Positions 1 through 64,000 of a DNA stretch of 64,000 nt are shown here, in pieces (within the stretch, counting starts at the first letter, position 1; the number at the start of each line of letters is the position of its first letter). The notes under the pieces are model-generated. The model had not been told where the DNA came from and did not search any database. It saw only the letters and a program-made list of their open reading frames with translations. Source of the stretch: Sulfuricella sp. (GTDB lineage Bacteria > Pseudomonadota > Gammaproteobacteria > Burkholderiales > Sulfuricellaceae). The stretch lies in NCBI GenBank assembly GCA_018336195.1, contig JAGXQV010000056.1:1-64000 (forward strand). Direction: 5' to 3'. A program made the translations under genes and the position numbers.

Positions 1-319
1 CCACCATCACCACCACGACGACATCGGCTCGTTCGTCTATCGCAGCAGCGAGCCGTTCATCTACGAGCGCCTGGAAGCGGTTTTCGGCGAACTGATCGGG
101 CGCTTCGGCAAGGATCTGCTGCGCTACAAGGGCATCCTCAACATCCAGGACGATCCGCGCCGCCTGATTTTCCAAGGCGTCCAGGCGGTGGCCGGCGGCA
201 CCCCCGGCGCACCGTGGAACGATGGCGAACCGCGCGAATCGGTGCTGGTGTTCATCGGGCGCAATCTGCCGCGCGAGGTGTTTCACGGCGTGCTGGCGAT
301 GTGTCATCCCGACGCATAA
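1..319 (+). CDS. CobW/YjiA-family GTPase, C-terminal part (5' end outside window)
   Basis: The open frame enters from the left edge in the frame starting at base 2 and ends at TAA 317-319. About 105 residues are visible. They start with a histidine/aspartate run (HHHHHDD), typical of the metal-binding linker of COG0523 proteins, and continue with the compact CobW C-terminal domain (FVYRSSEPF near the start, LRYKGIL and a late VFIGRNL strand). COG0523 GTPases act as metallochaperones or in cofactor metal insertion. The G domain is outside the window, so the metal cannot be inferred, although the His run is often seen in zinc-related members. It reads in the same direction as aroQ, about 185 bases upstream of it. 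Confidence 0.8.
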
Positions 320-503
320 GTTTCCCGCGCGGATCGGCGAATTTCACCAAACGGGAGAAAATTGCCGCGGATTTGTGGGTATTTCTCGCGTTGAGATGGG
401 GCCGGCGCGGGGGAAGCGCCGTGGCAAGCCTGTTCCTGTCTTGATTTGGGGAATTTCCCCGAAAAACTGGACAAATTCCTTGTATTTCGGCAAACTTGCC
501 GCC
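320..503. other. aroQ upstream region with short palindrome
   Basis: This 184-base gap between the CobW-type gene and aroQ contains GGGGAATTTCCCC (448-460), a 6-1-6 inverted repeat, just after a TTGATT hexamer. It is probably the aroQ-acc promoter region. Long frames can be drawn through it, but none has a convincing start or family match. Confidence 0.3.
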
Positions 504-974
504 ATGAATAGCAAACCAACGGGCAAGACGGGTGCGGAAAAGATTCTGGTTCTGCACGGCCCCAACCTGAATTTGCTGGGTTGGCGCGAGCCCACCCATT
601 ACGGCAGCGACACCCTGGAGCAGATCAACCAGCGGCTGGTCGAACAAGCCGCCACCGCCGAGGTGGAACTGGAGACTTTCCAGAGCAATCACGAGGGCGA
701 ACTGGTCACTCGCATCCAGCAAGCCCGCGACGGCAGCGTCCGTTTCATCATCATCAATCCCGCCGCTTACACCCATACCAGCGTGGCCATGCGCGATGCG
801 CTCGCAGCGGTGGGTATCCCTTTCGTCGAGATTCACCTTTCCAATGTTTTCGCACGCGAACCTTTCCGCCAGCATTCGTATTTTTCCGATCTGGCGGTAG
901 GCGTCATCAGCGGCCTGGGTGCCAAGGGCTATGAGTTGGCACTGGATTTCGCGCTGCATTATAAAAAGGACTAA
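504..974 (+). CDS. aroQ: 3-dehydroquinate dehydratase, type II
   Basis: This enzyme dehydrates 3-dehydroquinate to 3-dehydroshikimate in the shikimate pathway (cytosolic). The 156-residue product has the type II signatures in order: GPNLNLLG (residues 19-26), the lid with Arg28 and Tyr33 (REPTHYG), [20 protein letters not shown] with the catalytic histidine, and REPFRQHS near the C-terminus. The frame is open further upstream, but the ATG at 504 gives the usual family length. It is three bases from accB, the common betaproteobacterial aroQ-accB-accC arrangement, which suggests cotranscription. Confidence 0.96.
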
Positions 975-977
975 ACC

Positions 978-1436
978 ATGGATTTACGCAAGATCAAGAA
1001 ACTGATCGATTTGGTAAGTGATTCCGGCATCGCCGAGTTGGAGATCACCGAAGGTGAAGAAAAAGTCCGCATCAACCGTTTCGGCCCGGTTTCCCAACAA
1101 ACCGTGATGATGTCGCCCGGCTATGCGCCGCAGGGCGGCTATGCCCCCCCTCCTGCCGCACCGATGGTTGCGGAAGTCCCCGCCGTGGCGGCTGAGCCGG
1201 AAGGCCATCAGGTCAAGTCGCCGATGGTCGGGACGTTCTACCGCTCCCCGTCGCCGGGCGCCAAATCTTTCGTCGAAGTCGGCCAGAGCGTGAGCGTCGG
1301 CGATACGCTGTGCATTATCGAAGCCATGAAGTTGCTCAACGAGATCGAAGCCGACCAGAGCGGCGTCGTCAAGGCAATCCTGATCGAGAACGGCCAGCCG
1401 GTGGAATACGGCGAGCCTCTGTTCATTATCGGTTGA
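978..1436 (+). CDS. accB: Biotin carboxyl carrier protein of acetyl-CoA carboxylase
   Basis: AccB carries the biotin that AccC carboxylates and from which AccAD transfers carboxylate to acetyl-CoA, the first step of fatty-acid synthesis. The protein has 152 residues, with an N-terminal helical segment, a Pro/Ala-rich linker (about residues 45-75) and a C-terminal biotinyl domain. The biotinylation motif EAMKL places the acceptor at Lys118. It starts four bases after the aroQ stop and is followed by accC, as in most proteobacteria. Confidence 0.97.
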
Positions 1437-1521
1437 TTACCGGGGCAGGTTGGCCGGAGGCAGGGCAGGGGAAATACGCCTGCTCGCGATTTTCCGCCGC
1501 GCGCTCCTTGAAGGGCTAAAT

Positions 1522-2877
1522 ATGTTCGAAAAAATCCTCATCGCCAATCGTGGCGAAATCGCCCTGCGCATTCAGCGGGCTTGCCGCGAACTGGGCATCA
1601 AGACCGTCGCCGTTTATTCGGAAGCCGACCGCGACGCCAAGTACGTCAAGCTGGCCGACGAATCGGTGTGCATCGGCCCGCCGCAATCCGCCCATAGTTA
1701 TTTGCACGTTCCCGCGATCATCAGCGCGGCGGAAGTCACCGACGCCGAGGCGATCCATCCCGGCTACGGTTTTCTTTCGGAAAACGCCGACTTCGCCGAG
1801 CGCGTGGAAAACAGCGGTTTCGTGTTCATCGGTCCGCGCCCTGAAACCATCCGCCTGATGGGCGACAAGGTGTGCGCCAAGGACGCCATGAAGCAATCCG
1901 GCGTGCCGTGCGTGCCGGGTTCCGACGGTGCATTGCCGGAAGACGAAGCGGAAATCCTGCGGATGGGCCGGGAAACCGGCTATCCGGTCATCATCAAGGC
2001 CTCCGGTGGCGGCGGCGGCCGCGGGATGCGGGTGGTGCACACCGAGGCGGCACTGCTTGCCGCAGTCGCCATGACCAAGTCGGAAGCCCAGACCGCTTTC
2101 GGCAATCCCATGGTGTACATGGAAAAATACCTGGAAAACCCGCGCCACATCGAAATCCAGGTACTGGCCGACGAACACGGCAACGCCATTTACCTGGGCG
2201 AGCGCGATTGCTCGATGCAGCGCCGCCACCAGAAAATCCTCGAAGAAGCGCCGGCGCCGCTGCTCGATACCAAGCTCCGCGACAAAATCGGCGAGGCGTG
2301 TGCCGCCGCCTGTCGGCGCATCGGCTACCGGGGCGCCGGCACGTTCGAGTTCCTTTATGAAAGCGACCAGTTCTTTTTCATCGAAATGAATACCCGCGTG
2401 CAGGTCGAACATCCCGTCACCGAACTGATTACCGGCGTCGATATCGTCCAGGAACAGATCCGCATCGCTAACGGCGAAAAGCTCCGTTACAAGCAGAAGG
2501 ACATCCGCTTCACCGGCCACGCCATCGAGTGCCGCATCAATGCCGAAGACCCCTACACCTTCGTACCCTCGCCGGGTCGTATCACCGTTTATCACGTACC
2601 CGGCGGCCCCGGCATCCGCGTTGATTCCCATGCCTACCAGAACTACGTGGTGCCGCAGTATTACGACTCGATGATCGGCAAGCTGATCGCCTACGGCACC
2701 ACTCGCGAACAAGCGATCGCACGCCTCAAGACGGCGCTTTCGGAAATGGTGGTGGAAGGCATCAAGACCAACATCCCGCTGCACGGCGATTTGTTGCGCG
2801 ACGCCGCGTTCCTGCAAGGTGGGTCCAGCATCCACTATCTCGAACAAAAGCTGGCAGCGCAGAAAAAAGCTTCCTGA
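1522..2877 (+). CDS. accC: Biotin carboxylase subunit of acetyl-CoA carboxylase
   Basis: AccC performs ATP-dependent carboxylation of biotin on AccB. The 451-residue product matches the usual length of about 450. It begins [17 protein letters not shown], has the glycine-rich ATP-grasp loop [23 protein letters not shown], the [11 protein letters not shown] block and [16 protein letters not shown] near the active site. The frame is open 72 bases further upstream, but the ATG at 1522 matches the conserved family start. It is the second gene of the accB-accC pair and lies just upstream of prmA. Confidence 0.98.
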
Positions 2878-2881
2878 TCCC

Positions 2882-3772
2882 ATGGCATGGCTATCGCTGA
2901 AAATCCAGGCCGACGAACATAGCGCGGGCGCATTGAGCGATGCCCTGATGGATTTGGGCGCACTGTCGTCGGCCATCGAGGATGCCGACGCCGAAACCGT
3001 CAACGAACAGGCGATTTTCGGCGAACCCGGTTCCCCCACCGACAGCGTGTGGCAGCACAACGTGGTGAGCGGCCTCTTCGATGCCGATGCCGACATCCCG
3101 GCCATCGTCGCTGCTGCCGTCGCTGCCGCCGGCCTTGATGCGATTCCGCGCCATGTGGTGGAAACCATCGAGGAACAGGATTGGGTGCGTCTCACCCAGT
3201 CGCAATTCGAACCGATCCGCATCTCGGAACGCCTGTGGATCACCCCCACCTGGCATAGCGCCCCCGATGCGAACGCCATCAACCTGATTCTCGATCCGGG
3301 CCTGGCGTTCGGTACCGGCAGCCATCCCACCACCCGCCTGTGCCTGCAATGGCTGGAAAGCCATCTCCAGGGCGGCGAAAGCGTCCTTGATTACGGCTGC
3401 GGTTCGGGCATCCTGGCGATTGCCGCAGTGAAGCTGGGGGCCGGCAAAACCGTCGGCATCGACATCGACCCGCAGGCCATCGTCGCCAGCCGCCAGAACG
3501 CCGAACAGAACCACACCGCCGTCGAATTCTTCCTGCCCAACGACGCGCCGCACATCGTTGCCGACGTGGTGGTGGCAAATATCCTCACCAACCCGCTCAA
3601 AGTTCTCGCACCGCTGCTCGCCCAGGCGGTGAAACAGAGCGGGAAAATCGCCCTGTCCGGGGTACTCGCCACCCAGGCGGAAGATGTACTGGCGATCTAC
3701 CGGCAATTTTTCGACATCACCGTAGCAGCGGAGGACGAAGGCTGGGTATGCCTGGCGGGAGTCAAACGCTGA
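2882..3772 (+). CDS. prmA: Ribosomal protein L11 methyltransferase
   Basis: PrmA trimethylates ribosomal protein L11 using S-adenosylmethionine. The protein has 296 residues, with an N-terminal L11-binding domain (about 1-110) followed by a Rossmann methyltransferase domain. The family segment DPGLAFGTGSHPTT and the SAM-binding LDYGCGSGILAIAA are both clear. The ATG lies four bases after the accC stop. The stop overlaps the start of the next gene as TGATG, so accB-accC-prmA and the following zinc-ribbon gene probably form one operon. Confidence 0.97.
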   Translation: MAWLSLKIQADEHSAGALSDALMDLGALSSAIEDADAETVNEQAIFGEPGSPTDSVWQHNVVSGLFDADADIPAIVAAAVAAAGLDAIPRHVVETIEEQDWVRLTQSQFEPIRISERLWITPTWHSAPDANAINLILDPGLAFGTGSHPTTRLCLQWLESHLQGGESVLDYGCGSGILAIAAVKLGAGKTVGIDIDPQAIVASRQNAEQNHTAVEFFLPNDAPHIVADVVVANILTNPLKVLAPLLAQAVKQSGKIALSGVLATQAEDVLAIYRQFFDITVAAEDEGWVCLAGVKR

Positions 3773-5028
3773 TGGCGCATACCACCACCTGCCCGGCCTG
3801 CGGTACCACGTTCCGCGTGACCGCCGGGCAGTTGCTGGCGAGGCAGGGGGATGTACGGTGCGGGCGTTGCGGCAAGGTTTTCAACGCTCATCAGACGCTG
3901 ACGCTCAACTACCCTCCGATCCCTCCTGAACAACCGCCTGCACACGCCGAGCCAACGTCGGCAATCACTCCACCTGCCATGCTGGTGCCCGAAGCGCCCA
4001 GTCCGCCGCTCGAAGTTGAGCCGATCGGGATCGTCGCTGAATTCGCCCCCCCCGAGCTGCCCATTCCCCTGCCTCCTGGCGAAGTCGCGCCGGCTCCCGA
4101 GAGGGAGGTCGAATTCGAAATCGGTGCACCTGATCAGGATGTCTTGGCGGATAACCCGCCGGCTGACGAACCGCAGTCCGCTCCCGGCCAATTGGTAGTA
4201 GAGGAATTCCTGGTTGAGTACAACGATACCGCGCCAGCGCAAGCGGAAACCCTGACCCGGATTGCCCCGGTCAACGACGAAGCCCCCCCCGCCGAAATCG
4301 AGCCGACGCCCGAGTTCAGCGCGGAACCCGAACCAGTGGCGCCGCTTGCACCGGAAGTTCCGCCCGAATCCGATCCGGAACTCGACCGCTTGGCCGCGCA
4401 ATTACATGCCGAGGCGATTTCCGCATTCACCGCCCCAGCGGAACCGCAGCCCCTTGAGACGGCCAATTCTGCCGCTGCACCGCTTGACCCAGCACCTCCA
4501 CCCGACGTTACGCCCCCCCCGCCCAAGCCGAAGAAACCGCTGCCCCGCTGGGTGATGCCGCTAGGCTCGCTGGCGTTGCTGGCGGCGCTGGTACTGCAAA
4601 GCGCCGTGCATTTCCGCACCGAACTGATCGCCTACAACCCGACCACGCGCCCCCTTTTCGAACAACTATGCGGCGGGTTAGGCTGCCGGGTAGCGCTGCC
4701 CCAGAACCCCGACCTGCTGAGCATCGAAACCTCCTCGCTGGAGGCCGAACCGGGGCGCGCCGGTATCGTGGTGCTGAGTGCCATCCTGCGCAACCGCGCG
4801 GCGTATGCGCAAAGCTATCCGCTCTTCGAACTGACCCTCACCGATTACCAGGACAAGCTGGCCGCACGGCGGATTTTCCAGCCGCAGGAATACTTGCCCA
4901 AGGACACCGACCAAAAAAACGGGATGCCCGCCAACGAGGAAGTCGACGTGAAACTTCACCTCGACCTCGGTGAGCTGCAAGCGGCAGGCTACCGGGTTTA
5001 CCTGTTTTATTCCGCAACCACGAGTTAA
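3772..5028 (+). CDS. Zinc-ribbon, single-pass membrane protein with DUF3426 domain
   Basis: The 418-residue product starts with an MJ0042-type zinc ribbon: CPACG near residue 8 and CGRCG near residue 32. A long Pro/Glu/Ala-rich linker follows (about 45-255), then one hydrophobic helix (about 263-283), then a C-terminal DUF3426 domain presumably in the periplasm. The family is routinely found next to prmA in betaproteobacteria; its function is unknown. The ATG at 3772 overlaps the prmA stop, so translational coupling is likely. The low-complexity linker suggests a tether between a cytoplasmic metal-binding head and a periplasmic domain. Confidence 0.85.
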   Translation: MAHTTTCPACGTTFRVTAGQLLARQGDVRCGRCGKVFNAHQTLTLNYPPIPPEQPPAHAEPTSAITPPAMLVPEAPSPPLEVEPIGIVAEFAPPELPIPLPPGEVAPAPEREVEFEIGAPDQDVLADNPPADEPQSAPGQLVVEEFLVEYNDTAPAQAETLTRIAPVNDEAPPAEIEPTPEFSAEPEPVAPLAPEVPPESDPELDRLAAQLHAEAISAFTAPAEPQPLETANSAAAPLDPAPPPDVTPPPPKPKKPLPRWVMPLGSLALLAALVLQSAVHFRTELIAYNPTTRPLFEQLCGGLGCRVALPQNPDLLSIETSSLEAEPGRAGIVVLSAILRNRAAYAQSYPLFELTLTDYQDKLAARRIFQPQEYLPKDTDQKNGMPANEEVDVKLHLDLGELQAAGYRVYLFYSATTS

Positions 5029-5032
5029 CACC

Positions 5033-5422
5033 ATGAATTTACCCAATGACCTCAAATACACCGCCACTCACGAATGGGCCAAAGCGGAAGCCGATGGGAC
5101 GGTTTCCTGCGGGATTACCCATTTCGGCCAAGAACAGCTCGGCGACATGGTTTACGTCGGCGCCCCGGAAATCGGTCGACAGGTCCAAACCGGAGACGCC
5201 TGTGGAGTAGTCGAGTCGGTCAAGGCGGCCTCCGACCTCTATGCACCGCTGAGCGGCGAAGTGACGGCAGTCAACGACGAACTGGCGAATGCACCGGAAG
5301 CCGTCAACCAGGACGCTTATGCGGCGTGGATTTTTCGCATCCGTCCCATCGCCGCCCCCGCCGATCTTTCCGCGCTGCTCGACGCAACGGACTACCGGAA
5401 ACTCGTCGACAGCGCCGCCTGA
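5033..5422 (+). CDS. gcvH: Glycine cleavage system H-like lipoyl protein
   Basis: The 129-residue product is a lipoyl-domain protein of GcvH type. The motif GVVESVKAASDLYAP places the lipoyl-accepting lysine at residue 64, and the length is standard. H protein shuttles the aminomethyl group between P and T proteins in glycine cleavage. No gcvP or gcvT lies nearby, so its partners are elsewhere or it serves another lipoate-dependent process, such as octanoyl relay in lipoate assembly. Sulfur oxidisers have GcvH-like lipoate-binding proteins beside hdr genes, but no hdr genes are present here. It starts four bases after the zinc-ribbon gene. Confidence 0.88.
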   Translation: MNLPNDLKYTATHEWAKAEADGTVSCGITHFGQEQLGDMVYVGAPEIGRQVQTGDACGVVESVKAASDLYAPLSGEVTAVNDELANAPEAVNQDAYAAWIFRIRPIAAPADLSALLDATDYRKLVDSAA

Positions 5423-5588
5423 AAGCCGCGATGCCCCGCCATTCCCGGTGCGGCTTGCACCTCCGAAAAGCGCAGTGCATACTGGGGAAGGCGGCAATTG
5501 CGCCACCTCTTCCCGGTTTGGGTAAGCCGCACATCACGCGGAATGGCTGCGCCAAGCGCAAATGGTAACCTCAGAAAAGGAACGAAAC

Positions 5589-6098
5589 ATGTCTACCGTC
5601 ACCCTCGAAGGCACCCCCCAAGAAGTCATCGGCAATTTTCCCCAACCCGGCGATCAGGCCCACAGCTTCATGCTGGTGGACAAGAGCTTGAACGATGTTT
5701 CGTTGAGCAACTTCCGTGGCAAAAAGAAGGTTCTGTCGATCGTACCGAGTATCGATACCCCGGTATGCGCCGCCTCCACCCGTCGCTTCAACGAGGAAGC
5801 CAGCATCGTCAAGGATGCCGTGGTGCTGGTGATTTCCGCCGACCTGCCGTTCGCCCAGGCCCGCTTTTGCGGCGCGGAAGGGCTGAGTAACGTGGTTACC
5901 CTCTCCACCCTGCGCGGACGCGATTTCCAAAAGGATTACGGGGTTCTCATCAAGAGCTACCCGCTCGCCGGGCTGTGCGCTCGTGCCGTGATCGTGCTCG
6001 ACCAGAACGACAAGGTGGTGTATTCGCAACTGGTGGAAGAAATCACCCAGGAACCGGACTACGAAGCGGCAATGGAAGCCTTGCTGGGAATCGAGTAA
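5589..6098 (+). CDS. tpx: Thiol peroxidase (2-Cys peroxiredoxin, Tpx type)
   Basis: Tpx reduces hydrogen and organic peroxides using thioredoxin. The 169-residue product carries the peroxidatic cysteine at residue 60 in [10 protein letters not shown] and the resolving cysteine at residue 94 in ARFCGAEG, matching E. coli Tpx Cys61/Cys95 spacing. The ATG at 5589 is preceded by AAAGGA; an in-frame ATG at 5562 would add nine unconserved residues. It reads in the same direction as gcvH after a 166-base gap, so it probably has its own promoter. Confidence 0.95.
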
Positions 6099-6127
6099 TT
6101 ATCCAGAGTTGGTTGCGCGGAATGGAA

Positions 6128-6173
6128 CCACCCGTAGAGCGAGGCGAGTAGCTGCAGCCTCGCGTTGCGGTGG
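6128..6173. repeat. Hairpin after tpx
   Basis: About 30 bases after the tpx stop, GCGAGGC (6139-6145) pairs perfectly with GCCTCGC (6157-6163), and the outer CCACC/GGTGG segments extend the stem. There is no T-run, so it is either a weak terminator or a solitary intergenic palindrome. Confidence 0.4.
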
Positions 6174-6244
6174 TGATGGGAATAAGGGAGCAACCGCTTG
6201 AATGCCCTCAAGGCGCCCGGCGCCGTGCGGTCATTGCGGAAAAC

Positions 6245-6466
6245 TCAAGCGTACACGTCGACCCGTGCCCCCTTGAGGCTCATGCCGGAGGCTTTCACCG
6301 CTGCCTGCGAAGCCTCGATCTTGGTGTTCAGGAGAGCGCTCACGGTGGCTTCGGCTATTTGCGTTTGCTTCTGGGCACGCTCGGCAACCTGGCTGCTGAA
6401 CTGGCGATCCAATTGAGCCAATTGAAGAATTTGCGACATCCCGCTGGAAACCGAACTAATCGTCAT
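6245..6466 (-). CDS. Small hypothetical protein, helical
   Basis: A 73-residue product starting MTISSVSSGMSQ. A good GGGAG ribosome-binding site lies about 7 bases before the ATG at 6466. The first two thirds are Gln/Ala/Ser-rich and predicted helical, and the tail ends in a short hydrophobic VDVYA. There is no signal peptide or membrane segment. The N-terminal ISS-repeat style recalls short YjfB-type putative motility proteins, but the match is weak and I do not assign it. It is convergent with tpx and lies downstream of corC. Confidence 0.55.
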   Translation of the reverse strand: MTISSVSSGMSQILQLAQLDRQFSSQVAERAQKQTQIAEATVSALLNTKIEASQAAVKASGMSLKGARVDVYA

Positions 6467-6564
6467 AAGAAACTCCCAAAATGCTCGGCCAACCCGAGCG
6501 ATCAGTTAACTGTGTGATTCATCAAACGCCAGTTTAGCGAAAACCCTTGCAGCTTTAAAGCCGA

Positions 6565-7410
6565 TCAGCCCGCTTCGTTACCAACCGGTGACCCGTGATG
6601 GCGCTCCACCAGCAGGCTGTGGAGGCGGCGGCTGTCGGCGCGCAGCACGGTGAATTTCAGGTCGCCGATCATCAACTGTTCGCCGCGTTTGGGCAGACGG
6701 CCCAGGGCATGGATCACCAACCCGCCGACCGTGTCGTAATTCTCGTCGCCGAACACCGTGCCCAGGGTCTGATTGAAATCCTCGATTTCGGTGTGCGCCT
6801 TGACGCGGTAGCGGCCCTGCGCGTCGCTGAAGATGTTGTCCTCATCCTCGTCGTAATCGAATTCGTCCTCGATTTCCCCGACGATCTGTTCCAACACGTC
6901 CTCGATGGTCACCAGTCCCGCCACGCCGCCGTATTCATCGACAACGATGGCGATATGGTTGCGGCTGACCCGGAATTCCTTGAGCAGCACGTTGAGGCGC
7001 TTGGCCTCGGGAATGAATACCGCCGGACGGAGCATGTCGCGCACGTCGAATTCCTCGCCGGCGTAATAGCGCAGCAAATCCTTGGCGAGGAGGATGCCCA
7101 GCACGTCATCCTTTTCCTTGTCGACCACTGGGAAACGCGAGTGGGCGGTTTCGATGACGAAGGGAATGAAGGTCTCCGGCGCTTCGGCGATGTCGATCAC
7201 GTCCATCTGGGCGCGCGGAATCATGATGTCGCGCACCTGCATCTCGGATACCTGCAACACCCCCTCGATCATCGTCAGCGCGTCGCCGTCCATCAGGTTG
7301 CGCTCGAAGGCGGAATGCAGCAACGCGATCAATTGCTCGCGATCCTCCGGCTCACGCAACAGGAAATTGCTCAAGCGTTCCAGCCAGGTGGGTTTGTCGG
7401 GTTCTTCCAT
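6565..7410 (-). CDS. corC: CorC/HlyC-family CBS-domain protein
   Basis: The 281-residue product has an N-terminal segment, a pair of CBS domains (about residues 65-190, with RFPVVD and GGVAGLVTIEDVLE) and a C-terminal CorC_HlyC domain. There are no membrane helices, so this is the short cytosolic YbeX form. It is linked genetically to Mg/Co handling and to 70S ribosome maturation. It follows ybeY and phoH in the conserved phoH-ybeY-ybeX order. The ybeY-corC gap is occupied by a heptamer-repeat palindrome that ends at the corC start. Confidence 0.93.
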   Translation of the reverse strand: MEEPDKPTWLERLSNFLLREPEDREQLIALLHSAFERNLMDGDALTMIEGVLQVSEMQVRDIMIPRAQMDVIDIAEAPETFIPFVIETAHSRFPVVDKEKDDVLGILLAKDLLRYYAGEEFDVRDMLRPAVFIPEAKRLNVLLKEFRVSRNHIAIVVDEYGGVAGLVTIEDVLEQIVGEIEDEFDYDEDEDNIFSDAQGRYRVKAHTEIEDFNQTLGTVFGDENYDTVGGLVIHALGRLPKRGEQLMIGDLKFTVLRADSRRLHSLLVERHHGSPVGNEAG

Positions 7411-7497
7411 GGGATTGGTGATTGGGTGATGAATGGTTGGGAATGGGAAATCTCAGCGGGCATTATACCCATTACTCATCACTCATTCCCCATCACC
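7411..7497. repeat. Heptamer-repeat palindrome overlapping the ybeY 3' end
   Basis: The left arm (7411-7448) is built from 7-base units such as GATTGGT, GATTGGG and GAATGGG. The right arm (7468-7497) is the approximate complement; on the minus strand it reads GGGTGAT, GGGGAAT, GAGTGAT, GAGTAAT. The spacer is about 20 bases. The right arm encodes the last codons and stop of ybeY (VMGNE then TGA), and the left arm touches the corC start codon. It resembles the AGTGTT-type elements elsewhere in the window but uses a different heptamer. Confidence 0.75.
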
Positions 7498-7937
7498 CGA
7501 TATGGATCAGGATACCCCAGTTTTGTGACGATTTGGGTTTCGCGGGCTTCCATTTCCTCGGCCTCATCGTCGCTTTCGTGATCGTAGCCCTGCAGATGCA
7601 ACACGCCATGCACGGTGAGATGGGCGTAATGCGCCTCCAACGTCTTGCCCTGCTCGGCGGCCTCGCGCGCCACCACCACCGGACAGATCACGATATCGCC
7701 GGCCACGTAAGGCAGATCGTCGTAAACGAAGGTCAGCACGTTGGTCGTGTAATCCTTGCCACGATAATCTCGGTTGAGCGCCCGCCCCTCCTCCTCGTCA
7801 ACCAGGCGCAAGGTCAATTCGGCATCGCCTTCCAGCGCTGCTTTTACCCAACGGCGGAATTGCGAACGAGTGGGGAGGGCGTCTGGGGGGGCGGCGTATT
7901 GGACGGCGAGGCTCAGTTTGGCGGAGTTCGCGGTCAT
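7479..7937 (-). CDS. ybeY: Endoribonuclease YbeY (rRNA maturation)
   Basis: YbeY is a zinc-dependent endoribonuclease needed for 16S rRNA 3'-end maturation and ribosome quality control. The 152-residue product has the metal-binding motif [11 protein letters not shown] and the conserved [17 protein letters not shown]. It lies four bases after the phoH stop. The final residues VMGNE are unlikely to be ancestral, because they fall inside a heptamer-repeat palindrome that also provides the TGA stop. Confidence 0.95.
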
Positions 7938-7940
7938 GAC

Positions 7941-8900
7941 CTAACTTCCGGTCTTCAATACGGCGTTTTCGCGTTTCTCGTAGGCATCGACGATGCGCGC
8001 CACCAGCGGATGGCGCACCACGTCGTCGGACTGGAAGTGGTTGAAGGCGATGCCGCGTACATTCGCCAATACCTCTTGCGCGTCGTTAAGGCCGCTTTTC
8101 TGGTGGCGGGCCAGGTCGATCTGGGTCACGTCGCCGGTGATCACGGCCTTGGAGCCGAAGCCGATGCGGGTCAGGAACATCTTCATCTGCTCCGGCGTGG
8201 TGTTCTGCGCTTCGTCGAGAATGATGAAGGAGTGGTTGAGGGTGCGTCCGCGCATGTAGGCGAGCGGGGCGATTTCGATGGTGCCGCGCTCAAAAAGCTT
8301 GGCGACCTTGTCGAAGCCCATCAGATCGTAGAGCGCGTCGTAGAGCGGGCGCAGGTAGGGATCGACCTTCTGCGCCAGGTCGCCGGGGAGGAAGCCCAGG
8401 CGCTCGCCGGCTTCCACGGCCGGACGGACCAGCACTAGACGTTTGACTAGATCGCGTTCCAGCGCATCCACCGCGCTGGCGACGGCGAGATAGGTTTTGC
8501 CGGTGCCCGCCGGGCCGATGCCGAAAGTAATGTCGTATTCCTGGATCTTGCGCAAATACTGGTTCTGGCGCGGGGTACGGCCATGCAGGTCGGCACGCCG
8601 AGTCATCAGCACCGGGGCCATTTCCTCGTTGTCGGCGACACGCTCGGCGTTGGCGGCTTCGATCAGGCCCAACTGGATTTCATCGACGCTCAAGGGCGTT
8701 TTGGCGCGTTCGTAAAATTTTTCCAGCACCGTCAAGGCCAGCGCCGCCTGGGCTTCTTCCCCCTGCACGGTGAAATGCTCGCTGCGCCGCGCAATGGTCA
8801 CGTCCAGCGCGGTTTCGATTTGCTTGAGGTTTTCGTCGAGCGCGCCGCAAAGGTTGGCGAGGCGGACGTTATCGACGGGGGTAAAGGCAATATCAAACAT
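7941..8900 (-). CDS. phoH: PhoH-like ATPase YbeZ
   Basis: The 319-residue P-loop protein carries Walker [13 protein letters not shown] and Walker [10 protein letters not shown], the PhoH/YbeZ hallmarks. YbeZ works with YbeY in RNA metabolism. It is transcribed with ybeY and corC, and with miaB upstream on the same strand. A heptamer-repeat palindrome fills the miaB-phoH gap, ending a few bases from the ATG at 8900, so phoH may be partly insulated from miaB transcription. Confidence 0.95.
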
Positions 8901-8906
8901 AAATTT

Positions 8907-9023
8907 CAGTGCTCGGATTATGAGTGTTCAGTGCTTAGTGTTCAGTGTTTAGTTGTTGTCGCCGCTATGCGGCGGGCAAGGACAATCCATAACTTAACAC
9001 TAAGCACTCAAAACTCAACACTG
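8907..9023. repeat. Heptamer-repeat palindrome between miaB and phoH
   Basis: The left arm has 7-base periodic units (GAGTGTT, CAGTGCT, TAGTGTT, CAGTGTT, TAGTTGT). The right arm is the complementary series (ACACTAA, GCACTCA, AAACTCA, ACACTG). The centre holds a small GC hairpin, CGCCGC tat GCGGCG. The right arm ends directly against the miaB stop codon (9024-9026), and the left arm reaches to within about 7 bases of the phoH start. Confidence 0.8.
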
Positions 9024-10352
9024 TTATTTCACCACCACTTCGCCGCGCAGGCTGAGGCGCCGTGCGGCGGTGATGTGGACGTCAATGAACTGGCCAACGA
9101 GGCGCGGATTGCCGGGGAAATTCACCGTCCGGTTGTTGGCGGTGCGTCCCGACAGTTCATTGTGATCCTTCTTGGCGACGCGTTCCACCACAATGCGCTG
9201 CACGCTGCCGACCATCGCCTCGCTGAGAACCTGCGTGCGGGCTTCGATCAACGCCTGGAGGCGGGCCAACCGCGCCAGCTTGACCTCCTGGGGGGTGTCG
9301 TCGGGAATTTCCGCCGCTGGGGTGCCGGGGCGCGGACTGAACAGGAAGCTGAAGCTGGCATCGAAGCCGATTTCCTCGACCAGCTTCATGGTCGCCTCGA
9401 AATCCGCTTCGGTCTCGCCGGGGAAGCCCACGATGAAATCCGAGGTAATCGAAATATCCGGGCGCGCCGCGCGGATTTTGCGGATCAGCGATTTGTATTC
9501 GAGGATGGTATAGCCGCGCTTCATCGCTGCCAGCACCCGGTCGGAACCGGCCTGCACCGGCAGGTGGAGATGGCTCGCCAGCTTGGGAATTTCCGCGTAG
9601 GCCGCGATCAGGGGCGGCGTGAATTCGTTGGGATGCGAAGTGGTGAAGCGCAGCCGCTCGATGCCGGAAATGTCGGCGACCAGGTGCAGCAACAGGGCGA
9701 GATCGGCACTAACGCCTTCCCCGGTTTCTCCCTGATAGGCATTGACGTTCTGCCCGAGCAGGTTGATTTCCTTCACCCCGCGTTCGGCCAGGGAACGGCA
9801 TTCGGCCAGCACATCGTCGAGCGGGCGAGATACTTCGCCGCCACGGGTATAGGGCACGATGCAATAGGTGCAGAATTTGCCACAGCCCTCCATGATCGAC
9901 ACGAAGGCCGCGGCCCCTTCCACGCGGGCTTCCGGCAGATGGTCGAATTTCTCGATTTCCGGGAAGGACACGTCCACCTGCACGCGCCGCTCGCTGCGCC
10001 GCGCTGCCAGCATCTGCGGCAGACGATGCAGGGTCTGCGGGCCGAACACCAGGTCGACGTAAGGGGCGCGCGCCACGATGGCCGCGCCTTCCTGGCTGGC
10101 CACGCAGCCGCCCACGCCAATTAGCAGGTCGGGATTTTTCAGTTTGAGCGGCCGCCACCGCCCCAATTGGTGAAACACCTTCTCCTGCGCCTTCTCGCGC
10201 ACCGAACAGGTGTTGAGCAGCAGCACGTCGGCCAGGGCGGGATCGTCGGTGCATTCCATGCCCTCGGTGGATGCCAGCAGATCGGCGATCTTCGCCGAAT
10301 CGTACTCGTTCATCTGGCAGCCGAAGGTTTTGATGTAGACTTTTCTGACCAT
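9024..10352 (-). CDS. miaB: tRNA-2-methylthio-N6-dimethylallyladenosine synthase
   Basis: MiaB adds a methylthio group to i6A37 of tRNAs reading U-starting codons. The 442-residue product has an N-terminal MTTase domain ([30 protein letters not shown] with the three auxiliary-cluster cysteines), a radical SAM core ([15 protein letters not shown]) and a C-terminal TRAM domain. The start at 10352 ([13 protein letters not shown]) matches the family; an upstream in-frame start would run through the tRNA terminator. Its stop codon is flush against a heptamer-repeat palindrome. Confidence 0.97.
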
Positions 10353-10369
10353 GCTTAAACGCGGAAAAC

Positions 10370-10401
10370 AAAAAGGGCCTGCATCGCGCAAGCCCTTTTT
10401 T
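10370..10401 (-). terminator. Rho-independent terminator after tRNA-Met
   Basis: On the minus strand AAAAAGGGC pairs with GCCCTTTTT, closing a 13-base loop, and the stem runs into the T-rich tract. It lies between the tRNA 3' end (10408) and the miaB start (10352), so it should end the tRNA transcript. Confidence 0.75.
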
Positions 10402-10407
10402 ATTGTG

Positions 10408-10484
10408 TGGTGGTGATAGGTGGACTTGAACCACCGACCCCAGCATTATGAGTGCTGTGCTCTAACCAACTGAGCTATATCACC
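10408..10484 (-). tRNA. tRNA-Met (anticodon CAT), elongator type
   Basis: The 77-base gene includes an encoded CCA (10408-10410). The acceptor stem GGTGATA/TATCACC pairs fully, the D arm is AGCTCAGTTGGTTAGAGC, the anticodon loop is CTCATAA, and the T arm contains GGTTCAAGTCC. CAT could be Met or lysidine-modified Ile. The CACT-CATAATG-TGGGGTC context matches elongator Met better than Ile2. It is not an initiator, since the anticodon stem lacks three G:C pairs. Confidence 0.93.
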
Positions 10485-10568
10485 AGTGTTTTCTTGGAGT
10501 TCGCCTAAGCGGCGATTTTCAAAAAGGAGCGTATTTTCCTCATTCGGACGCCCGCTGTCAACTGACTT

Positions 10569-10769
10569 TCAACTTGGCGGCATCTTGCCCAGGTCGAATT
10601 CGTAACACCACTCGCGCTGATGCGCTTCCCACTCGATCTCGTAGCGGTAGCCGTTAATGATGGTACGCAACGATTTGACCTTGATTTTCGTGCCGCGCGG
10701 CACTTTTTTCACGACGCGCTGGGTAAACAGCAACTGCCCGACATGGTAAAGCGGCGGCAACTTGAGCAT
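10569..10769 (-). CDS. Small conserved-looking hypothetical protein
   Basis: A 66-residue basic product starting MLKLPPLYHVGQLLF. It is rich in Lys/Arg in the middle (VVKKVPRGTKIKVK) and ends in an aromatic stretch (YEIEWEAHQREWCYEF), giving an SH3-like beta-strand pattern. It has no membrane segment or signal. The ATG at 10769 has GGGGGTTCC upstream. It lies between ychF and tRNA-Met on the same strand, 23 bases after the ychF stop. I do not recognise the family. Confidence 0.6.
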   Translation of the reverse strand: MLKLPPLYHVGQLLFTQRVVKKVPRGTKIKVKSLRTIINGYRYEIEWEAHQREWCYEFDLGKMPPS

Positions 10770-10792
10770 CGTTGAGGAACCCCCAAGTTGCT

Positions 10793-11881
10793 TTAGACGT
10801 TGAACAGGAAGTTCATGATGTCCCCGTCCTGCACCACGTACTCCTTGCCTTCCGAGCGCATCTTGCCGGCTTCCTTGGCGCCCTGCTCGCCCTTGCAGGC
10901 GATGAAGTCCTCGAAACTGATGGTCTGGGCGCGGATGAAACCGCGCTCGAAATCGGTGTGAATGACACCCGCTGCCTGCGGGCCGGTGTCGCCGACATGG
11001 ATGGTCCAGGCGCGCACTTCCTTGACCCCGGCGGTGAAATAGGTCTGCAGGCCGAGCAGCTTGTAGGTGGCGCGGATAACCCGGTTCAGGCCGGGTTCGT
11101 CGAGGCCCATGTCGGCGAGAAAGGCTTTCTTGTCCTCATCTTCGAGGTCGGCGATCTCGCCTTCCAGGGCAGCGCAGATGGCCACTACCGGTGCGTTTTC
11201 GCGCTTTGCGAATTCTTCGACCTTGGCCAGCAGGGGGTTGTTGTCGAAACCGCCTTCGTCGACGTTGGCCAGGTACATGGCAGGTTTGGCGGTCATCAGG
11301 CACAGCGGTTTGATAAGTTCTTTCTCGTCTGCGTTGAGGCCGAGGCTGCGCACCGGCTGGGCGCCGTCGAGATGCACCTTGATTTTTTCCAGCAACGCCA
11401 CCAGCAAGGCGGCATCCTTGTCGCCGCCGGACTTGGCTTGCTTGGCGGAACGGGAGATGGCTTTTTCGACGGTTTCCAGGTCGGCCAGCGCCAATTCCGT
11501 GTTGATGACTTCGATGTCGGAAATCGGATCAACCTTGCCGGCCACATGCACCACGTTATCGTCGGCGAAACACCGTACCACGTGGGCGATGGCGTCGGTT
11601 TCGCGGATGTTGGCGAGGAACTTGTTGCCCAGCCCTTCCCCTTTGGAAGCGCCCGCCACCAAGCCGGCGATGTCGACAAACTCGACCACCGCGTGCTGCA
11701 CCTTCTGCGGTTTGACGATTTCCGCCAGCGCATCGATGCGCGGATCGGGCACTTCGACGATGCCGACATTCGGCTCAATGGTGCAAAAGGGGTAGTTTTC
11801 GGCGGCGATGCCGGCGCTGGTGATGGCATTGAAGAGGGTGGACTTGCCGACATTCGGCAATCCGACGATACCGCATTTCAT
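10793..11881 (-). CDS. ychF: Ribosome-binding ATPase YchF (OLA1-like)
   Basis: YchF is an Obg-family P-loop protein that prefers ATP and binds ribosomes; it is linked to the oxidative stress response. The 362-residue product has G1 GLPNVGKST at residues 7-15, a switch region with [19 protein letters not shown], and a C-terminal TGS domain. The start [14 protein letters not shown] matches the family exactly, so the much longer upstream extension of the frame is not used. Pth lies about 3.4 kb away, separated by the SulP and BrnAT insertion; pth-ychF are usually adjacent. Confidence 0.97.
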
Positions 11882-12243
11882 AGAATTTGAACCTTTGAGT
11901 TGAGTGTCCCGCCGTGCATTCAAGACCGGGACCGGGCGCAAGCGCCGCCTTTTCGCGAACAGCGGCAATGACTTGCAAAGGCGCCATTGTAACCCGCCGG
12001 GTGGACTCATCCAAAGTGCTTTGGCAGCAATTTGCGCCATTCGGCGAAATGGCGGCGGTAAATCTCGCACTGGTCGAGTGTGGCAGCGTTTTGCCTCCGT
12101 GGGGAAACAACCGGTCACCGAGGTTATGTCGGTCGAATGCTCCAAACAAAATCAGCGGCGCAGTCACAATGCCCTCACTTATTCCAGCCTGAAGGGACTA
12201 TGATTAATCGTTAGCGCAGGGTCAAGAAAACCAAGGGGTAGCC

Positions 12244-14442
12244 ATGAAAATTACCAAACCCGATAACCTGGCCGGCGATTTCTGGGGAGGGCTGGCCGCG
12301 ATGCTGGTTGCCTTGCCGTCGGCGATCGCTTTCGGGGTCGCCATCTATTCGCCGCTTGGCGGTTCCTACGTGGCCCATGGCGCGCTCGCCGGCATCCTCG
12401 GCGCCACCGCGTTAGGCCTCATCGCCCCCGCCCTGGGCGGCGCCAAGCGCCTCATCACCGCGCCCTGCGCCCCTGCCGCGGCGGTGCTATCGGCATTCGC
12501 CATCGACATGCTGCACCAGGACGTCGGCGTCGCCGCGGTTCTACTGTTGTTGACGGTGCTGGGACTGCTCGCCGGGCTGCTGCAAGTCGTCTTCGGTACG
12601 GTGGGCCTGGGGCGGCTGATCAAATACATGCCCTACCCGGTGGTGAGCGGTTACCTGAGCGGCGTCGGGCTTTACATCATCGCCAGCCAGGTACCGAAAT
12701 TTCTCGGCGCCCCCAAGAGCGCTCATTTCTGGGAATCCCTGGCCGAACCGGGGCTGTGGCAATGGCAGGCCATCGTGGTCGGGGCAGTGACAATGACCGT
12801 GATGGCCGGCGCGGCGCGCGTCACCAAAGCCGTGCCGGCGGCCATCCTCGCCCTGATCGCCGGGATGCTGACCTACTTCGGCCTGGGGACGATAGACGCC
12901 ACGCTGCTCAAGCTGACCGGCAACGCCCTGATAGTCGGCCCGGTGGGCGGGGGCGGAGACGGATTCCTCGACGCCTTTAGCGGCCGCTGGCAGGCGCTGG
13001 GTAGCCTCGGTCTGTCCAACCTCAAGGAATTGCTGGTGCCGGCTCTGACCTTGGCGGTGCTGCTCTCCATCGATACCCTCAAGACCTGCGTGGTGCTCGA
13101 CGCCTTAACGCGCAGCCGCCACGACTCCAACCGCGAGTTGATCGGCCAAGGTATCGGCAACATCGCCGCCGCGGCAATCGGCGGCATCCCCGGCGCCGGC
13201 ACCATGGGCGCGACCCTGGTCAGCCTGTCCAGCGGCGCGGCCAGCCGTTTTGCCGGGATCATCGAGGGCGCCCTGGCACTGGTGGCCTTCCTGATTCTCG
13301 GCGCGCTCATCGCCTGGGTGCCGGTCGCCGCGCTGGCCGGCATCCTGATCGTGGTAGGGTTGCGCATGATCGACCGCCACAGTCTGAATTTCCTTAAATC
13401 ACGCTCCACCATACTGGATTTCGGGGTGATCGCGTCGGTGGTGCTGACCGCCCTCACCGTCAGCCTGATCGCCGCGTCGGGCGTGGGTGTCGTGCTCGCC
13501 GTGGTGCTGTTCGTGCGCGAGGAAATCAGGGGCAACATCGTGCGCCGCAAGTCCTACGGCAACCAGACGTTCTCTAAGCAGATCCGTATCCAGGAGGAAA
13601 TGAAAGTTCTCGAACAGCACGGCGACCAGTCGGTGATTTTCGAGCTGCAGGGCAGCCTGTTCTTCGGCACCGCCGACCAACTCTACAGCGTCCTGGAACC
13701 CGAACTCAAGCTGCGCAAATACGTGACCCTCGACCTGCGCCGTGTCCATGCCGTGGACATCACCGCCATCCACATGCTCGACCAGGTCAAGGACATGCTG
13801 GCCGAGCGCCAGGGCTACCTGATCTTCAGCGAGATGCCCAAGAATCTACCGAGCGGCAAGGACATGCAGCAGTATTTTGACCAAGTCGGACTGGTGCGGG
13901 CGGAAAGTCCGGTGCGGGTTTTCGAAGAACTCGACGATGCCATCGAATGGGTGGAGGACCGCATCCTGGAACAGGCCGCGTTGGAGCGCAGCGAGGAAAA
14001 GGCGCTGGAACTGGCCGAATTCGGCTTTTTCAAGGGGCGCAAGGAGCAGACCCTGGCGGCCCTGGAAACCTGCATGGAAAAACGCTCCTGCCGGGCGGGA
14101 GAGAAAATTTTTGCGCACGGCGATACCGGCGACGAACTGTTCCTGATCCGCCGTGGCGAGGTCCGTATTCTCTTGCCGCTCAACGGCACCCAGAGCCACC
14201 ATCTCAGTACCTTCGGGCAGGGTAACTTTTTCGGGGAAATGGCCTTCCTCGACGGCGCGGTGCGCTCGGCGGACGCCATCGCCTTTACCGATGCCGACCT
14301 ATACGTGCTGCCACGGCGGACCTTCGACAAGATCGCCGAGGAGCACAAGAAAATCGCCATCCACCTGCTGGAGAGCCTCGCCAGCACGCTGGCGGCGCGG
14401 CTGCGCTACGCCAATGCCGAGATGCGGGCGCTGGAGGCCTGA
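12244..14442 (+). CDS. SulP-family anion transporter with STAS and cyclic-nucleotide-binding domains
   Basis: The 732-residue product has a SulP transmembrane domain (about residues 10-425, starting DFWGGLAAMLVALPSAIAFG), a cytosolic STAS domain (about 445-555, with DLRRVHAVDITAIHML) and a C-terminal cNMP-binding domain (about 590-715). The last domain keeps the phosphate-binding-cassette pattern FGEMAFLDGAVRSA. SulP proteins move sulfate, bicarbonate or other anions. Coupling to a CRP-type sensor suggests allosteric control by a nucleotide or another small ligand. The substrate cannot be read from sequence. AAGGGGT precedes the ATG. The gene lies between ychF and pth, which are normally neighbours, and so may be an insertion. 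Confidence 0.9.
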   Translation: MKITKPDNLAGDFWGGLAAMLVALPSAIAFGVAIYSPLGGSYVAHGALAGILGATALGLIAPALGGAKRLITAPCAPAAAVLSAFAIDMLHQDVGVAAVLLLLTVLGLLAGLLQVVFGTVGLGRLIKYMPYPVVSGYLSGVGLYIIASQVPKFLGAPKSAHFWESLAEPGLWQWQAIVVGAVTMTVMAGAARVTKAVPAAILALIAGMLTYFGLGTIDATLLKLTGNALIVGPVGGGGDGFLDAFSGRWQALGSLGLSNLKELLVPALTLAVLLSIDTLKTCVVLDALTRSRHDSNRELIGQGIGNIAAAAIGGIPGAGTMGATLVSLSSGAASRFAGIIEGALALVAFLILGALIAWVPVAALAGILIVVGLRMIDRHSLNFLKSRSTILDFGVIASVVLTALTVSLIAASGVGVVLAVVLFVREEIRGNIVRRKSYGNQTFSKQIRIQEEMKVLEQHGDQSVIFELQGSLFFGTADQLYSVLEPELKLRKYVTLDLRRVHAVDITAIHMLDQVKDMLAERQGYLIFSEMPKNLPSGKDMQQYFDQVGLVRAESPVRVFEELDDAIEWVEDRILEQAALERSEEKALELAEFGFFKGRKEQTLAALETCMEKRSCRAGEKIFAHGDTGDELFLIRRGEVRILLPLNGTQSHHLSTFGQGNFFGEMAFLDGAVRSADAIAFTDADLYVLPRRTFDKIAEEHKKIAIHLLESLASTLAARLRYANAEMRALEA

Positions 14443-14448
14443 AAAAAG

Positions 14449-14502
14449 CAGTGTTTAGTGTTCAGTTTTGAGTGTTGAATGGATGTGCGCCTGCGGCGCG
14501 GG
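14449..14502. repeat. Half copy of the heptamer-repeat element
   Basis: Only the left arm is present (CAGTGTT, TAGTGTT, CAGTTTT, GAGTGTT), followed by the central GC hairpin GCGCC tgc GGCGC, which stops directly at the end of the BrnA-like gene. It sits between the convergent SulP and BrnA genes. The missing right arm suggests truncation. Confidence 0.7.
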
Positions 14503-14787
14503 TCAGGCAGCGGCCAAGTCCCGTTCAGCTTCTTCGATGATTTCCGCCGAAACACCGTGCCTTTTCAGGGCCTCCTTGAGGCGGGCGGTCTGGGCGTCGC
14601 CGAATTGCGCTTCGTCGCGGCGCAGCCCTTCGCTGACGTAGGCTTTCAGCAAGGTTTGATAACCGGAAAAGCCGCGCTGCGGAGCGATCTTCTTCATGGA
14701 TTCCACCACGTCCACCGGAATGCGCAGGGTGATGGAAGTCGTCGGGCGGTCCTTGTTCAGGCGTTGTTTCAAGCGGTCAGTCAACAT
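14503..14787 (-). CDS. BrnA-like antitoxin
   Basis: The 94-residue product starts MLTDRLKQRLNKDRPTTS. It has a ribbon-helix-helix-like core (SITLRIPVDVVESMKKIA, then GYQTLLKAYVSEGL) and a charged C-terminal helix. The ITLRIP and GYQTLLKAY pattern is that of BrnA/CopG antitoxins. The ATG at 14787 overlaps the end of the upstream BrnT-like gene by 11 bases, the standard toxin-first BrnTA layout. BrnA normally neutralises BrnT and represses the operon. This gene appears intact, unlike its toxin partner. Confidence 0.75.
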   Translation of the reverse strand: MLTDRLKQRLNKDRPTTSITLRIPVDVVESMKKIAPQRGFSGYQTLLKAYVSEGLRRDEAQFGDAQTARLKEALKRHGVSAEIIEEAERDLAAA

Positions 14788-15001
14788 AGCGTTGCTCCTC
14801 GGCGAGTTCCGCGCGACGCGCGGAAATGATGCGGATGTGGTCACCCTCGAATTCGATGTGAACGACGTAGAGCAACCGGCCCATTACTGCAAAACCGATG
14901 GCAGCCTCACGGGCCTCGTCGTTACGCGATGCCTCGGTCAACACAAACAACGGGTCATCGAAAACCGTTGCCAGCGATGAGGATAGTGCATGTATTGACA
15001 T
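14777..15001 (-). pseudogene. BrnT-like toxin, N-terminally truncated
   Basis: From the ATG at 15001 the frame encodes 74 residues. HALSSSLATVFDDPLF, then GRLLYVVHIE and HIRIISARRAE match BrnT, a RelE-fold ribonuclease. Family members have about 20 further N-terminal residues with a WD-x-K-A-x-x-N-x-x-K-H-G pattern; only the final His region is recognisable here. The same frame continues upstream without a stop, but its residues do not resemble BrnT, and no other frame supplies the missing segment. It is therefore probably a disabled toxin, or one with a replaced N-terminus. Confidence 0.65.
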
Positions 15002-15008
15002 TGTCAAT
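14994..15008. promoter_or_regulatory. Perfect 7-1-7 inverted repeat at the start of the BrnT-like frame
   Basis: ATTGACA t TGTCAAT spans the candidate ATG at 15001. It is a plausible operator for a ribbon-helix-helix repressor such as the BrnA-like protein, which autoregulates in known systems. Alternatively it marks the junction where the toxin 5' end was lost. Confidence 0.4.
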
Positions 15009-15262
15009 GCGCAAAAAATTGCCGAATTCTCGCGATGAAGCTGGCGAATTTCTTTTTTTCTCGGGACGTGGCACTTCTTCTTGTTGAAGAAGAGAAGGTG
15101 AATCGTAGGGAAATTTTCGTTTCCCAAATTGAACTGGTCGGTTTCAATTTCATGGCATTTTCCAGAGGCCCAAAGATGGCTCAATTCTGGCAGATCGCTT
15201 GCTGCAGAAGAAGGAGCCAAATCGGCCCCCAAAACGCCAAATATTCGATGAGGTGGTAGCCT
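15009..15262. other. Gap between the BrnT remnant and pth
   Basis: This stretch has lower GC than its neighbours. The BrnT frame runs through it without BrnT-like residues. I see no other gene, tRNA or clear repeat. Confidence 0.4.
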
Positions 15263-15850
15263 CTATTTCTTCTGATCTTGGGTGTGCAGCTTCATCATCG
15301 CCGCCGCAAAATCGCCGGTCAATAGCTGTGGCAGCACCGCCAAACTCTTGTCGATGGCCGCCACGATGCCCCCATGTTCCTCGCGGCGCGGCGGGTTGAG
15401 GACGTAATTCACCACTTCGTTGCGTTCGCCGGGGTGGCCGATGCCTAGCCGGAGGCGCCAGAAATCGGCGCTGCCGAGATGGGCGACGATGTCCTTGAGG
15501 CCGTTGTGGCCGCCGTGACCGCCGCCCTGCTTGAGGCGCGCGGTGCCTGGCGGAAGGTCGAGTTCGTCATGCACGACCAGGATTTCCGGCGGGGCGATCT
15601 TGTAGAAATTCGCCAGCGCGCCGACTGCCTGGCCGCTGCGATTCATAAAGGTCTGCGGTTCGAGCAGCCACAATTCGTGGCCGGGTAACGACAGACGCGC
15701 CGCCAGGCCGTGAAATTTCTTTTCGGGATTGAGGGTGGCGCGCTTTTCCGCGGCAACTTGGTCGACCCACCAGAATCCGGCGTTGTGGCGGGTCGCCTCG
15801 TATTCCCTGCCGGGGTTGCCGAGGCCGACGATCAGACGGATTGCACTCAT
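15263..15850 (-). CDS. pth: Peptidyl-tRNA hydrolase
   Basis: Pth releases peptides from peptidyl-tRNA that drops off ribosomes. The 195-residue product begins [26 protein letters not shown], with the catalytic His in the TRHNAGF motif, and includes [18 protein letters not shown] and GGHNGLKDI. The ATG at 15850 fits the family; a TTG 15 bases upstream in frame is unlikely. It follows rplY and its terminator, in the conserved prs-rplY-pth order. Confidence 0.97.
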
Positions 15851-15874
15851 GGCATATTCTCGCAAAGATTCAAA

Positions 15875-15909
15875 TAAAAAAAGCCCGCCCGAATAACGGG
15901 GCGGGCTTC
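15875..15909 (-). terminator. Rho-independent terminator after rplY
   Basis: On the minus strand AGCCCGCC pairs with GGCGGGCT, followed by a run of seven T. It lies between the rplY stop and the pth start, so pth probably relies on readthrough or its own promoter. Confidence 0.85.
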
Positions 15910-15928
15910 TTCGGTGGCTGAGAACCGC

Positions 15929-16531
15929 TTATTCGGCAGCGGTTTCGGCAGCTTCCTTGGCACCGCGCGGCACGACGATGGTTGCCACGGCATGGTCGTG
16001 ACCATGGGTGAGATCGACGAACTCAACGCCCATGGGCAGCTTGATTTCCGACAGGTGGACGGACTGGCCGGCTAGCAGGTTGCCCAGATCGACTTCGATG
16101 AATTCCGGCAGGTTCTTTGCCAGGCAGGATACGTCGGCTTCGGTCATGATGTGGCTGGCAATACCGTGCGACAGCTTCACGCCAGGCGCATTTTCGGCGT
16201 TGGCGAAGTGCAGGGGCACCTTCATGTGAATCTTTTCAGTCTGGCTGACGCGCTGGAAGTCGATGTGCAAGACTTGTTGCTTGTAGGGATGGACTTGGTA
16301 GTCGCGCAACAAAACCTGCTCCTTCTTGCCGTCGATGGCGAGCGAGAGAATCGAGGCGTGGAACGCTTCGTTCTTCAGCAGGAAATAAATTGCCTTATGC
16401 TCCAGGCCAATGGCGACGGCATCCTTGCCTGCACCATAAACGACGCCGGGAATGCGGCCGGTGTGACGCAGGCGGCGGCTCGCACTCGTTCCCTGCAACT
16501 CACGCTTATCGGCGATGATTTCAATGGTCAT
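15929..16531 (-). CDS. rplY: 50S ribosomal protein L25 (Ctc form)
   Basis: L25 binds 5S rRNA. The 200-residue product is the long form: an N-terminal L25 domain (about 1-95, with [15 protein letters not shown]) followed by a TL5/Ctc C-terminal beta domain (about 100-185) and an Ala/Glu tail. It lies between prs and pth in the order typical of betaproteobacteria. A heptamer-repeat palindrome and a strong terminator bound it on either side, so it may be a separate transcript. Confidence 0.97.
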
Positions 16532-16583
16532 GTTTTACTCCAAGGTTGTGGGCACCCGCGACCAGGCTACCCGGTTGAAAAAA

Positions 16584-16701
16584 CAGTTTTCAGTGTTTAG
16601 TTTTTAGTGCTTAGTGGCGGACTGCGCTACGCGCAGATTTGGATTGAAAGCCGCGCAAAGCGCGACAACAACTTAACACTCAACACTAAACCCTCAACAC
16701 C
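16584..16701. repeat. Heptamer-repeat palindrome between prs and rplY
   Basis: The left arm has units CAGTGTT, TAGTTTT and TAGTGCTTAGTG. The right arm has AACACTC, AACACTAAA and CTCAACACC. The centre contains a hairpin-rich stretch (ctgCGCtacGCGcag; GCGC/GCGC pairs). The right arm ends about 10 bases after the prs stop codon. Confidence 0.8.
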
Positions 16702-16710
16702 GCTTTTAAA

Positions 16711-17661
16711 TTACTCCATGAACAGCGAGCTGACCGATTCCTCGTTGCTGATCCGGCGCATGGTCTCGGCGAGTAGTTCGGCGACCGACAATTGGCGGAT
16801 ACGCCCGCAATTGATCGCTTCTTCGCGTAGCGGGATGGTATCGGTAACGATCAGTTCGTCGAGGTGGGAATTCTGGATGCGCCCCACCGCCGGGCCAGAC
16901 AGCACCGGATGGGTACAGTAGGCCACTACTTTCTCCGCGCCGTGCGCCTTGAGGGCGGCGGCGGCTTCGCAAAGAGTGTTGGCGGTATCGACCAGGTCGT
17001 CCATCAGCACGCAGGTGCGGCCGCGCACGTCGCCGATGATGTGCATCACCTTGGCCACGTTGGGCTTGGGGCGGCGCTTGTCGATGATCGCCAGGTCCAC
17101 GTCGAGACGTTTTGCCAGGGCACGGGCGCGCACCACGCCGCCCACGTCGGGCGATACCACGATCAGGTTGGGGTGGTTGGCTTTCCACACGTCGCCCAGC
17201 AGGATCGGCGCGGCGTAGATGTTGTCGACCGGAATGTCGAAGAAGCCCTGAATCTGGTCGGCATGCAAGTCCATGGTGAGGAGGCGATCCACCCCGGCGC
17301 TTTGCAGCATGTTGGCGACCACCTTGGCAGTAATCGCCACGCGCGCCGAACGCGGGCGGCGATCCTGGCGGGCATAGCCGAAATAGGGAATGGCGGCGGT
17401 GATGCGTCCGGCAGAGGAGCGCTTCAGCGCATCGACCATCACCAGGACTTCCATCAGGGTATCGTTGGTCGGCGCACAGGTCGACTGGAGGACGAAGACA
17501 TCCTTGCCGCGCACGTGTTCGAGAAGTTCGACCAGGATTTCCCCGTCGCTGAAGCGACCGACGGTGGCGCGGCCCAGGTTCTTGTTGAGGTGGCGCGAAA
17601 CGTCCTCGGCAAGCTTGGGATTTGCATTGCCGGTGAACACCATCATGCTTCCGTAACCCAT
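16711..17661 (-). CDS. prs: Ribose-phosphate pyrophosphokinase
   Basis: Prs makes PRPP from ribose 5-phosphate and ATP. From the ATG at 17661 ([20 protein letters not shown]) the product has 316 residues, the usual length. Signatures include [23 protein letters not shown], the flexible loop region [17 protein letters not shown], and the PRPP loop DDLVDTANT. An in-frame start 15 bases upstream is less likely. It lies immediately downstream of tRNA-Gln and ispE. Confidence 0.97.
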
Positions 17662-17686
17662 GCTGGCCCCTATCAAATCAACTTAG

Positions 17687-17719
17687 AAAAAAGGACGGGC
17701 GGGTAAAAACCCGCCCGTA
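17687..17719 (-). terminator. Rho-independent terminator after tRNA-Gln
   Basis: On the minus strand ACGGGCGGGT pairs with ACCCGCCCGT around a 4-base loop, then TCCTTTTTT. It lies between tRNA-Gln and prs. Confidence 0.85.
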
Positions 17720-17724
17720 TTGTG

Positions 17725-17799
17725 TGGCTGGGGAGGTAGGGATCGAACCTACGAATGCCGGAATCAAAATCCGGTGCCTTACCACTTGGCGACTCCCCA
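17725..17799 (-). tRNA. tRNA-Gln (anticodon TTG)
   Basis: The 75-base gene includes an encoded CCA. The acceptor TGGGGAG/CTCCCCA pairs fully, the anticodon loop reads TTTTGAT, and the T arm contains GGTTCGATCCC. The ispE-tRNA-Gln-prs order is a known betaproteobacterial arrangement. The gene begins one base after the ispE stop. Confidence 0.95.
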
Positions 17800-17800
17800 A

Positions 17801-18631
17801 TTATCTTGCAAAACTTCGCAAAGGATGGTCATCCAGGCCCTTTGCGACAAATCCTTCCATTCCGTCCGGACGCCGCGCGAGCACCGCGCGTGCTTCCTGT
17901 TCCGTATCAAAGCCCGCAAATACGCAGGCGCCTGATCCCGTCATGCGGGCGTCGCCGTATTGCTTGAGCCAGGCGATGCTGGCGGCGACTTCAGGATACT
18001 TCCGGCACACCACGGGTTGCAGGTCGTTATGGCCATGCCCCGTTGAAAAGGCCGCCATTTTGATGGGAAACGTATCCCGTGTCAATTCTTTGTCGCGAAA
18101 TATCTCTATGGTCGGTACCGAAACGGGAGGCGTCAGCACCACGTACCAGGCCGGAGGCAGGTCCACCGGCTGGAGAATTTCGCCCACGCCTTCGGCGAAA
18201 GCGCTGTGGCCGAACACGAATACCGGTACGTCCGCCCCCAGCATCAGACCGAGATTTTGCAGATCGGCACGGGACAGATCGACTTTCCACAAGCGGTTGA
18301 GCGCCAGCAGGGTGGTCGCGGCGTCGGAGCTGCCGCCGCCCAGCCCGCCGCCCATCGGTAAGCGTTTTTCCAGGGTGATGTCCACGCCCATCTGACAGCC
18401 GCTTGCTTCCTGCAACAAGCGCGCCGCACGCACGCATAGGTCGTGTTGCGGGTCGAGGCCGGGCAGCGCGTTGACGCGGCGGATCAGGCCGTCGCCGCGC
18501 ACCGCGAAATGCAGGGTGTCGCCGAAATCGACGAAACGGAACACGCTTTGCAGCAGGTGATAGCCGTCGGCGCGCCGCCCCACCACGTGGAGAAACAGAT
18601 TGAGCTTGGCGGGAGCGGGATAGCCGGTCAT
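17801..18631 (-). CDS. ispE: 4-diphosphocytidyl-2-C-methyl-D-erythritol kinase
   Basis: IspE phosphorylates CDP-methylerythritol in the MEP isoprenoid pathway. The 276-residue GHMP kinase begins [20 protein letters not shown] and carries the ATP-binding [17 protein letters not shown] and the C-terminal MTGSGACVF motif. The start overlaps the lolB stop by four bases (ATGA), so the two are translationally coupled. Confidence 0.97.
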
Positions 18632-19233
18632 TGCAGGCTCCAGCGGTCGATCACCAGGCGGATTTCCAGGGTATTGCCGTAAGCCGCTTCCAAGCGGCCC
18701 GGAAGTTCGACGCCCTGCACGGTACGGTAGCGCTCGTAATCGACTTTCCAGCCGTCCTGATAGAGGCGTTCGGGGCGTCCGTTGGCGCCGTTCTCGCCGC
18801 GCCAGCCGGTTTCCGGGGCGGGCAGGCCGAGCGCCCAGTGTTCCAGGCCGTGGATCGGCAAGCGCCAGCCGAGAAAGGCCTGGGTGAGTTCTTCGACGCT
18901 GGCGGCGCGGTGCGGGGTTTCGTCGGCGCTGGTAAGGGTGACGCCGTCGGCGTCGCGGACAATGCGCGCTACCCCTTGGCCAAGCGGGGAAAGCAGCAGG
19001 ATATCGTCGCGGCGGGCATCGTGCGACCAGCGTAGCGAGCCGGAGAAGCCTAGTCCGTCGTATTTCACGGCGATGCGCCCGCTCAGATCGAAACCGCGAA
19101 TCGCCTCGATGCCGGCCAGCGGTGCGGCGGCAAGGGTTTCCGCGGGGGGCGCCGGAACGTCCGCGCAGCCCGCCAACACGGCGAGCAGCGCAACGGCGGC
19201 AAAGCGGTTACGGCTTGAACTTCTTGATGGCAT
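18628..19233 (-). CDS. lolB: Outer-membrane lipoprotein receptor LolB
   Basis: LolB accepts lipoproteins from LolA and inserts them into the outer membrane. The 201-residue product has a lipoprotein signal with lipobox LAGC at about residues 19-22, followed by the LolB fold ([41 protein letters not shown]). It overlaps the upstream TPR gene by 26 bases and ispE by four, giving a tight TPR-lolB-ispE operon. Confidence 0.93.
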
Positions 19234-20947
19234 CCAGCAGCACTTCGTTGTCCGGATTGTCCTTCAGCGAGGATTGCCAGAGCTTGCCGGCCTCGTCGCG
19301 GCTGCCTTTGACCCACAGCACTTCGCCCAGGTGGGCGGCGATTTCCGGGTCGGGCTGGCCGGTATAGGCGCGGCGCAGATAGTCGATGGCCTTGTCGTAA
19401 GCGCCCAAGCGGTATTGCACCCAACCCATGCTGTCCATGATGAAGGGATCGTCGGGAGCCAGCTTGAGGGCGCGGTCGATCAGCTTGGCGGCTTCTTCGA
19501 GGCGGTCGCCGCGCTCCGCCAGCGAGTAGCCCAAGGCATTGTAGGCGTGGGCGTATTCCGGCTTGATCTGGATGAGTTTACGCAAATCCTGCTCCAGCAC
19601 GTCGAAGCGCCCGACTTTTTCGGCAGCCATGGCTCGGTCGTAGAGCAGATCCGGGTAATTGGGCAGCTTGTCGAGCATCTTGGTAAGCAGGTCGTAGGCT
19701 TCCTGGAACGATTTGGTGACGCGCAGGATCTGCGCCTCGGCAAGCGCCACCTGGACGCGCTGCTGGTTGGTCTGGACGCTGATCTGGTGCAGGTGACGCA
19801 ACGCTTCCGCCACTTGGTTGTCCTTGGCGAGCATGGCGGCATAGCGGATCTGCGCAACCAGGAAGTGTTCGCCCGGGGTGACGTTGTTGAACCAGTTTGC
19901 CGCCTCGCTGTACTGGTGGCGCTCCTCGTAGAGTTGGGCAAGGTACATGCGCACCGAATTGACGTCGCGGTATTTCTCCGCCAACGCCTGTTTCAGGTAA
20001 CGCTCGGCCTTGTCGTAATCGCGCAACTGCAGGGACAGCAGCCCCAGCGCCACGCTGACTTCGGGATTGTCGGGGTTGTCGGCGGCGAGCTTCTCGAATT
20101 GGACGCGCGCTTCTGCGTATTGCTTTTCACCAACCAGCAACCGCGCGTAAGCCAGGCGTATTTCCAGGGCTTGGGGGTTGGCGGAAAGGAATTCCCGATA
20201 ATCGTCGAGCGCTTGTGCGGGCGAGGTTCGCTGCATGACCTGACCGCGGAACAACGCGGCCATTTCCCAATCGGGATGCAGCCGTAGCGCTTCGCCGATT
20301 TCTTTCAGGGTAAGATCGTCCTTTTCCACCATCCAGGCCGCCTGGGCCACGGCGAAGTGCGCTTCAGGCAAATCGGGGAAGGGCTGGGCCAGTTCCTGAA
20401 CCAGGGTCAGCACCGCCGCCTTGTTGGTCTGGCGGCCCAGCATCTGGTGCAGCCCGAGGAAGGAATTGCCGACGCTCTTGCCTTCTTCGGCAAGCAAGCG
20501 TTCGAGGTGGATGCGCGCGTCATTCAACAGGCCGCTGTTAACCAGCAAGGCGGTCACGGTCTGGCGGGCGCGCACATCGGCGGGATCGAGGAGCAGCCAC
20601 AGTCGCGCCGCTTCCAGCGCCCGGCTTTCGAGGCGGGCTTGTAATGCAAGCTCGGTGGCGCGCTTGGCGAGGCGCGGATCGCGGGTGGTCTTGGCGAGGC
20701 CGAGGATACCTTCCATGCCCAACCCTGTTTGGCCGCGCTGCGCCGCCACTTCGGAAATAAGGAACTGGTAAAGTGTCTGGCCGGTCAGTTCGACACTGGG
20801 CAAATCCGCTTTATGGGTTTTCGAATCTTCGCTCGGATGGGCTGCGGCAAGCGGCGCGGCGGGCGTCTCGGCTTTTTTTACGGAAACTTGGGCGCAGCCG
20901 GCGAGGGCCAGCAGAGCGAACATCAGAACGGGATATTTGGGGTTCAT
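19208..20947 (-). CDS. TPR-repeat lipoprotein
   Basis: The 579-residue product begins MNPKYPVLMFALLALAGC, a lipobox signal with cysteine 18. The rest is a superhelix of about 12 tetratricopeptide-like repeats; NPDNPEVSVALGLLSLQLRDYDKAERYLKQAL-type units are clear from about residue 270 onward. Homologues sit next to lolB and mutM in betaproteobacteria and are thought to scaffold envelope complexes; no precise role is established. It is the first gene of the minus-strand lolB-ispE operon. Confidence 0.88.
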   Translation of the reverse strand: MNPKYPVLMFALLALAGCAQVSVKKAETPAAPLAAAHPSEDSKTHKADLPSVELTGQTLYQFLISEVAAQRGQTGLGMEGILGLAKTTRDPRLAKRATELALQARLESRALEAARLWLLLDPADVRARQTVTALLVNSGLLNDARIHLERLLAEEGKSVGNSFLGLHQMLGRQTNKAAVLTLVQELAQPFPDLPEAHFAVAQAAWMVEKDDLTLKEIGEALRLHPDWEMAALFRGQVMQRTSPAQALDDYREFLSANPQALEIRLAYARLLVGEKQYAEARVQFEKLAADNPDNPEVSVALGLLSLQLRDYDKAERYLKQALAEKYRDVNSVRMYLAQLYEERHQYSEAANWFNNVTPGEHFLVAQIRYAAMLAKDNQVAEALRHLHQISVQTNQQRVQVALAEAQILRVTKSFQEAYDLLTKMLDKLPNYPDLLYDRAMAAEKVGRFDVLEQDLRKLIQIKPEYAHAYNALGYSLAERGDRLEEAAKLIDRALKLAPDDPFIMDSMGWVQYRLGAYDKAIDYLRRAYTGQPDPEIAAHLGEVLWVKGSRDEAGKLWQSSLKDNPDNEVLLDAIKKFKP

Positions 20948-21058
20948 ACTTGAATGCTTATGCTTTGGACAGGGAAATTGGAAAGCTAAATTCCCTTGAA
21001 GTTCTATATGGTTCTCGCCATATTAGGCTATATTCCCGGTTTTTCATAGCCGCCCGCC

Positions 21059-21763
21059 ATGCCCCCAGCCACCCTTGAAGCTCGCCAACTCGACCGCCGT
21101 TTCGGGGCGCGCCAAGCCATCCACGCGGCGTCGCTGACGCTCTGCGAAGGCGAAGTGCTGGGCTTGCTGGGACGCAACGGCGCGGGCAAATCCACCCTTC
21201 TGCAAATGCTCGCCGGGGCGCTGGCCGCGGATGCCGGCAGCGTGGCCGTATGCGGCATCGATCTGCAACGCGACCCGCGTTTCGCCAAGGCCCATCTCGG
21301 CTACCTGCCGGAGCCGCCGCCGCTTTATCCCGACATGAGCGTCAACGAATACCTACTGTTCGCCGCGCGTCTGCGCCGCGTCGCCGACCCCACCGGGGCG
21401 GTACTGCGCGCCAAGGCCCGCTGTGCCCTGGAAGAAGTCGCGCAGCGGCCCATCGCCCAGTTGTCGCGGGGCTGGCGGCAGCGGGTGGGCATCGCCCAGG
21501 CCATCGTCCACGAACCGCGGGTGGTGATCCTCGACGAGCCGACCGCCGGCCTCGACCCGGTGCAGATGGTGGAAATCCGCCAACTCATACGCGAACTCGG
21601 CGATAGCGCCAGCGTGTTGTTTTCCACCCACTCCCTCAACGAAGCCGCCGCCCTGTGCGACCGGGTGCACATTCTCCACGAGGGACGCCTGGTTTACGAA
21701 GGCGGCACTGCGGGACTGGAAACGACGTTTTTGCAATTCACCGGTGCGGAGGAAAGCGCATGA
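21059..21763 (+). CDS. ABC transporter ATPase, GldA-like
   Basis: The 234-residue ATPase has Walker A GRNGAGKST, a modified signature LSRGWRQRVGIAQAI of the type seen in GldA-like proteins, Walker B VVILDEPTAGLDP and the switch His in FSTHSLNEA. It powers the permease encoded directly downstream, whose start overlaps its stop (ATGA). GldA-type exporters are tied to gliding or surface structures in Bacteroidetes; in proteobacteria they are mostly uncharacterised. Confidence 0.9.
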   Translation: MPPATLEARQLDRRFGARQAIHAASLTLCEGEVLGLLGRNGAGKSTLLQMLAGALAADAGSVAVCGIDLQRDPRFAKAHLGYLPEPPPLYPDMSVNEYLLFAARLRRVADPTGAVLRAKARCALEEVAQRPIAQLSRGWRQRVGIAQAIVHEPRVVILDEPTAGLDPVQMVEIRQLIRELGDSASVLFSTHSLNEAAALCDRVHILHEGRLVYEGGTAGLETTFLQFTGAEESA

Positions 21764-23823
21764 TCTTCACCCTCGCCGCCCAGGAATTCCGCCGCCTTTT
21801 CACCACGCCGCTGGCCTGGCTGCTTCTCGCCGGCCTGCAGTTGATCCTCGGCTGGCTGTTTCTCGGGGAGGTCGACGCCTTCCTGGCGGTGCAGCCGCAA
21901 TTCGTCGAACTCGCCAACCCGCCCGGCGTGACGGAAGTCGTCGCCATGCCGCTGTTCGGCTACGCCGCCCTGTTGCTGATGCTTGCCGCGCCGCTGCTGA
22001 CCATGCGCAGCATCGCCGGAGAGCGCCATGAGCGCACCCTCGCCCTGCTGCTCTCCTCGCCGCTGTCGATGAGCGAAATCGTGGTGGGGAAATTCGCCGG
22101 CCTGTACGCCTTTCTCGCCCTCACCCTGACGCTGCCCGCCCTGATGGCGGTATCTCTGATCCTCGGCGGCGCGGTGGATGGCGGGCTGATCGTCGCCAAC
22201 CTGCTCGGCCTGCTGCTGCTGGTCGGGGCATTTGCCGCGCTGGGGCTGTTCATCTCGGCGCTCACCGCCCAGCCGATCCTCGCCGCTTTCGGCACCTTTG
22301 GCATCCTGCTCGGCCTGTGGCTCATCAGCTTGGGGGCGCAGGAACCCGGCAGCCTGCTTCACGCTTTTTCGCTGCTCAAGCATTTTGAATCGTTCAACCG
22401 TGGCCTGCTGGCCAGTGCCGACGCGGCGTTTTACCTGGCTTTCGCGGTGCTGTTCCTGGCCCTGGCGATTCGCCGCCTGGAAATCGAGGCCGGCGGCTGG
22501 ACGCGCCGCGACCGTCTGCGCCACGCCGTGCTGGCCATGGTCGCGCTGCTGATTGCCGCCGGGGTGGCGGTGCTGGCGCAGCGCTATCCGCAATCCTGGG
22601 ATCTCACCCGCGACCACCGCCACGTCCTGAGCGCCACCAGCAAAAAGGTGCTCAAACAGATGGCCGGCCCGGTCAGCGTCACCGCCTATGCCAGCCGCCA
22701 GGACATCGAACTGGGCGACGTGCGCAAGATCATCCACGACTTCGTCGCCGATTACCGGCTGGTCAAGCCCGACCTCACCCTGACCTTCGTCGATCCCGCC
22801 GATGCCCCGCAGCAGGCGCGCGACGCCGGCATCCAGGCCAACGGCGAACTGGTGCTGCGCTACAAGAACCGCAGCGAACACCTCACCAACCTCAACGAGC
22901 AGGCGTTTACCAACACCCTGCTGCGCCTCACCCGCAACCGCCCGCCCGCGCTGTTCCTCGACGGCCACGGCGAACGGCGCGCCAACGGCGGCGCCCCCCA
23001 CGACCTCGGCCAGTTTGCCCGCCAACTGGCGAACCGCGGCATCAAGGCGCAGCCTCTGAATCTCGGCAGCGCCCCGGAGATCCCGCGCAAATCCTCGTTG
23101 CTGGTGATTACCGGCGGACAAACCGACCTGCTTCCCGGCGAAGCGGAAAAAATCCGCGCCTACGTGGAACGCGGCGGCAACCTGCTGTGGCTGGTCGAGC
23201 CTGGCCCTCTCCACGGCTACCAGCCGCTGGTCGAGGCCCTCGGCCTGGCGCTGCCCGCCGGCACCTTGCTCGATCCGCAGGCGCGCGGCAAGTACGCGGT
23301 GCCCGCCGCGCTGGTGAATAGTTACGGACGCCATGCCGCCACCGCCGAATTCGACCTCGACACCGTGTTTCCCCTGGCGCGCCCGCTGGGCTTCAACGAA
23401 AGCGGCGGTTGGCACTACGCGCCGCTCGCCGAAACCTCCGCGGAAGCCTGGGTGGAGCGCGACACCCCCGACGCAAATGCCGAATTCGACCCGCAGCGCG
23501 ACATCGCCGGCCCCGCCACCCTCGCCGCTGCGCTGGAGCGCCAGGTCGAAGACCAGACCCAGCGCGTCGCCGTGATCGGCAGTGCCGCATTCGCCTCCAA
23601 TGCCTTTCTCGGTCTGGGCGGCAATCTCGATCTCGCGCTGAATCTCGTCAACTGGCTGGCCGGCGACGACGACCTCATCGCCATCCAGCCCAGGGCCGCC
23701 CGCGACGCCCGCCTCAATTTGAGCAAGAACGCCGCCCTCGCCATGCTGCTGATATTCCTCGCCGGCTTGCCGCTGGCCTTCCTGTCCGCCGGGTCGTGGG
23801 TATGGTGGCGCAGACGTGGGTAG
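21760..23823 (+). CDS. GldF-GldG fusion: ABC-2 permease joined to GldG-like domain
   Basis: The 687-residue product begins MIFTLAAQEFRRLFTTPLAW. The N-terminal 250 or so residues contain six predicted helices of an ABC-2 permease (GldF-like), with a further helix around residues 258-275. A long GldG/DUF4350-type soluble domain follows (about 280-650, with GPVSVTAYASRQDIE, ALFLDGHGERRANGG and LLWLVEPGP), then a C-terminal membrane helix. The ATPase is encoded just upstream with ATGA overlap. The TAG stop is formed by a palindromic repeat that starts at the gene end, so the last residues RRRG may not be ancestral. Confidence 0.87.
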   Translation: MIFTLAAQEFRRLFTTPLAWLLLAGLQLILGWLFLGEVDAFLAVQPQFVELANPPGVTEVVAMPLFGYAALLLMLAAPLLTMRSIAGERHERTLALLLSSPLSMSEIVVGKFAGLYAFLALTLTLPALMAVSLILGGAVDGGLIVANLLGLLLLVGAFAALGLFISALTAQPILAAFGTFGILLGLWLISLGAQEPGSLLHAFSLLKHFESFNRGLLASADAAFYLAFAVLFLALAIRRLEIEAGGWTRRDRLRHAVLAMVALLIAAGVAVLAQRYPQSWDLTRDHRHVLSATSKKVLKQMAGPVSVTAYASRQDIELGDVRKIIHDFVADYRLVKPDLTLTFVDPADAPQQARDAGIQANGELVLRYKNRSEHLTNLNEQAFTNTLLRLTRNRPPALFLDGHGERRANGGAPHDLGQFARQLANRGIKAQPLNLGSAPEIPRKSSLLVITGGQTDLLPGEAEKIRAYVERGGNLLWLVEPGPLHGYQPLVEALGLALPAGTLLDPQARGKYAVPAALVNSYGRHAATAEFDLDTVFPLARPLGFNESGGWHYAPLAETSAEAWVERDTPDANAEFDPQRDIAGPATLAAALERQVEDQTQRVAVIGSAAFASNAFLGLGGNLDLALNLVNWLAGDDDLIAIQPRAARDARLNLSKNAALAMLLIFLAGLPLAFLSAGSWVWWRRRG

Positions 23824-23868
23824 GACGGGCTTCAGCCCGTGATATCGGGTTAAAACCCGACCTACCAC
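23818..23868. repeat. Double-hairpin palindromic repeat with GTAGG/CCTAC ends
   Basis: The element begins GGGTAGGACGGGCTTCAGCC, where CGGGC/GCCCG forms one hairpin. A second hairpin CGGGT taaa ACCCG follows, and it ends with CCTACC. The leading TAG (21821+2000, that is 23821-23823) is the stop codon of the GldFG gene. Confidence 0.8.
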
Positions 23869-23934
23869 CCATTGATTTTATGAGGTCTCGAACAATCCGG
23901 GTTCTACGGCGTTTATTGATTAACTGACAACCCC

Positions 23935-24753
23935 ATGCCCGAACTACCCGAAGTCGAAATCACCCGCCGTGGACTCGCACCGCACCTCACCGGCCAGACC
24001 ATTCGCGCCGTGGTCATCCGCAACGGCAGCCTGCGCCAGCCGATCCCCGCCGACCTGCCCGCAACCCTGCCAGGGCAGACCATCCACGGCGTTGCGCGGC
24101 GCGGCAAATACCTTCTCATCGAATGCGACAGCGGCTGGCTGCTCGCCCACCTCGGCATGTCCGGCAGCCTGCGGGTGGTTCCCGCCACCACTCCGCCGGA
24201 AAAACACGACCACTTCGATTTGGTCCTGGCAAACGGCCTCGCCATGCGCCTGCGCGACCCGCGCCGTTTCGGCCTGATCCTATGGACGGTGGACGATCCA
24301 CTCGCTCACCCCCTCCTTGCCAAACTCGGCGTCGAACCGCTCGGCGAGGCTTTCAACGGCGACGTACTGTACCGCGCCAGCCGGGGCCGCAACCTGCCGG
24401 TCAAGCAATTCCTCATGGAAGGCGGCACGGTGGTCGGCGTCGGCAACATCTACGCCAACGAATCCCTGTTCCGCGCCGCCATCCGCCCCCAAACCGCCTG
24501 CGGACGCCTCAGCGCCAAGCGCTACGAGCGCCTCGCCCAGACCATCAAGGAAACCCTCAGCGACGCCCTCGCCGCTGGCGGCAGCAGCCTGCGCGACTTC
24601 ACCGACAGCGCCGGCAACCCCGGCTATTTCCAGCAGCAGTATTTCGTCTATGGCCGCACCGGCGAACCCTGCCGGGTGTGCGGCGCACCCATCCTCACGC
24701 TGCGCCAGGGACAGCGAGCGACGTTTTATTGCGGGGGGTGTCAGAAGGGGTGA
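23935..24753 (+). CDS. mutM: Formamidopyrimidine-DNA glycosylase
   Basis: MutM excises 8-oxoguanine and formamidopyrimidines. The 272-residue product begins MPELPEVEITRRGL, with the catalytic Pro2 and Glu3 after Met removal. It has the helix-two-turn-helix segment VVGVGNIYANESLFRA and a C-terminal zinc finger (CRVCG ... YCGGC). Elsewhere in betaproteobacteria mutM is divergent from, or next to, the TPR-lolB genes. Here the ABC/Gld pair separates them. Confidence 0.97.
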   Translation: MPELPEVEITRRGLAPHLTGQTIRAVVIRNGSLRQPIPADLPATLPGQTIHGVARRGKYLLIECDSGWLLAHLGMSGSLRVVPATTPPEKHDHFDLVLANGLAMRLRDPRRFGLILWTVDDPLAHPLLAKLGVEPLGEAFNGDVLYRASRGRNLPVKQFLMEGGTVVGVGNIYANESLFRAAIRPQTACGRLSAKRYERLAQTIKETLSDALAAGGSSLRDFTDSAGNPGYFQQQYFVYGRTGEPCRVCGAPILTLRQGQRATFYCGGCQKG

Positions 24754-25113
24754 GGTTTTTTCGGTGGGCGAGCCGATTTTTGGGGTCGAATTGGCGGGTT
24801 TTTGAACTATTTTCGCCGGCCTTAAAAATTCTTCTACTGAAATTTCAATTTGTTATGTTGTCACCTGTAAAAAGTAACAGGTGTTTCATTTTTTGGGATT
24901 GGGTAGGTTAGCGACTTCAACTATCAGGTCGGGGTTGTCATGGTGTTTTTTCCGGGAAATCAGGGGGAGCTGCCAATCAATCCCGTTAAAACAATATGTT
25001 ACGCAGAAAATCCCGTGTTATATGCCTTGAAAGTTCTTTTGCCGGCACGTTTTAGGGTGGCTCTCAAGAAGCATCATCCAAGTAACTGATTACAAATAAT
25101 CCGATCCGTTCAC
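24754..25113. other. 360-base AT-richer convergent gap after mutM
   Basis: GC is visibly lower than in the flanking genes. It holds one clear hairpin (24862-24883) and one 49-codon frame at 24940-25089 without support. I see no RNA gene or insertion-sequence end. Confidence 0.5.
24862..24894 (+). terminator. Possible terminator downstream of mutM
   Basis: CACCTGT (24862-24868) pairs perfectly with ACAGGTG (24877-24883) around an 8-base loop, followed by the T-rich TTTCATTTTTT. It lies about 110 bases after the mutM stop, which is far for a simple terminator. Confidence 0.45.
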
Positions 25114-25542
25114 TCACCTCGTCGCCAAGCCCAGTTGTGCCGCACCCTTGCCGGTTTGCGCCTGCGCCTTTTCCGCTTCCTTCGGTTCCTGCATGAGTTC
25201 CTTGATCTTGGCGGCGATGGTCTCCTCCACGGCGGCCCGTTTCTCCGGCGGCATGGTTTTCAGGCTTTCCTCGGTCAGCCCCATCTTCTTGAGGATGGCT
25301 TCGCGCATCCGCTGTTCCGGCGTTTTCTTCATGTAATCGAGCAATTCCTGTAGCGCCGTCGGTCCTTTGGCTTTGGCTGACGAATCTTTCGGCGCCGTAC
25401 TGGGCGATTCGGTCGCGGGCGCGCTGGAAGCATTCGTCCGTGCCTTGCTTAACACGGACTGGAAAGATTCCCCGGCATTGGCTGATGTAGCGGTGGCCTG
25501 TCCGAAAGGCTGCGGTGTATCGTAACTATTGGAGATTTTCAT
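25114..25542 (-). CDS. Hypothetical protein with conserved helical C-terminal half
   Basis: A 142-residue product. Residues 1-60 are Ser/Ala/Thr/Pro-rich and probably disordered. Residues 63-120 form a compact helical block (ALQELLDYMKKTPEQRMREA ... LKTMPPEKRAAVEETI), followed by a Gln/Ala-rich tail. It has no signal peptide or membrane helix. The block's regularity and codon use indicate a genuine gene; I do not recognise a function. It is convergent with mutM, and its upstream side faces the pseudogene-rich gap. Confidence 0.6.
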   Translation of the reverse strand: MKISNSYDTPQPFGQATATSANAGESFQSVLSKARTNASSAPATESPSTAPKDSSAKAKGPTALQELLDYMKKTPEQRMREAILKKMGLTEESLKTMPPEKRAAVEETIAAKIKELMQEPKEAEKAQAQTGKGAAQLGLATR

Positions 25543-25867
25543 GGAAGCGCCTTTTCATCGCAATTGGAGTGATATAGCGAAGCAAACCTCGTACCAATTA
25601 CAGCAAGCGCGGAGGGAAAGAAATGTAATCAGGGGCCACCGATAGGCGGCATGGTTGGTCGGGAAATGCCATCACCGCTTGCGCTCTCCCGAGCACCCTT
25701 GGATTCCACGGTGTTTTTCCGGATTTGCCGCTTTCAGAAACAAGCGGTCAAGACGGCAATTTCTGCCGACCTGGCCGCACCGTTAAGTGCAAGAGGACGA
25801 CTCGCACAGCCCGGCTTCACCGCCGACTTGTACAAATCACCATGATTAAACTTGAGAAGGGAATGCC
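25543..25867. other. Gap upstream of the antitoxin remnant
   Basis: No convincing gene is visible in 325 bases. The right end (25830-25867) carries a promoter-like TTGTAC/ATTAAACT stretch and an AGAAGGGAA ribosome-binding site leading into the antitoxin remnant. Confidence 0.4.
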
Positions 25868-25999
25868 ATGGTACAAGCCGATACCAAGGTGCTCACCGCC
25901 CATATCCCGTGGTGGCTAGCCGAGTACGGATCGGATGGCAGCCTTCCTTGGCCGTTCGCGCAGCGGGATCATGACGCAGGCTTGAGCAGTGCACCGTAG
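25868..25999 (+). pseudogene. Frameshifted CopG/ParD-like antitoxin remnant
   Basis: The frame opens MVQADTKVLTAHIP, the start of ribbon-helix-helix antitoxins of ParD/RelB type, with an AGAAGGGA ribosome-binding site. After residue 14 the recognisable sequence moves to another frame, where MAAFLGRSRSGIMTQA resembles the expected M-A-A-R-L-E-R-S-R-G-W-I-M-x-Q-A of this family. A stop follows at once. No toxin gene follows; the sequence runs into an IS110-type fragment on the opposite strand. It is a decayed gene with at least one indel. Confidence 0.6.
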
Positions 26000-26114
26000 C
26001 GGGCCAGCACGAAGCTGTCCACGGCATCGGCTTGGTACGCACCGCCAAGCCCGCTCCAATGTCCTTGACCTGGGCAGGATTGACGATGGAAACCGCCACT
26101 TCGGCATTGGTCAA
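25972..26114 (-). pseudogene. IS110-family transposase fragment, frameshifted
   Basis: On the minus strand, TNAEVAVSIVNPAQVKDIGA and GLAVRTK are followed, after a one-step frame change, by ADAVDSFVLARYGALLKPAS and a TGA. The order VNPAQVK, RTK, D-A-V-D, LARYGALLKP is the N-terminal DEDD region of IS110 transposases. About 45 residues survive from an enzyme of 300-400. No recombinase C-terminus or element ends are visible. Confidence 0.65.
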
Positions 26115-26168
26115 TGGCGCTTGTTCATGGTCGCCCCGGTGCCTTCCATCACGGATTCGAACTTGAGG

Positions 26169-26387
26169 TCAGCAGCTTTGGCAGTCTTCCTTGAAGCCCA
26201 GTACCTTGAGGATGTTGACCAGCGGGCACAGGTTGGTGAAGCCGCTCTGGAACAGGTTGACGCCGACGAAGGCGGTGAACCACAGGAAGTTGGCGTTGAC
26301 GAACAGCGGGCTGGCCTGCACGCCCAGAGCGAGCGAGAGCAGCACGAAAAAGCCGGCAACGATGCGAACGATACGATTGATGGTCAT
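26169..26387 (-). CDS. DUF2892 small membrane protein
   Basis: The 72-residue product begins MTINRIVRIVAGFFVLLSLA and has two hydrophobic helices (about 7-25 and 30-48), then a cysteine-containing tail (CPLVNILKVLGFKEDCQSC). This is the inner-membrane module found alone or attached to rhodanese domains (YgaP type), often in sulfur-related operons. The C-terminal Cys pair could bind metal or sulfur. An AAGGAGAAACC ribosome-binding site lies before the ATG. It is downstream of the RND pump on the same strand. Confidence 0.85.
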   Translation of the reverse strand: MTINRIVRIVAGFFVLLSLALGVQASPLFVNANFLWFTAFVGVNLFQSGFTNLCPLVNILKVLGFKEDCQSC

Positions 26388-26424
26388 GGGTTTCTCCTTG
26401 GTTGAGTTGAAAATCTAAGTGGCC

Positions 26425-26548
26425 GTAGCCCGGATGAAGCAACGCGGAATCCGGGGCCGCCGCGAGGCGGAAACAGTGGTCGGAAACGCCGCTGCTATTT
26501 GCGTTGTTTCAAATGCTCCCGGATTTCGCTGCGCTTCATCCGGGCTAC
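26425..26548. repeat. Inverted pair of REP-like sequences after the RND gene
   Basis: Two copies of GTAGCCCGGATGAAGC... in inverted orientation: 26425-26456 forward and 26518-26548 reverse. Each is an imperfect palindrome ending ATCCGGG. They are about 60 bases apart and form a BIME-like unit. The outer TAG of the right copy (26545-26547) is the stop codon of the RND gene. Confidence 0.85.
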
Positions 26549-29500
26549 ATTTTTCTGTACATCGCCGCGTAATACAGTACTGGAATCACCACCAGGGTGA
26601 GCACGGTGGAGACCAGGATGCCGAAGATCAGCGAAATCGCCAGTCCGTTGAAAATCGGGTCGTCGAGAATGAACAGCGCGCCCAGCATGGCCGCCAGCCC
26701 GGTTAATACAATCGGCTTGGCGCGCGTCGAGCCGGCGCGGATCACCGCTTCCTGAAAGGCCATGCCTGCGGCGACTTGCTGGTTGATGAAATCCACCAGC
26801 AGGATGGAATTGCGCACGATGATCCCGGCCAAGGCGATCATGCCTATCATGCTGGTGGCGGTGAACTGGCTGCCGAGCAGGGCGTGGCCCGGCATCACGC
26901 CGATGATGGTGAGCGGAATCGGCGCCATGATGATGAGCGGCACCAGGTACGACTTGAACTGCGCCACCACCAGCAGATAAATCAGCACCAACCCGACCGC
27001 GTAGGCGATGCCCATGTCGCGGAAAGTCTCGAAAGTCACCTGCCATTCGCCGTCCCATTTCAGGCTGTAACCGGCGTAATGGTCATCGGGCTGGGTAATG
27101 AAGGTGTCGCCGAGTTTGCCGCCTTCTCTCAGTTCCTGGCCGATCAAGCCGGAGCGGATCTCGAACATCCCGTAGAGCGGGCTGTCGAGTGGGCCGGCCA
27201 TGTCGCCGACGACGAATACCACCGGCAGCAAATCCTTGTGGTAGATGGTTTTCTCGCGCGCCGTGGGCTGCACCTCGACCAGTTCGGAGAGCGGCACCAG
27301 CGTCCCGTCGCGGGCGCGCACGGTGAGCTTGAGCAGCTCATCGAGGCTGGACTGGCGCTGCGGGTCGAGGGTGACTTTCACGGGGATTTCGAACTTGGCT
27401 TCGCCTTCGTGTACCGGCGTGACTTCCTCGCCGGCCAGGCCCATTTTCATCACTTCCACCACGTCCTTTTGCGCCACACCCATCAGCGCGGCCTTGGCTT
27501 GCAGGACATGCAACACGAACTTGCCGGCGTTCTCCTCGACGCTGTCGTCGATGCTGACGATGTCGGGAGTCTGGGCGAATCCGGCGCGTACCCGCTCCGC
27601 CACTTTCATCTGGCCTTCATAATCGGGGCCGTAGATTTCCGCGACGATGGGCGACATCACCGGCGGGCCGGGCGGCACTTCCACCACTTTCACCTTGGCG
27701 TGGTATTGCGCGGCGATTTTCTCGATGGCCGGGCGCACGGACTGGGCGATTTCGTGGCTCTTGCGCTCACGATGATGCTTGTCGGTTAGGTTGACCTGGA
27801 TGTCGCCGACTTCCGAACCTTTGCGCAGGTAATACTGGCGCACCAGACCGTTGAAGTTGATCGGCGAGGCGGTGCCGGCGTAAGCCTCGAAATCGGTCAC
27901 TTCCGGCACCGTGGCGAGATAGGCGCCCATTTCGCGCATCACCCGCGCGGTCTGTTCGAGCGGGGTGCCGGTGGGCATGTCCACCACCACCTGGAATTCC
28001 GACTTGTTGTCGAAGGGTAGCATTTTCATGATGACGATCTTGAACACCGCCAGCGACACCGCCAGGAAAATCAGGCCGATGATGGTCAGCCACAGCTTGT
28101 TGCGTTTCCCCTTGCCTTGCTCGCGGTTAAGGAAGGGCGTGAGGCGCGCCTTGAAGAAGGCGTAGAGACGACCTTCTTCCTCCGCGCTGCTGGGTTCGGC
28201 GCCGTGATGCTTGGAGAGCTTGAGCGCCAGCCACGGGGTGACGATGAAAGCGATGGCCAACGAGATCAACATGCCGATGCTGGCGTTGATCGGGATGGGG
28301 CTCATGTACGGCCCCATCAGGCCGGTGACGAAGGCCATGGGTAGCAGCGCGGCGATCACCGTGAGGGTGGCGAGAATGGTCGGTCCGCCGACTTCATCCA
28401 CGGCTTCGGGGATCACCTGGGTAAGCGATTTGCCGGGTTCCAGTTGGCGACGACGGTGGATGTTTTCCACCACCACGATGGCATCGTCAACCAGGATGCC
28501 GATGGAGAAAATCAGCGCAAACAGCGACACCCGGTTCAGCGTGAAACCCCACGCCCACGAGGCGAACAGCGTCGCGGCCAGGGTCAGCAGCACCGCCACC
28601 CCGACGATGGCCGCCTCGCGCTTGCCCAGGGCGAACAGCACCAGCAACACCACGAAAGTGGTGGCGAAGATCAGCTTGCCGATCAGCTTCATCGCCTTGT
28701 CGTTGGCGGTTTCGCCGTAGTTGCGCGTCACCGTGGCATGAATGCCTTCGGGGATGATGCTGCCGTGGAGTTGCTCGATACGCTTGATAAGGCGCTCGGC
28801 GACCTCGACGGCGTTTTCGCCGGGTTTCTTGGAAATCGCCAGGGTCACGGCGGGAAATTCGCCCTGTTCCTTGATCTGCTTGGCCTGCGCGGCGGGGCCG
28901 GTACCCAGCCACACGTAGCGCGACGGCTGGTCGGGGCCGTCCTCGACCCGCGCCACGTCGTTGACGAAGACCGGGCGACCTTCCGAAACCCCTACCACCA
29001 GCTCCTTCACGTCGGTGGCGGAAGACAGAAAAGTCCCGGTTTGCACCAGCACTTCGCTGTTCCCGGACACCAGCGAACCGGAAGGCTGGGAGGCGTTGCT
29101 CACCTGCAAGGCGGCACGGATGTCCTGGGCGGAGACGTTATGCGCAGCCATGCGTTCGGCATCCATGATGACCCGCACCACTCGCGCCGGCCCGCCCAGG
29201 GTATTGACCTCGCGAGTACCCTTGATGCGCTTCAGTTCGATTTCGGCGGCGTGGGCGACCTGCTGCAATTCATACGCGCCGCGCTGCGGGTCGGCAGTCC
29301 ACAGGGTCAGCGAGACTATCGGCACGTCGTCGATGCCGACCGGTTTGACGATGGGTTCACCCACCCCGAGATTGGGCGATACCCAGTCGCGGTGCGACTG
29401 GATGGTGTCGTAAAGGCGCACCAACGCCTGGGTGCGATCCTGTCCGACCAGGTATTGCACGGTAAGGATCGCCATGCCGGGACGCGATACCGAGTAAACA

Positions 29501-29745
29501 TGGTCGATCCCGGAGATTTGCGACAGCACTTGCTCGGCGGGCGTCGCCACCAGGCTTTCCACATCCTTCGCCGACGCGCCGGGGAAGGGAATGTAGACGT
29601 TGGCCATGGTCACGTTGATCTGCGGTTCCTCCTCGCGAGGCGTCACCAATACCGCGAACAGCCCGAGCAGAAAGGCGATCAGCGCGATGAGCGGAGTCAT
29701 CTGCGATTGCAGGAAAGCGTTGGCGATACGTCCGGAAATACCCAT
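26545..29745 (-). CDS. RND-family efflux permease
   Basis: The 1066-residue inner-membrane pump has the two-fold RND layout: helix 1 near residue 15, a periplasmic porter domain, helices 2-6 (about 340-540), a second porter domain, and helices 8-12 (about 880-1060). The helix 4 proton-relay pair is in SIGILVDDAIVVVENIHR. The adaptor gene lies upstream on the same strand, and no TolC-like gene is present. Substrates are unknown; sequence features are closer to hydrophobic/amphiphilic efflux than to CusA metal pumps, whose Met clusters are absent. The stop TAG comes from the REP-like repeat. Confidence 0.92.
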   Translation of the reverse strand: MGISGRIANAFLQSQMTPLIALIAFLLGLFAVLVTPREEEPQINVTMANVYIPFPGASAKDVESLVATPAEQVLSQISGIDHVYSVSRPGMAILTVQYLVGQDRTQALVRLYDTIQSHRDWVSPNLGVGEPIVKPVGIDDVPIVSLTLWTADPQRGAYELQQVAHAAEIELKRIKGTREVNTLGGPARVVRVIMDAERMAAHNVSAQDIRAALQVSNASQPSGSLVSGNSEVLVQTGTFLSSATDVKELVVGVSEGRPVFVNDVARVEDGPDQPSRYVWLGTGPAAQAKQIKEQGEFPAVTLAISKKPGENAVEVAERLIKRIEQLHGSIIPEGIHATVTRNYGETANDKAMKLIGKLIFATTFVVLLVLFALGKREAAIVGVAVLLTLAATLFASWAWGFTLNRVSLFALIFSIGILVDDAIVVVENIHRRRQLEPGKSLTQVIPEAVDEVGGPTILATLTVIAALLPMAFVTGLMGPYMSPIPINASIGMLISLAIAFIVTPWLALKLSKHHGAEPSSAEEEGRLYAFFKARLTPFLNREQGKGKRNKLWLTIIGLIFLAVSLAVFKIVIMKMLPFDNKSEFQVVVDMPTGTPLEQTARVMREMGAYLATVPEVTDFEAYAGTASPINFNGLVRQYYLRKGSEVGDIQVNLTDKHHRERKSHEIAQSVRPAIEKIAAQYHAKVKVVEVPPGPPVMSPIVAEIYGPDYEGQMKVAERVRAGFAQTPDIVSIDDSVEENAGKFVLHVLQAKAALMGVAQKDVVEVMKMGLAGEEVTPVHEGEAKFEIPVKVTLDPQRQSSLDELLKLTVRARDGTLVPLSELVEVQPTAREKTIYHKDLLPVVFVVGDMAGPLDSPLYGMFEIRSGLIGQELREGGKLGDTFITQPDDHYAGYSLKWDGEWQVTFETFRDMGIAYAVGLVLIYLLVVAQFKSYLVPLIIMAPIPLTIIGVMPGHALLGSQFTATSMIGMIALAGIIVRNSILLVDFINQQVAAGMAFQEAVIRAGSTRAKPIVLTGLAAMLGALFILDDPIFNGLAISLIFGILVSTVLTLVVIPVLYYAAMYRKM

Positions 29746-29753
29746 ATTAAATT

Positions 29754-29870
29754 CAGTGTTGAGTTGTTAGTGTTTGGTGCTTAGTGATGTTGTAGCGCTG
29801 CGCGCGTCTTGTCTCAAGCCCGTCATGCGCGCAGCGCATTCCAAAACTCAACACTCAGCACTTAAAACTT
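29754..29870. repeat. Heptamer-repeat palindrome between the RND and adaptor genes
   Basis: The left arm is CAGTGTTGAGTTGTTAGTGT with a further TGCTTAGTG. The right arm, on the minus strand, is AGTTTTA, AGTGCTG, AGTGTTG, AGTTTTG. A strong central stem GCGCTGCGCGC/GCGCGCAGCGC closes the middle. The stop codon of the adaptor gene (TAA, 29862-29864) lies inside the first heptamer of the right arm. Confidence 0.85.
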
Positions 29871-30884
29871 GCCTTTCAATTCCATGCCGGCCTTGACCGG
29901 CTCCAGCGCCACCGTCTCGCCGGGGGTCAGTCCGGCCAGCACTTCGACCTGTCCTTCGCCTGCCGGCTCGCCAAGGCGCACCTGACGCAAGGCGATGCCG
30001 CCCTTGGCGTCGATCACGTAAACGGCGGTGATTTCGCTGCGGCGCAGTACCGCGCCTGCTGGCACCAGCAGCTTCTTGACGCGCCCGATGCTGAAATGGG
30101 CGCGGGCATACATGCCGGGATACACGTCGCGCAAGGCTTCCGGCAGGTCGAGACGTACCCGGGTGGCGTGGGTTTTGGCATCGGCGGCGGGGAGGATGGT
30201 CACGGCCTGGGCGTCGATCCACTTGTTGAGGGCCGGGAATTCCACCTTGGCGCGCGGGGCGCGGCGAATCTCGGCAAGCTTGTATTGCGGAACGTTGGCG
30301 ACGGCGCGCAGATCCTTGGGGTCGAAGCCGACCATCAGCGGTTTGCCGGGAGTGGCCATTTCACCGAGTTCGACCAAGCGTGCCGCGACCACGCCGCTGT
30401 AAGGCGCGACGAGGGTGGTGTAGCCCTTGGCGGTGGCTGCCTGTCCGGCACCCGCCAGGGTGGCCTGGGTTTGTGCCTGGGCGGCCTTATAGTCGGCAAG
30501 AGCCTTGTCGAGCGCGGCCTGGCTGACGAATTTCTGCTCGAACAACTGGCGGGTGCGCTCGTAGGTCGCCTTGGTATTCTGCAAATTGGCTTGGGCCTGC
30601 GCCACTTGCGCTTCAGAGCCGGCCAGCGCGTGGCCGGCTTCGCGTTCGTCGATGCGCGCGATAACCTGGCCCTTTTGCACGTAATCGCCGACGTCAAACT
30701 TGATTTCCACCACCCGCCCGGCAATTTGCGCCGCCACGGTGGATTGCTTGGTCGCTTCGATCAGGGCTTCTGTCGCATAGGTCAGGTCGACTTCGCGGAA
30801 TTCGGCCTTGGCCGTGGCAAGCGGCGCCGCCTGGAGTGGTGCCGACAGCAGGACGATCAGCGTCAACAATATGAAACGAAACAC
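29862..30884 (-). CDS. RND efflux periplasmic adaptor (membrane-fusion protein)
   Basis: The 340-residue product has an N-terminal signal (MFRFILLTLIVLLSAPLQA), a barrel-sandwich/lipoyl half (AGRVVEIKFDVGDYVQKGQVIARID), a coiled-coil hairpin (about 75-145), the second lipoyl half (LVAPYSGVVAARLVELGEMA) and beta-barrel/membrane-proximal domains. The start is GTG at 30884 with GAAGGGG upstream. It links the RND pump downstream to an outer-membrane channel. A palindrome overlies its promoter. Its final KGKF and stop lie in a heptamer-repeat element. Confidence 0.93.
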   Translation of the reverse strand: MFRFILLTLIVLLSAPLQAAPLATAKAEFREVDLTYATEALIEATKQSTVAAQIAGRVVEIKFDVGDYVQKGQVIARIDEREAGHALAGSEAQVAQAQANLQNTKATYERTRQLFEQKFVSQAALDKALADYKAAQAQTQATLAGAGQAATAKGYTTLVAPYSGVVAARLVELGEMATPGKPLMVGFDPKDLRAVANVPQYKLAEIRRAPRAKVEFPALNKWIDAQAVTILPAADAKTHATRVRLDLPEALRDVYPGMYARAHFSIGRVKKLLVPAGAVLRRSEITAVYVIDAKGGIALRQVRLGEPAGEGQVEVLAGLTPGETVALEPVKAGMELKGKF

Positions 30885-30911
30885 GGCTTACCCCTTCGAT
30901 CAAGAGTTAAC

Positions 30912-30940
30912 ATATTAGCAGACGCTAATATAATGAGCAA
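30912..30940 (-). promoter_or_regulatory. Promoter with overlapping 8-4-8 palindromic operator for the adaptor-RND genes
   Basis: ATATTAGC agac GCTAATAT (30912-30931) is a perfect inverted repeat. On the minus strand, TTGCTC (30935-30940), a 17-base spacer and TAATAT (30912-30917) make a good sigma-70 promoter whose spacer and -10 are covered by the palindrome. This is the expected geometry for repression by a dimeric ArsR-, TetR- or MarR-type protein. No regulator gene is adjacent. Confidence 0.65.
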
Positions 30941-30994
30941 AAATCACCCCCCGCTTTCTGCTTTAATGGGGGCGTCGCCATGAAAAATCAAGCA

Positions 30995-31035
30995 GCCTCC
31001 GCACGGAGGCGCCCAAGCCGGGCTTTTTGAAGCCC
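30995..31035 (-). terminator. Tandem hairpins downstream of the FapA-like gene
   Basis: GGGCTT tttg AAGCCC (31020-31035) and GCCTCC gcac GGAGGC (30995-31010) lie just after the stop at 31044. On the minus strand the second is followed by TGCTTGATTTTT. Together they probably terminate the DUF342 gene before the adaptor promoter. Confidence 0.6.
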
Positions 31036-31043
31036 ACGGAAAC

Positions 31044-32993
31044 TTACGCGTTGGCATCCTGCGGCGAAGAATACTGCCATTGGAACGTTCCGCTGCTTCC
31101 GGCGAAGAGCATTTCACCCACGCTATTGGTGCCCCGCAATTTAACCTTGAGTTCCTTGGGCGGCGTGTCGAAAAGAGAAGGGGTATCGGGTTTGAGTGGC
31201 AGTGTGCGGATGTGGATTTCGTCGCCAACGGCAGCGACGTTGCAGGAGATCCCGGCCTCCGCGACGCGCTTTATTTCCTTGAGCTCGGCCAATTGGTTTT
31301 CCAGCGCGGATTGCTCGGCCATTTTGGCCTTGGTGTTCTCGCCCAGCTTGGCGAGCAGTTTAAGATGCGGAGACAGCGCGGCTGCCATCTTCTGCAAATT
31401 CGTCTGTTGCTCGGGGGTCAGGGTGATTTCACCCTTTCTGACCTTGCCGGCGATGGTCACGTATTTGCGGAAATCCGGGTTTGCCTTGAGCTTTTCGCTT
31501 TCCGCTATCATCTTGCCGAGAACGGCTTTCAGGTCTTCGAGCTTGTCGCTCAACGCGTTGATCTTGCGTTTGAATTCACCTTGGTCCGGAATCATCACGA
31601 AGCCCAGCATTTCGCTTTGCTTGCGTGGCACGGCCCGTTCGATGCGAATGACCTTGGCGGCCAGGGCGCATCCTTCGGCAAGGCCGATTTCCACTTCTTC
31701 GGCAAGGATGTCGCAATTGGAAGCGTTTTCGATCACCACCTTGGTGCCGATGATCACGCAGCTTTCGGCGCGCTTGACGCGGATCACGCCGCTACGGGTG
31801 TGGAGGGTTGCGCCGGAGGCGACGCCTTCGATGACGATATCGCCTTTCTGGTTGAGCGCCATGCCGCCGACCAGATTGCGTTTCAGATCGATGGTGCCGC
31901 CGCGCGAGGAAACGATGCCGAACACATCGGCATGAATCATGATGCTGTTGCCTTCGATAGTGCGTTTTTCCTGGACCTCGCCATATTCCTCGTATTCGTC
32001 GCCGGTCAGCAACAGGTCGCCGGTGGTGCGTACGCTCACTCCGTCGCGGTTGACGATTTTCTCGGTAATGGAAATCTGGTTGGTCTGGGTGTCGAGGTTG
32101 AGGAATCCATCGTTTTGCGACACGATGAACTCGCCGTTGGCATCTCTGACCACCGTGGTTCCCGGCCCTGCCAGGGTTCCCAGATCGAAATCCTTGGGGA
32201 TGGGCGGTTCGATGAGATGGCCGGAGATTTCCCGGCCCGGCGTACCCAGCACCAACGGGATTTTCTTCAGCAAATGCACGCCCTTGTTGATTTGCGGAAA
32301 ACGGTTCTTGAACTGGCGTAAATCCAGCCTGCCGTTGGGCAATTCCTTGGGCGCGTCGTCGCGATGGATTTCCTCGGCCAGTTCCTGGATGTCGGCAGCC
32401 TTGCCCAATATCGCATCACGACGGCGGGCGATGACGAAGCGACCGGTTGTGCCGGTGGCGATGAACTCGCGGACTGTTGGCTCGTTGATCCCGAAACGGA
32501 TGCCTTTCAGCCACATGTCCGCCACGAACTCGTCGAAATCCAGGGTCGCACGGGTCAGCGCCGGTTTGCCGTCGGGGTCTGTGTTTCCGCCGTCGTCCTC
32601 CTCGAATACCGGCTCGAAATAGTATTCCACTTTGCCGTCGCCCATCTTGACCGCCTTGTACAAGGTACGCCGCGATGCGCGAAAAGCCACGATGTCGCGG
32701 GCCAGTCGCCGGGGCTTGGTGGTTTCGCCACCCTGGGAATGGGTCTTCAGCAAGTCGAGGTCGTATAGCAGATGGGTGAACGCGGCGTAGTCGAGTCCTT
32801 GAAAACAGGCGCCGGCGCTGAAAATGCGATCTACTGCGGCTTGCAGGGCTTCCAGGTCATCCAGCTTGGCCGGATCGACATACAGCCCGTCCGCATGTTT
32901 GAACAGGAAGCGTGGCAAGGCCACTTCGCCTTCGCGCAATTCGGCGAGGTTTCCGATGATGGAACGCGACAAAGCGGCGTTATCGTTACTCAA
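31044..32993 (-). CDS. FapA-like DUF342 protein
   Basis: The 649-residue product has an N-terminal region, the FapA/DUF342 core (about 250-460: repeated short beta strands such as GDIVIEGVASGATLHTRSG, characteristic of a beta helix) and a C-terminal coiled coil (about 470-570). The start is TTG at 32993, supported by a strong GGAGGAAG site 7 bases upstream. FapA proteins are described as flagellar assembly or polar-localisation factors, but no flagellar gene is present. Terminal hairpins follow. It is divergent from the HD-GYP gene. Confidence 0.82.
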   Translation of the reverse strand: MSNDNAALSRSIIGNLAELREGEVALPRFLFKHADGLYVDPAKLDDLEALQAAVDRIFSAGACFQGLDYAAFTHLLYDLDLLKTHSQGGETTKPRRLARDIVAFRASRRTLYKAVKMGDGKVEYYFEPVFEEDDGGNTDPDGKPALTRATLDFDEFVADMWLKGIRFGINEPTVREFIATGTTGRFVIARRRDAILGKAADIQELAEEIHRDDAPKELPNGRLDLRQFKNRFPQINKGVHLLKKIPLVLGTPGREISGHLIEPPIPKDFDLGTLAGPGTTVVRDANGEFIVSQNDGFLNLDTQTNQISITEKIVNRDGVSVRTTGDLLLTGDEYEEYGEVQEKRTIEGNSIMIHADVFGIVSSRGGTIDLKRNLVGGMALNQKGDIVIEGVASGATLHTRSGVIRVKRAESCVIIGTKVVIENASNCDILAEEVEIGLAEGCALAAKVIRIERAVPRKQSEMLGFVMIPDQGEFKRKINALSDKLEDLKAVLGKMIAESEKLKANPDFRKYVTIAGKVRKGEITLTPEQQTNLQKMAAALSPHLKLLAKLGENTKAKMAEQSALENQLAELKEIKRVAEAGISCNVAAVGDEIHIRTLPLKPDTPSLFDTPPKELKVKLRGTNSVGEMLFAGSSGTFQWQYSSPQDANA

Positions 32994-33280
32994 AACTGCT
33001 TCCTCCGGGTCGATTGGGTGTCATCTCGATTCGAGACGCCATCAAGTCAACGTAACATCTTACCCTTGCTCAGCCTGCCGAGCAGCAAAACCTATCACAA
33101 TTCCAACAAAAGTCGGCGCACATTCTGCGCGGTTTACGTAGTGCCGCAAGGCGACTCATATTCACAATGAATAGAATTATTCACAAAAAATAATTCCCAG
33201 ATTAGACGATTAACTGATTTTATAGGGAAATTAGCCATGTTATGATTTTCCTCAATTAATCTGGAGATGCAAGACCTTTC
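32994..33280. promoter_or_regulatory. AT-rich divergent promoter region
   Basis: This 287-base region separates the FapA-like and HD-GYP genes. It includes a perfect inverted repeat GAATTATT (33174-33181)/AATAATTC (33189-33196) in an AT-rich tract that probably holds the promoter for the HD-GYP gene. No gene is seen. Confidence 0.4.
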
Positions 33281-34396
33281 ATGTACGATCATCAGGACGA
33301 ATTTTCCGTGCTCAACAGCGGGCTGCCCTTGCCTGACAAAATCCGCTCGGTTCATCACCTGTTGAAGCAGCGTTTTCCGTTTCTCGACCGTATCGCGGTG
33401 GCGGTTTACGATGCCAAGACCGATTTACTCAAGACCTACGTGCACAGCAGCGGCGAAGATCAGCCTCTGACCCTCCATGACGCGGTGCTGAGCGATTCCG
33501 GCTCCCTCCAGGAAATTCTCAAAAAAGGCCGGCCCCGTGTTCTCAATGACCTCGACGAGTTCTACGGCACTAGTGCGCGCATCACCTCGGTCCGGTACGG
33601 CGCCAGCTATACCTTGCCGATGTACCTCAATGACGTGTTTTTCGGTTTCCTGTTTTTCAATTCCTACCAGAAGAAGGTCTTCGACGATACGTCCCTACAT
33701 TATCTGGACATGCTCGGTCATTTGCTGTCGCTTCTGGTGATTCATGAGTTGTCGCATACCCGTACCCTGCTGGCAACCGTGCGTACCGCCACCGACATGG
33801 CCCAGCACCGCGACTTCGAAACCGGCGCCCATCTCGACCGGATGGCCAATTACGCGCGCCTGGTCGCTCGCGAGGTGGCACCCAAGTTCAAATTGAGCGA
33901 CGAAATCGTCGAGCATATTTTCCTTTTCTCGCCACTCCACGACATCGGCAAGATCGGCATCCCCGACACCATCCTGCTCAAGCCGGCCAAGCTGACCGAT
34001 GCCGAATTCGAAATGATGAAAACCCACGCCACCAAAGGCACCGAAATCATCGACCGGATGCTGGAGAATTTCGGGCTGACCAGCCTGCGCCACGTCGACG
34101 TGCTGCGCAACATCGCGCTCTATCACCACGAAGCGCTCAACGGCAGCGGCTATCCTTACGGACTGGTGGGAGAGGGCATCCCGGTGGAGGCCAAGATCGT
34201 CGCGGTCGCCGACGTGTTCGATGCGTTGACCAGTGCTCGCCCCTACAAGGAGGCGTGGAGTAATCAGCGGGCATTCGAACTGTTGCTCAATTTGGCGGGG
34301 GAAAAATTCGACCCGGATTGCGTGGCCGCACTGATCTCCTGCCGTGAGCAGATCGAGGCCATCCAGCGGCGTTTCCACGAAGACGAGATGGGTTAG
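33281..34396 (+). CDS. GAF-like sensor with HD-GYP phosphodiesterase domain
   Basis: The 371-residue product has an N-terminal GAF-like domain (about 15-160) and an HD-GYP domain (about 165-355), with HDIGKIGIPD supplying the metal-binding HD and HHEALNGSGYP the GYP signature. HD-GYP enzymes hydrolyse cyclic di-GMP to GMP. All visible metal-ligand positions are kept, so it is probably active. It has no membrane segment or receiver domain, so it should be a cytosolic sensor of a small ligand. It is divergent from the FapA-like gene. Confidence 0.9.
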   Translation: MYDHQDEFSVLNSGLPLPDKIRSVHHLLKQRFPFLDRIAVAVYDAKTDLLKTYVHSSGEDQPLTLHDAVLSDSGSLQEILKKGRPRVLNDLDEFYGTSARITSVRYGASYTLPMYLNDVFFGFLFFNSYQKKVFDDTSLHYLDMLGHLLSLLVIHELSHTRTLLATVRTATDMAQHRDFETGAHLDRMANYARLVAREVAPKFKLSDEIVEHIFLFSPLHDIGKIGIPDTILLKPAKLTDAEFEMMKTHATKGTEIIDRMLENFGLTSLRHVDVLRNIALYHHEALNGSGYPYGLVGEGIPVEAKIVAVADVFDALTSARPYKEAWSNQRAFELLLNLAGEKFDPDCVAALISCREQIEAIQRRFHEDEMG

Positions 34397-34431
34397 GTGT
34401 CCCGCATCCAACAGCGACCATGACTGTTTTG

Positions 34432-35784
34432 TCAGGTTATTCTGCGGCTGGATTCCCGGTTTTTCTTGATTTTGCGGCTTTCAAAAAATTTCAAGCCCAT
34501 AAATGTCAGCCAGCCTATCGTTATCAATCCAACGACAAAGCTGCCATAAGCGTAGGGCCACGGAATTCCTTGCGTCATCATCGAGAATTCGGACATTCCG
34601 CCAATCCCGGCTAGCACGTTCAAAGGCATAAACACGACGCTAATTACGGTTAACCGTTTGATGTCCTTGTTCTGATTGATGTTGATGGAACTGTCGGTGG
34701 CATCCATCAAGAAATTGATCTTGTTGAACAAAAATGCCGTATGCCCATCCAGCGATTCAATGTCGCGCAGAATTTCGCGCACATCCTCATGTTGGGCATC
34801 CGACAGAAATTTACCGCGCATCAAAAAGGACAAAGCGCGTCGGGTGTCGAGGACATTCCGGCGAATTCTTCCGTTGAGATCCTCGGCCTCTGCAATTGCA
34901 GCAAGAATCTTCGCCGCTTCCTCGTCCGTGATATGGGAACTCAACACCAGCTTGCCGACCTCTTCCAGCTTGGCATACACGTCCTCCAGGGCATTCGCGG
35001 AGTACTCCACGTCGGCGGCATAGAGATCGAGCAATACATCCTTGGCTTCCGTCACGTATCCGGTGTGCGCCCTGGCGCGTAAACGCTGCAGGCGAAACAC
35101 CGGCAATTCCTCGCTCCGCACCGAGAACAGGGTGCCCTTGTAGATAACAAATGCCACCGCCACGTTGCGTGATTCGTCTTCCCGATCAAGGAGGAAATCG
35201 GAATGCAGATGCACTTCCCCGTTTTCTTCCACATAAAAACGGGCGCTGGTTTCCAGATCTGTCAGTTCCTTGGGGTTGGGCAATTCCACGCCAAATATCT
35301 CGCGCGCCCAAACCAGTTGCTCGTCATCGGGGGTTACCAAGTCGACCCAGATGGGCAGCGCCAAGGCAAGGTCTTGACGAGTTTCCACGGGAATTTGCCG
35401 CAAGCGCCCTTCGTGAAGGTCAAATACCCGGATCATCATGCTTTGGCTGCGTGACTTATGTTCGGAAACCAGTTCTACCCTCACCGAGTCCGAAATTTCG
35501 AGCAGAATTTCGTCCTTCTGATCGTCACGGACCAGTGGCCAGGCGATCTTTTGGTCATCCGGAGATAACGTTTCAAGAATGCGCGCAACCGTTTGGGGGG
35601 AGAGTTGGCTCAACAACCTCTGTAATTCAACTAGATTTTGCTTGTGAACCAGGGATTCGATCAGGTCGTGCTTGGGCATATCCTGCTTGTGTACCAAGCC
35701 TTCCACCAGTTTGTGCTTGTTGAGCAGGGTGATGACTTGTTGCAGGTTATCCTGCACGCTTTCCGGCTGTTTTGCTTCAGTCAT
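34432..35784 (-). CDS. MgtE N-domain fused to CorA-like divalent-cation transporter
   Basis: The 450-residue product has an N-terminal MgtE_N-like superhelical domain (about 20-120, with LSQLSPQTVARILETLSPDD). A CorA cytoplasmic domain follows (about 130-385), then two C-terminal membrane helices (about 388-408 and 420-440). The canonical CorA signature GMN at the pore mouth is GMS here (AGIGGMSEFSM). The far N-terminus contains a near repeat: LVEGLVHKQ then LIESLVHKQ. CorA forms pentameric Mg2+/Co2+ channels gated by cytosolic Mg2+. The added MgtE_N domain suggests a second Mg2+ sensor. The upstream leader is highly structured. Confidence 0.85.
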   Translation of the reverse strand: MTEAKQPESVQDNLQQVITLLNKHKLVEGLVHKQDMPKHDLIESLVHKQNLVELQRLLSQLSPQTVARILETLSPDDQKIAWPLVRDDQKDEILLEISDSVRVELVSEHKSRSQSMMIRVFDLHEGRLRQIPVETRQDLALALPIWVDLVTPDDEQLVWAREIFGVELPNPKELTDLETSARFYVEENGEVHLHSDFLLDREDESRNVAVAFVIYKGTLFSVRSEELPVFRLQRLRARAHTGYVTEAKDVLLDLYAADVEYSANALEDVYAKLEEVGKLVLSSHITDEEAAKILAAIAEAEDLNGRIRRNVLDTRRALSFLMRGKFLSDAQHEDVREILRDIESLDGHTAFLFNKINFLMDATDSSININQNKDIKRLTVISVVFMPLNVLAGIGGMSEFSMMTQGIPWPYAYGSFVVGLITIGWLTFMGLKFFESRKIKKNRESSRRIT

Positions 35785-36084
35785 GCGTTTTCTCCCGGCG
35801 GCAAAAAAGAGTTGTCGCGCAAAGTCGCGCGCAACCGCCGCAAATACTTATGACATCAAGAAAGGGAAACCACTGAAGAGTGCCGAGGTATCCGATTCCG
35901 CTAAAACCCAGCGGAATCAAGACATGGCCGAGAAGCCAGGAGAGATCAACCGCTAGGAGGTTACTGTTTTGAGTAACTTACAACTGGGACTGTCCAAAAT
36001 GGCTGCGCCTTGAAATAAGAACGACGGCATTTTACCTGCCGGGGAGAAAGCGCGTCAACGCAAGTTTGGCTTGGGGCGCGCGTT
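35785..36084 (-). promoter_or_regulatory. Structured 5' leader of the MgtE_N-CorA gene
   Basis: There is no gene in 300 bases. Three hairpins lie in the leader direction: GTTACT/AGTAAC (35960-35977), GATTCCGCT/AGCGGAATC (35894-35918, nine perfect pairs with a 7-base loop) and GTTGtCGCG/CGCGCAAC (35811-35835), the last just upstream of the start codon. I could not match it to the M-box, mgtA leader or yybP-ykoY riboswitch classes. Confidence 0.4.
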
Positions 36085-36795
36085 CTAAGGCGCTTGCACC
36101 TGGTTCATGCGGGTCAGGATGATCGGGGATTTTTTCTCCAGCCCGCGGGCGTTGCGGTGCAGGTCGTAATAGCGTGGATTGGGGACCATCGACGCCATCC
36201 GGGCCGCTTGCTCGGCGGCGATTCCTGCGGCGCCTATGCCATAGTAATGGCGTGCCGCCGCTTCGGCGCCGAATACGCCGTTACCCCATTCGATGACGTT
36301 GAGGTAAATCTCCAGGATGCGGCGCTTGCTCAGGGTGTTTTCCAGCATTACCGTGATGATGGCTTCCTCCACCTTGCGTAGCGGATTGCGGCTGCCGGAG
36401 AGGAACAGGTTTTTCGCCAGTTGCTGGCTGATGGTCGAACCGCCGGCGACGATTTTGCCTTTTTTGAGGTTCTTTTCGTAGGCTTTCTGGATGCCGTCCC
36501 AGTCGAACCCCTCATGATCGAGGAACTTGGTGTCTTCCGCTGCGATCAGTGCAAGTTTGAGATTTCTGGAAATATTGGCGTAAGGAACCCACTTCTGCTG
36601 CAACTGGGCATCTGGACGAGTTTCGCGTAACTCGGCAAGGCGCGCATCCATGAACGCCGTGGAGGACGGGTTGTGATCCACCCACCACCAAATCTGCGCG
36701 TATATCCAGCCTTGATAGAGCAGCAATGCCGCCACGGCCAGCAGAATGCCGCGCCCCAGCCAGCGCCACAGGAAATTGCCCTTCTTGGCTTTCAT
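36085..36795 (-). CDS. mtgA: Monofunctional biosynthetic peptidoglycan transglycosylase
   Basis: MtgA polymerises lipid II into glycan strands. The 236-residue product has one N-terminal membrane anchor (about residues 10-30) and a GT51 domain with the catalytic Glu in AAEDTKFLDHEGFD, GGSTISQQLAKNLFL, and the RKVEEAIITVMLE and EIYLNVIEWGNGVFG blocks. No transpeptidase domain follows. It lies downstream of metK, separated by a GC-rich hairpin. Confidence 0.96.
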   Translation of the reverse strand: MKAKKGNFLWRWLGRGILLAVAALLLYQGWIYAQIWWWVDHNPSSTAFMDARLAELRETRPDAQLQQKWVPYANISRNLKLALIAAEDTKFLDHEGFDWDGIQKAYEKNLKKGKIVAGGSTISQQLAKNLFLSGSRNPLRKVEEAIITVMLENTLSKRRILEIYLNVIEWGNGVFGAEAAARHYYGIGAAGIAAEQAARMASMVPNPRYYDLHRNARGLEKKSPIILTRMNQVQAP

Positions 36796-36806
36796 GAAAA
36801 CGACAA

Positions 36807-36835
36807 CGGGGGCGACCGCAAAACGGCTGCCCCCG
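36807..36835 (-). terminator. GC-rich hairpin after metK
   Basis: CGGGGGC (36807-36813) pairs with GCCCCCG (36829-36835), with an inner CCG/CGG extension. On the minus strand it is followed by GTTGTCGTTTT, a weak T-tract. It lies between the metK stop and the mtgA start. Confidence 0.5.
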
Positions 36836-36855
36836 CCGGCTCATGCTCAGAATGA

Positions 36856-38019
36856 TTAAAGACCAGCGTCAGCCTTCAGCGCTGCCGCTTTGTCGGTATT
36901 TTCCCAGGTGAATTCCGGCTCATCGCGGCCAAAATGACCGTAGGCGGCGGTCTTGTGGTAAATCGGACGGAGCAGGTTGAGACTCTGGATGATGGCACGC
37001 GGACGCAGGTCGAAATGGCGCTCGACCAGTTGGGCGATTTTCTCGTCGGCGATCTTGCCGGTGCCGGAGGTGTTGACCATCAGGCTGACCGGCTTGGCGA
37101 CGCCGATGGCGTAAGCGACCTGAACTTCGCACTTGCTCGCCAGGCCGGCGGCAACGATGTTCTTCGCGACGTGACGGCAGGCGTAAGCGGCGGAACGGTC
37201 CACCTTGGACGGATCCTTGCCGGAAAAGGCTCCGCCGCCGTGGTGCGCGGCACCACCGTAGGTGTCGACGATGATCTTGCGCCCGGTCAGGCCGCAGTCG
37301 CCCATCGGTCCGCCCACTACGAAACGGCCGGTGGGGTTGATGAGGTAGCGGATGTTGGCGGCTCGCAGGCTTTCCGGGATCACCGGCTTGACCAATTCCT
37401 CAATCACCGCTTCGGAGATTTGTGCATGGGACACGTCGGGATGATGCTGGGTGGAAATCACCACGGTATCGACTTCCTTGGGCTTGCCATCGACATAGCG
37501 GATGGTGACCTGCGACTTGGCGTCGGGACGCAGCCAGGGCAGGCGGCCATCCTTGCGCAATTGCGCTTGGCGCTCCATCAGGCGGTGCGAGTAGTAAATC
37601 GGCATCGGCATCAGTTGCGGGGTTTCGTCGCAGGCGTAGCCGAACATCAGACCCTGGTCGCCGGCACCCTGGTCCATTTCTTCCTCGGGGGTGCGGTTGA
37701 CGCCCTGGGCGATGTCGGGAGATTGCTTGTTGAGCGCGGTCAGCACCGCGCAAGTGTAGTAGTCGAACCCGATATCCGAACTGTTGTAGCCGATGCGCTT
37801 GAGGGCGGCACGGGCCACGTCGATGTAGTTGACCGTGGCGGTAGTGGTGATTTCGCCGGAGATAACCACCAGGCCGGTGCTCACCAGGGTTTCGCAGGCG
37901 ACCCGCGCCTTGTGGTCCTGGGTCAGGATGGCGTCGAGCACGGCATCGGAAATTTGGTCGGCGACCTTGTCGGGGTGGCCTTCGGAAACGGATTCGGAGG
38001 TGAAAAGAAATTCGCTCAT
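36856..38019 (-). CDS. metK: S-adenosylmethionine synthetase
   Basis: MetK makes SAM from methionine and ATP. The 387-residue product begins [20 protein letters not shown] and carries [12 protein letters not shown], the P-loop-like [19 protein letters not shown] and the C-terminal [11 protein letters not shown]. The length matches E. coli MetK. No clear SAM or SAH riboswitch fold is visible in the short leader upstream. Confidence 0.98.
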
Positions 38020-38094
38020 GTTTTATGCACCAAGCCTGAGGAAAAATAAAGGTAGAAGACTAGCAGATTTCGCAGTCCGGAAAAAGTTCGCGGT

Positions 38095-38883
38095 TCACGG
38101 TTTTCGGTATGCCCAGCGCAGTAGCGCCACGCCAGTCAGAATCATCGGCAAGCTAAGCCATTGCCCCATGCTTACGTTAAAAGTCATCAGGCCAAAAATG
38201 CCGTTGTCTGGGTTGCGGAAAAATTCGCCGATAAAGCGAAATGCCCCGTAACCGATCAGGAATACTCCGGAAACTGCGCCGATGGGTCGCTCCTTGCGCG
38301 AAAACAGCCACAGCAAGACAAACAGGGCCACCCCCTCAAGGGCGAATTCGTAAAGCTGCGAAGGATGACGCGGCACCCCGTCGGCGTTCGGGAACACCAT
38401 CCCCCACGTCACGTCGGTGGGACGCCCCCACAGTTCGCCGTTGATGAAATTGCCTAGTCGCCCGGCAGCCAATCCCGGCGGCACCAAGGGGGCGACGAAA
38501 TCCATCAGCGCCAGCCACGGTCGACCCGCCTTGCGGGCGAACAGCGCCATCGCCACCAGCACTCCGAGAAAGCCCCCATGGAAGGACATCCCGCCTTTCC
38601 ACACGGCAAGGATTTCCAGGGGGTGGGAAAAGTAGTAGCCCGGCTCGTAAAACAGCACTTCGCCCAAGCGCCCGCCCAATACCACCCCGAGCACGCCATA
38701 GAACAACATGTCGTCGAGTTGCGTCACGCTCCAGCCATTCCACGGCTGAGTCTGAATGCGCAGCCGCCCGAGCAGGAGGAACAGTCCGAACGCCAGCAGA
38801 TACATCAAACCATACCAATGCACGGCAAGCGGTCCGAGATGGATGGCAACGGGATCGAATTGGGGGTGAATCAGCATCGGCAA
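38095..38883 (-). CDS. lgt: Prolipoprotein diacylglyceryl transferase
   Basis: Lgt adds diacylglycerol to the lipobox cysteine of prolipoproteins, the first step of lipoprotein maturation. The 262-residue protein has seven membrane helices, the HGG motif ([11 protein letters not shown]) and the Lgt signature [18 protein letters not shown] with the essential Arg/Asn region. It would act on the LolB and TPR lipoproteins of this window, among others. It stands alone between metK and a Uma2 gene. Confidence 0.97.
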
Positions 38884-38917
38884 GGATATTGGGGAAAACG
38901 CGGCGGATTATACCCTG

Positions 38918-39472
38918 CTATTCCAGGATTCCCCGGTACAGCTCGCTAACGGACACTTCCGCCGATAAACAGTCGATGTGCAAAACATCCTCCGCGCCGA
39001 GTGTTTCCACCAGCCATTCCGCGAGGCCGCGCCGCCGGTATATTTCGATGCGCGGCTCGTCCTGCGACAACAACAGGTATTCGCGCAAGGAGGACAAACG
39101 CCGGTAAGCCGCCAGCTTCTCGCGCCGATCCGTGGCCTCGGTGGTCGGCGAAAGCACCTCAGCCAGCAGGCAGGGACGGGTTTTCACCAGCGCGTCGTCA
39201 TCGGACGGGTCGCAAACCAGCATCACGTCGGGATAGTAGTAGGTGGGGAAATCATCGGCGCGCAGCTTCACGTCGCTGATGAAGACCTGGCAATCCGCTC
39301 CCGCTGCGGTCAGCAGTTTCGCGTATAGCGCCCCGGCAATCCGGTTATGCCGCGCCGATGCGCCGGCCATGGCATAGACCTGCCCGCCCACCAGTTCGTG
39401 GCGAACCGGACTTTGCGCTTCCATCGCGAGGTATTCGGCTTCAGAGAGTTTTTGCAGCTTGGCCTGGTTCAC
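38918..39472 (-). CDS. Uma2-family (DUF820) putative endonuclease
   Basis: The 184-residue product has the PD-(D/E)XK-like Uma2 fold: YLAMEAQSPVRHELVGGQVYAM, the DVKLRADDFPTYYYPDVMLVCD strand pair with the acidic metal ligands, and PCLLAEVLSPTTEATDRREKL. Uma2 proteins are abundant in cyanobacteria and scattered in proteobacteria, usually in multiple copies and without known targets. A second Uma2 gene of distinct sequence lies 37 bases upstream on the same strand. Confidence 0.88.
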   Translation of the reverse strand: MNQAKLQKLSEAEYLAMEAQSPVRHELVGGQVYAMAGASARHNRIAGALYAKLLTAAGADCQVFISDVKLRADDFPTYYYPDVMLVCDPSDDDALVKTRPCLLAEVLSPTTEATDRREKLAAYRRLSSLREYLLLSQDEPRIEIYRRRGLAEWLVETLGAEDVLHIDCLSAEVSVSELYRGILE

Positions 39473-39509
39473 GAAAGTTTCCTGAAATAGTTAAAATTCA
39501 GCACCCACT

Positions 39510-40073
39510 TTACCCCCACAAATCCCCCAGCGGGAATTCCACGGCGTCGAACGGCGGCACCCGCACCGGATCGTCGTCCTTCAGCGTGGCGATCAGCGCC
39601 CAAAACCCCTGGCGCAATTCGAATCCTTCCAAAGTGCGGGCTTCGGGGTCGACCAGCCAGGCGTGGCCGACGCCATATTTGGCGTAAAGCGGCAGCTTGA
39701 TGAAGCGATCCTTGCGCAGGGTGCTCGGGGAAAGAATTTCGCACACCCAATCCGGCACCACTTCGAAGCGATGCCCATCCGGCACCTTGGGCATCCGTTC
39801 GCGACGCCAGCCGGCCAGGTCGGGAACCGCCACTTCAGTGTCGCGCACAAAATGGATTTCCGGTTCGGGAATGATCCACCAGCCGCCCGGCCCACCGCGA
39901 AAGCCATATTTCCCACCGACATGGGCGCTCAGCGCCCCTTCCGCCAGTCCATGCCGCCCGCTCGGGCGCGGCTGGGCGTGCAACTGACCGTTGAGAATTT
40001 CGCCCGTCGTTCCCTCCGGCAAGTCACAGAGTTGTTCGTAGAGCGAGGGCTGGAGCAACAAGGCTGTACTCAT
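39510..40073 (-). CDS. Second Uma2-family (DUF820) putative endonuclease
   Basis: The 187-residue product (from MSTALLLQPSLYEQL) has GEILNGQLHAQPRPSGRH, the conserved acidic EVAVPDLAGWRRERMP segment, and VCEILSPSTLRKDRFIKLPLYAKYGV, the Uma2 core. An in-frame start 18 bases upstream is possible. It differs strongly from the neighbouring Uma2 protein, so the pair is probably not a recent duplication. It is divergent from ilvD. Confidence 0.87.
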   Translation of the reverse strand: MSTALLLQPSLYEQLCDLPEGTTGEILNGQLHAQPRPSGRHGLAEGALSAHVGGKYGFRGGPGGWWIIPEPEIHFVRDTEVAVPDLAGWRRERMPKVPDGHRFEVVPDWVCEILSPSTLRKDRFIKLPLYAKYGVGHAWLVDPEARTLEGFELRQGFWALIATLKDDDPVRVPPFDAVEFPLGDLWG

Positions 40074-40241
40074 TCGGACACTCCTTTTCATCCATCGGCA
40101 ATCCGGTCAAATCTACAGCACCGCCGAATTGCAAGTCAAGGCAGCAGGCAGTGCGGCAGACATCCTTTTATAGCCATCCTTGCCCCCACCCCGTCTTTCC
40201 GCGAAAATGCCGTATCGTTTTGACTTTGCAAGGATCGCCCC

Positions 40242-42098
40242 ATGCCCGCTTACCGTTCCAAAACCTCCACCCATGGCCGCAACATGGCCGGCGCGCGCGC
40301 CCTGTGGCGCGCCACCGGCATGACCGACAGCGATTTCGACAAGCCCATCATCGCCATCGCCAACTCCTTTACTCAATTCGTGCCGGGGCATGTACACCTC
40401 AAGGACATGGGGCAACTGGTGGCGCGCGAGATCGAGAAAGCCGGCGGCGTGGCGAAGGAATTCAACACCATCGCCATCGACGACGGCATCGCCATGGGCC
40501 ACGGCGGGATGCTCTATTCGCTGCCCAGCCGCGACCTGATTGCCGATTCGGTGGAATACATGGTCAATGCCCATTGTGCCGATGCGCTGGTGTGCATTTC
40601 CAACTGCGACAAAATCACACCGGGGATGCTGATGGCTTCCCTGCGCCTTAATATCCCCACCATTTTCGTCTCCGGCGGGCCGATGGAAGCCGGCAAGGCG
40701 GTCATTCACGGCAAGACCATCGCCCTCGATCTGGTCGATGCGATGGTGGCGGCGGCGGATGCCGGCGTCAGCGACGCGGAAACCGACACCATGGAGCGCT
40801 CCGCCTGCCCGACCTGTGGTTCGTGCTCCGGGATGTTTACCGCCAATTCGATGAATTGCCTGGTCGAAGCCCTGGGGCTGGCGCTGCCCGGTAACGGCAC
40901 CCTGGTCGCAACCCACGCCGACCGCAAGGAGCTGTTCCTGGAAGCCGGACGTTCCATCGTGGCGCTCGCCAAAGCCTATTACGAGCGCGACAACACCTCG
41001 GTGCTGCCGCGTTCCATCGCCACCTTCGAGGCGTTCGAAAATGCCATGTCGCTGGACATCGCGATGGGTGGCTCGACCAACACTGTCCTGCACTTGCTGG
41101 CGGCAGCCCATGAAGCCGGCGTGGCATTCACCATGAACGACATCGATCGCCTCTCCCATCGGGTACCGCACCTGTGCAAAGTGGCGCCGTCCACCCAGAT
41201 CTACCACATGGAAGACGTACATCGCGCCGGCGGCATCGTCGCCATTCTCGCCGAACTGGAGCGCGCCGGTTTGCTCCAAGGCGACCTGCCCACAGTGCAT
41301 AGCGCCACCATGAAGGATGGCCTGAAGCATTGGGACGTGATGCAAAGCAGCGACGCAAGCGTCAGGAAGCTTTTCAGCGCCGCACCCGGCGGCGTACCCA
41401 GCGTCACCGCCTTCAGCCAGGACAAACGCTACGACAGCATCGACATGGATCGCGAAAACGGCTGCATCCGCGACAAGGCCCATGCCTATTCGCTAGACGG
41501 CGGCCTGGCGGTGCTCTACGGCAACATCGCGCTGGACGGCTGCATCGTGAAAACAGCGGGCGTGGACGAAAGCATCCTCAAATTCACCGGACGGGCACGC
41601 GTCTTCGAGAGTCAGGATGACGCGGTAGCAGGCATTCTCGCCGACCAAATCGTCGCCGGCGACGTGGTGGTGATCCGCTACGAAGGCCCGCGCGGCGGGC
41701 CGGGGATGCAGGAAATGCTCTATCCCACCAGCTATCTCAAATCCAAGGGGCTGGGCAAGCAGTGCGCTCTGCTCACCGACGGGCGCTTCTCCGGCGGCAC
41801 CTCGGGACTCAGCATCGGCCACGCTTCTCCGGAGGCGGCGGAAGGCGGCGCGATCGGCTTGATCGAGGAAGGCGACACCATCGAGATCGATATTCCCGGT
41901 CGCACCATCAATCTCAGGATTAGCGACGAGGACTTGGCCCATCGCCGTCTCAGCATGGACTCGAAGGCGGACAAAGCCTGGAAGCCGGCCAACCGCGACC
42001 GGCATGTCTCGGCGGCGCTGCAAGCCTATGCGGCGATGACCACCTCGGCAGCCAAGGGGGCGGTGCGCGACGTGTCGCAATTGGCCCGGAAAAAATAA
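40242..42098 (+). CDS. ilvD: Dihydroxy-acid dehydratase
   Basis: IlvD converts dihydroxy-isovalerate and dihydroxy-methylvalerate to the ketoacids for Val/Leu/Ile. The 618-residue product begins [20 protein letters not shown]. It has the Fe-S cysteines in [10 protein letters not shown] and [18 protein letters not shown], and the [16 protein letters not shown] segment near the end. The length fits the E. coli-type [4Fe-4S] class. The stop is four bases before the next start. Confidence 0.97.
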
Positions 42099-42101
42099 CC
42101 T

Positions 42102-43889
42102 ATGTCGCACGGCAGCCATCAAGCCCGGATCAACCGCAAGCTCGAACTCGCGGAGCTTCTCGATTGGCTGGTTGCCGATGGGTTGGTCGGCGCGGACGCC
42201 GCCGACAAGCTCAAGCTCACCCGCCGCGCGGTGGGCAAGAGCGAGTTGCACCCCCTGGTGATTATCGCCACCCAGAAGTGGAAAAACCTGCTGCTGCCCC
42301 ATCCGCTGCTGGATCAGGAGGTATTGTCGGAGTGGCTGGCGAAGCGGGTCGGGTTACCGTATTTCCACATCGACCCGCTGAAGATCGACGTGGTGACGGC
42401 CACCAACGCGATGTCGCATGCCTATGCCGAGCGTTACCGAATCCTCCCGGTTGAATACACCAGCCGCGAGGTGGTGGTGGCTACCGCCGAACCCAATGTC
42501 TTCGAATGGCAGAAAGAGCTGGAGCAGGCTCTCCACGTCACCGTCAAGACGGTGATAGCCAATCCTTCCGATATTACCCGCTATCTTGCCGAGTTCTACA
42601 ATCTGGCGCGCTCGGTGAAAAAAGCGGTGCAGTCGCACAGCCTCGCCGGGCCGTCGGGACTTACCAATTTCGAGCAACTGGTCGAACTGGGCAAGAGCGG
42701 CAAGCTCGACGCCAACGACCAGCATGTGGTGCAGATCGTCGACTGGCTGCTGCAATACGCTTTCGAGCAGCGCGCCAGCGACATCCACGTCGAGCCGCGC
42801 CGCGAATACGGCGACGTGCGTTTCCGCATCGACGGGGTGATGCATCCCGTCTACCAGATACCGATTGCCGTGGTGAATGCCGTGACCAGTCGCGTCAAAG
42901 CGCTGGGACGCATGGACGTGGTAGAGAAACGCCGCCCCCAGGATGGGCGCATCAAGACCCGCGCCCCCAGCGGTCAGGAAGTCGAGTTGCGCCTCTCCAC
43001 CATGCCCACCGCTTTCGGCGAAAAACTGGTGATGCGGATTTTCAACCCCGACGTGCTGGTGCAGGATTTCAAGGAACTGGGGTTCGGCGAGGAAGAACTG
43101 AACGCCTGGAACCGCATGATCAGCCAGCCGCATGGCATCATCCTGGTGACCGGTCCGACCGGGTCGGGCAAGACCACCACCCTGTATTCCACCCTCAAGC
43201 AGCTCGCCACCCCGGAAGTCAACGTGTGCACGGTGGAAGACCCCATCGAAATGGTGGTGCCGCAGTTCAACCAGATGCAGGTGCAGCACAACATCGGCCT
43301 GGATTTCGCCAGCGGCGTGCGCACCCTGCTGCGCCAGGATCCCGACATCATCATGGTGGGCGAGATCCGCGACGCGGAAACCGCCGAAATGGCGATTCAG
43401 GCGGCGCTCACCGGCCACCTAGTGCTATCCACCCTGCACACCAACGATGCCCCGGCGGCGATCACCCGCCTCCTCGACATCGGCGTGCCGCCCTATCTCA
43501 TCAATACCACCGTGCTCGGCGTACTCGGCCAGCGCCTGGTGCGCACCCTGTGCCCGCACTGCAAGGAACGCGGCGTATTGGACGAGGAATTATGGAAAGG
43601 CCTGGTTGCGCCGTGGAAATCGGTTCTCCCGGCCACCGTCCAGCAGCCCAAGGGCTGCCTGGAATGCCGTATGACCGGCTACATGGGGCGGATCGGCATT
43701 TATGAAATGCTGGTCATGACGCCGGCTTTGCGTCGCTTGGTGATCGCCAATTGCGACCTTGCGGCGCTCCGCGAACAGGCTTACAAGGAAGGCATGAAGC
43801 CGCTCCGGATCAACGGTGCGCAAAAGGTCGCCGCCGGGGTGACCACCCTCGAAGAAGTGCTGAAAGTCGCGCCGCCCCCGCAAAACTGA
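42102..43889 (+). CDS. GspE/PilB-type secretion or pilus ATPase
   Basis: The 595-residue product has an N-terminal MshEN/T2SSE_N-like domain (about 40-170) and an ATPase domain with Walker A GPTGSGKTT, an Asp box, Walker B DPDIIMVGEIRDAETAEMA, the His box GHLVLSTLHTNDA, and a late zinc-binding CPHC...CLEC. This architecture is that of PilB/GspE extension ATPases. No gspF, pilC, pilin or secretin gene is nearby. The gene starts four bases after ilvD, so it may be expressed with it. Its partner machinery must be elsewhere. Confidence 0.9.
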   Translation: MSHGSHQARINRKLELAELLDWLVADGLVGADAADKLKLTRRAVGKSELHPLVIIATQKWKNLLLPHPLLDQEVLSEWLAKRVGLPYFHIDPLKIDVVTATNAMSHAYAERYRILPVEYTSREVVVATAEPNVFEWQKELEQALHVTVKTVIANPSDITRYLAEFYNLARSVKKAVQSHSLAGPSGLTNFEQLVELGKSGKLDANDQHVVQIVDWLLQYAFEQRASDIHVEPRREYGDVRFRIDGVMHPVYQIPIAVVNAVTSRVKALGRMDVVEKRRPQDGRIKTRAPSGQEVELRLSTMPTAFGEKLVMRIFNPDVLVQDFKELGFGEEELNAWNRMISQPHGIILVTGPTGSGKTTTLYSTLKQLATPEVNVCTVEDPIEMVVPQFNQMQVQHNIGLDFASGVRTLLRQDPDIIMVGEIRDAETAEMAIQAALTGHLVLSTLHTNDAPAAITRLLDIGVPPYLINTTVLGVLGQRLVRTLCPHCKERGVLDEELWKGLVAPWKSVLPATVQQPKGCLECRMTGYMGRIGIYEMLVMTPALRRLVIANCDLAALREQAYKEGMKPLRINGAQKVAAGVTTLEEVLKVAPPPQN

Positions 43890-43948
43890 TTGTTGACTAA
43901 TTTAGTATGGTATAGCATCATTCCGGCATATCCCCGGAGGATGCCGCC

Positions 43949-45991
<2,043 letters not shown>

Positions 45992-46031
45992 GATAGCACT
46001 TTTTGTGTATGACTTAATGAAGGAGCGTTTG

Positions 46032-46358
46032 ATGAAAGCACGTTGGATGGGTGTGGTTGCCGCTGCGGGTCTCATGGTTGCAGGTTCTGCCGTAGCTGCG
46101 GACGAAACCGCGCTGGCACAGAAGAGTGGTTGCATGGCTTGCCATCAGGTGGCTGCCAAGGTCGTTGGTCCGGCCTACAAAGACGTCGCCAAGAAGTATG
46201 CCGGCGATGCCAAGGCTCTGGACAATCTGACCAAGAAAGTGATCGCCGGCGGTACGGGCGTGTGGGGTCAGGTGCCGATGCCTCCCAAGGGCGGCAATGC
46301 TGCTACCAAAGACGAAGACATCAAGAAGATCGTCGCTTGGGTGCTCTCCCTCAAGTAA
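46032..46358 (+). CDS. Periplasmic class I cytochrome c (c551/c552 type)
   Basis: The 108-residue product has a signal peptide (cleavage near AVAADET), one haem motif CMACH near residue 36, and the distal Met in VPMPPK near residue 87. The ATG at 46032 is chosen because AGGAG lies 6 bases upstream; an earlier in-frame ATG at 46017 lacks one. Small c551-type carriers feed terminal oxidases or nitrite reductase. A terminator follows, and a HiPIP gene lies 200 bases downstream on the same strand. Confidence 0.93.
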   Translation: MKARWMGVVAAAGLMVAGSAVAADETALAQKSGCMACHQVAAKVVGPAYKDVAKKYAGDAKALDNLTKKVIAGGTGVWGQVPMPPKGGNAATKDEDIKKIVAWVLSLK

Positions 46359-46377
46359 TCTTCCTCGTGAAGAAAAT

Positions 46378-46401
46378 AGCCGGCCTAGTGCCGGCTTTTT
46401 T
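46378..46401 (+). terminator. Rho-independent terminator after cytochrome c
   Basis: AGCCGGC ctagt GCCGGCT followed by six T. Textbook intrinsic terminator 20 bases after the cytochrome stop. Confidence 0.93.
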
Positions 46402-46563
46402 ATTTCTGATTAGCGGCGCTTCACCACTTTTCCGACGCTTGATGGCTATTCGCGCAACGCGGAAAAGCTCATAATTACGGACTGCTTACCGACCTTAACG
46501 GCGGCGGGCAACAACGCAGTCCCGCAAGGGATCATCAACCGCATAGCGAAAAGGAAATCGATT

Positions 46564-46854
46564 GTGAAAGACAACCTCAAACCAGCTCGCCGCCAGTTTC
46601 TCAAAATGGGTGGTGCCGCCCTTGCCATGATCCCGGTCGCCGTCCTGAGCGGCAATGCCATTGCCGCCACCAACGCAGGGATGCGTACCTCGATGAAATA
46701 CCAGGACACGCCGAACGGCGACAAGGATTGCGCAAATTGTGTCCAATTCGTTCCGGGCAAGACCCCCAAGGATCTCGGCACCTGCAAGATATTCCCGGGC
46801 GACACGGAAATTTCTCCCAAGGCGTACTGCGCAGCCTGGGCGGCAAAACCGTAA
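46564..46854 (+). CDS. High-potential iron-sulfur protein (HiPIP)
   Basis: The 96-residue product starts at GTG 46564 with AAAGGAA upstream. It has a Tat signal (ARRQFLKMGGAALAMIPVAV) and a mature domain with four cysteines in HiPIP spacing: CANC, then TCK and YCA-AW near the end. HiPIPs carry a [4Fe-4S]3+/2+ cluster and act as periplasmic electron carriers in photosynthetic, iron- or sulfur-oxidising and denitrifying proteobacteria. It has its own terminator. The cytochrome c just upstream may share an electron-transfer chain with it. Confidence 0.95.
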   Translation: MKDNLKPARRQFLKMGGAALAMIPVAVLSGNAIAATNAGMRTSMKYQDTPNGDKDCANCVQFVPGKTPKDLGTCKIFPGDTEISPKAYCAAWAAKP

Positions 46855-46878
46855 AATTAGTGCCGGAGCCGACTCGGC

Positions 46879-46904
46879 AAGGCGCCCGCAAGGCGCCTTT
46901 TTTT
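46879..46904 (+). terminator. Rho-independent terminator after HiPIP
   Basis: AAGGCGCC cgcaa GGCGCCTT then a T-run. It touches the end of the convergent permease gene. Confidence 0.9.
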
Positions 46905-48306
46905 ATTTGCGGGCGGCGAGATTGCTATGGCGAATCGAATAGGTGAAATAGACGATCACGCCGATCAATAGCCACACCAGAAAACGCAGCCAGGTGGTGC
47001 TGGGCAGGAAAGCCATCAGCGCCGAACAGGAGAAAGCGCCAAGCAGCGGAAACACCGGATTGAGCGGATTCTTGAAGGGACGGTGCAAGTTGGGGTGACG
47101 GACGCGCAGGATGATGACCCCCAGACATACCAGCACAAAGGCGGCCAACGTGCCGATATTCACCAGTTCCGCCAAGGCACCCAGGGGGAACAGGCCGGCC
47201 ACTGCCGCCATGATGATGCCGCACAGCACGATCACGCGCACCGGGGTCTGGGTTTTCGGATGGACCTTGGAAAAAAACGGCGACATCAGCCCGTCCCGCG
47301 ACATGGCGAAGATGATCCGGGTCAGCCCGTAATACAGTACCAGCATCACCGTGGTCAGCCCGGCGATAACTCCGGTGGAAACCAGCGCGGAGGCCCAGTG
47401 ATAGCCCATCAGTTGCAGAGCGTGGGCGACCGGGGAGGAAACGCCCAGTTCGGTGTAGGGCACCACGCCGGTCAGCAATCCCGACACCACGATATACACC
47501 ACGGTACAGAAAGCCAGTGAGGCAATGATGCCGATCGGCACGTCGCGCTGGGGGTTCTTGGCTTCTTCGACCGCCGTGGATACGGCGTCGAAACCCACGT
47601 AGGCGAAAAACACCAGCGATGCGCCCGCCAGCACTCCTACGGTCTTGCCGTCCGGCAAGGTGTGGAACCACCCGTAGGGCATGAACGGTTGCCAATTTTC
47701 GGGATGGACGTTGAAGCCGGCGATACCGATGAAGACTAGGATCGTGATGAGCTTGACGCCCACCATCGCGGTATTGAGTTGGGAGCTTTGCTTCACGCCG
47801 ACGATCAACAGCCCCATCAGCGTCAGGATGACCGCGCTGGCGGGCAGGTTGATGATGCCGCCCAGTTCGGGCGCCTTGGTGAGCGCTTCCGGCAGCCCCA
47901 TGCCCATTGCCGAGAGCGCGTTGTTGAAATAGCCCGACCAGCCGTTGGCGACCGCCGACACCGCGATGCTGTATTCCAGCAGCAATATCCAGCCGATGAG
48001 CCAGGCGACTATCTCGCCGAACGCCGCATAACTGTAGCCATAGGCGCTGCCGCAACCGCCGATGGCAGCGGCGAGTTCCGCGTAGGCCAGCGCGGCGAAG
48101 GCGCAGGCAACGCCCGAAATTACGAAGGACAACACTACCGCCGGGCCGGATTGATGGGCGGCGGCGATGCCGGTCAGCACGAAAATCCCGGTACCGATAA
48201 TCGCCCCGATCCCCAGCAAGGTCAGGTCGACCGCAGTCAGGCACTTTTTCAGGCCGGTATCGCTGAACTCGTTGGGGGTGATCGGTTTGGTACGGAAAAT
48301 CTGCAT
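46903..48306 (-). CDS. APC-superfamily amino-acid permease
   Basis: The 467-residue product starts MQIFRTKPITPNEFSDTGLK, with GGAGGAG about 5 bases upstream; an in-frame start 15 bases earlier lacks this. It has about 12-14 membrane helices, and the consensus GIGAIIGTGIFVLTG in helix 1 marks the cationic amino-acid transporter (CAT/YhdG) branch of the APC family. The substrate is not determinable. It is convergent with HiPIP, with the shared terminator at their ends. Confidence 0.92.
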   Translation of the reverse strand: MQIFRTKPITPNEFSDTGLKKCLTAVDLTLLGIGAIIGTGIFVLTGIAAAHQSGPAVVLSFVISGVACAFAALAYAELAAAIGGCGSAYGYSYAAFGEIVAWLIGWILLLEYSIAVSAVANGWSGYFNNALSAMGMGLPEALTKAPELGGIINLPASAVILTLMGLLIVGVKQSSQLNTAMVGVKLITILVFIGIAGFNVHPENWQPFMPYGWFHTLPDGKTVGVLAGASLVFFAYVGFDAVSTAVEEAKNPQRDVPIGIIASLAFCTVVYIVVSGLLTGVVPYTELGVSSPVAHALQLMGYHWASALVSTGVIAGLTTVMLVLYYGLTRIIFAMSRDGLMSPFFSKVHPKTQTPVRVIVLCGIIMAAVAGLFPLGALAELVNIGTLAAFVLVCLGVIILRVRHPNLHRPFKNPLNPVFPLLGAFSCSALMAFLPSTTWLRFLVWLLIGVIVYFTYSIRHSNLAARK

Positions 48307-48336
48307 GGTTCTCCTCCTCAATAGTTTTTTGTTGGT

Positions 48337-48909
48337 TTAATCGCGGATGATCCGGCCGCTTGCCAAGTCATGGATGGTCGAGGGCTTTTTTTCTCGGCCG
48401 ATGCGCCCCGGCACCACCAGCACCTTACGCCCAAAGGCTTTCCGGCATGCCGCGGCGGTCTTGAGGGAAACATGTCCGGCCCGGTTGGCGCTGGTCGATA
48501 CCAGCGGCGAACCGAGTACCCGGCACAACGCCGCCGCGCCGGGATGGGCCGTGACGCGCACCGCTAGGGTCGGATGTTCGCCGCGCAGCCGGCGCCCGGT
48601 TTTTTTTCCTGCCGCCACCAGCCAGGTGTGCGGACCGGGCCAAGTTGCGCAGACCTGGCGCTGTTGGAGTTCGCTGAGCGGGGCAATGTAGCCGCGCAAT
48701 TGCTGCAGGGTAGCGGCAATCAGGATCAACCCTTTGTCCTGCGGACGCCCCTTGAGGCGCAGGAGACGCCGCACGGCGCCGGGATTGGCGGGGTCGCAGC
48801 CCAGCCCGAAACACGATTCGGTGGCATAAGCGATCAGCCCGCCGCGCCGGAAATGGGCGCGCAGGCGCTGCTGGAAGAAGGATGAAAGCGGGAGAGCGGG
48901 ATGTCCCAA
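48337..48909 (-). CDS. tsaC: Sua5/YciO/YrdC-family threonylcarbamoyl-AMP synthase
   Basis: The 190-residue protein carries the YrdC RNA-binding fold, with GGLIAYATESCFGLGCDP, KGRPQDKGLI and SPLVSTSANRAG, the TsaC nucleotide/threonine site. TsaC makes threonylcarbamoyl-AMP for t6A37 of ANN-reading tRNAs. Family members also include YciO; the short single-domain form with these motifs fits TsaC. It lies downstream of purE on the same strand. Confidence 0.92.
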   Translation of the reverse strand: MGHPALPLSSFFQQRLRAHFRRGGLIAYATESCFGLGCDPANPGAVRRLLRLKGRPQDKGLILIAATLQQLRGYIAPLSELQQRQVCATWPGPHTWLVAAGKKTGRRLRGEHPTLAVRVTAHPGAAALCRVLGSPLVSTSANRAGHVSLKTAAACRKAFGRKVLVVPGRIGREKKPSTIHDLASGRIIRD

Positions 48910-48932
48910 AGCGTGTTCTCCCGGTTCAGGAC

Positions 48933-49439
48933 TCAGCCTTTCAGCTTGTCCTGTAGAGCCTGATCCTTGGCGAGAATCTGCGCGGTATTGACGGCGCGCT
49001 CGTCCTTGAGCTTTTGCGCCAAGGCGGGATCGCCCAGGGCGAGGATCTGCGCGGCCAGATAGGCGGCGTTCTTCGCCCCGGCCTTGCCGATGGCGACGCA
49101 GGCTACGGGAATTCCCCCGGGCATCTGCACGGTGGAAAGCAGCGCGTCGAAACCGTTGAGCGGGCCGCCGTCCATCGGCACGCCGATCACCGGGCAGGTG
49201 GTGTGGGCAGCTACCGCGCCTGCCAGATGGGCGGCCAATCCCGCTGCGGCGACGAACACTTTGCAGCCGCGCTCTTCGGCGGATTTCACGAATTCCATGG
49301 TATTCGCCGGAGTACGGTGGGCGGAGGTGATTTTCACTTCCCAGGAAACTCCCAGGCTGGTGAGGGTATCGAGCGTGGCCTGCATCACGGGCAGGTCGGA
49401 GTCGGAACCCATCAGAACGGCGACGAACGGTGCGGTCAT
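48933..49439 (-). CDS. purE: 5-(carboxyamino)imidazole ribonucleotide mutase
   Basis: PurE rearranges N5-CAIR to CAIR in purine synthesis. The 168-residue product begins [20 protein letters not shown] and has [12 protein letters not shown], with the catalytic His, and the [28 protein letters not shown] block typical of class I PurE. The partner purK is not in the window. It lies between tsaC and dapF. Confidence 0.97.
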
Positions 49440-49469
49440 TTCAAGTCCTCGGAAACCAGATGAAAAAAG

Positions 49470-50309
49470 CTATTTTACCGGAACTTCCAACTCGCCTTCG
49501 AAAACCGTGGTGGCGGGGCCGGTCATCAGCACCGGCTGGCCCTCGCCGGCCCAGGCGATGGAGAGTTCGCCGCCGCGGGTGACCACCCGTACCGGGCTGT
49601 CGAGCAGGCCGCGCGCCAGCCCGGCCACCGCCGCCGCACAAGCGCCGGTGCCGCACGCCAGGGTTTCGCCGGAACCGCGCTCGAAAACGCGCAGCTGGAT
49701 GGCATGACGATCCAGCACCTGCATGAAACCGGCGTTGACGCGCATCGGGAAGCGCGGGTGGGTTTCCACCTGCGGGCCGACTGCGCCAACCGGATAGGCA
49801 TCGGCATCCTCGACCAGCGTCACCGCGTGGGGATTGCCCATCGATACCGCGCTGATTTCCAGAGTCGTGCCGGCCAGTTCCAGCGGATAAGTGACGGCGC
49901 GCTGCGTCGCGACGAAGGGAATATCCGCCGGCTCGAAACGCGGCGCGCCCATGTTGACCGTCACTTCGCCGTTGGCTTCGAGACGCGGCACGATGATCCC
50001 GGAAGCGGTCTCGACGCGAATCTCGCGCTTGGCGGTTAGCCCTTTCTCATGGACGAAGCGCACGAAGCAGCGCGCGCCGTTGCCGCATTGCTCCACCTCG
50101 CCGCCGTCGGCGTTAAAAATCCGGTAACGGAAATCCACATCGGTGCGGCTGGGCTTTTCCGCCAGCAGGATCTGGTCGCAACCCACCCCGAAATGGCGGT
50201 CGGCGATGAAGCGGAACTGGGCGGACGTCAACTCGACAAGTTGCGAAATCGCGTCGAACACCACGAAATCGTTGCCGAGGCCGTGCATTTTGGTGAATTT
50301 CAAGCGCAT
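49470..50309 (-). CDS. dapF: Diaminopimelate epimerase
   Basis: DapF interconverts LL- and meso-diaminopimelate for lysine and peptidoglycan. From ATG 50309 ([19 protein letters not shown]) it has 279 residues. The two catalytic cysteines are visible in EQCGNGARC and [13 protein letters not shown] one codon upstream is not needed. It lies immediately downstream of the hicAB locus on the same strand. Confidence 0.97.
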
Positions 50310-50343
50310 CAAAAGTCTTTCACGAATAAGGGTAAAGAAGGGG

Positions 50344-50676
50344 TCAGACAGCTATGCCGAAATCCTCAGCCAGACGCTCGGTAATCAGGGTATTCAAACT
50401 CTTGTTTTCATGACGTGCGGCAACCGCCAGGGCGCGGTGCAATTCGGGTTTCATGCGCAACACCAGTTTGCCGGAAAAGGGTTTTTCCGGCTCAATTTCC
50501 GATTCCTTGCAAAAATTCAGATAGTCGTCCACCGAATCCTGGAAAGCCTGTTTAAGCTCATCCACGGATTTTCCCTGAAAGGTGACAGCCCCTTTCGCCA
50601 GGAGCACGTCCCCATGAAAAATTCCGGCCTCATCATCAAATTTGACCGCCCCAAAATAACCCATGTAACTCATCAT
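50344..50676 (-). CDS. hicB: HicB-family antitoxin
   Basis: The 110-residue product has an N-terminal HicB partial RNase-H-like domain (about 1-60: [33 protein letters not shown]) and a C-terminal ribbon-helix-helix ([20 protein letters not shown]). HicB neutralises the HicA mRNA interferase and represses the operon. The start ATGATG overlaps the hicA stop (TGA at 50673-50675). The gene is intact, although the toxin frame upstream has an early stop. Confidence 0.92.
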
Positions 50677-50927
50677 GGCTCGACCCCCGCATCCTTCAAG
50701 AATTTGCGCACGGATTCGACTGCGCCCTTGTTGGTTTCCTTCTGAGGATGGGGACGATGAAATACACCCGGCACCCCATTCAGCAGAAAACGCACCCTCG
50801 AACCCGCTCCTTCGGATTCCCTTGCGCCTAAACTTTCCAACATGACTTCGATGTCTTTCCAAAAAATATTGGACAACGGCGGATCGACAAAAATTGCTTA
50901 CAAGGTTTTCCGGTGTTTGCTGTTCAT
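50673..50927 (-). pseudogene. hicA: hicA toxin with in-frame TAA at codon 10
   Basis: From ATG 50927 the minus strand reads MNSKHRKTL, then TAA (50898-50900), then in the same frame AIFVDPPLSNIFWKDIEVML and on to GSRVRFLLNGVPGVFHRPHP. MNSKHRKTLEAIF-x-D-P is the usual start of this HicA subfamily, so a single GAA-to-TAA change explains the break. The remaining 67 codons after TTG 50876 are intact, including the HRPHPQKE block, and could be translated only from a poor start (TTG without a ribosome-binding site, or an internal ATG). HicA cleaves mRNA; this copy is probably inactive or reduced. Confidence 0.8.
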
Positions 50928-50936
50928 GGTCCGATT

Positions 50937-50957
50937 ATAGTATCAAATGATAGTATC
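50937..50957. promoter_or_regulatory. hicAB promoter/operator with direct repeats
   Basis: On the plus strand, ATAGTATC occurs twice (50937-50944 and 50950-50957), 13 bases apart. On the minus strand this contains a TATAAT -10 box ten bases upstream of the hicA ATG. The repeat spacing is compatible with binding by the HicB RHH domain. Confidence 0.5.
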
Positions 50958-50971
50958 TTGTGCGTCTGAAT

Positions 50972-51385
50972 TTAACCGCACAACGCCACATAATCCTTGT
51001 AAATACAGCGATCCATCACCACCGTCAGGCCGGCGTCGCGGGCGCGTTGCGCCGCAGCCTCGTTGACGATGCCTTCCTGGATCCAGATGGCGGGGATGCC
51101 CAGGGCGATACATTCATCGACCAGCGCATCGAGATGCTCGGCGGCGCGGAAGGCATCGACCAGGTCGATTCGGTCCGGCACGTCGGAAAGCTTTGCGTAA
51201 CATTTTTCACCCAGCACTTCTGCGGTCGCCGGGCGTACCGGCACGATGCGGTAGCCGTAGCCCTGCATGGCCCGTGCCACCACGTAGCTGGGGCGGTCTG
51301 GCTTGGGCGAGAGGCCCACCACGGCGATGGTCTTGATGCGCCCCAAGAGTTCGCACAGTTCGGCGGAAGAGGGATTGGCAAACAT
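50972..51385 (-). CDS. CoA-binding protein (YccU type)
   Basis: The 137-residue product is a single CoA_binding Rossmann domain: IKTIAVVGLSPKPDRPSYVV near the N-terminus with the nucleotide-binding glycine, VPVRPATAEVLGEKCYAKLSDVP, and IPAIWIQEGIVNEAA. Such stand-alone proteins resemble the N-terminal domain of succinyl-CoA synthetase alpha. The role is not established. It is separated from the methyltransferase upstream by one base, so the two are probably cotranscribed. Confidence 0.9.
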   Translation of the reverse strand: MFANPSSAELCELLGRIKTIAVVGLSPKPDRPSYVVARAMQGYGYRIVPVRPATAEVLGEKCYAKLSDVPDRIDLVDAFRAAEHLDALVDECIALGIPAIWIQEGIVNEAAAQRARDAGLTVVMDRCIYKDYVALCG

Positions 51386-51386
51386 T

Positions 51387-52049
51387 TCAGCGGGTTCCCC
51401 ATATCAGTAAATGCCGGTCGCTCACTGCCGCGATGTTGAGATGGGCGAGGCCGGCGCTAGCCAGCTGCGCCCGCACTTCGTCGGGACGATAGGCGGCCAG
51501 CAGGGAATTGTAAAAATCGCGGCGCAGCACTTCCGGTGCGTCGTCGGCATAGCGCGTGGTCAACTCCGCGGCCTCGTCGAGCGAAGCCGGGCGCAACAGG
51601 TCCATCACCGCCAGCGGCGCACCGGGCTTGGCCACTTGGGCGACGGTGTCCCACAACACGGAGGGGTCATTGAGGTGATGGAGCAGGCTGTTGCTGACCA
51701 CGGCGTCCCAGGCCTGGCTGGGCAGATCGGGGTCGGGCAGGTAATGTTGTTCGAGGGCGATCCGGTCATCCAGGCCGTTGCGGATGGCGGCCTGCCGCCC
51801 CAGTTCCAGCATCGCCGGCGCGCCGTCGATGCCCACGAAAGAGGCCTGCGGCAATGCCCGCGCGAAACGCAGGGTGATATCCGCCGGGCCGCAGCCCAGG
51901 TCGAGCACGCGGCCGGTTGCGAAGGCCGGGAAAAGACGGCGGAAATGCCCGACGAAGGCGTCGTGCGGCGCGCTGAAATCGGCGTCGGCATAGGCTTGCG
52001 CCTGTGCCGCATCGTCCATCAAATCGGGTTCGGGGGTGCGGGAAAGCAT
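51387..52049 (-). CDS. Class I SAM-dependent methyltransferase
   Basis: The 220-residue product has the SAM-binding motif I (GRVLDLGCGPADITLRFA, about residues 42-59), motif II with FVGIDGAPAMLELGR, and WDAVVSNSLLHHLNDP. It resembles methyltransferase type 11/12 enzymes; the substrate is unknown. It is upstream of the CoA-binding gene, almost without a gap. It is preceded by a repeat-containing gap. Confidence 0.87.
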   Translation of the reverse strand: MLSRTPEPDLMDDAAQAQAYADADFSAPHDAFVGHFRRLFPAFATGRVLDLGCGPADITLRFARALPQASFVGIDGAPAMLELGRQAAIRNGLDDRIALEQHYLPDPDLPSQAWDAVVSNSLLHHLNDPSVLWDTVAQVAKPGAPLAVMDLLRPASLDEAAELTTRYADDAPEVLRRDFYNSLLAAYRPDEVRAQLASAGLAHLNIAAVSDRHLLIWGTR

Positions 52050-52112
52050 GGTTGGGCCAGTTGCGGGAAGGATGGTGGATTATACGGCGGCAAGCACCGC
52101 CAAATCCAATCC

Positions 52113-52250
52113 TAGGAGTCCTGTCGGACTTAAAGGAAATCGGCTGCAAATTTGTCTGTCCTCGCCCAGCCGAATTTTGCGAGCAGCCGCTACGCGGCTT
52201 GCCTGCGAACCCCGATGCGCTTCGATTCTTCAAGTCCGACAGGCTCCTAA
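52113..52250. repeat. Short element with terminal inverted repeats (MITE-like)
   Basis: Left terminus TAGGAGTCCTGTCGGACTTA (52113-52132) and right terminus, read on the minus strand, TAGGAGCCTGTCGGACTTGA (52231-52250) match except for one inserted base and one or two substitutions. The interior has nested hairpins (GCAGCCGC tac GCGGC) and no coding capacity. The total length of about 138 bases suits a miniature inverted-repeat element. Confidence 0.7.
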
Positions 52251-52274
52251 TGTGTTGATTTGCGCCTTAATAAC

Positions 52275-52323
52275 AGATTAAAATGGTAAGGTATATTTTA
52301 CAATCCACTTTAAGGAGTTTTAC
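52275..52323 (+). promoter_or_regulatory. Likely promoter of the DUF2249 gene
   Basis: An AT-rich stretch follows the inverted-repeat element, with TAAAAT and ATTTTA arms about 10 bases apart and an AAGGAG ribosome-binding site at 52311-52316, seven bases before the ATG. The arms could be an operator; I cannot assign the regulator. Confidence 0.4.
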
Positions 52324-52584
52324 ATGTCCCATTCCTGCGCCAACATCATTTCCGCCGATATGCTCTACCCCTTCGATGCGCGTGGCGTTGCCAAGCGTTT
52401 CCGCCATGCCGCGATTTTCGGCGCGCTCGATTCGCTCCATCCCGGCGAGACCATGCGTTTCGTCAACGACCACGACCCCCTGCCGCTGCTCGCCCAACTG
52501 CAGGATCGCTATGGCGACGGCATCAACATCGCCTATGTGCAGCGCGAGCCGGGCGGCATCATGATTGATTTCACGCGCAGATAA
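52324..52584 (+). CDS. DUF2249 domain protein
   Basis: The 86-residue single-domain product (DARGVAKRFRHAAIFGALDS, GETMRFVNDHDPLPLLAQL, YVQREPGGIMIDFTR) is a DUF2249 domain of SirA/TusA-like fold. It lacks the Cys of TusA. DUF2249 proteins occur near denitrification and nitrosative-stress genes in several proteobacteria, but no such genes are here. It stands between a MITE-like element and ftsX (convergent). Confidence 0.88.
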   Translation: MSHSCANIISADMLYPFDARGVAKRFRHAAIFGALDSLHPGETMRFVNDHDPLPLLAQLQDRYGDGINIAYVQREPGGIMIDFTRR

Positions 52585-52603
52585 TCGTTCTTTTCCGAAA
52601 TGG

Positions 52604-52667
52604 CGTAGGTTCGCTTGCCCCCTATGGGCAAGCGGCAGGGCTGCGCGCCATGTTAGCGCGGCCTACG
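52604..52667. repeat. Double-hairpin palindromic repeat with CGTAGG/CCTACG ends
   Basis: CGTAGG (52604-52609) and CCTACG (52662-52667) bracket two hairpins, GCTTGCCC/GGGCAAGC and GCGCGCC/GCGCGGC (imperfect). On the minus strand the TAG inside the terminal CGTAGG (52663-52665) is the ftsX stop codon. Confidence 0.8.
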
Positions 52668-53568
52668 AGAAAATCTCGCGAAGGTGACGGCCGACCGCCA
52701 GATAGGCGCCCATCCACCCCAGCACGGTAGCGAACAGCAGCAGGGCGAGGATGTCGGGCGTTGCGGGAAGGGCGAGCTGGAAATTCAGGTCGTACAGCGC
52801 TGCCAGACGGGTGATGGCGTCGTTGAGCAGGCGGAAAGCGCCGGCTACCACCAGCCAGGCAATCGCACCGCCGGCGCCGCCCTGGATGGCGCCGTGGTAG
52901 AGGAAAGGCCGGCGCACGAAGGCGTCGGTGGCGCCGATCAGGCTGCTGACCTCGATTTCCTCGCGCTGCGAGAGGATTTGCAGGCGAATGGTATTGCCGA
53001 TAATCACCACCAGTGCGAACCCCAGCAATACCGCGAGCAGGGTAACCCCTTCGCGTCCCAGTTGCAGCATGGCATGGAGGCGTTTCACCCAGGCTTCGTC
53101 GAGCAGCACCGTTTCCACTTTGGGTAACTTGCGCAACTCCTCGCCGAGTTTGGTGATCGCGGGTGCGTCGGTGGAAGCGGGGCGAACCGTGATGACGTCG
53201 GGGAGCGGGTTTTTATCCAGACCGGCGGTGACGTCGCCCACCCCGGCGCTGCGGTTGAGTTCCTGCAAGGCCTGATCGCGCGGGATAAAGGTAAATTCGG
53301 CGATGTCCTCGCGCTTTCTCAATTTGGCTTGCAGGTCGTTGATGGCCTCGGCGTTGGCCGTGGCGGTCAGCACCACGGTGATTAGCGGCTCGCCCTGGGC
53401 GTGGTTGGCCAGTCCCTGAATGTTGACGAGCAAGGAGTACAGTCCGGCGGGCAGGCTGAGCGCCACGCCGATCACCAGGGCCGTCAACAGGCTGGCAAAG
53501 GGGGTGCGGGCGAAGTGCCGCAAGACGCCGGCCAGCGCGGCCCGATGCTGGATCAGCCAGACGCTCAT
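52663..53568 (-). CDS. ftsX: Cell division protein FtsX
   Basis: FtsX is the membrane subunit of FtsEX, which couples ATP hydrolysis to peptidoglycan hydrolase activation at the septum. The 301-residue product starts [20 protein letters not shown] and has four membrane helices (about 25-45, 175-195, 225-245, 270-290) with a periplasmic domain between the first two. The start overlaps the ftsE stop by four bases. Its TAG stop comes from the terminus of a palindromic repeat, so the last residues (REIFS) may have been reset. Confidence 0.95.
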   Translation of the reverse strand: MSVWLIQHRAALAGVLRHFARTPFASLLTALVIGVALSLPAGLYSLLVNIQGLANHAQGEPLITVVLTATANAEAINDLQAKLRKREDIAEFTFIPRDQALQELNRSAGVGDVTAGLDKNPLPDVITVRPASTDAPAITKLGEELRKLPKVETVLLDEAWVKRLHAMLQLGREGVTLLAVLLGFALVVIIGNTIRLQILSQREEIEVSSLIGATDAFVRRPFLYHGAIQGGAGGAIAWLVVAGAFRLLNDAITRLAALYDLNFQLALPATPDILALLLFATVLGWMGAYLAVGRHLREIFS

Positions 53569-54218
53569 GATGCCAGCTTCCCGTGGTCGAGGGTCAGCAG
53601 GCGGGCGTTCAGGTCGCGCGCGGTCTGCGGGTCGGGGGTGGCGATCACGATGGTGACGCCGACCTGGTTGAAGGATTTGAACATTTCCAGAATGTCGTGG
53701 GCGTAATTGGCGTCGAGGTTGCCGGTCGGTTCGTCGGCAAGCAGGATGGACGGGCGGTTGACGATAGCGCGGGCGATGCACAGGCGTTGCTGCTCGCCGC
53801 CGGAAAGCGCTACCGGGAAGGATTTCTCGCGGTCGAGCAGGCCCACCTTGTCGAGCGCGGCGCGCACCCGCTTGGCCGATTCCGCCGGGTCGAAGCCGGC
53901 AATGTGCAGCGGCAGCAGGACGTTTTCATAAGCGGTGCGGTTGTAGAGCAGCTTGTGATCCTGAAAGATCAAGCCGATGTTGCGGCGCAGGAAGGGAATC
54001 GCGCTACGCCGGATCTGCCCGATGTTCTGGCCGTTCACCACCACGCTGCCGTTGCTGGGCGTCTCGATGGCGGCGACGAGCTTCAGCAGGGTGCTTTTGC
54101 CCGCCCCGGAATGTCCGGTGACGCACACCATTTCGCCCGGCTCGATGGAAAAGGTCAGGTCGCGCAGCGCCTCGTAACCACCGGGATAGCGCTTGCTGAC
54201 CTGGCTAAACGCGATCAT
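53565..54218 (-). CDS. ftsE: Cell division ATPase FtsE
   Basis: The 217-residue ABC ATPase has Walker [10 protein letters not shown], signature [15 protein letters not shown], and Walker [13 protein letters not shown]. It pairs with FtsX. Overlaps of four bases on both sides (ftsY and ftsX) show the conserved ftsYEX operon. Confidence 0.97.
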
Positions 54219-55222
54219 TTAAACATCGCGTCGGCGAATTCCTTCGCGACGAAGGGGCGCAGGTCGTCGATGCGTTCGCCGACCCCGATGAAGCGCACCG
54301 GCACCGGCTGGGTCTTGGCGATGGCGGCGATCACCCCGCCCTTGGCGGTGCCGTCGAGCTTGGAGAGCACCAGCCCGGTCAAACCCAGCGCGCCGTCGAA
54401 GGCCTTGACCTGTGCCAGGGCGTTTTGCCCGGTATTGGCGTCGAGCACCAGCAGTACTTCGTGGGGGGCGCTGGCTTCCGCCTTGGCAATCACCCGTTTG
54501 ATCTTCTTCAGCTCTTCCATGAGGTGCAACTGGGTCGGCAGGCGCCCGGCGGTATCCGCCAGCACGATGTCGATGCCGCGCGCGTGGGCGGCCTGGATGG
54601 CGTCGTAGATCACCGCCGCGGCATCGTTGCCTTCCTGGCTGATCACCGTGACGTTGTTGCGCTCGCCCCAGGTCTGCAATTGCTCGCGGGCGGCGGCGCG
54701 AAAGGTGTCGCCGGCGGCGAGCAGCACCGATTTGCCCTGTTCCTGGAAATGCTTGGCGAGCTTGCCGATGGTGGTGGTCTTGCCGGCGCCGTTGACGCCC
54801 GCCAGCATGATCACAAACGGCTTGTGGGTGCCGATGTCGAGGGGCTTTTCCAGCACGGCTATCATGTCGACCAGTGCGTCGTGCAAGGCTTCCTGCATTT
54901 GCGAGGCCTCGGTCAGACCCTGGCGGCGCACCCGGTTGCGCAGATCGTCGAGCAGCGCCTGGGTGGCGCTGACGCCCACGTCAGCGGTAAGCAGAACAGT
55001 TTCCAGTTCTTCGTAAAGTTCCTCGTCGATCTTGCCGCCGCCGAACAGGCCGGACAGTTTGCTGTTGAGGTTTTCGCGGGTCTTGGCAAGCCCCTGGCGC
55101 AGCCGTTCGCCCCAACTGAGGGGCTTTTCCTCGACGGCTTTTTCTCCGGCGGAATTTCCCTCAACACGGAGTTCCTCGGGCGGAGCGTCTTCCTTGGCGG
55201 ATTTTTTGAAGAAACTAAACAT
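54215..55222 (-). CDS. ftsY: Signal recognition particle receptor FtsY
   Basis: FtsY is the SRP receptor GTPase that delivers ribosomes to the Sec translocon. The 335-residue product has a short acidic A region (about 1-35), an N domain ([16 protein letters not shown]) and a G domain with [34 protein letters not shown] and [10 protein letters not shown]. The A region is much shorter than in E. coli. It is first in the ftsYEX operon and divergent from the M16 peptidase. Confidence 0.97.
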
Positions 55223-55289
55223 GGGTGGGTTTGGTCAGACGGTACGCTATAATTTTGAACCCCGCCATTTTAGGCGATTAGGAGGTTTT

Positions 55290-56657
55290 GTGCGCAACTT
55301 ACTGATTACCGCCGGTTGTCTGGCGTGGCTGCTGCCTTTCGCAGCAGCCGCCAACCCCACTGAATTCAAGCTCGACAACGGCATGAAGCTGATCGTCAAG
55401 GAAGACCACCGCGCCCCGGTGGTTGTCTCGCAGGTATGGTACAAGGCCGGCAGCATGGACGAGGTGAGCGGCACCACCGGCGTCGCCCACCTGCTCGAAC
55501 ACATGATGTTCAAGGGCACCAAGGACGTGCCCACCGGCCAGTTTTCCAAGATCATCGCCGCCGCAGGGGGCAAGGAAAACGCTTTCACGAGCAGCGACCA
55601 CACCGCCTATTTCCAGCAATTGCAAGCTTCCCGCCTGCCCGTGTCGTTCCGCCTGGAGGCCGACCGGATGCACAACCTGGTCATTAGCGACGAGGAGTTC
55701 TCCAAGGAGATCAAGGTGGTGATGGAAGAGCGCCGTTGGCGTACCGACGACAAGCCGCAGGCGCTGGTCTACGAGCAATTGCGCGGGGTCGCCTTCCAGT
55801 CCCATCCCTACCATCACCCGGTGATCGGCTGGATGAACGACCTGGAAAATATGACCGCCGCAGACGCGCGCAACTGGTACCGCAGTTGGTACACGCCGAA
55901 CAACGCCACCCTGGTGGTGGTCGGCGACGTCGATCCGCAGGCGGTGCTCAAGCTGGCCCAGGAATACTACGGAAAAATCCCTGCCCAGCCCCTGCCGCCC
56001 CGCAAGGTGCCGGTGGAGGCCGAGCAGCACGGCATCAAGCGCCTTACCGTGAAGGCTCCGGCGCAATTCCCCTATTTGTTGATGGGCTACCACGCGCCCG
56101 CCCTGAAAAACCCCGCGCAGGACTGGGAACCCTACGCCCTCGAAGTGTTGGCCGCCATTCTCGACGGCCACGCCTCGGCACGCCTCAACAAGTCGCTGAT
56201 CCAGGAACAGCAGGTGGCGAGCGCGGTGGGCGCGGGCTACGACCTGATCGCGCGCGGCCCCAGCATGTTCCTGCTCGACGGCACGCCCTCGGAAGGCAAG
56301 AGCGTCGCCGACCTGGAAGCCGCGCTGCGCGTCGAGATCGACAAGATCAAGAACGCCGGCGTGACGGAAGAGGAACTGCAGCGCGTCAAGGCGCAAACCG
56401 TGGCGAACCACGTCTATCAACGCGACTCGATGTTCTACCAGGCGATGTTGATCGGCGAGGTGGAAACCGCCGGGATGTCCTACCAATCGCTCGACACCAT
56501 GCTCGACAAACTCAAGGCCGTGACGGCGGAGCAAGTGCGCGAAGTGGCGCGCAAATACCTGATCGACGACCACCTCACGGTGGCCGAACTCGATCCCCAA
56601 CCGCTGGATAACGTCAAACCGGCCCAAGCGCCGAAGGGGTTGCATCATGCCAATTAA
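55290..56657 (+). CDS. M16-family zinc metallopeptidase (processing-peptidase type)
   Basis: The 455-residue product starts at GTG 55290 with AGGAGG seven bases before. It has a signal peptide (VRNLLITAGCLAWLLPFAAA) and two M16 domains, the first with the zinc/catalytic motif HLLEH (in GVAHLLEHMMFKG) and the downstream Glu ligand region. Longer in-frame starts overlap ftsY and are unlikely. The next gene encodes a catalytically degenerate M16 partner that overlaps its stop by 11 bases, so the two probably form a periplasmic heterodimer. Confidence 0.94.
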   Translation: MRNLLITAGCLAWLLPFAAAANPTEFKLDNGMKLIVKEDHRAPVVVSQVWYKAGSMDEVSGTTGVAHLLEHMMFKGTKDVPTGQFSKIIAAAGGKENAFTSSDHTAYFQQLQASRLPVSFRLEADRMHNLVISDEEFSKEIKVVMEERRWRTDDKPQALVYEQLRGVAFQSHPYHHPVIGWMNDLENMTAADARNWYRSWYTPNNATLVVVGDVDPQAVLKLAQEYYGKIPAQPLPPRKVPVEAEQHGIKRLTVKAPAQFPYLLMGYHAPALKNPAQDWEPYALEVLAAILDGHASARLNKSLIQEQQVASAVGAGYDLIARGPSMFLLDGTPSEGKSVADLEAALRVEIDKIKNAGVTEEELQRVKAQTVANHVYQRDSMFYQAMLIGEVETAGMSYQSLDTMLDKLKAVTAEQVREVARKYLIDDHLTVAELDPQPLDNVKPAQAPKGLHHAN

Positions 56658-57943
56658 GCTCGTTCTCGCCGTATTCCTGCTGGTGCAAACCGGCCTCGCC
56701 CTCGCCGCCCCGAAAATCCAGTTCTGGCGCATGGATAACGGGGTGCGCGTGTATTTCGTGGAAAACCACGACCTGCCGCTGCTCGACATCAGCGTCGATT
56801 TCAGCGCCGGCTACAGCCGCGACCCGGCGGACAAAGCCGGGCGCGCCGCACTCGCTCATCACATGCTGGCGCGCGGCGCGGGCGGCCTGAACGAAGAGGA
56901 AATCTCCAAGCGCATGGCCGACGTCGGCGCACAACTCAGCGGCGGCTTCGATGCCGACCGCGCCGGAGTGGGCCTGCGCACCCTCAGCAGCGCCCGCGAG
57001 CGCGACCAGGCGCTCGACGTCATGGCGCGGATAATCCAGCAGCCGGAATTCCCGGAAAGCGTGATCCAGCGCGAGAAGGCCCGCACCATCGCCGGCATCA
57101 AGGAGGCCGAAACCCAGCCCGACCACATCGCCGCCAAGACCTTCATGGCGCTGCTCTACGGCAAGCACCCTTACGGACTGCAATCCAGCGGCGAGGTAGC
57201 GACGGTCAGCGCCCTGACCCGCCAGGATCTGCAGGATTTCTATCGAGACCATTACCGCGCCGATAATGCCCAGGTGGCGATCATGGGCGACGTCACCGCG
57301 GAACAGGCGCGCGCCATCGTCACCCAGCTCACCGCCAAGCTGCCGCGCGGCAACGCCGCCCAGCCGTTGCCTCCGGTGGCGCTCAAGATCAAGGCGGAAA
57401 CCCGGCGCATCGCCCATCCCGCCACCCAGGCCCACATCCTGATGGGTATTCCCGGCATCAAGCGCGACGACCCGGATTACTTCGCGCTGTATGTCGGCAA
57501 CTACGTCCTCGGCGGCGGCGGCTTCGACTCGCGCCTCATCGACGAAGTCCGCCAGAAGCGCGGCCTGGCCTACAGCGCCTACAGCTACTTCATGCCGATG
57601 AAACAGGAAGGCCCCTTCCAGATCGGCCTGCAAACCAAGCGCGACCAAGCCGACCAGGCTCTCGCCGTGGTGCGCGACACGGTGCGGCGCTACGTCGCCG
57701 AAGGCCCCAGCGAAGCCGAACTCAAGCAAGCCAAGAACAACATCATCGGTGGCTTCCCGTTGCGCATCGACAGCAACCGGAAAATCCTCGACTACCTGGT
57801 TGCCATCGGCTTTTACGGCCTGCCGCTCAGCTATCTCGACGACTTTTCCGCCAAGGTGGAAAAAGTCAGCGTCGCCGACATCAAGGCCGCTTTCGCCAGG
57901 CGCGTCGATCCCGACGCCATGGTGACGGTGCTGGTCGCCGCCG

Positions 57944-57960
<17 letters not shown>
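56647..57960 (+). CDS. M16-family peptidase homologue, inactive subunit
   Basis: The 437-residue product has a signal peptide (ending ALAAPK) and the two-domain M16 fold. Where the active enzyme has HxxEH, it has AHHMLARGAG, so the second His and the catalytic Glu are missing. GGGFDSRLIDEVRQKRGLAYS in the C-terminal half is the conserved substrate-binding segment. The family uses such non-catalytic partners to form the chamber. It overlaps the upstream peptidase and rsmD. Confidence 0.93.
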
Positions 57961-59250
<1,290 letters not shown>

Positions 59251-59270
59251 GCCGGTTCGGTTTGAAATGA

Positions 59271-59309
59271 AAAACGGCGGCAACCTGGAAGGGTTGCCGC
59301 CGTTTTTTT
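59271..59309 (+). terminator. Rho-independent terminator after ferredoxin
   Basis: AACGGCGGCAACC (59273-59285) pairs perfectly with GGTTGCCGCCGTT (59292-59304), followed by seven T. It ends the rsmD-coaD-fdx transcript. Confidence 0.95.
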
Positions 59310-59568
59310 GTTGGGGAAATAGCAGGAGCAAATACGACCCAACTGACGCTTGGTTTATGGTTGGTGTTTGGCTCGTCGGTTCGGACAAATCCAGTAACTG
59401 GAAATTGGTTGTTTTTCTCACTCAGGATGTGTGAGTTGCGTTGTTGAACTTCGACAAAGCCGGGAGTGGCAAGGATGGCGATCACCTCGCCGGGACTGGG
59501 GGCGGGGACTTTTCCCCTCTCCTGAAATTTTTATAGCCACTTCCCGCCCCAGTCGCGGATAATTACGC
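59310..59568. other. Gap upstream of dbpA
   Basis: There are 259 bases without a convincing gene. Short minus-strand frames exist but none resembles a family. The last 40 bases, with TTTTTATAG, probably contain the dbpA promoter. Confidence 0.4.
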
Positions 59569-61002
59569 ATGACCGATACCGACACCCCTACCCCCGCTTC
59601 CCCGTCCGCAGCCGATGCTGCCGGACGTTCCTTCAACGAACTGCCGCTGTCGCCCGCCATGAAGGCGAACCTGGAGCAGCTCGGCTACCTGACCATGACG
59701 CCGATTCAGGCGGCCAGTCTGCCGATTGCGCTGGCCGGTCAGGACCTGATCGCCCAGGCCAAGACCGGCAGCGGCAAGACCGCGGCATTTGGTTTGCCCC
59801 TGCTGACCCGCCTCAATCCTCGCCATTTCGGGGTGCAGGCGATGGTGCTGTGCCCGACCCGCGAATTGGCCGAGCAGGTGACTCAGGAAATGCGCCGCCT
59901 GGCGCGTTTTCAGGACAACATCAAGATCATTTCGCTGGTCGGCGGCACCACCATGCGCCCCCAGCGCGCCAGCCTGGAACACGGGGCGCATGTAGTGGTC
60001 GGCACGCCGGGACGCATCATGGATCACCTGGAGCGCGGCAGCCTCAACCTGGAGGGACTCAACACCCTGGTGCTCGACGAGGCTGACCGGATGCTCGACA
60101 TGGGTTTCCACGACGACATCGTTTTCATTGCCAAGCAATGCCCCAAGGAGCGTCAGACCCTGCTGTTCTCGGCAACCTACCCCGATGCCATTGTGCGGCT
60201 GGCACGCCAGTTCCTGCGCAAGCCGCAGGAGGTGAAGCTGCTGGAGCGCCACGATAGCGCCAAGATACGCCAGCGTTTCTACGAGGTGAAACACGAGGAG
60301 CGCTTGCAGGCGGTCGCCATCCTGCTCAAGCATTACCGCCCGGTGAGCACCCTGGCTTTCTGCAATACCAAGCAGCAGTGCCGCGATTTGCTGGACGTAC
60401 TGCGCGCCCAGGGCTTCCAGGCGCTGACCTTGAACGGCGACTTGGAACAGCGCGAACGCGATCAGGTGTTGATCCAGTTCGCCAATCGCAGTTGCTCGGT
60501 GCTGGTGGCGACCGACGTGGCGGCGCGCGGTCTGGATATCGAGCAACTCGAAGCGGTTATCAACGTCGATGTGACCCAGGAACCGGAAGTGCATATCCAC
60601 CGCATCGGCCGTACCGGTCGCGCCGACGAGGAAGGCTGGGCGTTCTCCCTGTGCAGCCCGTCCGACATGCGCCGGGTTGCGGCGATTGCCCAGATCATGG
60701 GCAGCGAACCGGAATGGCACGGCCTCGGCGCGCTGCAAAGCGGTAATCAAGCGGCGCTGGTGCCGCCGATGGTGACCTTGCAAATCCTCGGCGGGCGCAA
60801 GGACAAGATCCGCCCCGGCGACGTGCTGGGCGCGCTTACCGGCGAAGCAGGGCTGACTCGCGAGCAGGTCGGCAAGATCACCGTGACCGACCAGACCACC
60901 TACGTCGCGATTACCCGCAACATCGCCCGTGAAGCGGTGCGCCGCCTGTCGGAGGGTAAGGTGAAGGGCAAGTCGGTGAAGGTGCGGGTGCTGGCGGGGT
61001 GA
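59569..61002 (+). CDS. dbpA: ATP-dependent RNA helicase DbpA
   Basis: The 477-residue product is a DEAD-box helicase: Q motif (LGYLTMTPIQ), motif I AKTGSGKT, DEAD in LVLDEADRMLDMG, SAT, the C-terminal HRIGRTGRA, and a DbpA-type RNA-binding domain (about 400-477, with MVTLQILGGRKDKIRPGDV). DbpA acts on 23S rRNA helix 92 in 50S assembly. Palindromic repeats follow the gene. Confidence 0.95.
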   Translation: MTDTDTPTPASPSAADAAGRSFNELPLSPAMKANLEQLGYLTMTPIQAASLPIALAGQDLIAQAKTGSGKTAAFGLPLLTRLNPRHFGVQAMVLCPTRELAEQVTQEMRRLARFQDNIKIISLVGGTTMRPQRASLEHGAHVVVGTPGRIMDHLERGSLNLEGLNTLVLDEADRMLDMGFHDDIVFIAKQCPKERQTLLFSATYPDAIVRLARQFLRKPQEVKLLERHDSAKIRQRFYEVKHEERLQAVAILLKHYRPVSTLAFCNTKQQCRDLLDVLRAQGFQALTLNGDLEQRERDQVLIQFANRSCSVLVATDVAARGLDIEQLEAVINVDVTQEPEVHIHRIGRTGRADEEGWAFSLCSPSDMRRVAAIAQIMGSEPEWHGLGALQSGNQAALVPPMVTLQILGGRKDKIRPGDVLGALTGEAGLTREQVGKITVTDQTTYVAITRNIAREAVRRLSEGKVKGKSVKVRVLAG

Positions 61003-61008
61003 TGTGGA

Positions 61009-61040
61009 GTATCGGCATCTTGCCGGCACTCCAAGGGGGA
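61009..61040. repeat. Short palindrome after dbpA
   Basis: GGAGTatCGGCatctTGCCGgcACTCC: arms GGAGT/ACTCC with an inner CGGC/GCCG stem. It lies about 10 bases after the dbpA stop. There is no T-run. Confidence 0.45.
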
Positions 61041-61060
61041 AAATGAGGGGTGTTTCTCCG

Positions 61061-61134
61061 TAGGAGCGAGGCTTGCCCGCGACAGCCTTGTCTCTTCGGC
61101 GTATACCGCTTCGGGGGTGAACCCCCTCCTACCG
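61061..61134. repeat. Palindromic repeat with CGTAGGAG/CTCCTACC ends
   Basis: CGTAGGAGCGAGGCTTGCCC starts the element, and GGGGGTGAACCCCCTCCTAC ends it, with GGGGGT/ACCCCC making an inner hairpin. On the minus strand, the terminal GGTAGGAG supplies the TAG stop codon (61129-61131) of the YgjP-type peptidase. Confidence 0.8.
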
Positions 61135-61665
61135 TGGGTCTACCCTCGCCGCCCACAGCGCCTGCCCGGTGGTGTCGAGGTGGCAGAGATAGGCGCGCAG
61201 ATCGAATTCCAGTTGGTGATATGCGGGTTCCATGTGTCGGCACAACTGGTAGAAAGCCTTGTCGTGCCGGCGTTCCTTGGTGTGGGCCAGTTCATGCACC
61301 ACGATCATGCGCAGGAATTCCGCCGGCATTTCCTTGAATACCGCTGCGATGCGGATCTCGCGCTTGGCCTTGAGCTTGCCGCCCTGTACCCGTGAAATGT
61401 TGGTATGGGTGCCCAGCGCGTTGTGGATGACGTGGAGCTTGCCGTCGAAGCCTACCTTGCTGAGTTGCCCGGCGTTGCGCAGGTAGGCGTTCTTGAGTTC
61501 CTGTACGTAGTCGTAGAGCGCCTTGTCGGTGCGCACGGCGTGGGCTTGCGGGTATTTTTTCAGCAGTAGCGTGGCCAGTTGGCCTTGGGCGATGAGTTGC
61601 CGAACCTGCTCGGTGAGCGCCGGCGGGTAACCGGTCAGGTAATCCGGCGTGGCCGGCGGACGCAT
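61129..61665 (-). CDS. YgjP-type metallopeptidase (DUF45/SprT-like)
   Basis: The 178-residue product starts [20 protein letters not shown] at 61665. The metal-binding motif is HELAH in MIVVHELAHTKERRHDKAF, with the third ligand expected in the downstream ERRHDKAFYQLCRHMEP stretch. The YgjP family is a predicted zinc peptidase without a known substrate. The start codon lies against the YecA stop, so the pair is coupled. Its TAG stop comes from a palindromic repeat; the tail RVDPR may be recent. Confidence 0.88.
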   Translation of the reverse strand: MRPPATPDYLTGYPPALTEQVRQLIAQGQLATLLLKKYPQAHAVRTDKALYDYVQELKNAYLRNAGQLSKVGFDGKLHVIHNALGTHTNISRVQGGKLKAKREIRIAAVFKEMPAEFLRMIVVHELAHTKERRHDKAFYQLCRHMEPAYHQLEFDLRAYLCHLDTTGQALWAARVDPR

Positions 61666-62342
61666 TAGTGCAGGCGTTGCGGCGAGCCGCAGCACTGCTT
61701 GTATTTCTTGCCGCTGCCGCACGGGCACAGGTCGTTGCGCCCGACTTTCGTGATTTCGCGGCGGATCGGCGTGGATTTCCGCCGGGCCAGCCAGAAATTG
61801 AAAATTCCCACTACCGCTTGGGGCAATATTCCCACGCAATCCTGCCAGACCTTGCGGTCTTCCTCTTCTTCGACGTATTCCCGGCCGCTGCGTTCGGCTT
61901 CTTCCTTGAAGGCGCCGGACAGGTAGAGAATCGGGAAGGTGAGCTTTTTCAGGGCTTCGTTGCCGGGCCGCAGCCATTCCTCGGTGGAGAGTCCCCAGCC
62001 CAGGATGTAGCCCTCGCACCAGGCTTGGTAATCGGCGCGCGAGTCGCTGCCGGCGAGCGGCTTGAGTATCAGTTGGAGCGGCGGAGCGAGCAGGTCGGTC
62101 GCGACCTGGTTGTAAAACCCCATCAGCAGCCCCATGAATTCGGTGGCCTGCTCCAACGATTCGTAATCCGGTTCGCCACCCAGCACTTCCCCGACCCAAG
62201 CGCTGGGCGGGATGATTTCCGGGCTGCTGACGACGGCGCACAGAAAGCCTTGCAGCTTGTCGAGGTGCATCGCCTGGCCGTGGAACAGCGGTGCGGCCAG
62301 CCAGGTTTCCAGGGCGGTGGTATCTGATTCGGTGAAGGGCAT
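61665..62342 (-). CDS. YecA/UPF0149-family protein with SEC-C zinc motif
   Basis: The 225-residue product has a helical UPF0149/YecA domain (about 10-180, with [20 protein letters not shown] and [12 protein letters not shown]) and a C-terminal SEC-C zinc motif [16 protein letters not shown]. The SEC-C motif matches the SecB-binding zinc tail of SecA. E. coli YecA has been linked to ribosome or Sec association. It directly overlaps the YgjP-type gene downstream. Confidence 0.92.
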
Positions 62343-62380
62343 GAAATCGACTCGTTACGGGTGATGCGATGAATTGGGCT

Positions 62381-63298
62381 TTAATCCCACAGCGCCAGAC
62401 GCGCCATTTCCAGGGCGCCTTCCTTGGTCTGGTGGCCGGCGACGAAGCGTCCGCGATGGCAGAAGATACCGCCCGGCAGGCCGGTGGCGGCGTCCAGGTC
62501 CGCGCCTTCCAGGCCGGCCCAGGCGGCGGGCAGCGGCTTGCGGTTGTCGAAGCTGCCGGGGGCTAGGGGAACGGTGTTGACGTGCCATTTCGCCTGGCTG
62601 TCCGGGGAAACCACGAACAGGATGCGCTCGTATTCCGGCGATCCCAGCACGACTTCCTTCCACGGCACGTCGATGTCCAGCACCAGCAGGCGCCCGACTT
62701 CCAGCAATACGCCCTGCGCCACCACGGCACAGGCTTTCTCCAGGGCGTTGGCGCTGCGGATGGCGTTTTGCAGAACGGCTTTCGCCACGTTGACGGCATC
62801 CTCGAAGGCGGCTTGGCGGGATGGCGCGGAGGTGTCGTCCTGCCAGCCCGGATTGAAGCCGCCCAGCGCCGAGGAAATCGACATCACCGAAAACGTCGCG
62901 TTTTCGTTGCTGGGGGCGATGCCGCAATCCAGGGCGTCGACGCCTTGCACCAGCCAGCGATCCACCCGCGCTGCCGCTGCCGGCGAGCCGCATAGCGGTG
63001 CTCCCAGTTCCCGCCAGATCAGGCCGAAGGAACTGTAGGGGAGGCCGTTTTCCCGCGCTTCCCGGTATTCGCGCTGGTGATGGTCGAAGCGGCAGGTCGC
63101 CGCGTCGAACGAACGGCCCACGTCGAACAGGACATCGGCGTTATCCAGTTGTTCCTGGTCGCGGGTGCGCAGAATCGTCACCTCTGGGTTTGCCAGGCGC
63201 AATGCCGCGGCGGCGAAGACATCGTCGGCATGAAAGGAGCCGGAATGGGTGGCGGCGACAACGCCGGGGCGTTGCAGAAGGATATGGAGAGGCGACAT
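62381..63298 (-). CDS. MYG1/UPF0160-family DHH-like exonuclease
   Basis: The 305-residue product has THSGSFHADDVFAAAAL near the N-terminus and the DHH-type CRFDHHQREY, the metal-site motifs of MYG1 proteins. Further conserved segments include GVDALDCGI and GGFNPGW. Eukaryotic MYG1 is an RNA exonuclease; bacterial members are uncharacterised. It is transcribed upstream of the YecA gene, with a short gap. Confidence 0.9.
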   Translation of the reverse strand: MSPLHILLQRPGVVAATHSGSFHADDVFAAAALRLANPEVTILRTRDQEQLDNADVLFDVGRSFDAATCRFDHHQREYREARENGLPYSSFGLIWRELGAPLCGSPAAAARVDRWLVQGVDALDCGIAPSNENATFSVMSISSALGGFNPGWQDDTSAPSRQAAFEDAVNVAKAVLQNAIRSANALEKACAVVAQGVLLEVGRLLVLDIDVPWKEVVLGSPEYERILFVVSPDSQAKWHVNTVPLAPGSFDNRKPLPAAWAGLEGADLDAATGLPGGIFCHRGRFVAGHQTKEGALEMARLALWD

Positions 63299-63328
63299 AG
63301 GGCTTATCGGTTGATTGCGGGAAAGCGA

Positions 63329-63359
63329 GCCGTTTCAGCGCATCCTTGGCTGAAACGGC
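63329..63359. repeat. Perfect 11-base inverted repeat hairpin
   Basis: GCCGTTTCAGC (63329-63339) pairs perfectly with GCTGAAACGGC (63349-63359) around a 9-base loop. It lies between the MYG1 start and the end of the next minus-strand gene. There is no T-run; it could be a Rho-independent-like stop or a processing hairpin. Confidence 0.6.
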
Positions 63360-63389
63360 GTGTTCAGGGAGTGCCGGCCAAGGCCGCCA

Positions 63390-63665
63390 TCAAGGGGCTT
63401 TGTCCTTGGGGGGCGGCTTTTTGTGGAATTTTTTGAACGGTTTCCTGGCTTGCCCGTCGCCGCTCGGTCGGGGCGCCTTGGCGGGGCCGGGGGGGCCGCG
63501 CCGCGCGCCTTGCCCTTGTTCGGTACCTTCCCCGCGGTTCACGGGGGCCAGGGTGATTTCAAGCTCGTTGATTTCGTCCCATTGTTCCTCGGTGCGCAGC
63601 CGTTCCGGGATAGCCTGGAGTTCTTGCAGGCGACGCCGAGGATTAGTCGTTTTTTGGTCAGTCAT
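63390..63665 (-). CDS. Small basic hypothetical protein
   Basis: A 91-residue product: an N-terminal helical segment (residues 8-38, LQELQAIPERLRTEEQWDEI) and a C-terminal Gly/Pro/Lys-rich, probably disordered tail ending KKPPPKDKAP. It is strongly basic at the end, suggesting nucleic-acid binding, but no family is recognised. It is on the same strand as MYG1 and a DUF3820 gene, 36 bases after the latter. Confidence 0.65.
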   Translation of the reverse strand: MTDQKTTNPRRRLQELQAIPERLRTEEQWDEINELEITLAPVNRGEGTEQGQGARRGPPGPAKAPRPSGDGQARKPFKKFHKKPPPKDKAP

Positions 63666-63701
63666 GCCGGTATTATCCCATATCTGAAAATCCCGGAGGA
63701 T

Positions 63702-63914
63702 TTATCGCTGTCGCAAGGGGTCGAGCAGGGCGGACAGCCCGTTGTGATCCAACTCCTGCATCAGCGCCAACAGGCGCCCCAGCTCGCCGGACGGAAAGCC
63801 TACCCGGGCAAACCAGTTCAGGTATTGCCCCGGCAGGTCGGCCAGCAGGCGCCCCTTGTACTTGCCGAAGGGCATGACGCGGGTTACCAGAAGTTGCAGG
63901 TGTTCGGGATCCAT
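63702..63914 (-). CDS. DUF3820 protein
   Basis: The 70-residue product (MDPEHLQLLVTRVMPFGKYK... then LADLPGQYLNWFARVGFPSG) is a DUF3820 domain with the signature MPFGKYKGR. The start at 63914 aligns with the family; an ATG two codons upstream is also possible. Similar modules occur in exonuclease-associated quorum or RNA-processing contexts, but the function is unknown. Nothing recognisable lies between it and the right edge. Confidence 0.8.
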   Translation of the reverse strand: MDPEHLQLLVTRVMPFGKYKGRLLADLPGQYLNWFARVGFPSGELGRLLALMQELDHNGLSALLDPLRQR

Positions 63915-64000
63915 GCCCATTTCCGAGCGCTTCCGCGAGGTCGAAGCGCATCGCCAAATAATCTCTCAAGCCCCCATTGTGCCTCGTTCCGCGCGGGTCT

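Follow-up and report, generated by a model that had tools for sequence, protein, structure and literature searches.

CorA proteins that carry an MgtE-derived N-terminus share a set of linked substitutions at the pore mouth. Judged from the aligned sequences, this fused clade has lost the asparagine of the GMN triad and the outer-loop glutamate, and has gained a deeper asparagine and a glutamate adjacent to the triad. The most likely reading is that the protein still works as an Mg2+ importer, with a filter that would no longer use GxN. The finding is larger than first described: the fusion is already known, and with it goes a rebuild of the pore mouth in which all the changes are linked. The GMN asparagine gives the 2-TM-GxN family its name and is treated as indispensable; here, a large natural clade has replaced it. 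With its defined linked substitutions, and with some streamlined genomes having no other Mg2+ importer that was recognised, the clade offers a natural test of the need for GMN.

Gene and domain organisation

The window (the whole stretch of DNA that was analysed, 64,000 nucleotides) contains the fused gene as an intact open reading frame on the minus strand, starting with an ATG at 35784. Its features are as follows.

34432..35784, minus strand: fused MgtE(N)-CorA gene, 450 aa (open reading frame, translation and Pfam)
35791..35796, minus strand: GGGAGA, purine-rich, 6 bases 5' of the ATG, likely ribosome-binding site (read from the sequence)
35449..35784, minus strand: MgtE-derived N-terminus, residues 1-112, six predicted helices (identity to the MgtE L193 and model)
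35428..35604, minus strand: Pfam MgtE_N match, residues 61-119, model positions 1-59 of 102 (Pfam)
35683..35709, minus strand: repeat copy 1, LVEGLVHKQ, residues 26-34 (translation)
35638..35664, minus strand: repeat copy 2, LIESLVHKQ, residues 41-49 (translation)
34507..35352, minus strand: CorA domain, residues 145-426 (Pfam)
34618..34620, minus strand: Asn389 codon, equivalent to the TmCorA Thr305 position (alignment)
34591..34599, minus strand: GMS, residues 396-398, GMN in other CorA (alignment)
34588..34590, minus strand: Glu399 codon, invariant acidic residue directly after GMS (alignment)

The CorA family (PF01544) was matched with an E value of 3.1e-39 (135.5 bits, the cut-off being 27), and 78 of 78 relatives matched it as well; the score for the CorA equivalog TIGR00383 (NCBIfam) was 148.9 bits, below its cut-off of 200.75. 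The best solved relative was E. coli CorA (PF01544; soluble domain 5n77), which, like the unfused CorA of related betaproteobacteria, has the same cytoplasmic fold and two-TM plan. In the monomer model, helices spanned residues 329-403 and 409-449, with the filter modelled at low confidence (pLDDT of approximately 60).

Linked substitutions at the pore mouth

In the accessible text of PMC3629940, GMN is called universally conserved, the side chains of Asn314 and the carbonyls of Gly312 form the polar entry, and Thr305 is a polar site within the pore, close to the entrance. The accessible part of PMC11919701 describes the triad asparagine and the glutamate six residues further on as omnipresent and part of the uptake site, and reports reduced growth for the Mrs2 triple mutant G441A;M442A;N443A. 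The natural triads AMN, GVN and GIN, given in the portion of PMC9948656 that is available, all keep the asparagine, whereas in the fused clade the asparagine itself is replaced and other sites change with it.

The initial annotation had reported GMS in place of GMN, and this was borne out: residues 396-398 were GMS in all 81 aligned sequences. A scan of genome contigs yielded 260 relatives, and the GMS triad was present in all of the best 80 of these 260, which were kept, as well as in the window protein; the lone GMN protein in the comparison was L081, the other CorA of the window genome. Across the 81-row alignment, N389, A392, G393, G395, G396, M397, S398 and E399 were invariant, as were the TM1 residues Q371 and N372 in the fused family.

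The sequence set was extended with 398 phylum genomes, 300 order genomes, a 369-genome pattern scan and 60 fetched regions, resulting in 102 distinct GMS and 77 distinct GMN proteins, the latter being a sample because GMN-type matches were fetched in part. Asn occupied the TmCorA Thr305 position in 102 of 102 GMS proteins, and Thr was found there in 77 of 77 GMN proteins. The residue directly after the triad was Glu in every GMS protein (102/102) and Phe or Tyr in every GMN protein (77/77), and position 311 was Gly in the GMS set, whereas the GMN proteins had Tyr or Trp there. The outer-loop Pro-Glu was present in none of the 102 GMS proteins and in 76 of the 77 GMN proteins. Written as motifs, E. 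coli CorA and the unfused CorA of related betaproteobacteria have T...YGMN-F..MPE and no N-terminal addition, whereas the fused clade has N...GGMSE and the MgtE-derived N-terminus. The GMS triad, originally singled out as the change at the mouth, is real, but it belongs to a linked set that also includes Asn at 305, Gly at 311, Glu at +1 and loss of Pro-Glu. The refutation proposed with it was a variant that is ordinary in a large CorA subfamily and leaves Mg2+ selectivity unchanged; of this, the first half holds, GMS being commonplace inside its own subfamily. Where GxN after TM1 serves as the criterion of the 2-TM-GxN family, GMS was found in 102 of 102 distinct clade sequences.

The rebuilt mouth and the fusion occurred together. 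An MgtE-like N-terminus was present in 101 of the 102 GMS proteins versus 0 of the 77 GMN proteins, and in the remaining GMS protein (L054) the match starts with query residue 98 at base 1 of the contig, whose end cuts the gene. The pattern scan of 369 genomes gave 10 matches in 9 genomes and no unfused GMS CorA; three of the matches fell in a CorA (the window protein, L142 and L143), all of them fused. In the phylum to which G1024 belongs, two of 297 genomes had a match at E<=1e-40; both matches were GMS and started at model positions 33 and 11.

An altered triad could also stem from gene decay or from an error in sequencing or annotation, and one copy (G424) was indeed frameshifted into two pieces and was excluded from the GMS count. 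The same motif is nevertheless carried by 101 further distinct open frames, and the invariance of the new pore mouth argues, at the sequence level, against decay. The invariant GMS across relatives and the 102 distinct sequences refute this explanation, to which we assign practically no probability.

Origin and spread of the fused clade

A tree built from 82 CorA domains placed the fused proteins in one supported group, with unfused CorA of related bacteria as its sister; the single mislabelled row in this tree was L054, which is cut by a contig end. The unfused CorA fetched from the same order, which fall in the sister group, were about 48-56% identical to the window protein. In a second tree of 49 rows, built from the sequence preceding the filter only, the fused proteins made up one side of a branch with support of 100/99, recovered in 100% of 200 bootstrap trees. 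The fused proteins are a single clade even without the pore-mouth columns, and the linkage of substitutions and fusion therefore counts as one evolutionary event, not 102. The hosts of the clade belong to Pseudomonadota and Thermodesulfobacteriota. Spread by plasmids was considered and rejected: none of 72,556 plasmid records had a match covering 80% of the query; 113 records had partial matches, and the ten listed among them aligned only from residue 97 or later, 9 of the 10 being annotated as corA.

A CorA with an MgtE-like N-terminus is an architecture that is already known: the accessible text of a 2022 review (PMC9276622, citing Knoop 2005) mentions unusually long CorA homologues of this kind in Dechloromonas aromatica and Magnetospirillum. 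These share the architecture by description only and probably belong to the same clade as the window protein. Within the open-licence literature, which was the scope searched, neither GMS nor the linked sites were found mentioned, and we found no description of a CorA pore mouth rebuilt in this linked way.

The window protein was 83% identical to a Gallionellaceae copy (L001) and approximately 61% identical to those of genomes from its own family (G408 and G560), and the window genome is listed at 7% contamination. The high identity to the Gallionellaceae copy may reflect either horizontal transfer or misbinning.

The MgtE-derived N-terminus and its short repeat

The joining of CorA to an MgtE-derived N-terminus, as first annotated, was confirmed. 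Residues 1-112 of the window protein were 56% identical to the start of L193, a genuine MgtE with MgtE, MgtE_N and CBS domains. The Pfam MgtE_N match itself (E 4.5e-5) scored 24.4 bits, just under the cut-off of 25.9. It is not a chance match, because 56 of 78 family members match MgtE_N at E<=1e-3 and because of the identity to L193. Comparison with MgtE (PF03448 + CBS + PF01769) places the homology in the first ~112 residues, at up to 56% identity; unlike MgtE, the window protein has neither CBS domains nor the MgtE membrane domain in Pfam searches. The initial annotation had also called this part a sensor domain. The MgtE homology stands, but the label is too strong, since the match stops at 59 of the 102 model positions and no CBS domain was found; an MgtE-type Mg2+ sensor function of the N-terminus is thus doubtful from its sequence.

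A model of the 112-residue N-terminus was all helical, with a mean pLDDT of 82. A fold search with it placed the cytoplasmic domains of MgtE, along with structures of the flagellar C-ring, among the top matches, none at E<=0.001, and by sequence alone the comparison with solved structures was not significant (best E 0.79).

The short internal duplication noted earlier (LVEGLVHKQ/LIESLVHKQ) is present, with 7 of 9 residues identical. L193 also has it (LVEDLVHKQ...LVQTLVHRQ), and the repeat was therefore inherited with the MgtE leader. In 29 of the 78 relatives, no identities were found between the repeat stretches, mostly because the first stretch was missing, and 29 were gapped at its start. 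The repeat is thus an inherited element of variable copy number.

The fused corA has an mgtE gene as its head-to-head neighbour in five loci (L065, L073, L075, L119 and L125). L181 (G640) shows a similar arrangement, in which an unfused GMN corA faces, head to head, a gene that has this MgtE-like N-terminus. Donation of the N-terminus by the mgtE that is adjacent today was considered and rejected, as distant MgtEs were nearer: the N-terminus of L073, for example, was 36% identical to its own neighbouring MgtE versus 54% to L193. In a tree of the N-termini, the fused and MgtE copies lay on opposite sides of one branch, each as one group.

Mg2+ transporters in genomes with the fused gene

We searched 57 genomes with the fused gene, among which G497 and G1025, and likewise G568 and G1030, look like the same genomes given their identical coordinates. 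The fused protein was the single CorA match in 18 of the 57, and no MgtE exceeded the cut-off in 15 of these 18. An MgtA-type ATPase above the cut-off was found in 9 of the 15 and was absent from six (G626, G598, G535, G550, G552 and G983), none of which had an Nramp protein above the cut-off. In these six genomes the fused protein is the only recognised importer. G626, G598 and G535 each consist of a single contig of 1.3 Mb, are 99% complete and had no MgtA-type match of any score; G550, G552 and G983 are drafts, with G552 being 82% complete. CNNM/CorB-C proteins were present in six of the six genomes tested, five of which were among the six sole-importer genomes. The accessible text of PMC9276622 treats CNNM proteins chiefly as efflux proteins, although it refers as well to work in which CorB transported Mg2+ in liposomes. 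The simplest reading of this co-occurrence, from gene content, is that the fused GMS protein would import Mg2+.

The same survey also counts against Mg2+ import. In most of the 57 genomes the fused gene is accompanied by another CorA or by an MgtE, and the window genome is one of them, with L081 (GMN) as its second CorA and no match to the MgtE membrane domain (PF01769). The fused protein may accordingly be a paralogue with another job, namely a channel whose mouth was remade, after the fusion, for another ion (e.g., Fe2+, Mn2+, Co2+, Zn2+ or a monovalent ion), leaving Mg2+ to the second CorA or MgtE. Such a change of substrate would be in keeping with the GVN and GIN forms, which the available part of PMC9948656 links to other divalent ions, and with hosts that include Gallionella, Methylobacter and Desulfuromonadaceae. 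It is at odds with the six genomes in which no other importer was recognised, with the lack of any recurring metal-specific neighbour family around 80 loci and the window locus, and with the lack of a riboswitch at the window locus or 20 other loci. On balance, we regard it as rather unlikely.

The fused protein might also be a non-conducting, regulatory subunit that joins and modulates a canonical CorA pentamer. Both the filter asparagine and the outer glutamate, omnipresent according to the accessible text of PMC11919701, are lost, and an extra cytoplasmic piece is present, which speaks for such a role. Against it, the fused protein is the only CorA match in the 18 genomes described above, and the new mouth is itself invariant. 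A regulatory subunit seems improbable.

Proposed mechanism

With moderate confidence, and reasoning from sequence, we favour a CorA-type channel, presumably pentameric, that would import Mg2+, and probably other divalent ions, through the rebuilt mouth. A change at the mouth need not end Mg2+ transport, because all three CorA-family proteins tested in PMC6972854, as far as its accessible text goes, move Mg2+, Co2+, Ni2+ and Zn2+. Counting against this reading, besides the second CorA or MgtE of most genomes, are the universal conservation ascribed to GMN in PMC3629940, the reduced growth of the Mrs2 triple mutant (PMC11919701), the CNNM/CorB-C proteins in the genomes tested for them, and the low confidence of the monomer model at the filter. 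The new asparagine and glutamate may be functional replacements for the lost residues. Glu399, beside the filter, would take over ion capture from the lost glutamate of the outer Pro-Glu, while the carbonyls of Gly396 and the hydroxyls of Ser398 would form an upper ring that is wider and binds less strongly. The amide ring that once came from the GMN asparagine would be provided by Asn389, which lies nine residues deeper, at the level of Thr305. The MgtE-derived N-terminus would be a cytoplasmic helical add-on, probably tuning gating or assembly, and not an MgtE-type Mg2+ sensor.

More tentatively, we suggest that the filter as a whole may have been relocated. The asparagine ring would have shifted into the pore by nine residues (Thr305 to Asn), and the acidic capture ring, formerly six residues beyond the triad, would have come to lie directly beside it. 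Mg2+ selection would have become independent of GxN, and the rebuild would be tied to the gain of the first part of the MgtE cytoplasmic arm.

Neighbouring genes

In the window, a transglycosylase gene lies upstream of the fused corA on the same strand, and a gene for an HD-domain protein with a weak GAF match lies downstream on the opposite strand. Rfam searches gave no match in the window at 33000-37500 at E<=1, and no riboswitch above the gathering score at 20 of the 80 relative loci. Across the 80 loci and the window, the commonest neighbour was a gene for a phosphate-binding protein, PstS-like. It follows the fused corA downstream, on its strand, in 17 loci (including L012, L013, L015, L017, L018, L019, L022 and L026), and a gene for a PstC/PstA-like permease does likewise in 15. 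We take these phosphate-protein neighbours to be Pst components; the copy in L019 was PBP_like_2 by domain match, and the other copies were assigned by clustering. Their presence may hint at a link between the uptake of Mg2+ and of phosphate. On contig C134 of G630, an MgtA-type ATPase gene (2-1924, plus strand) and a fused corA (4071-5372, minus strand) occur together.
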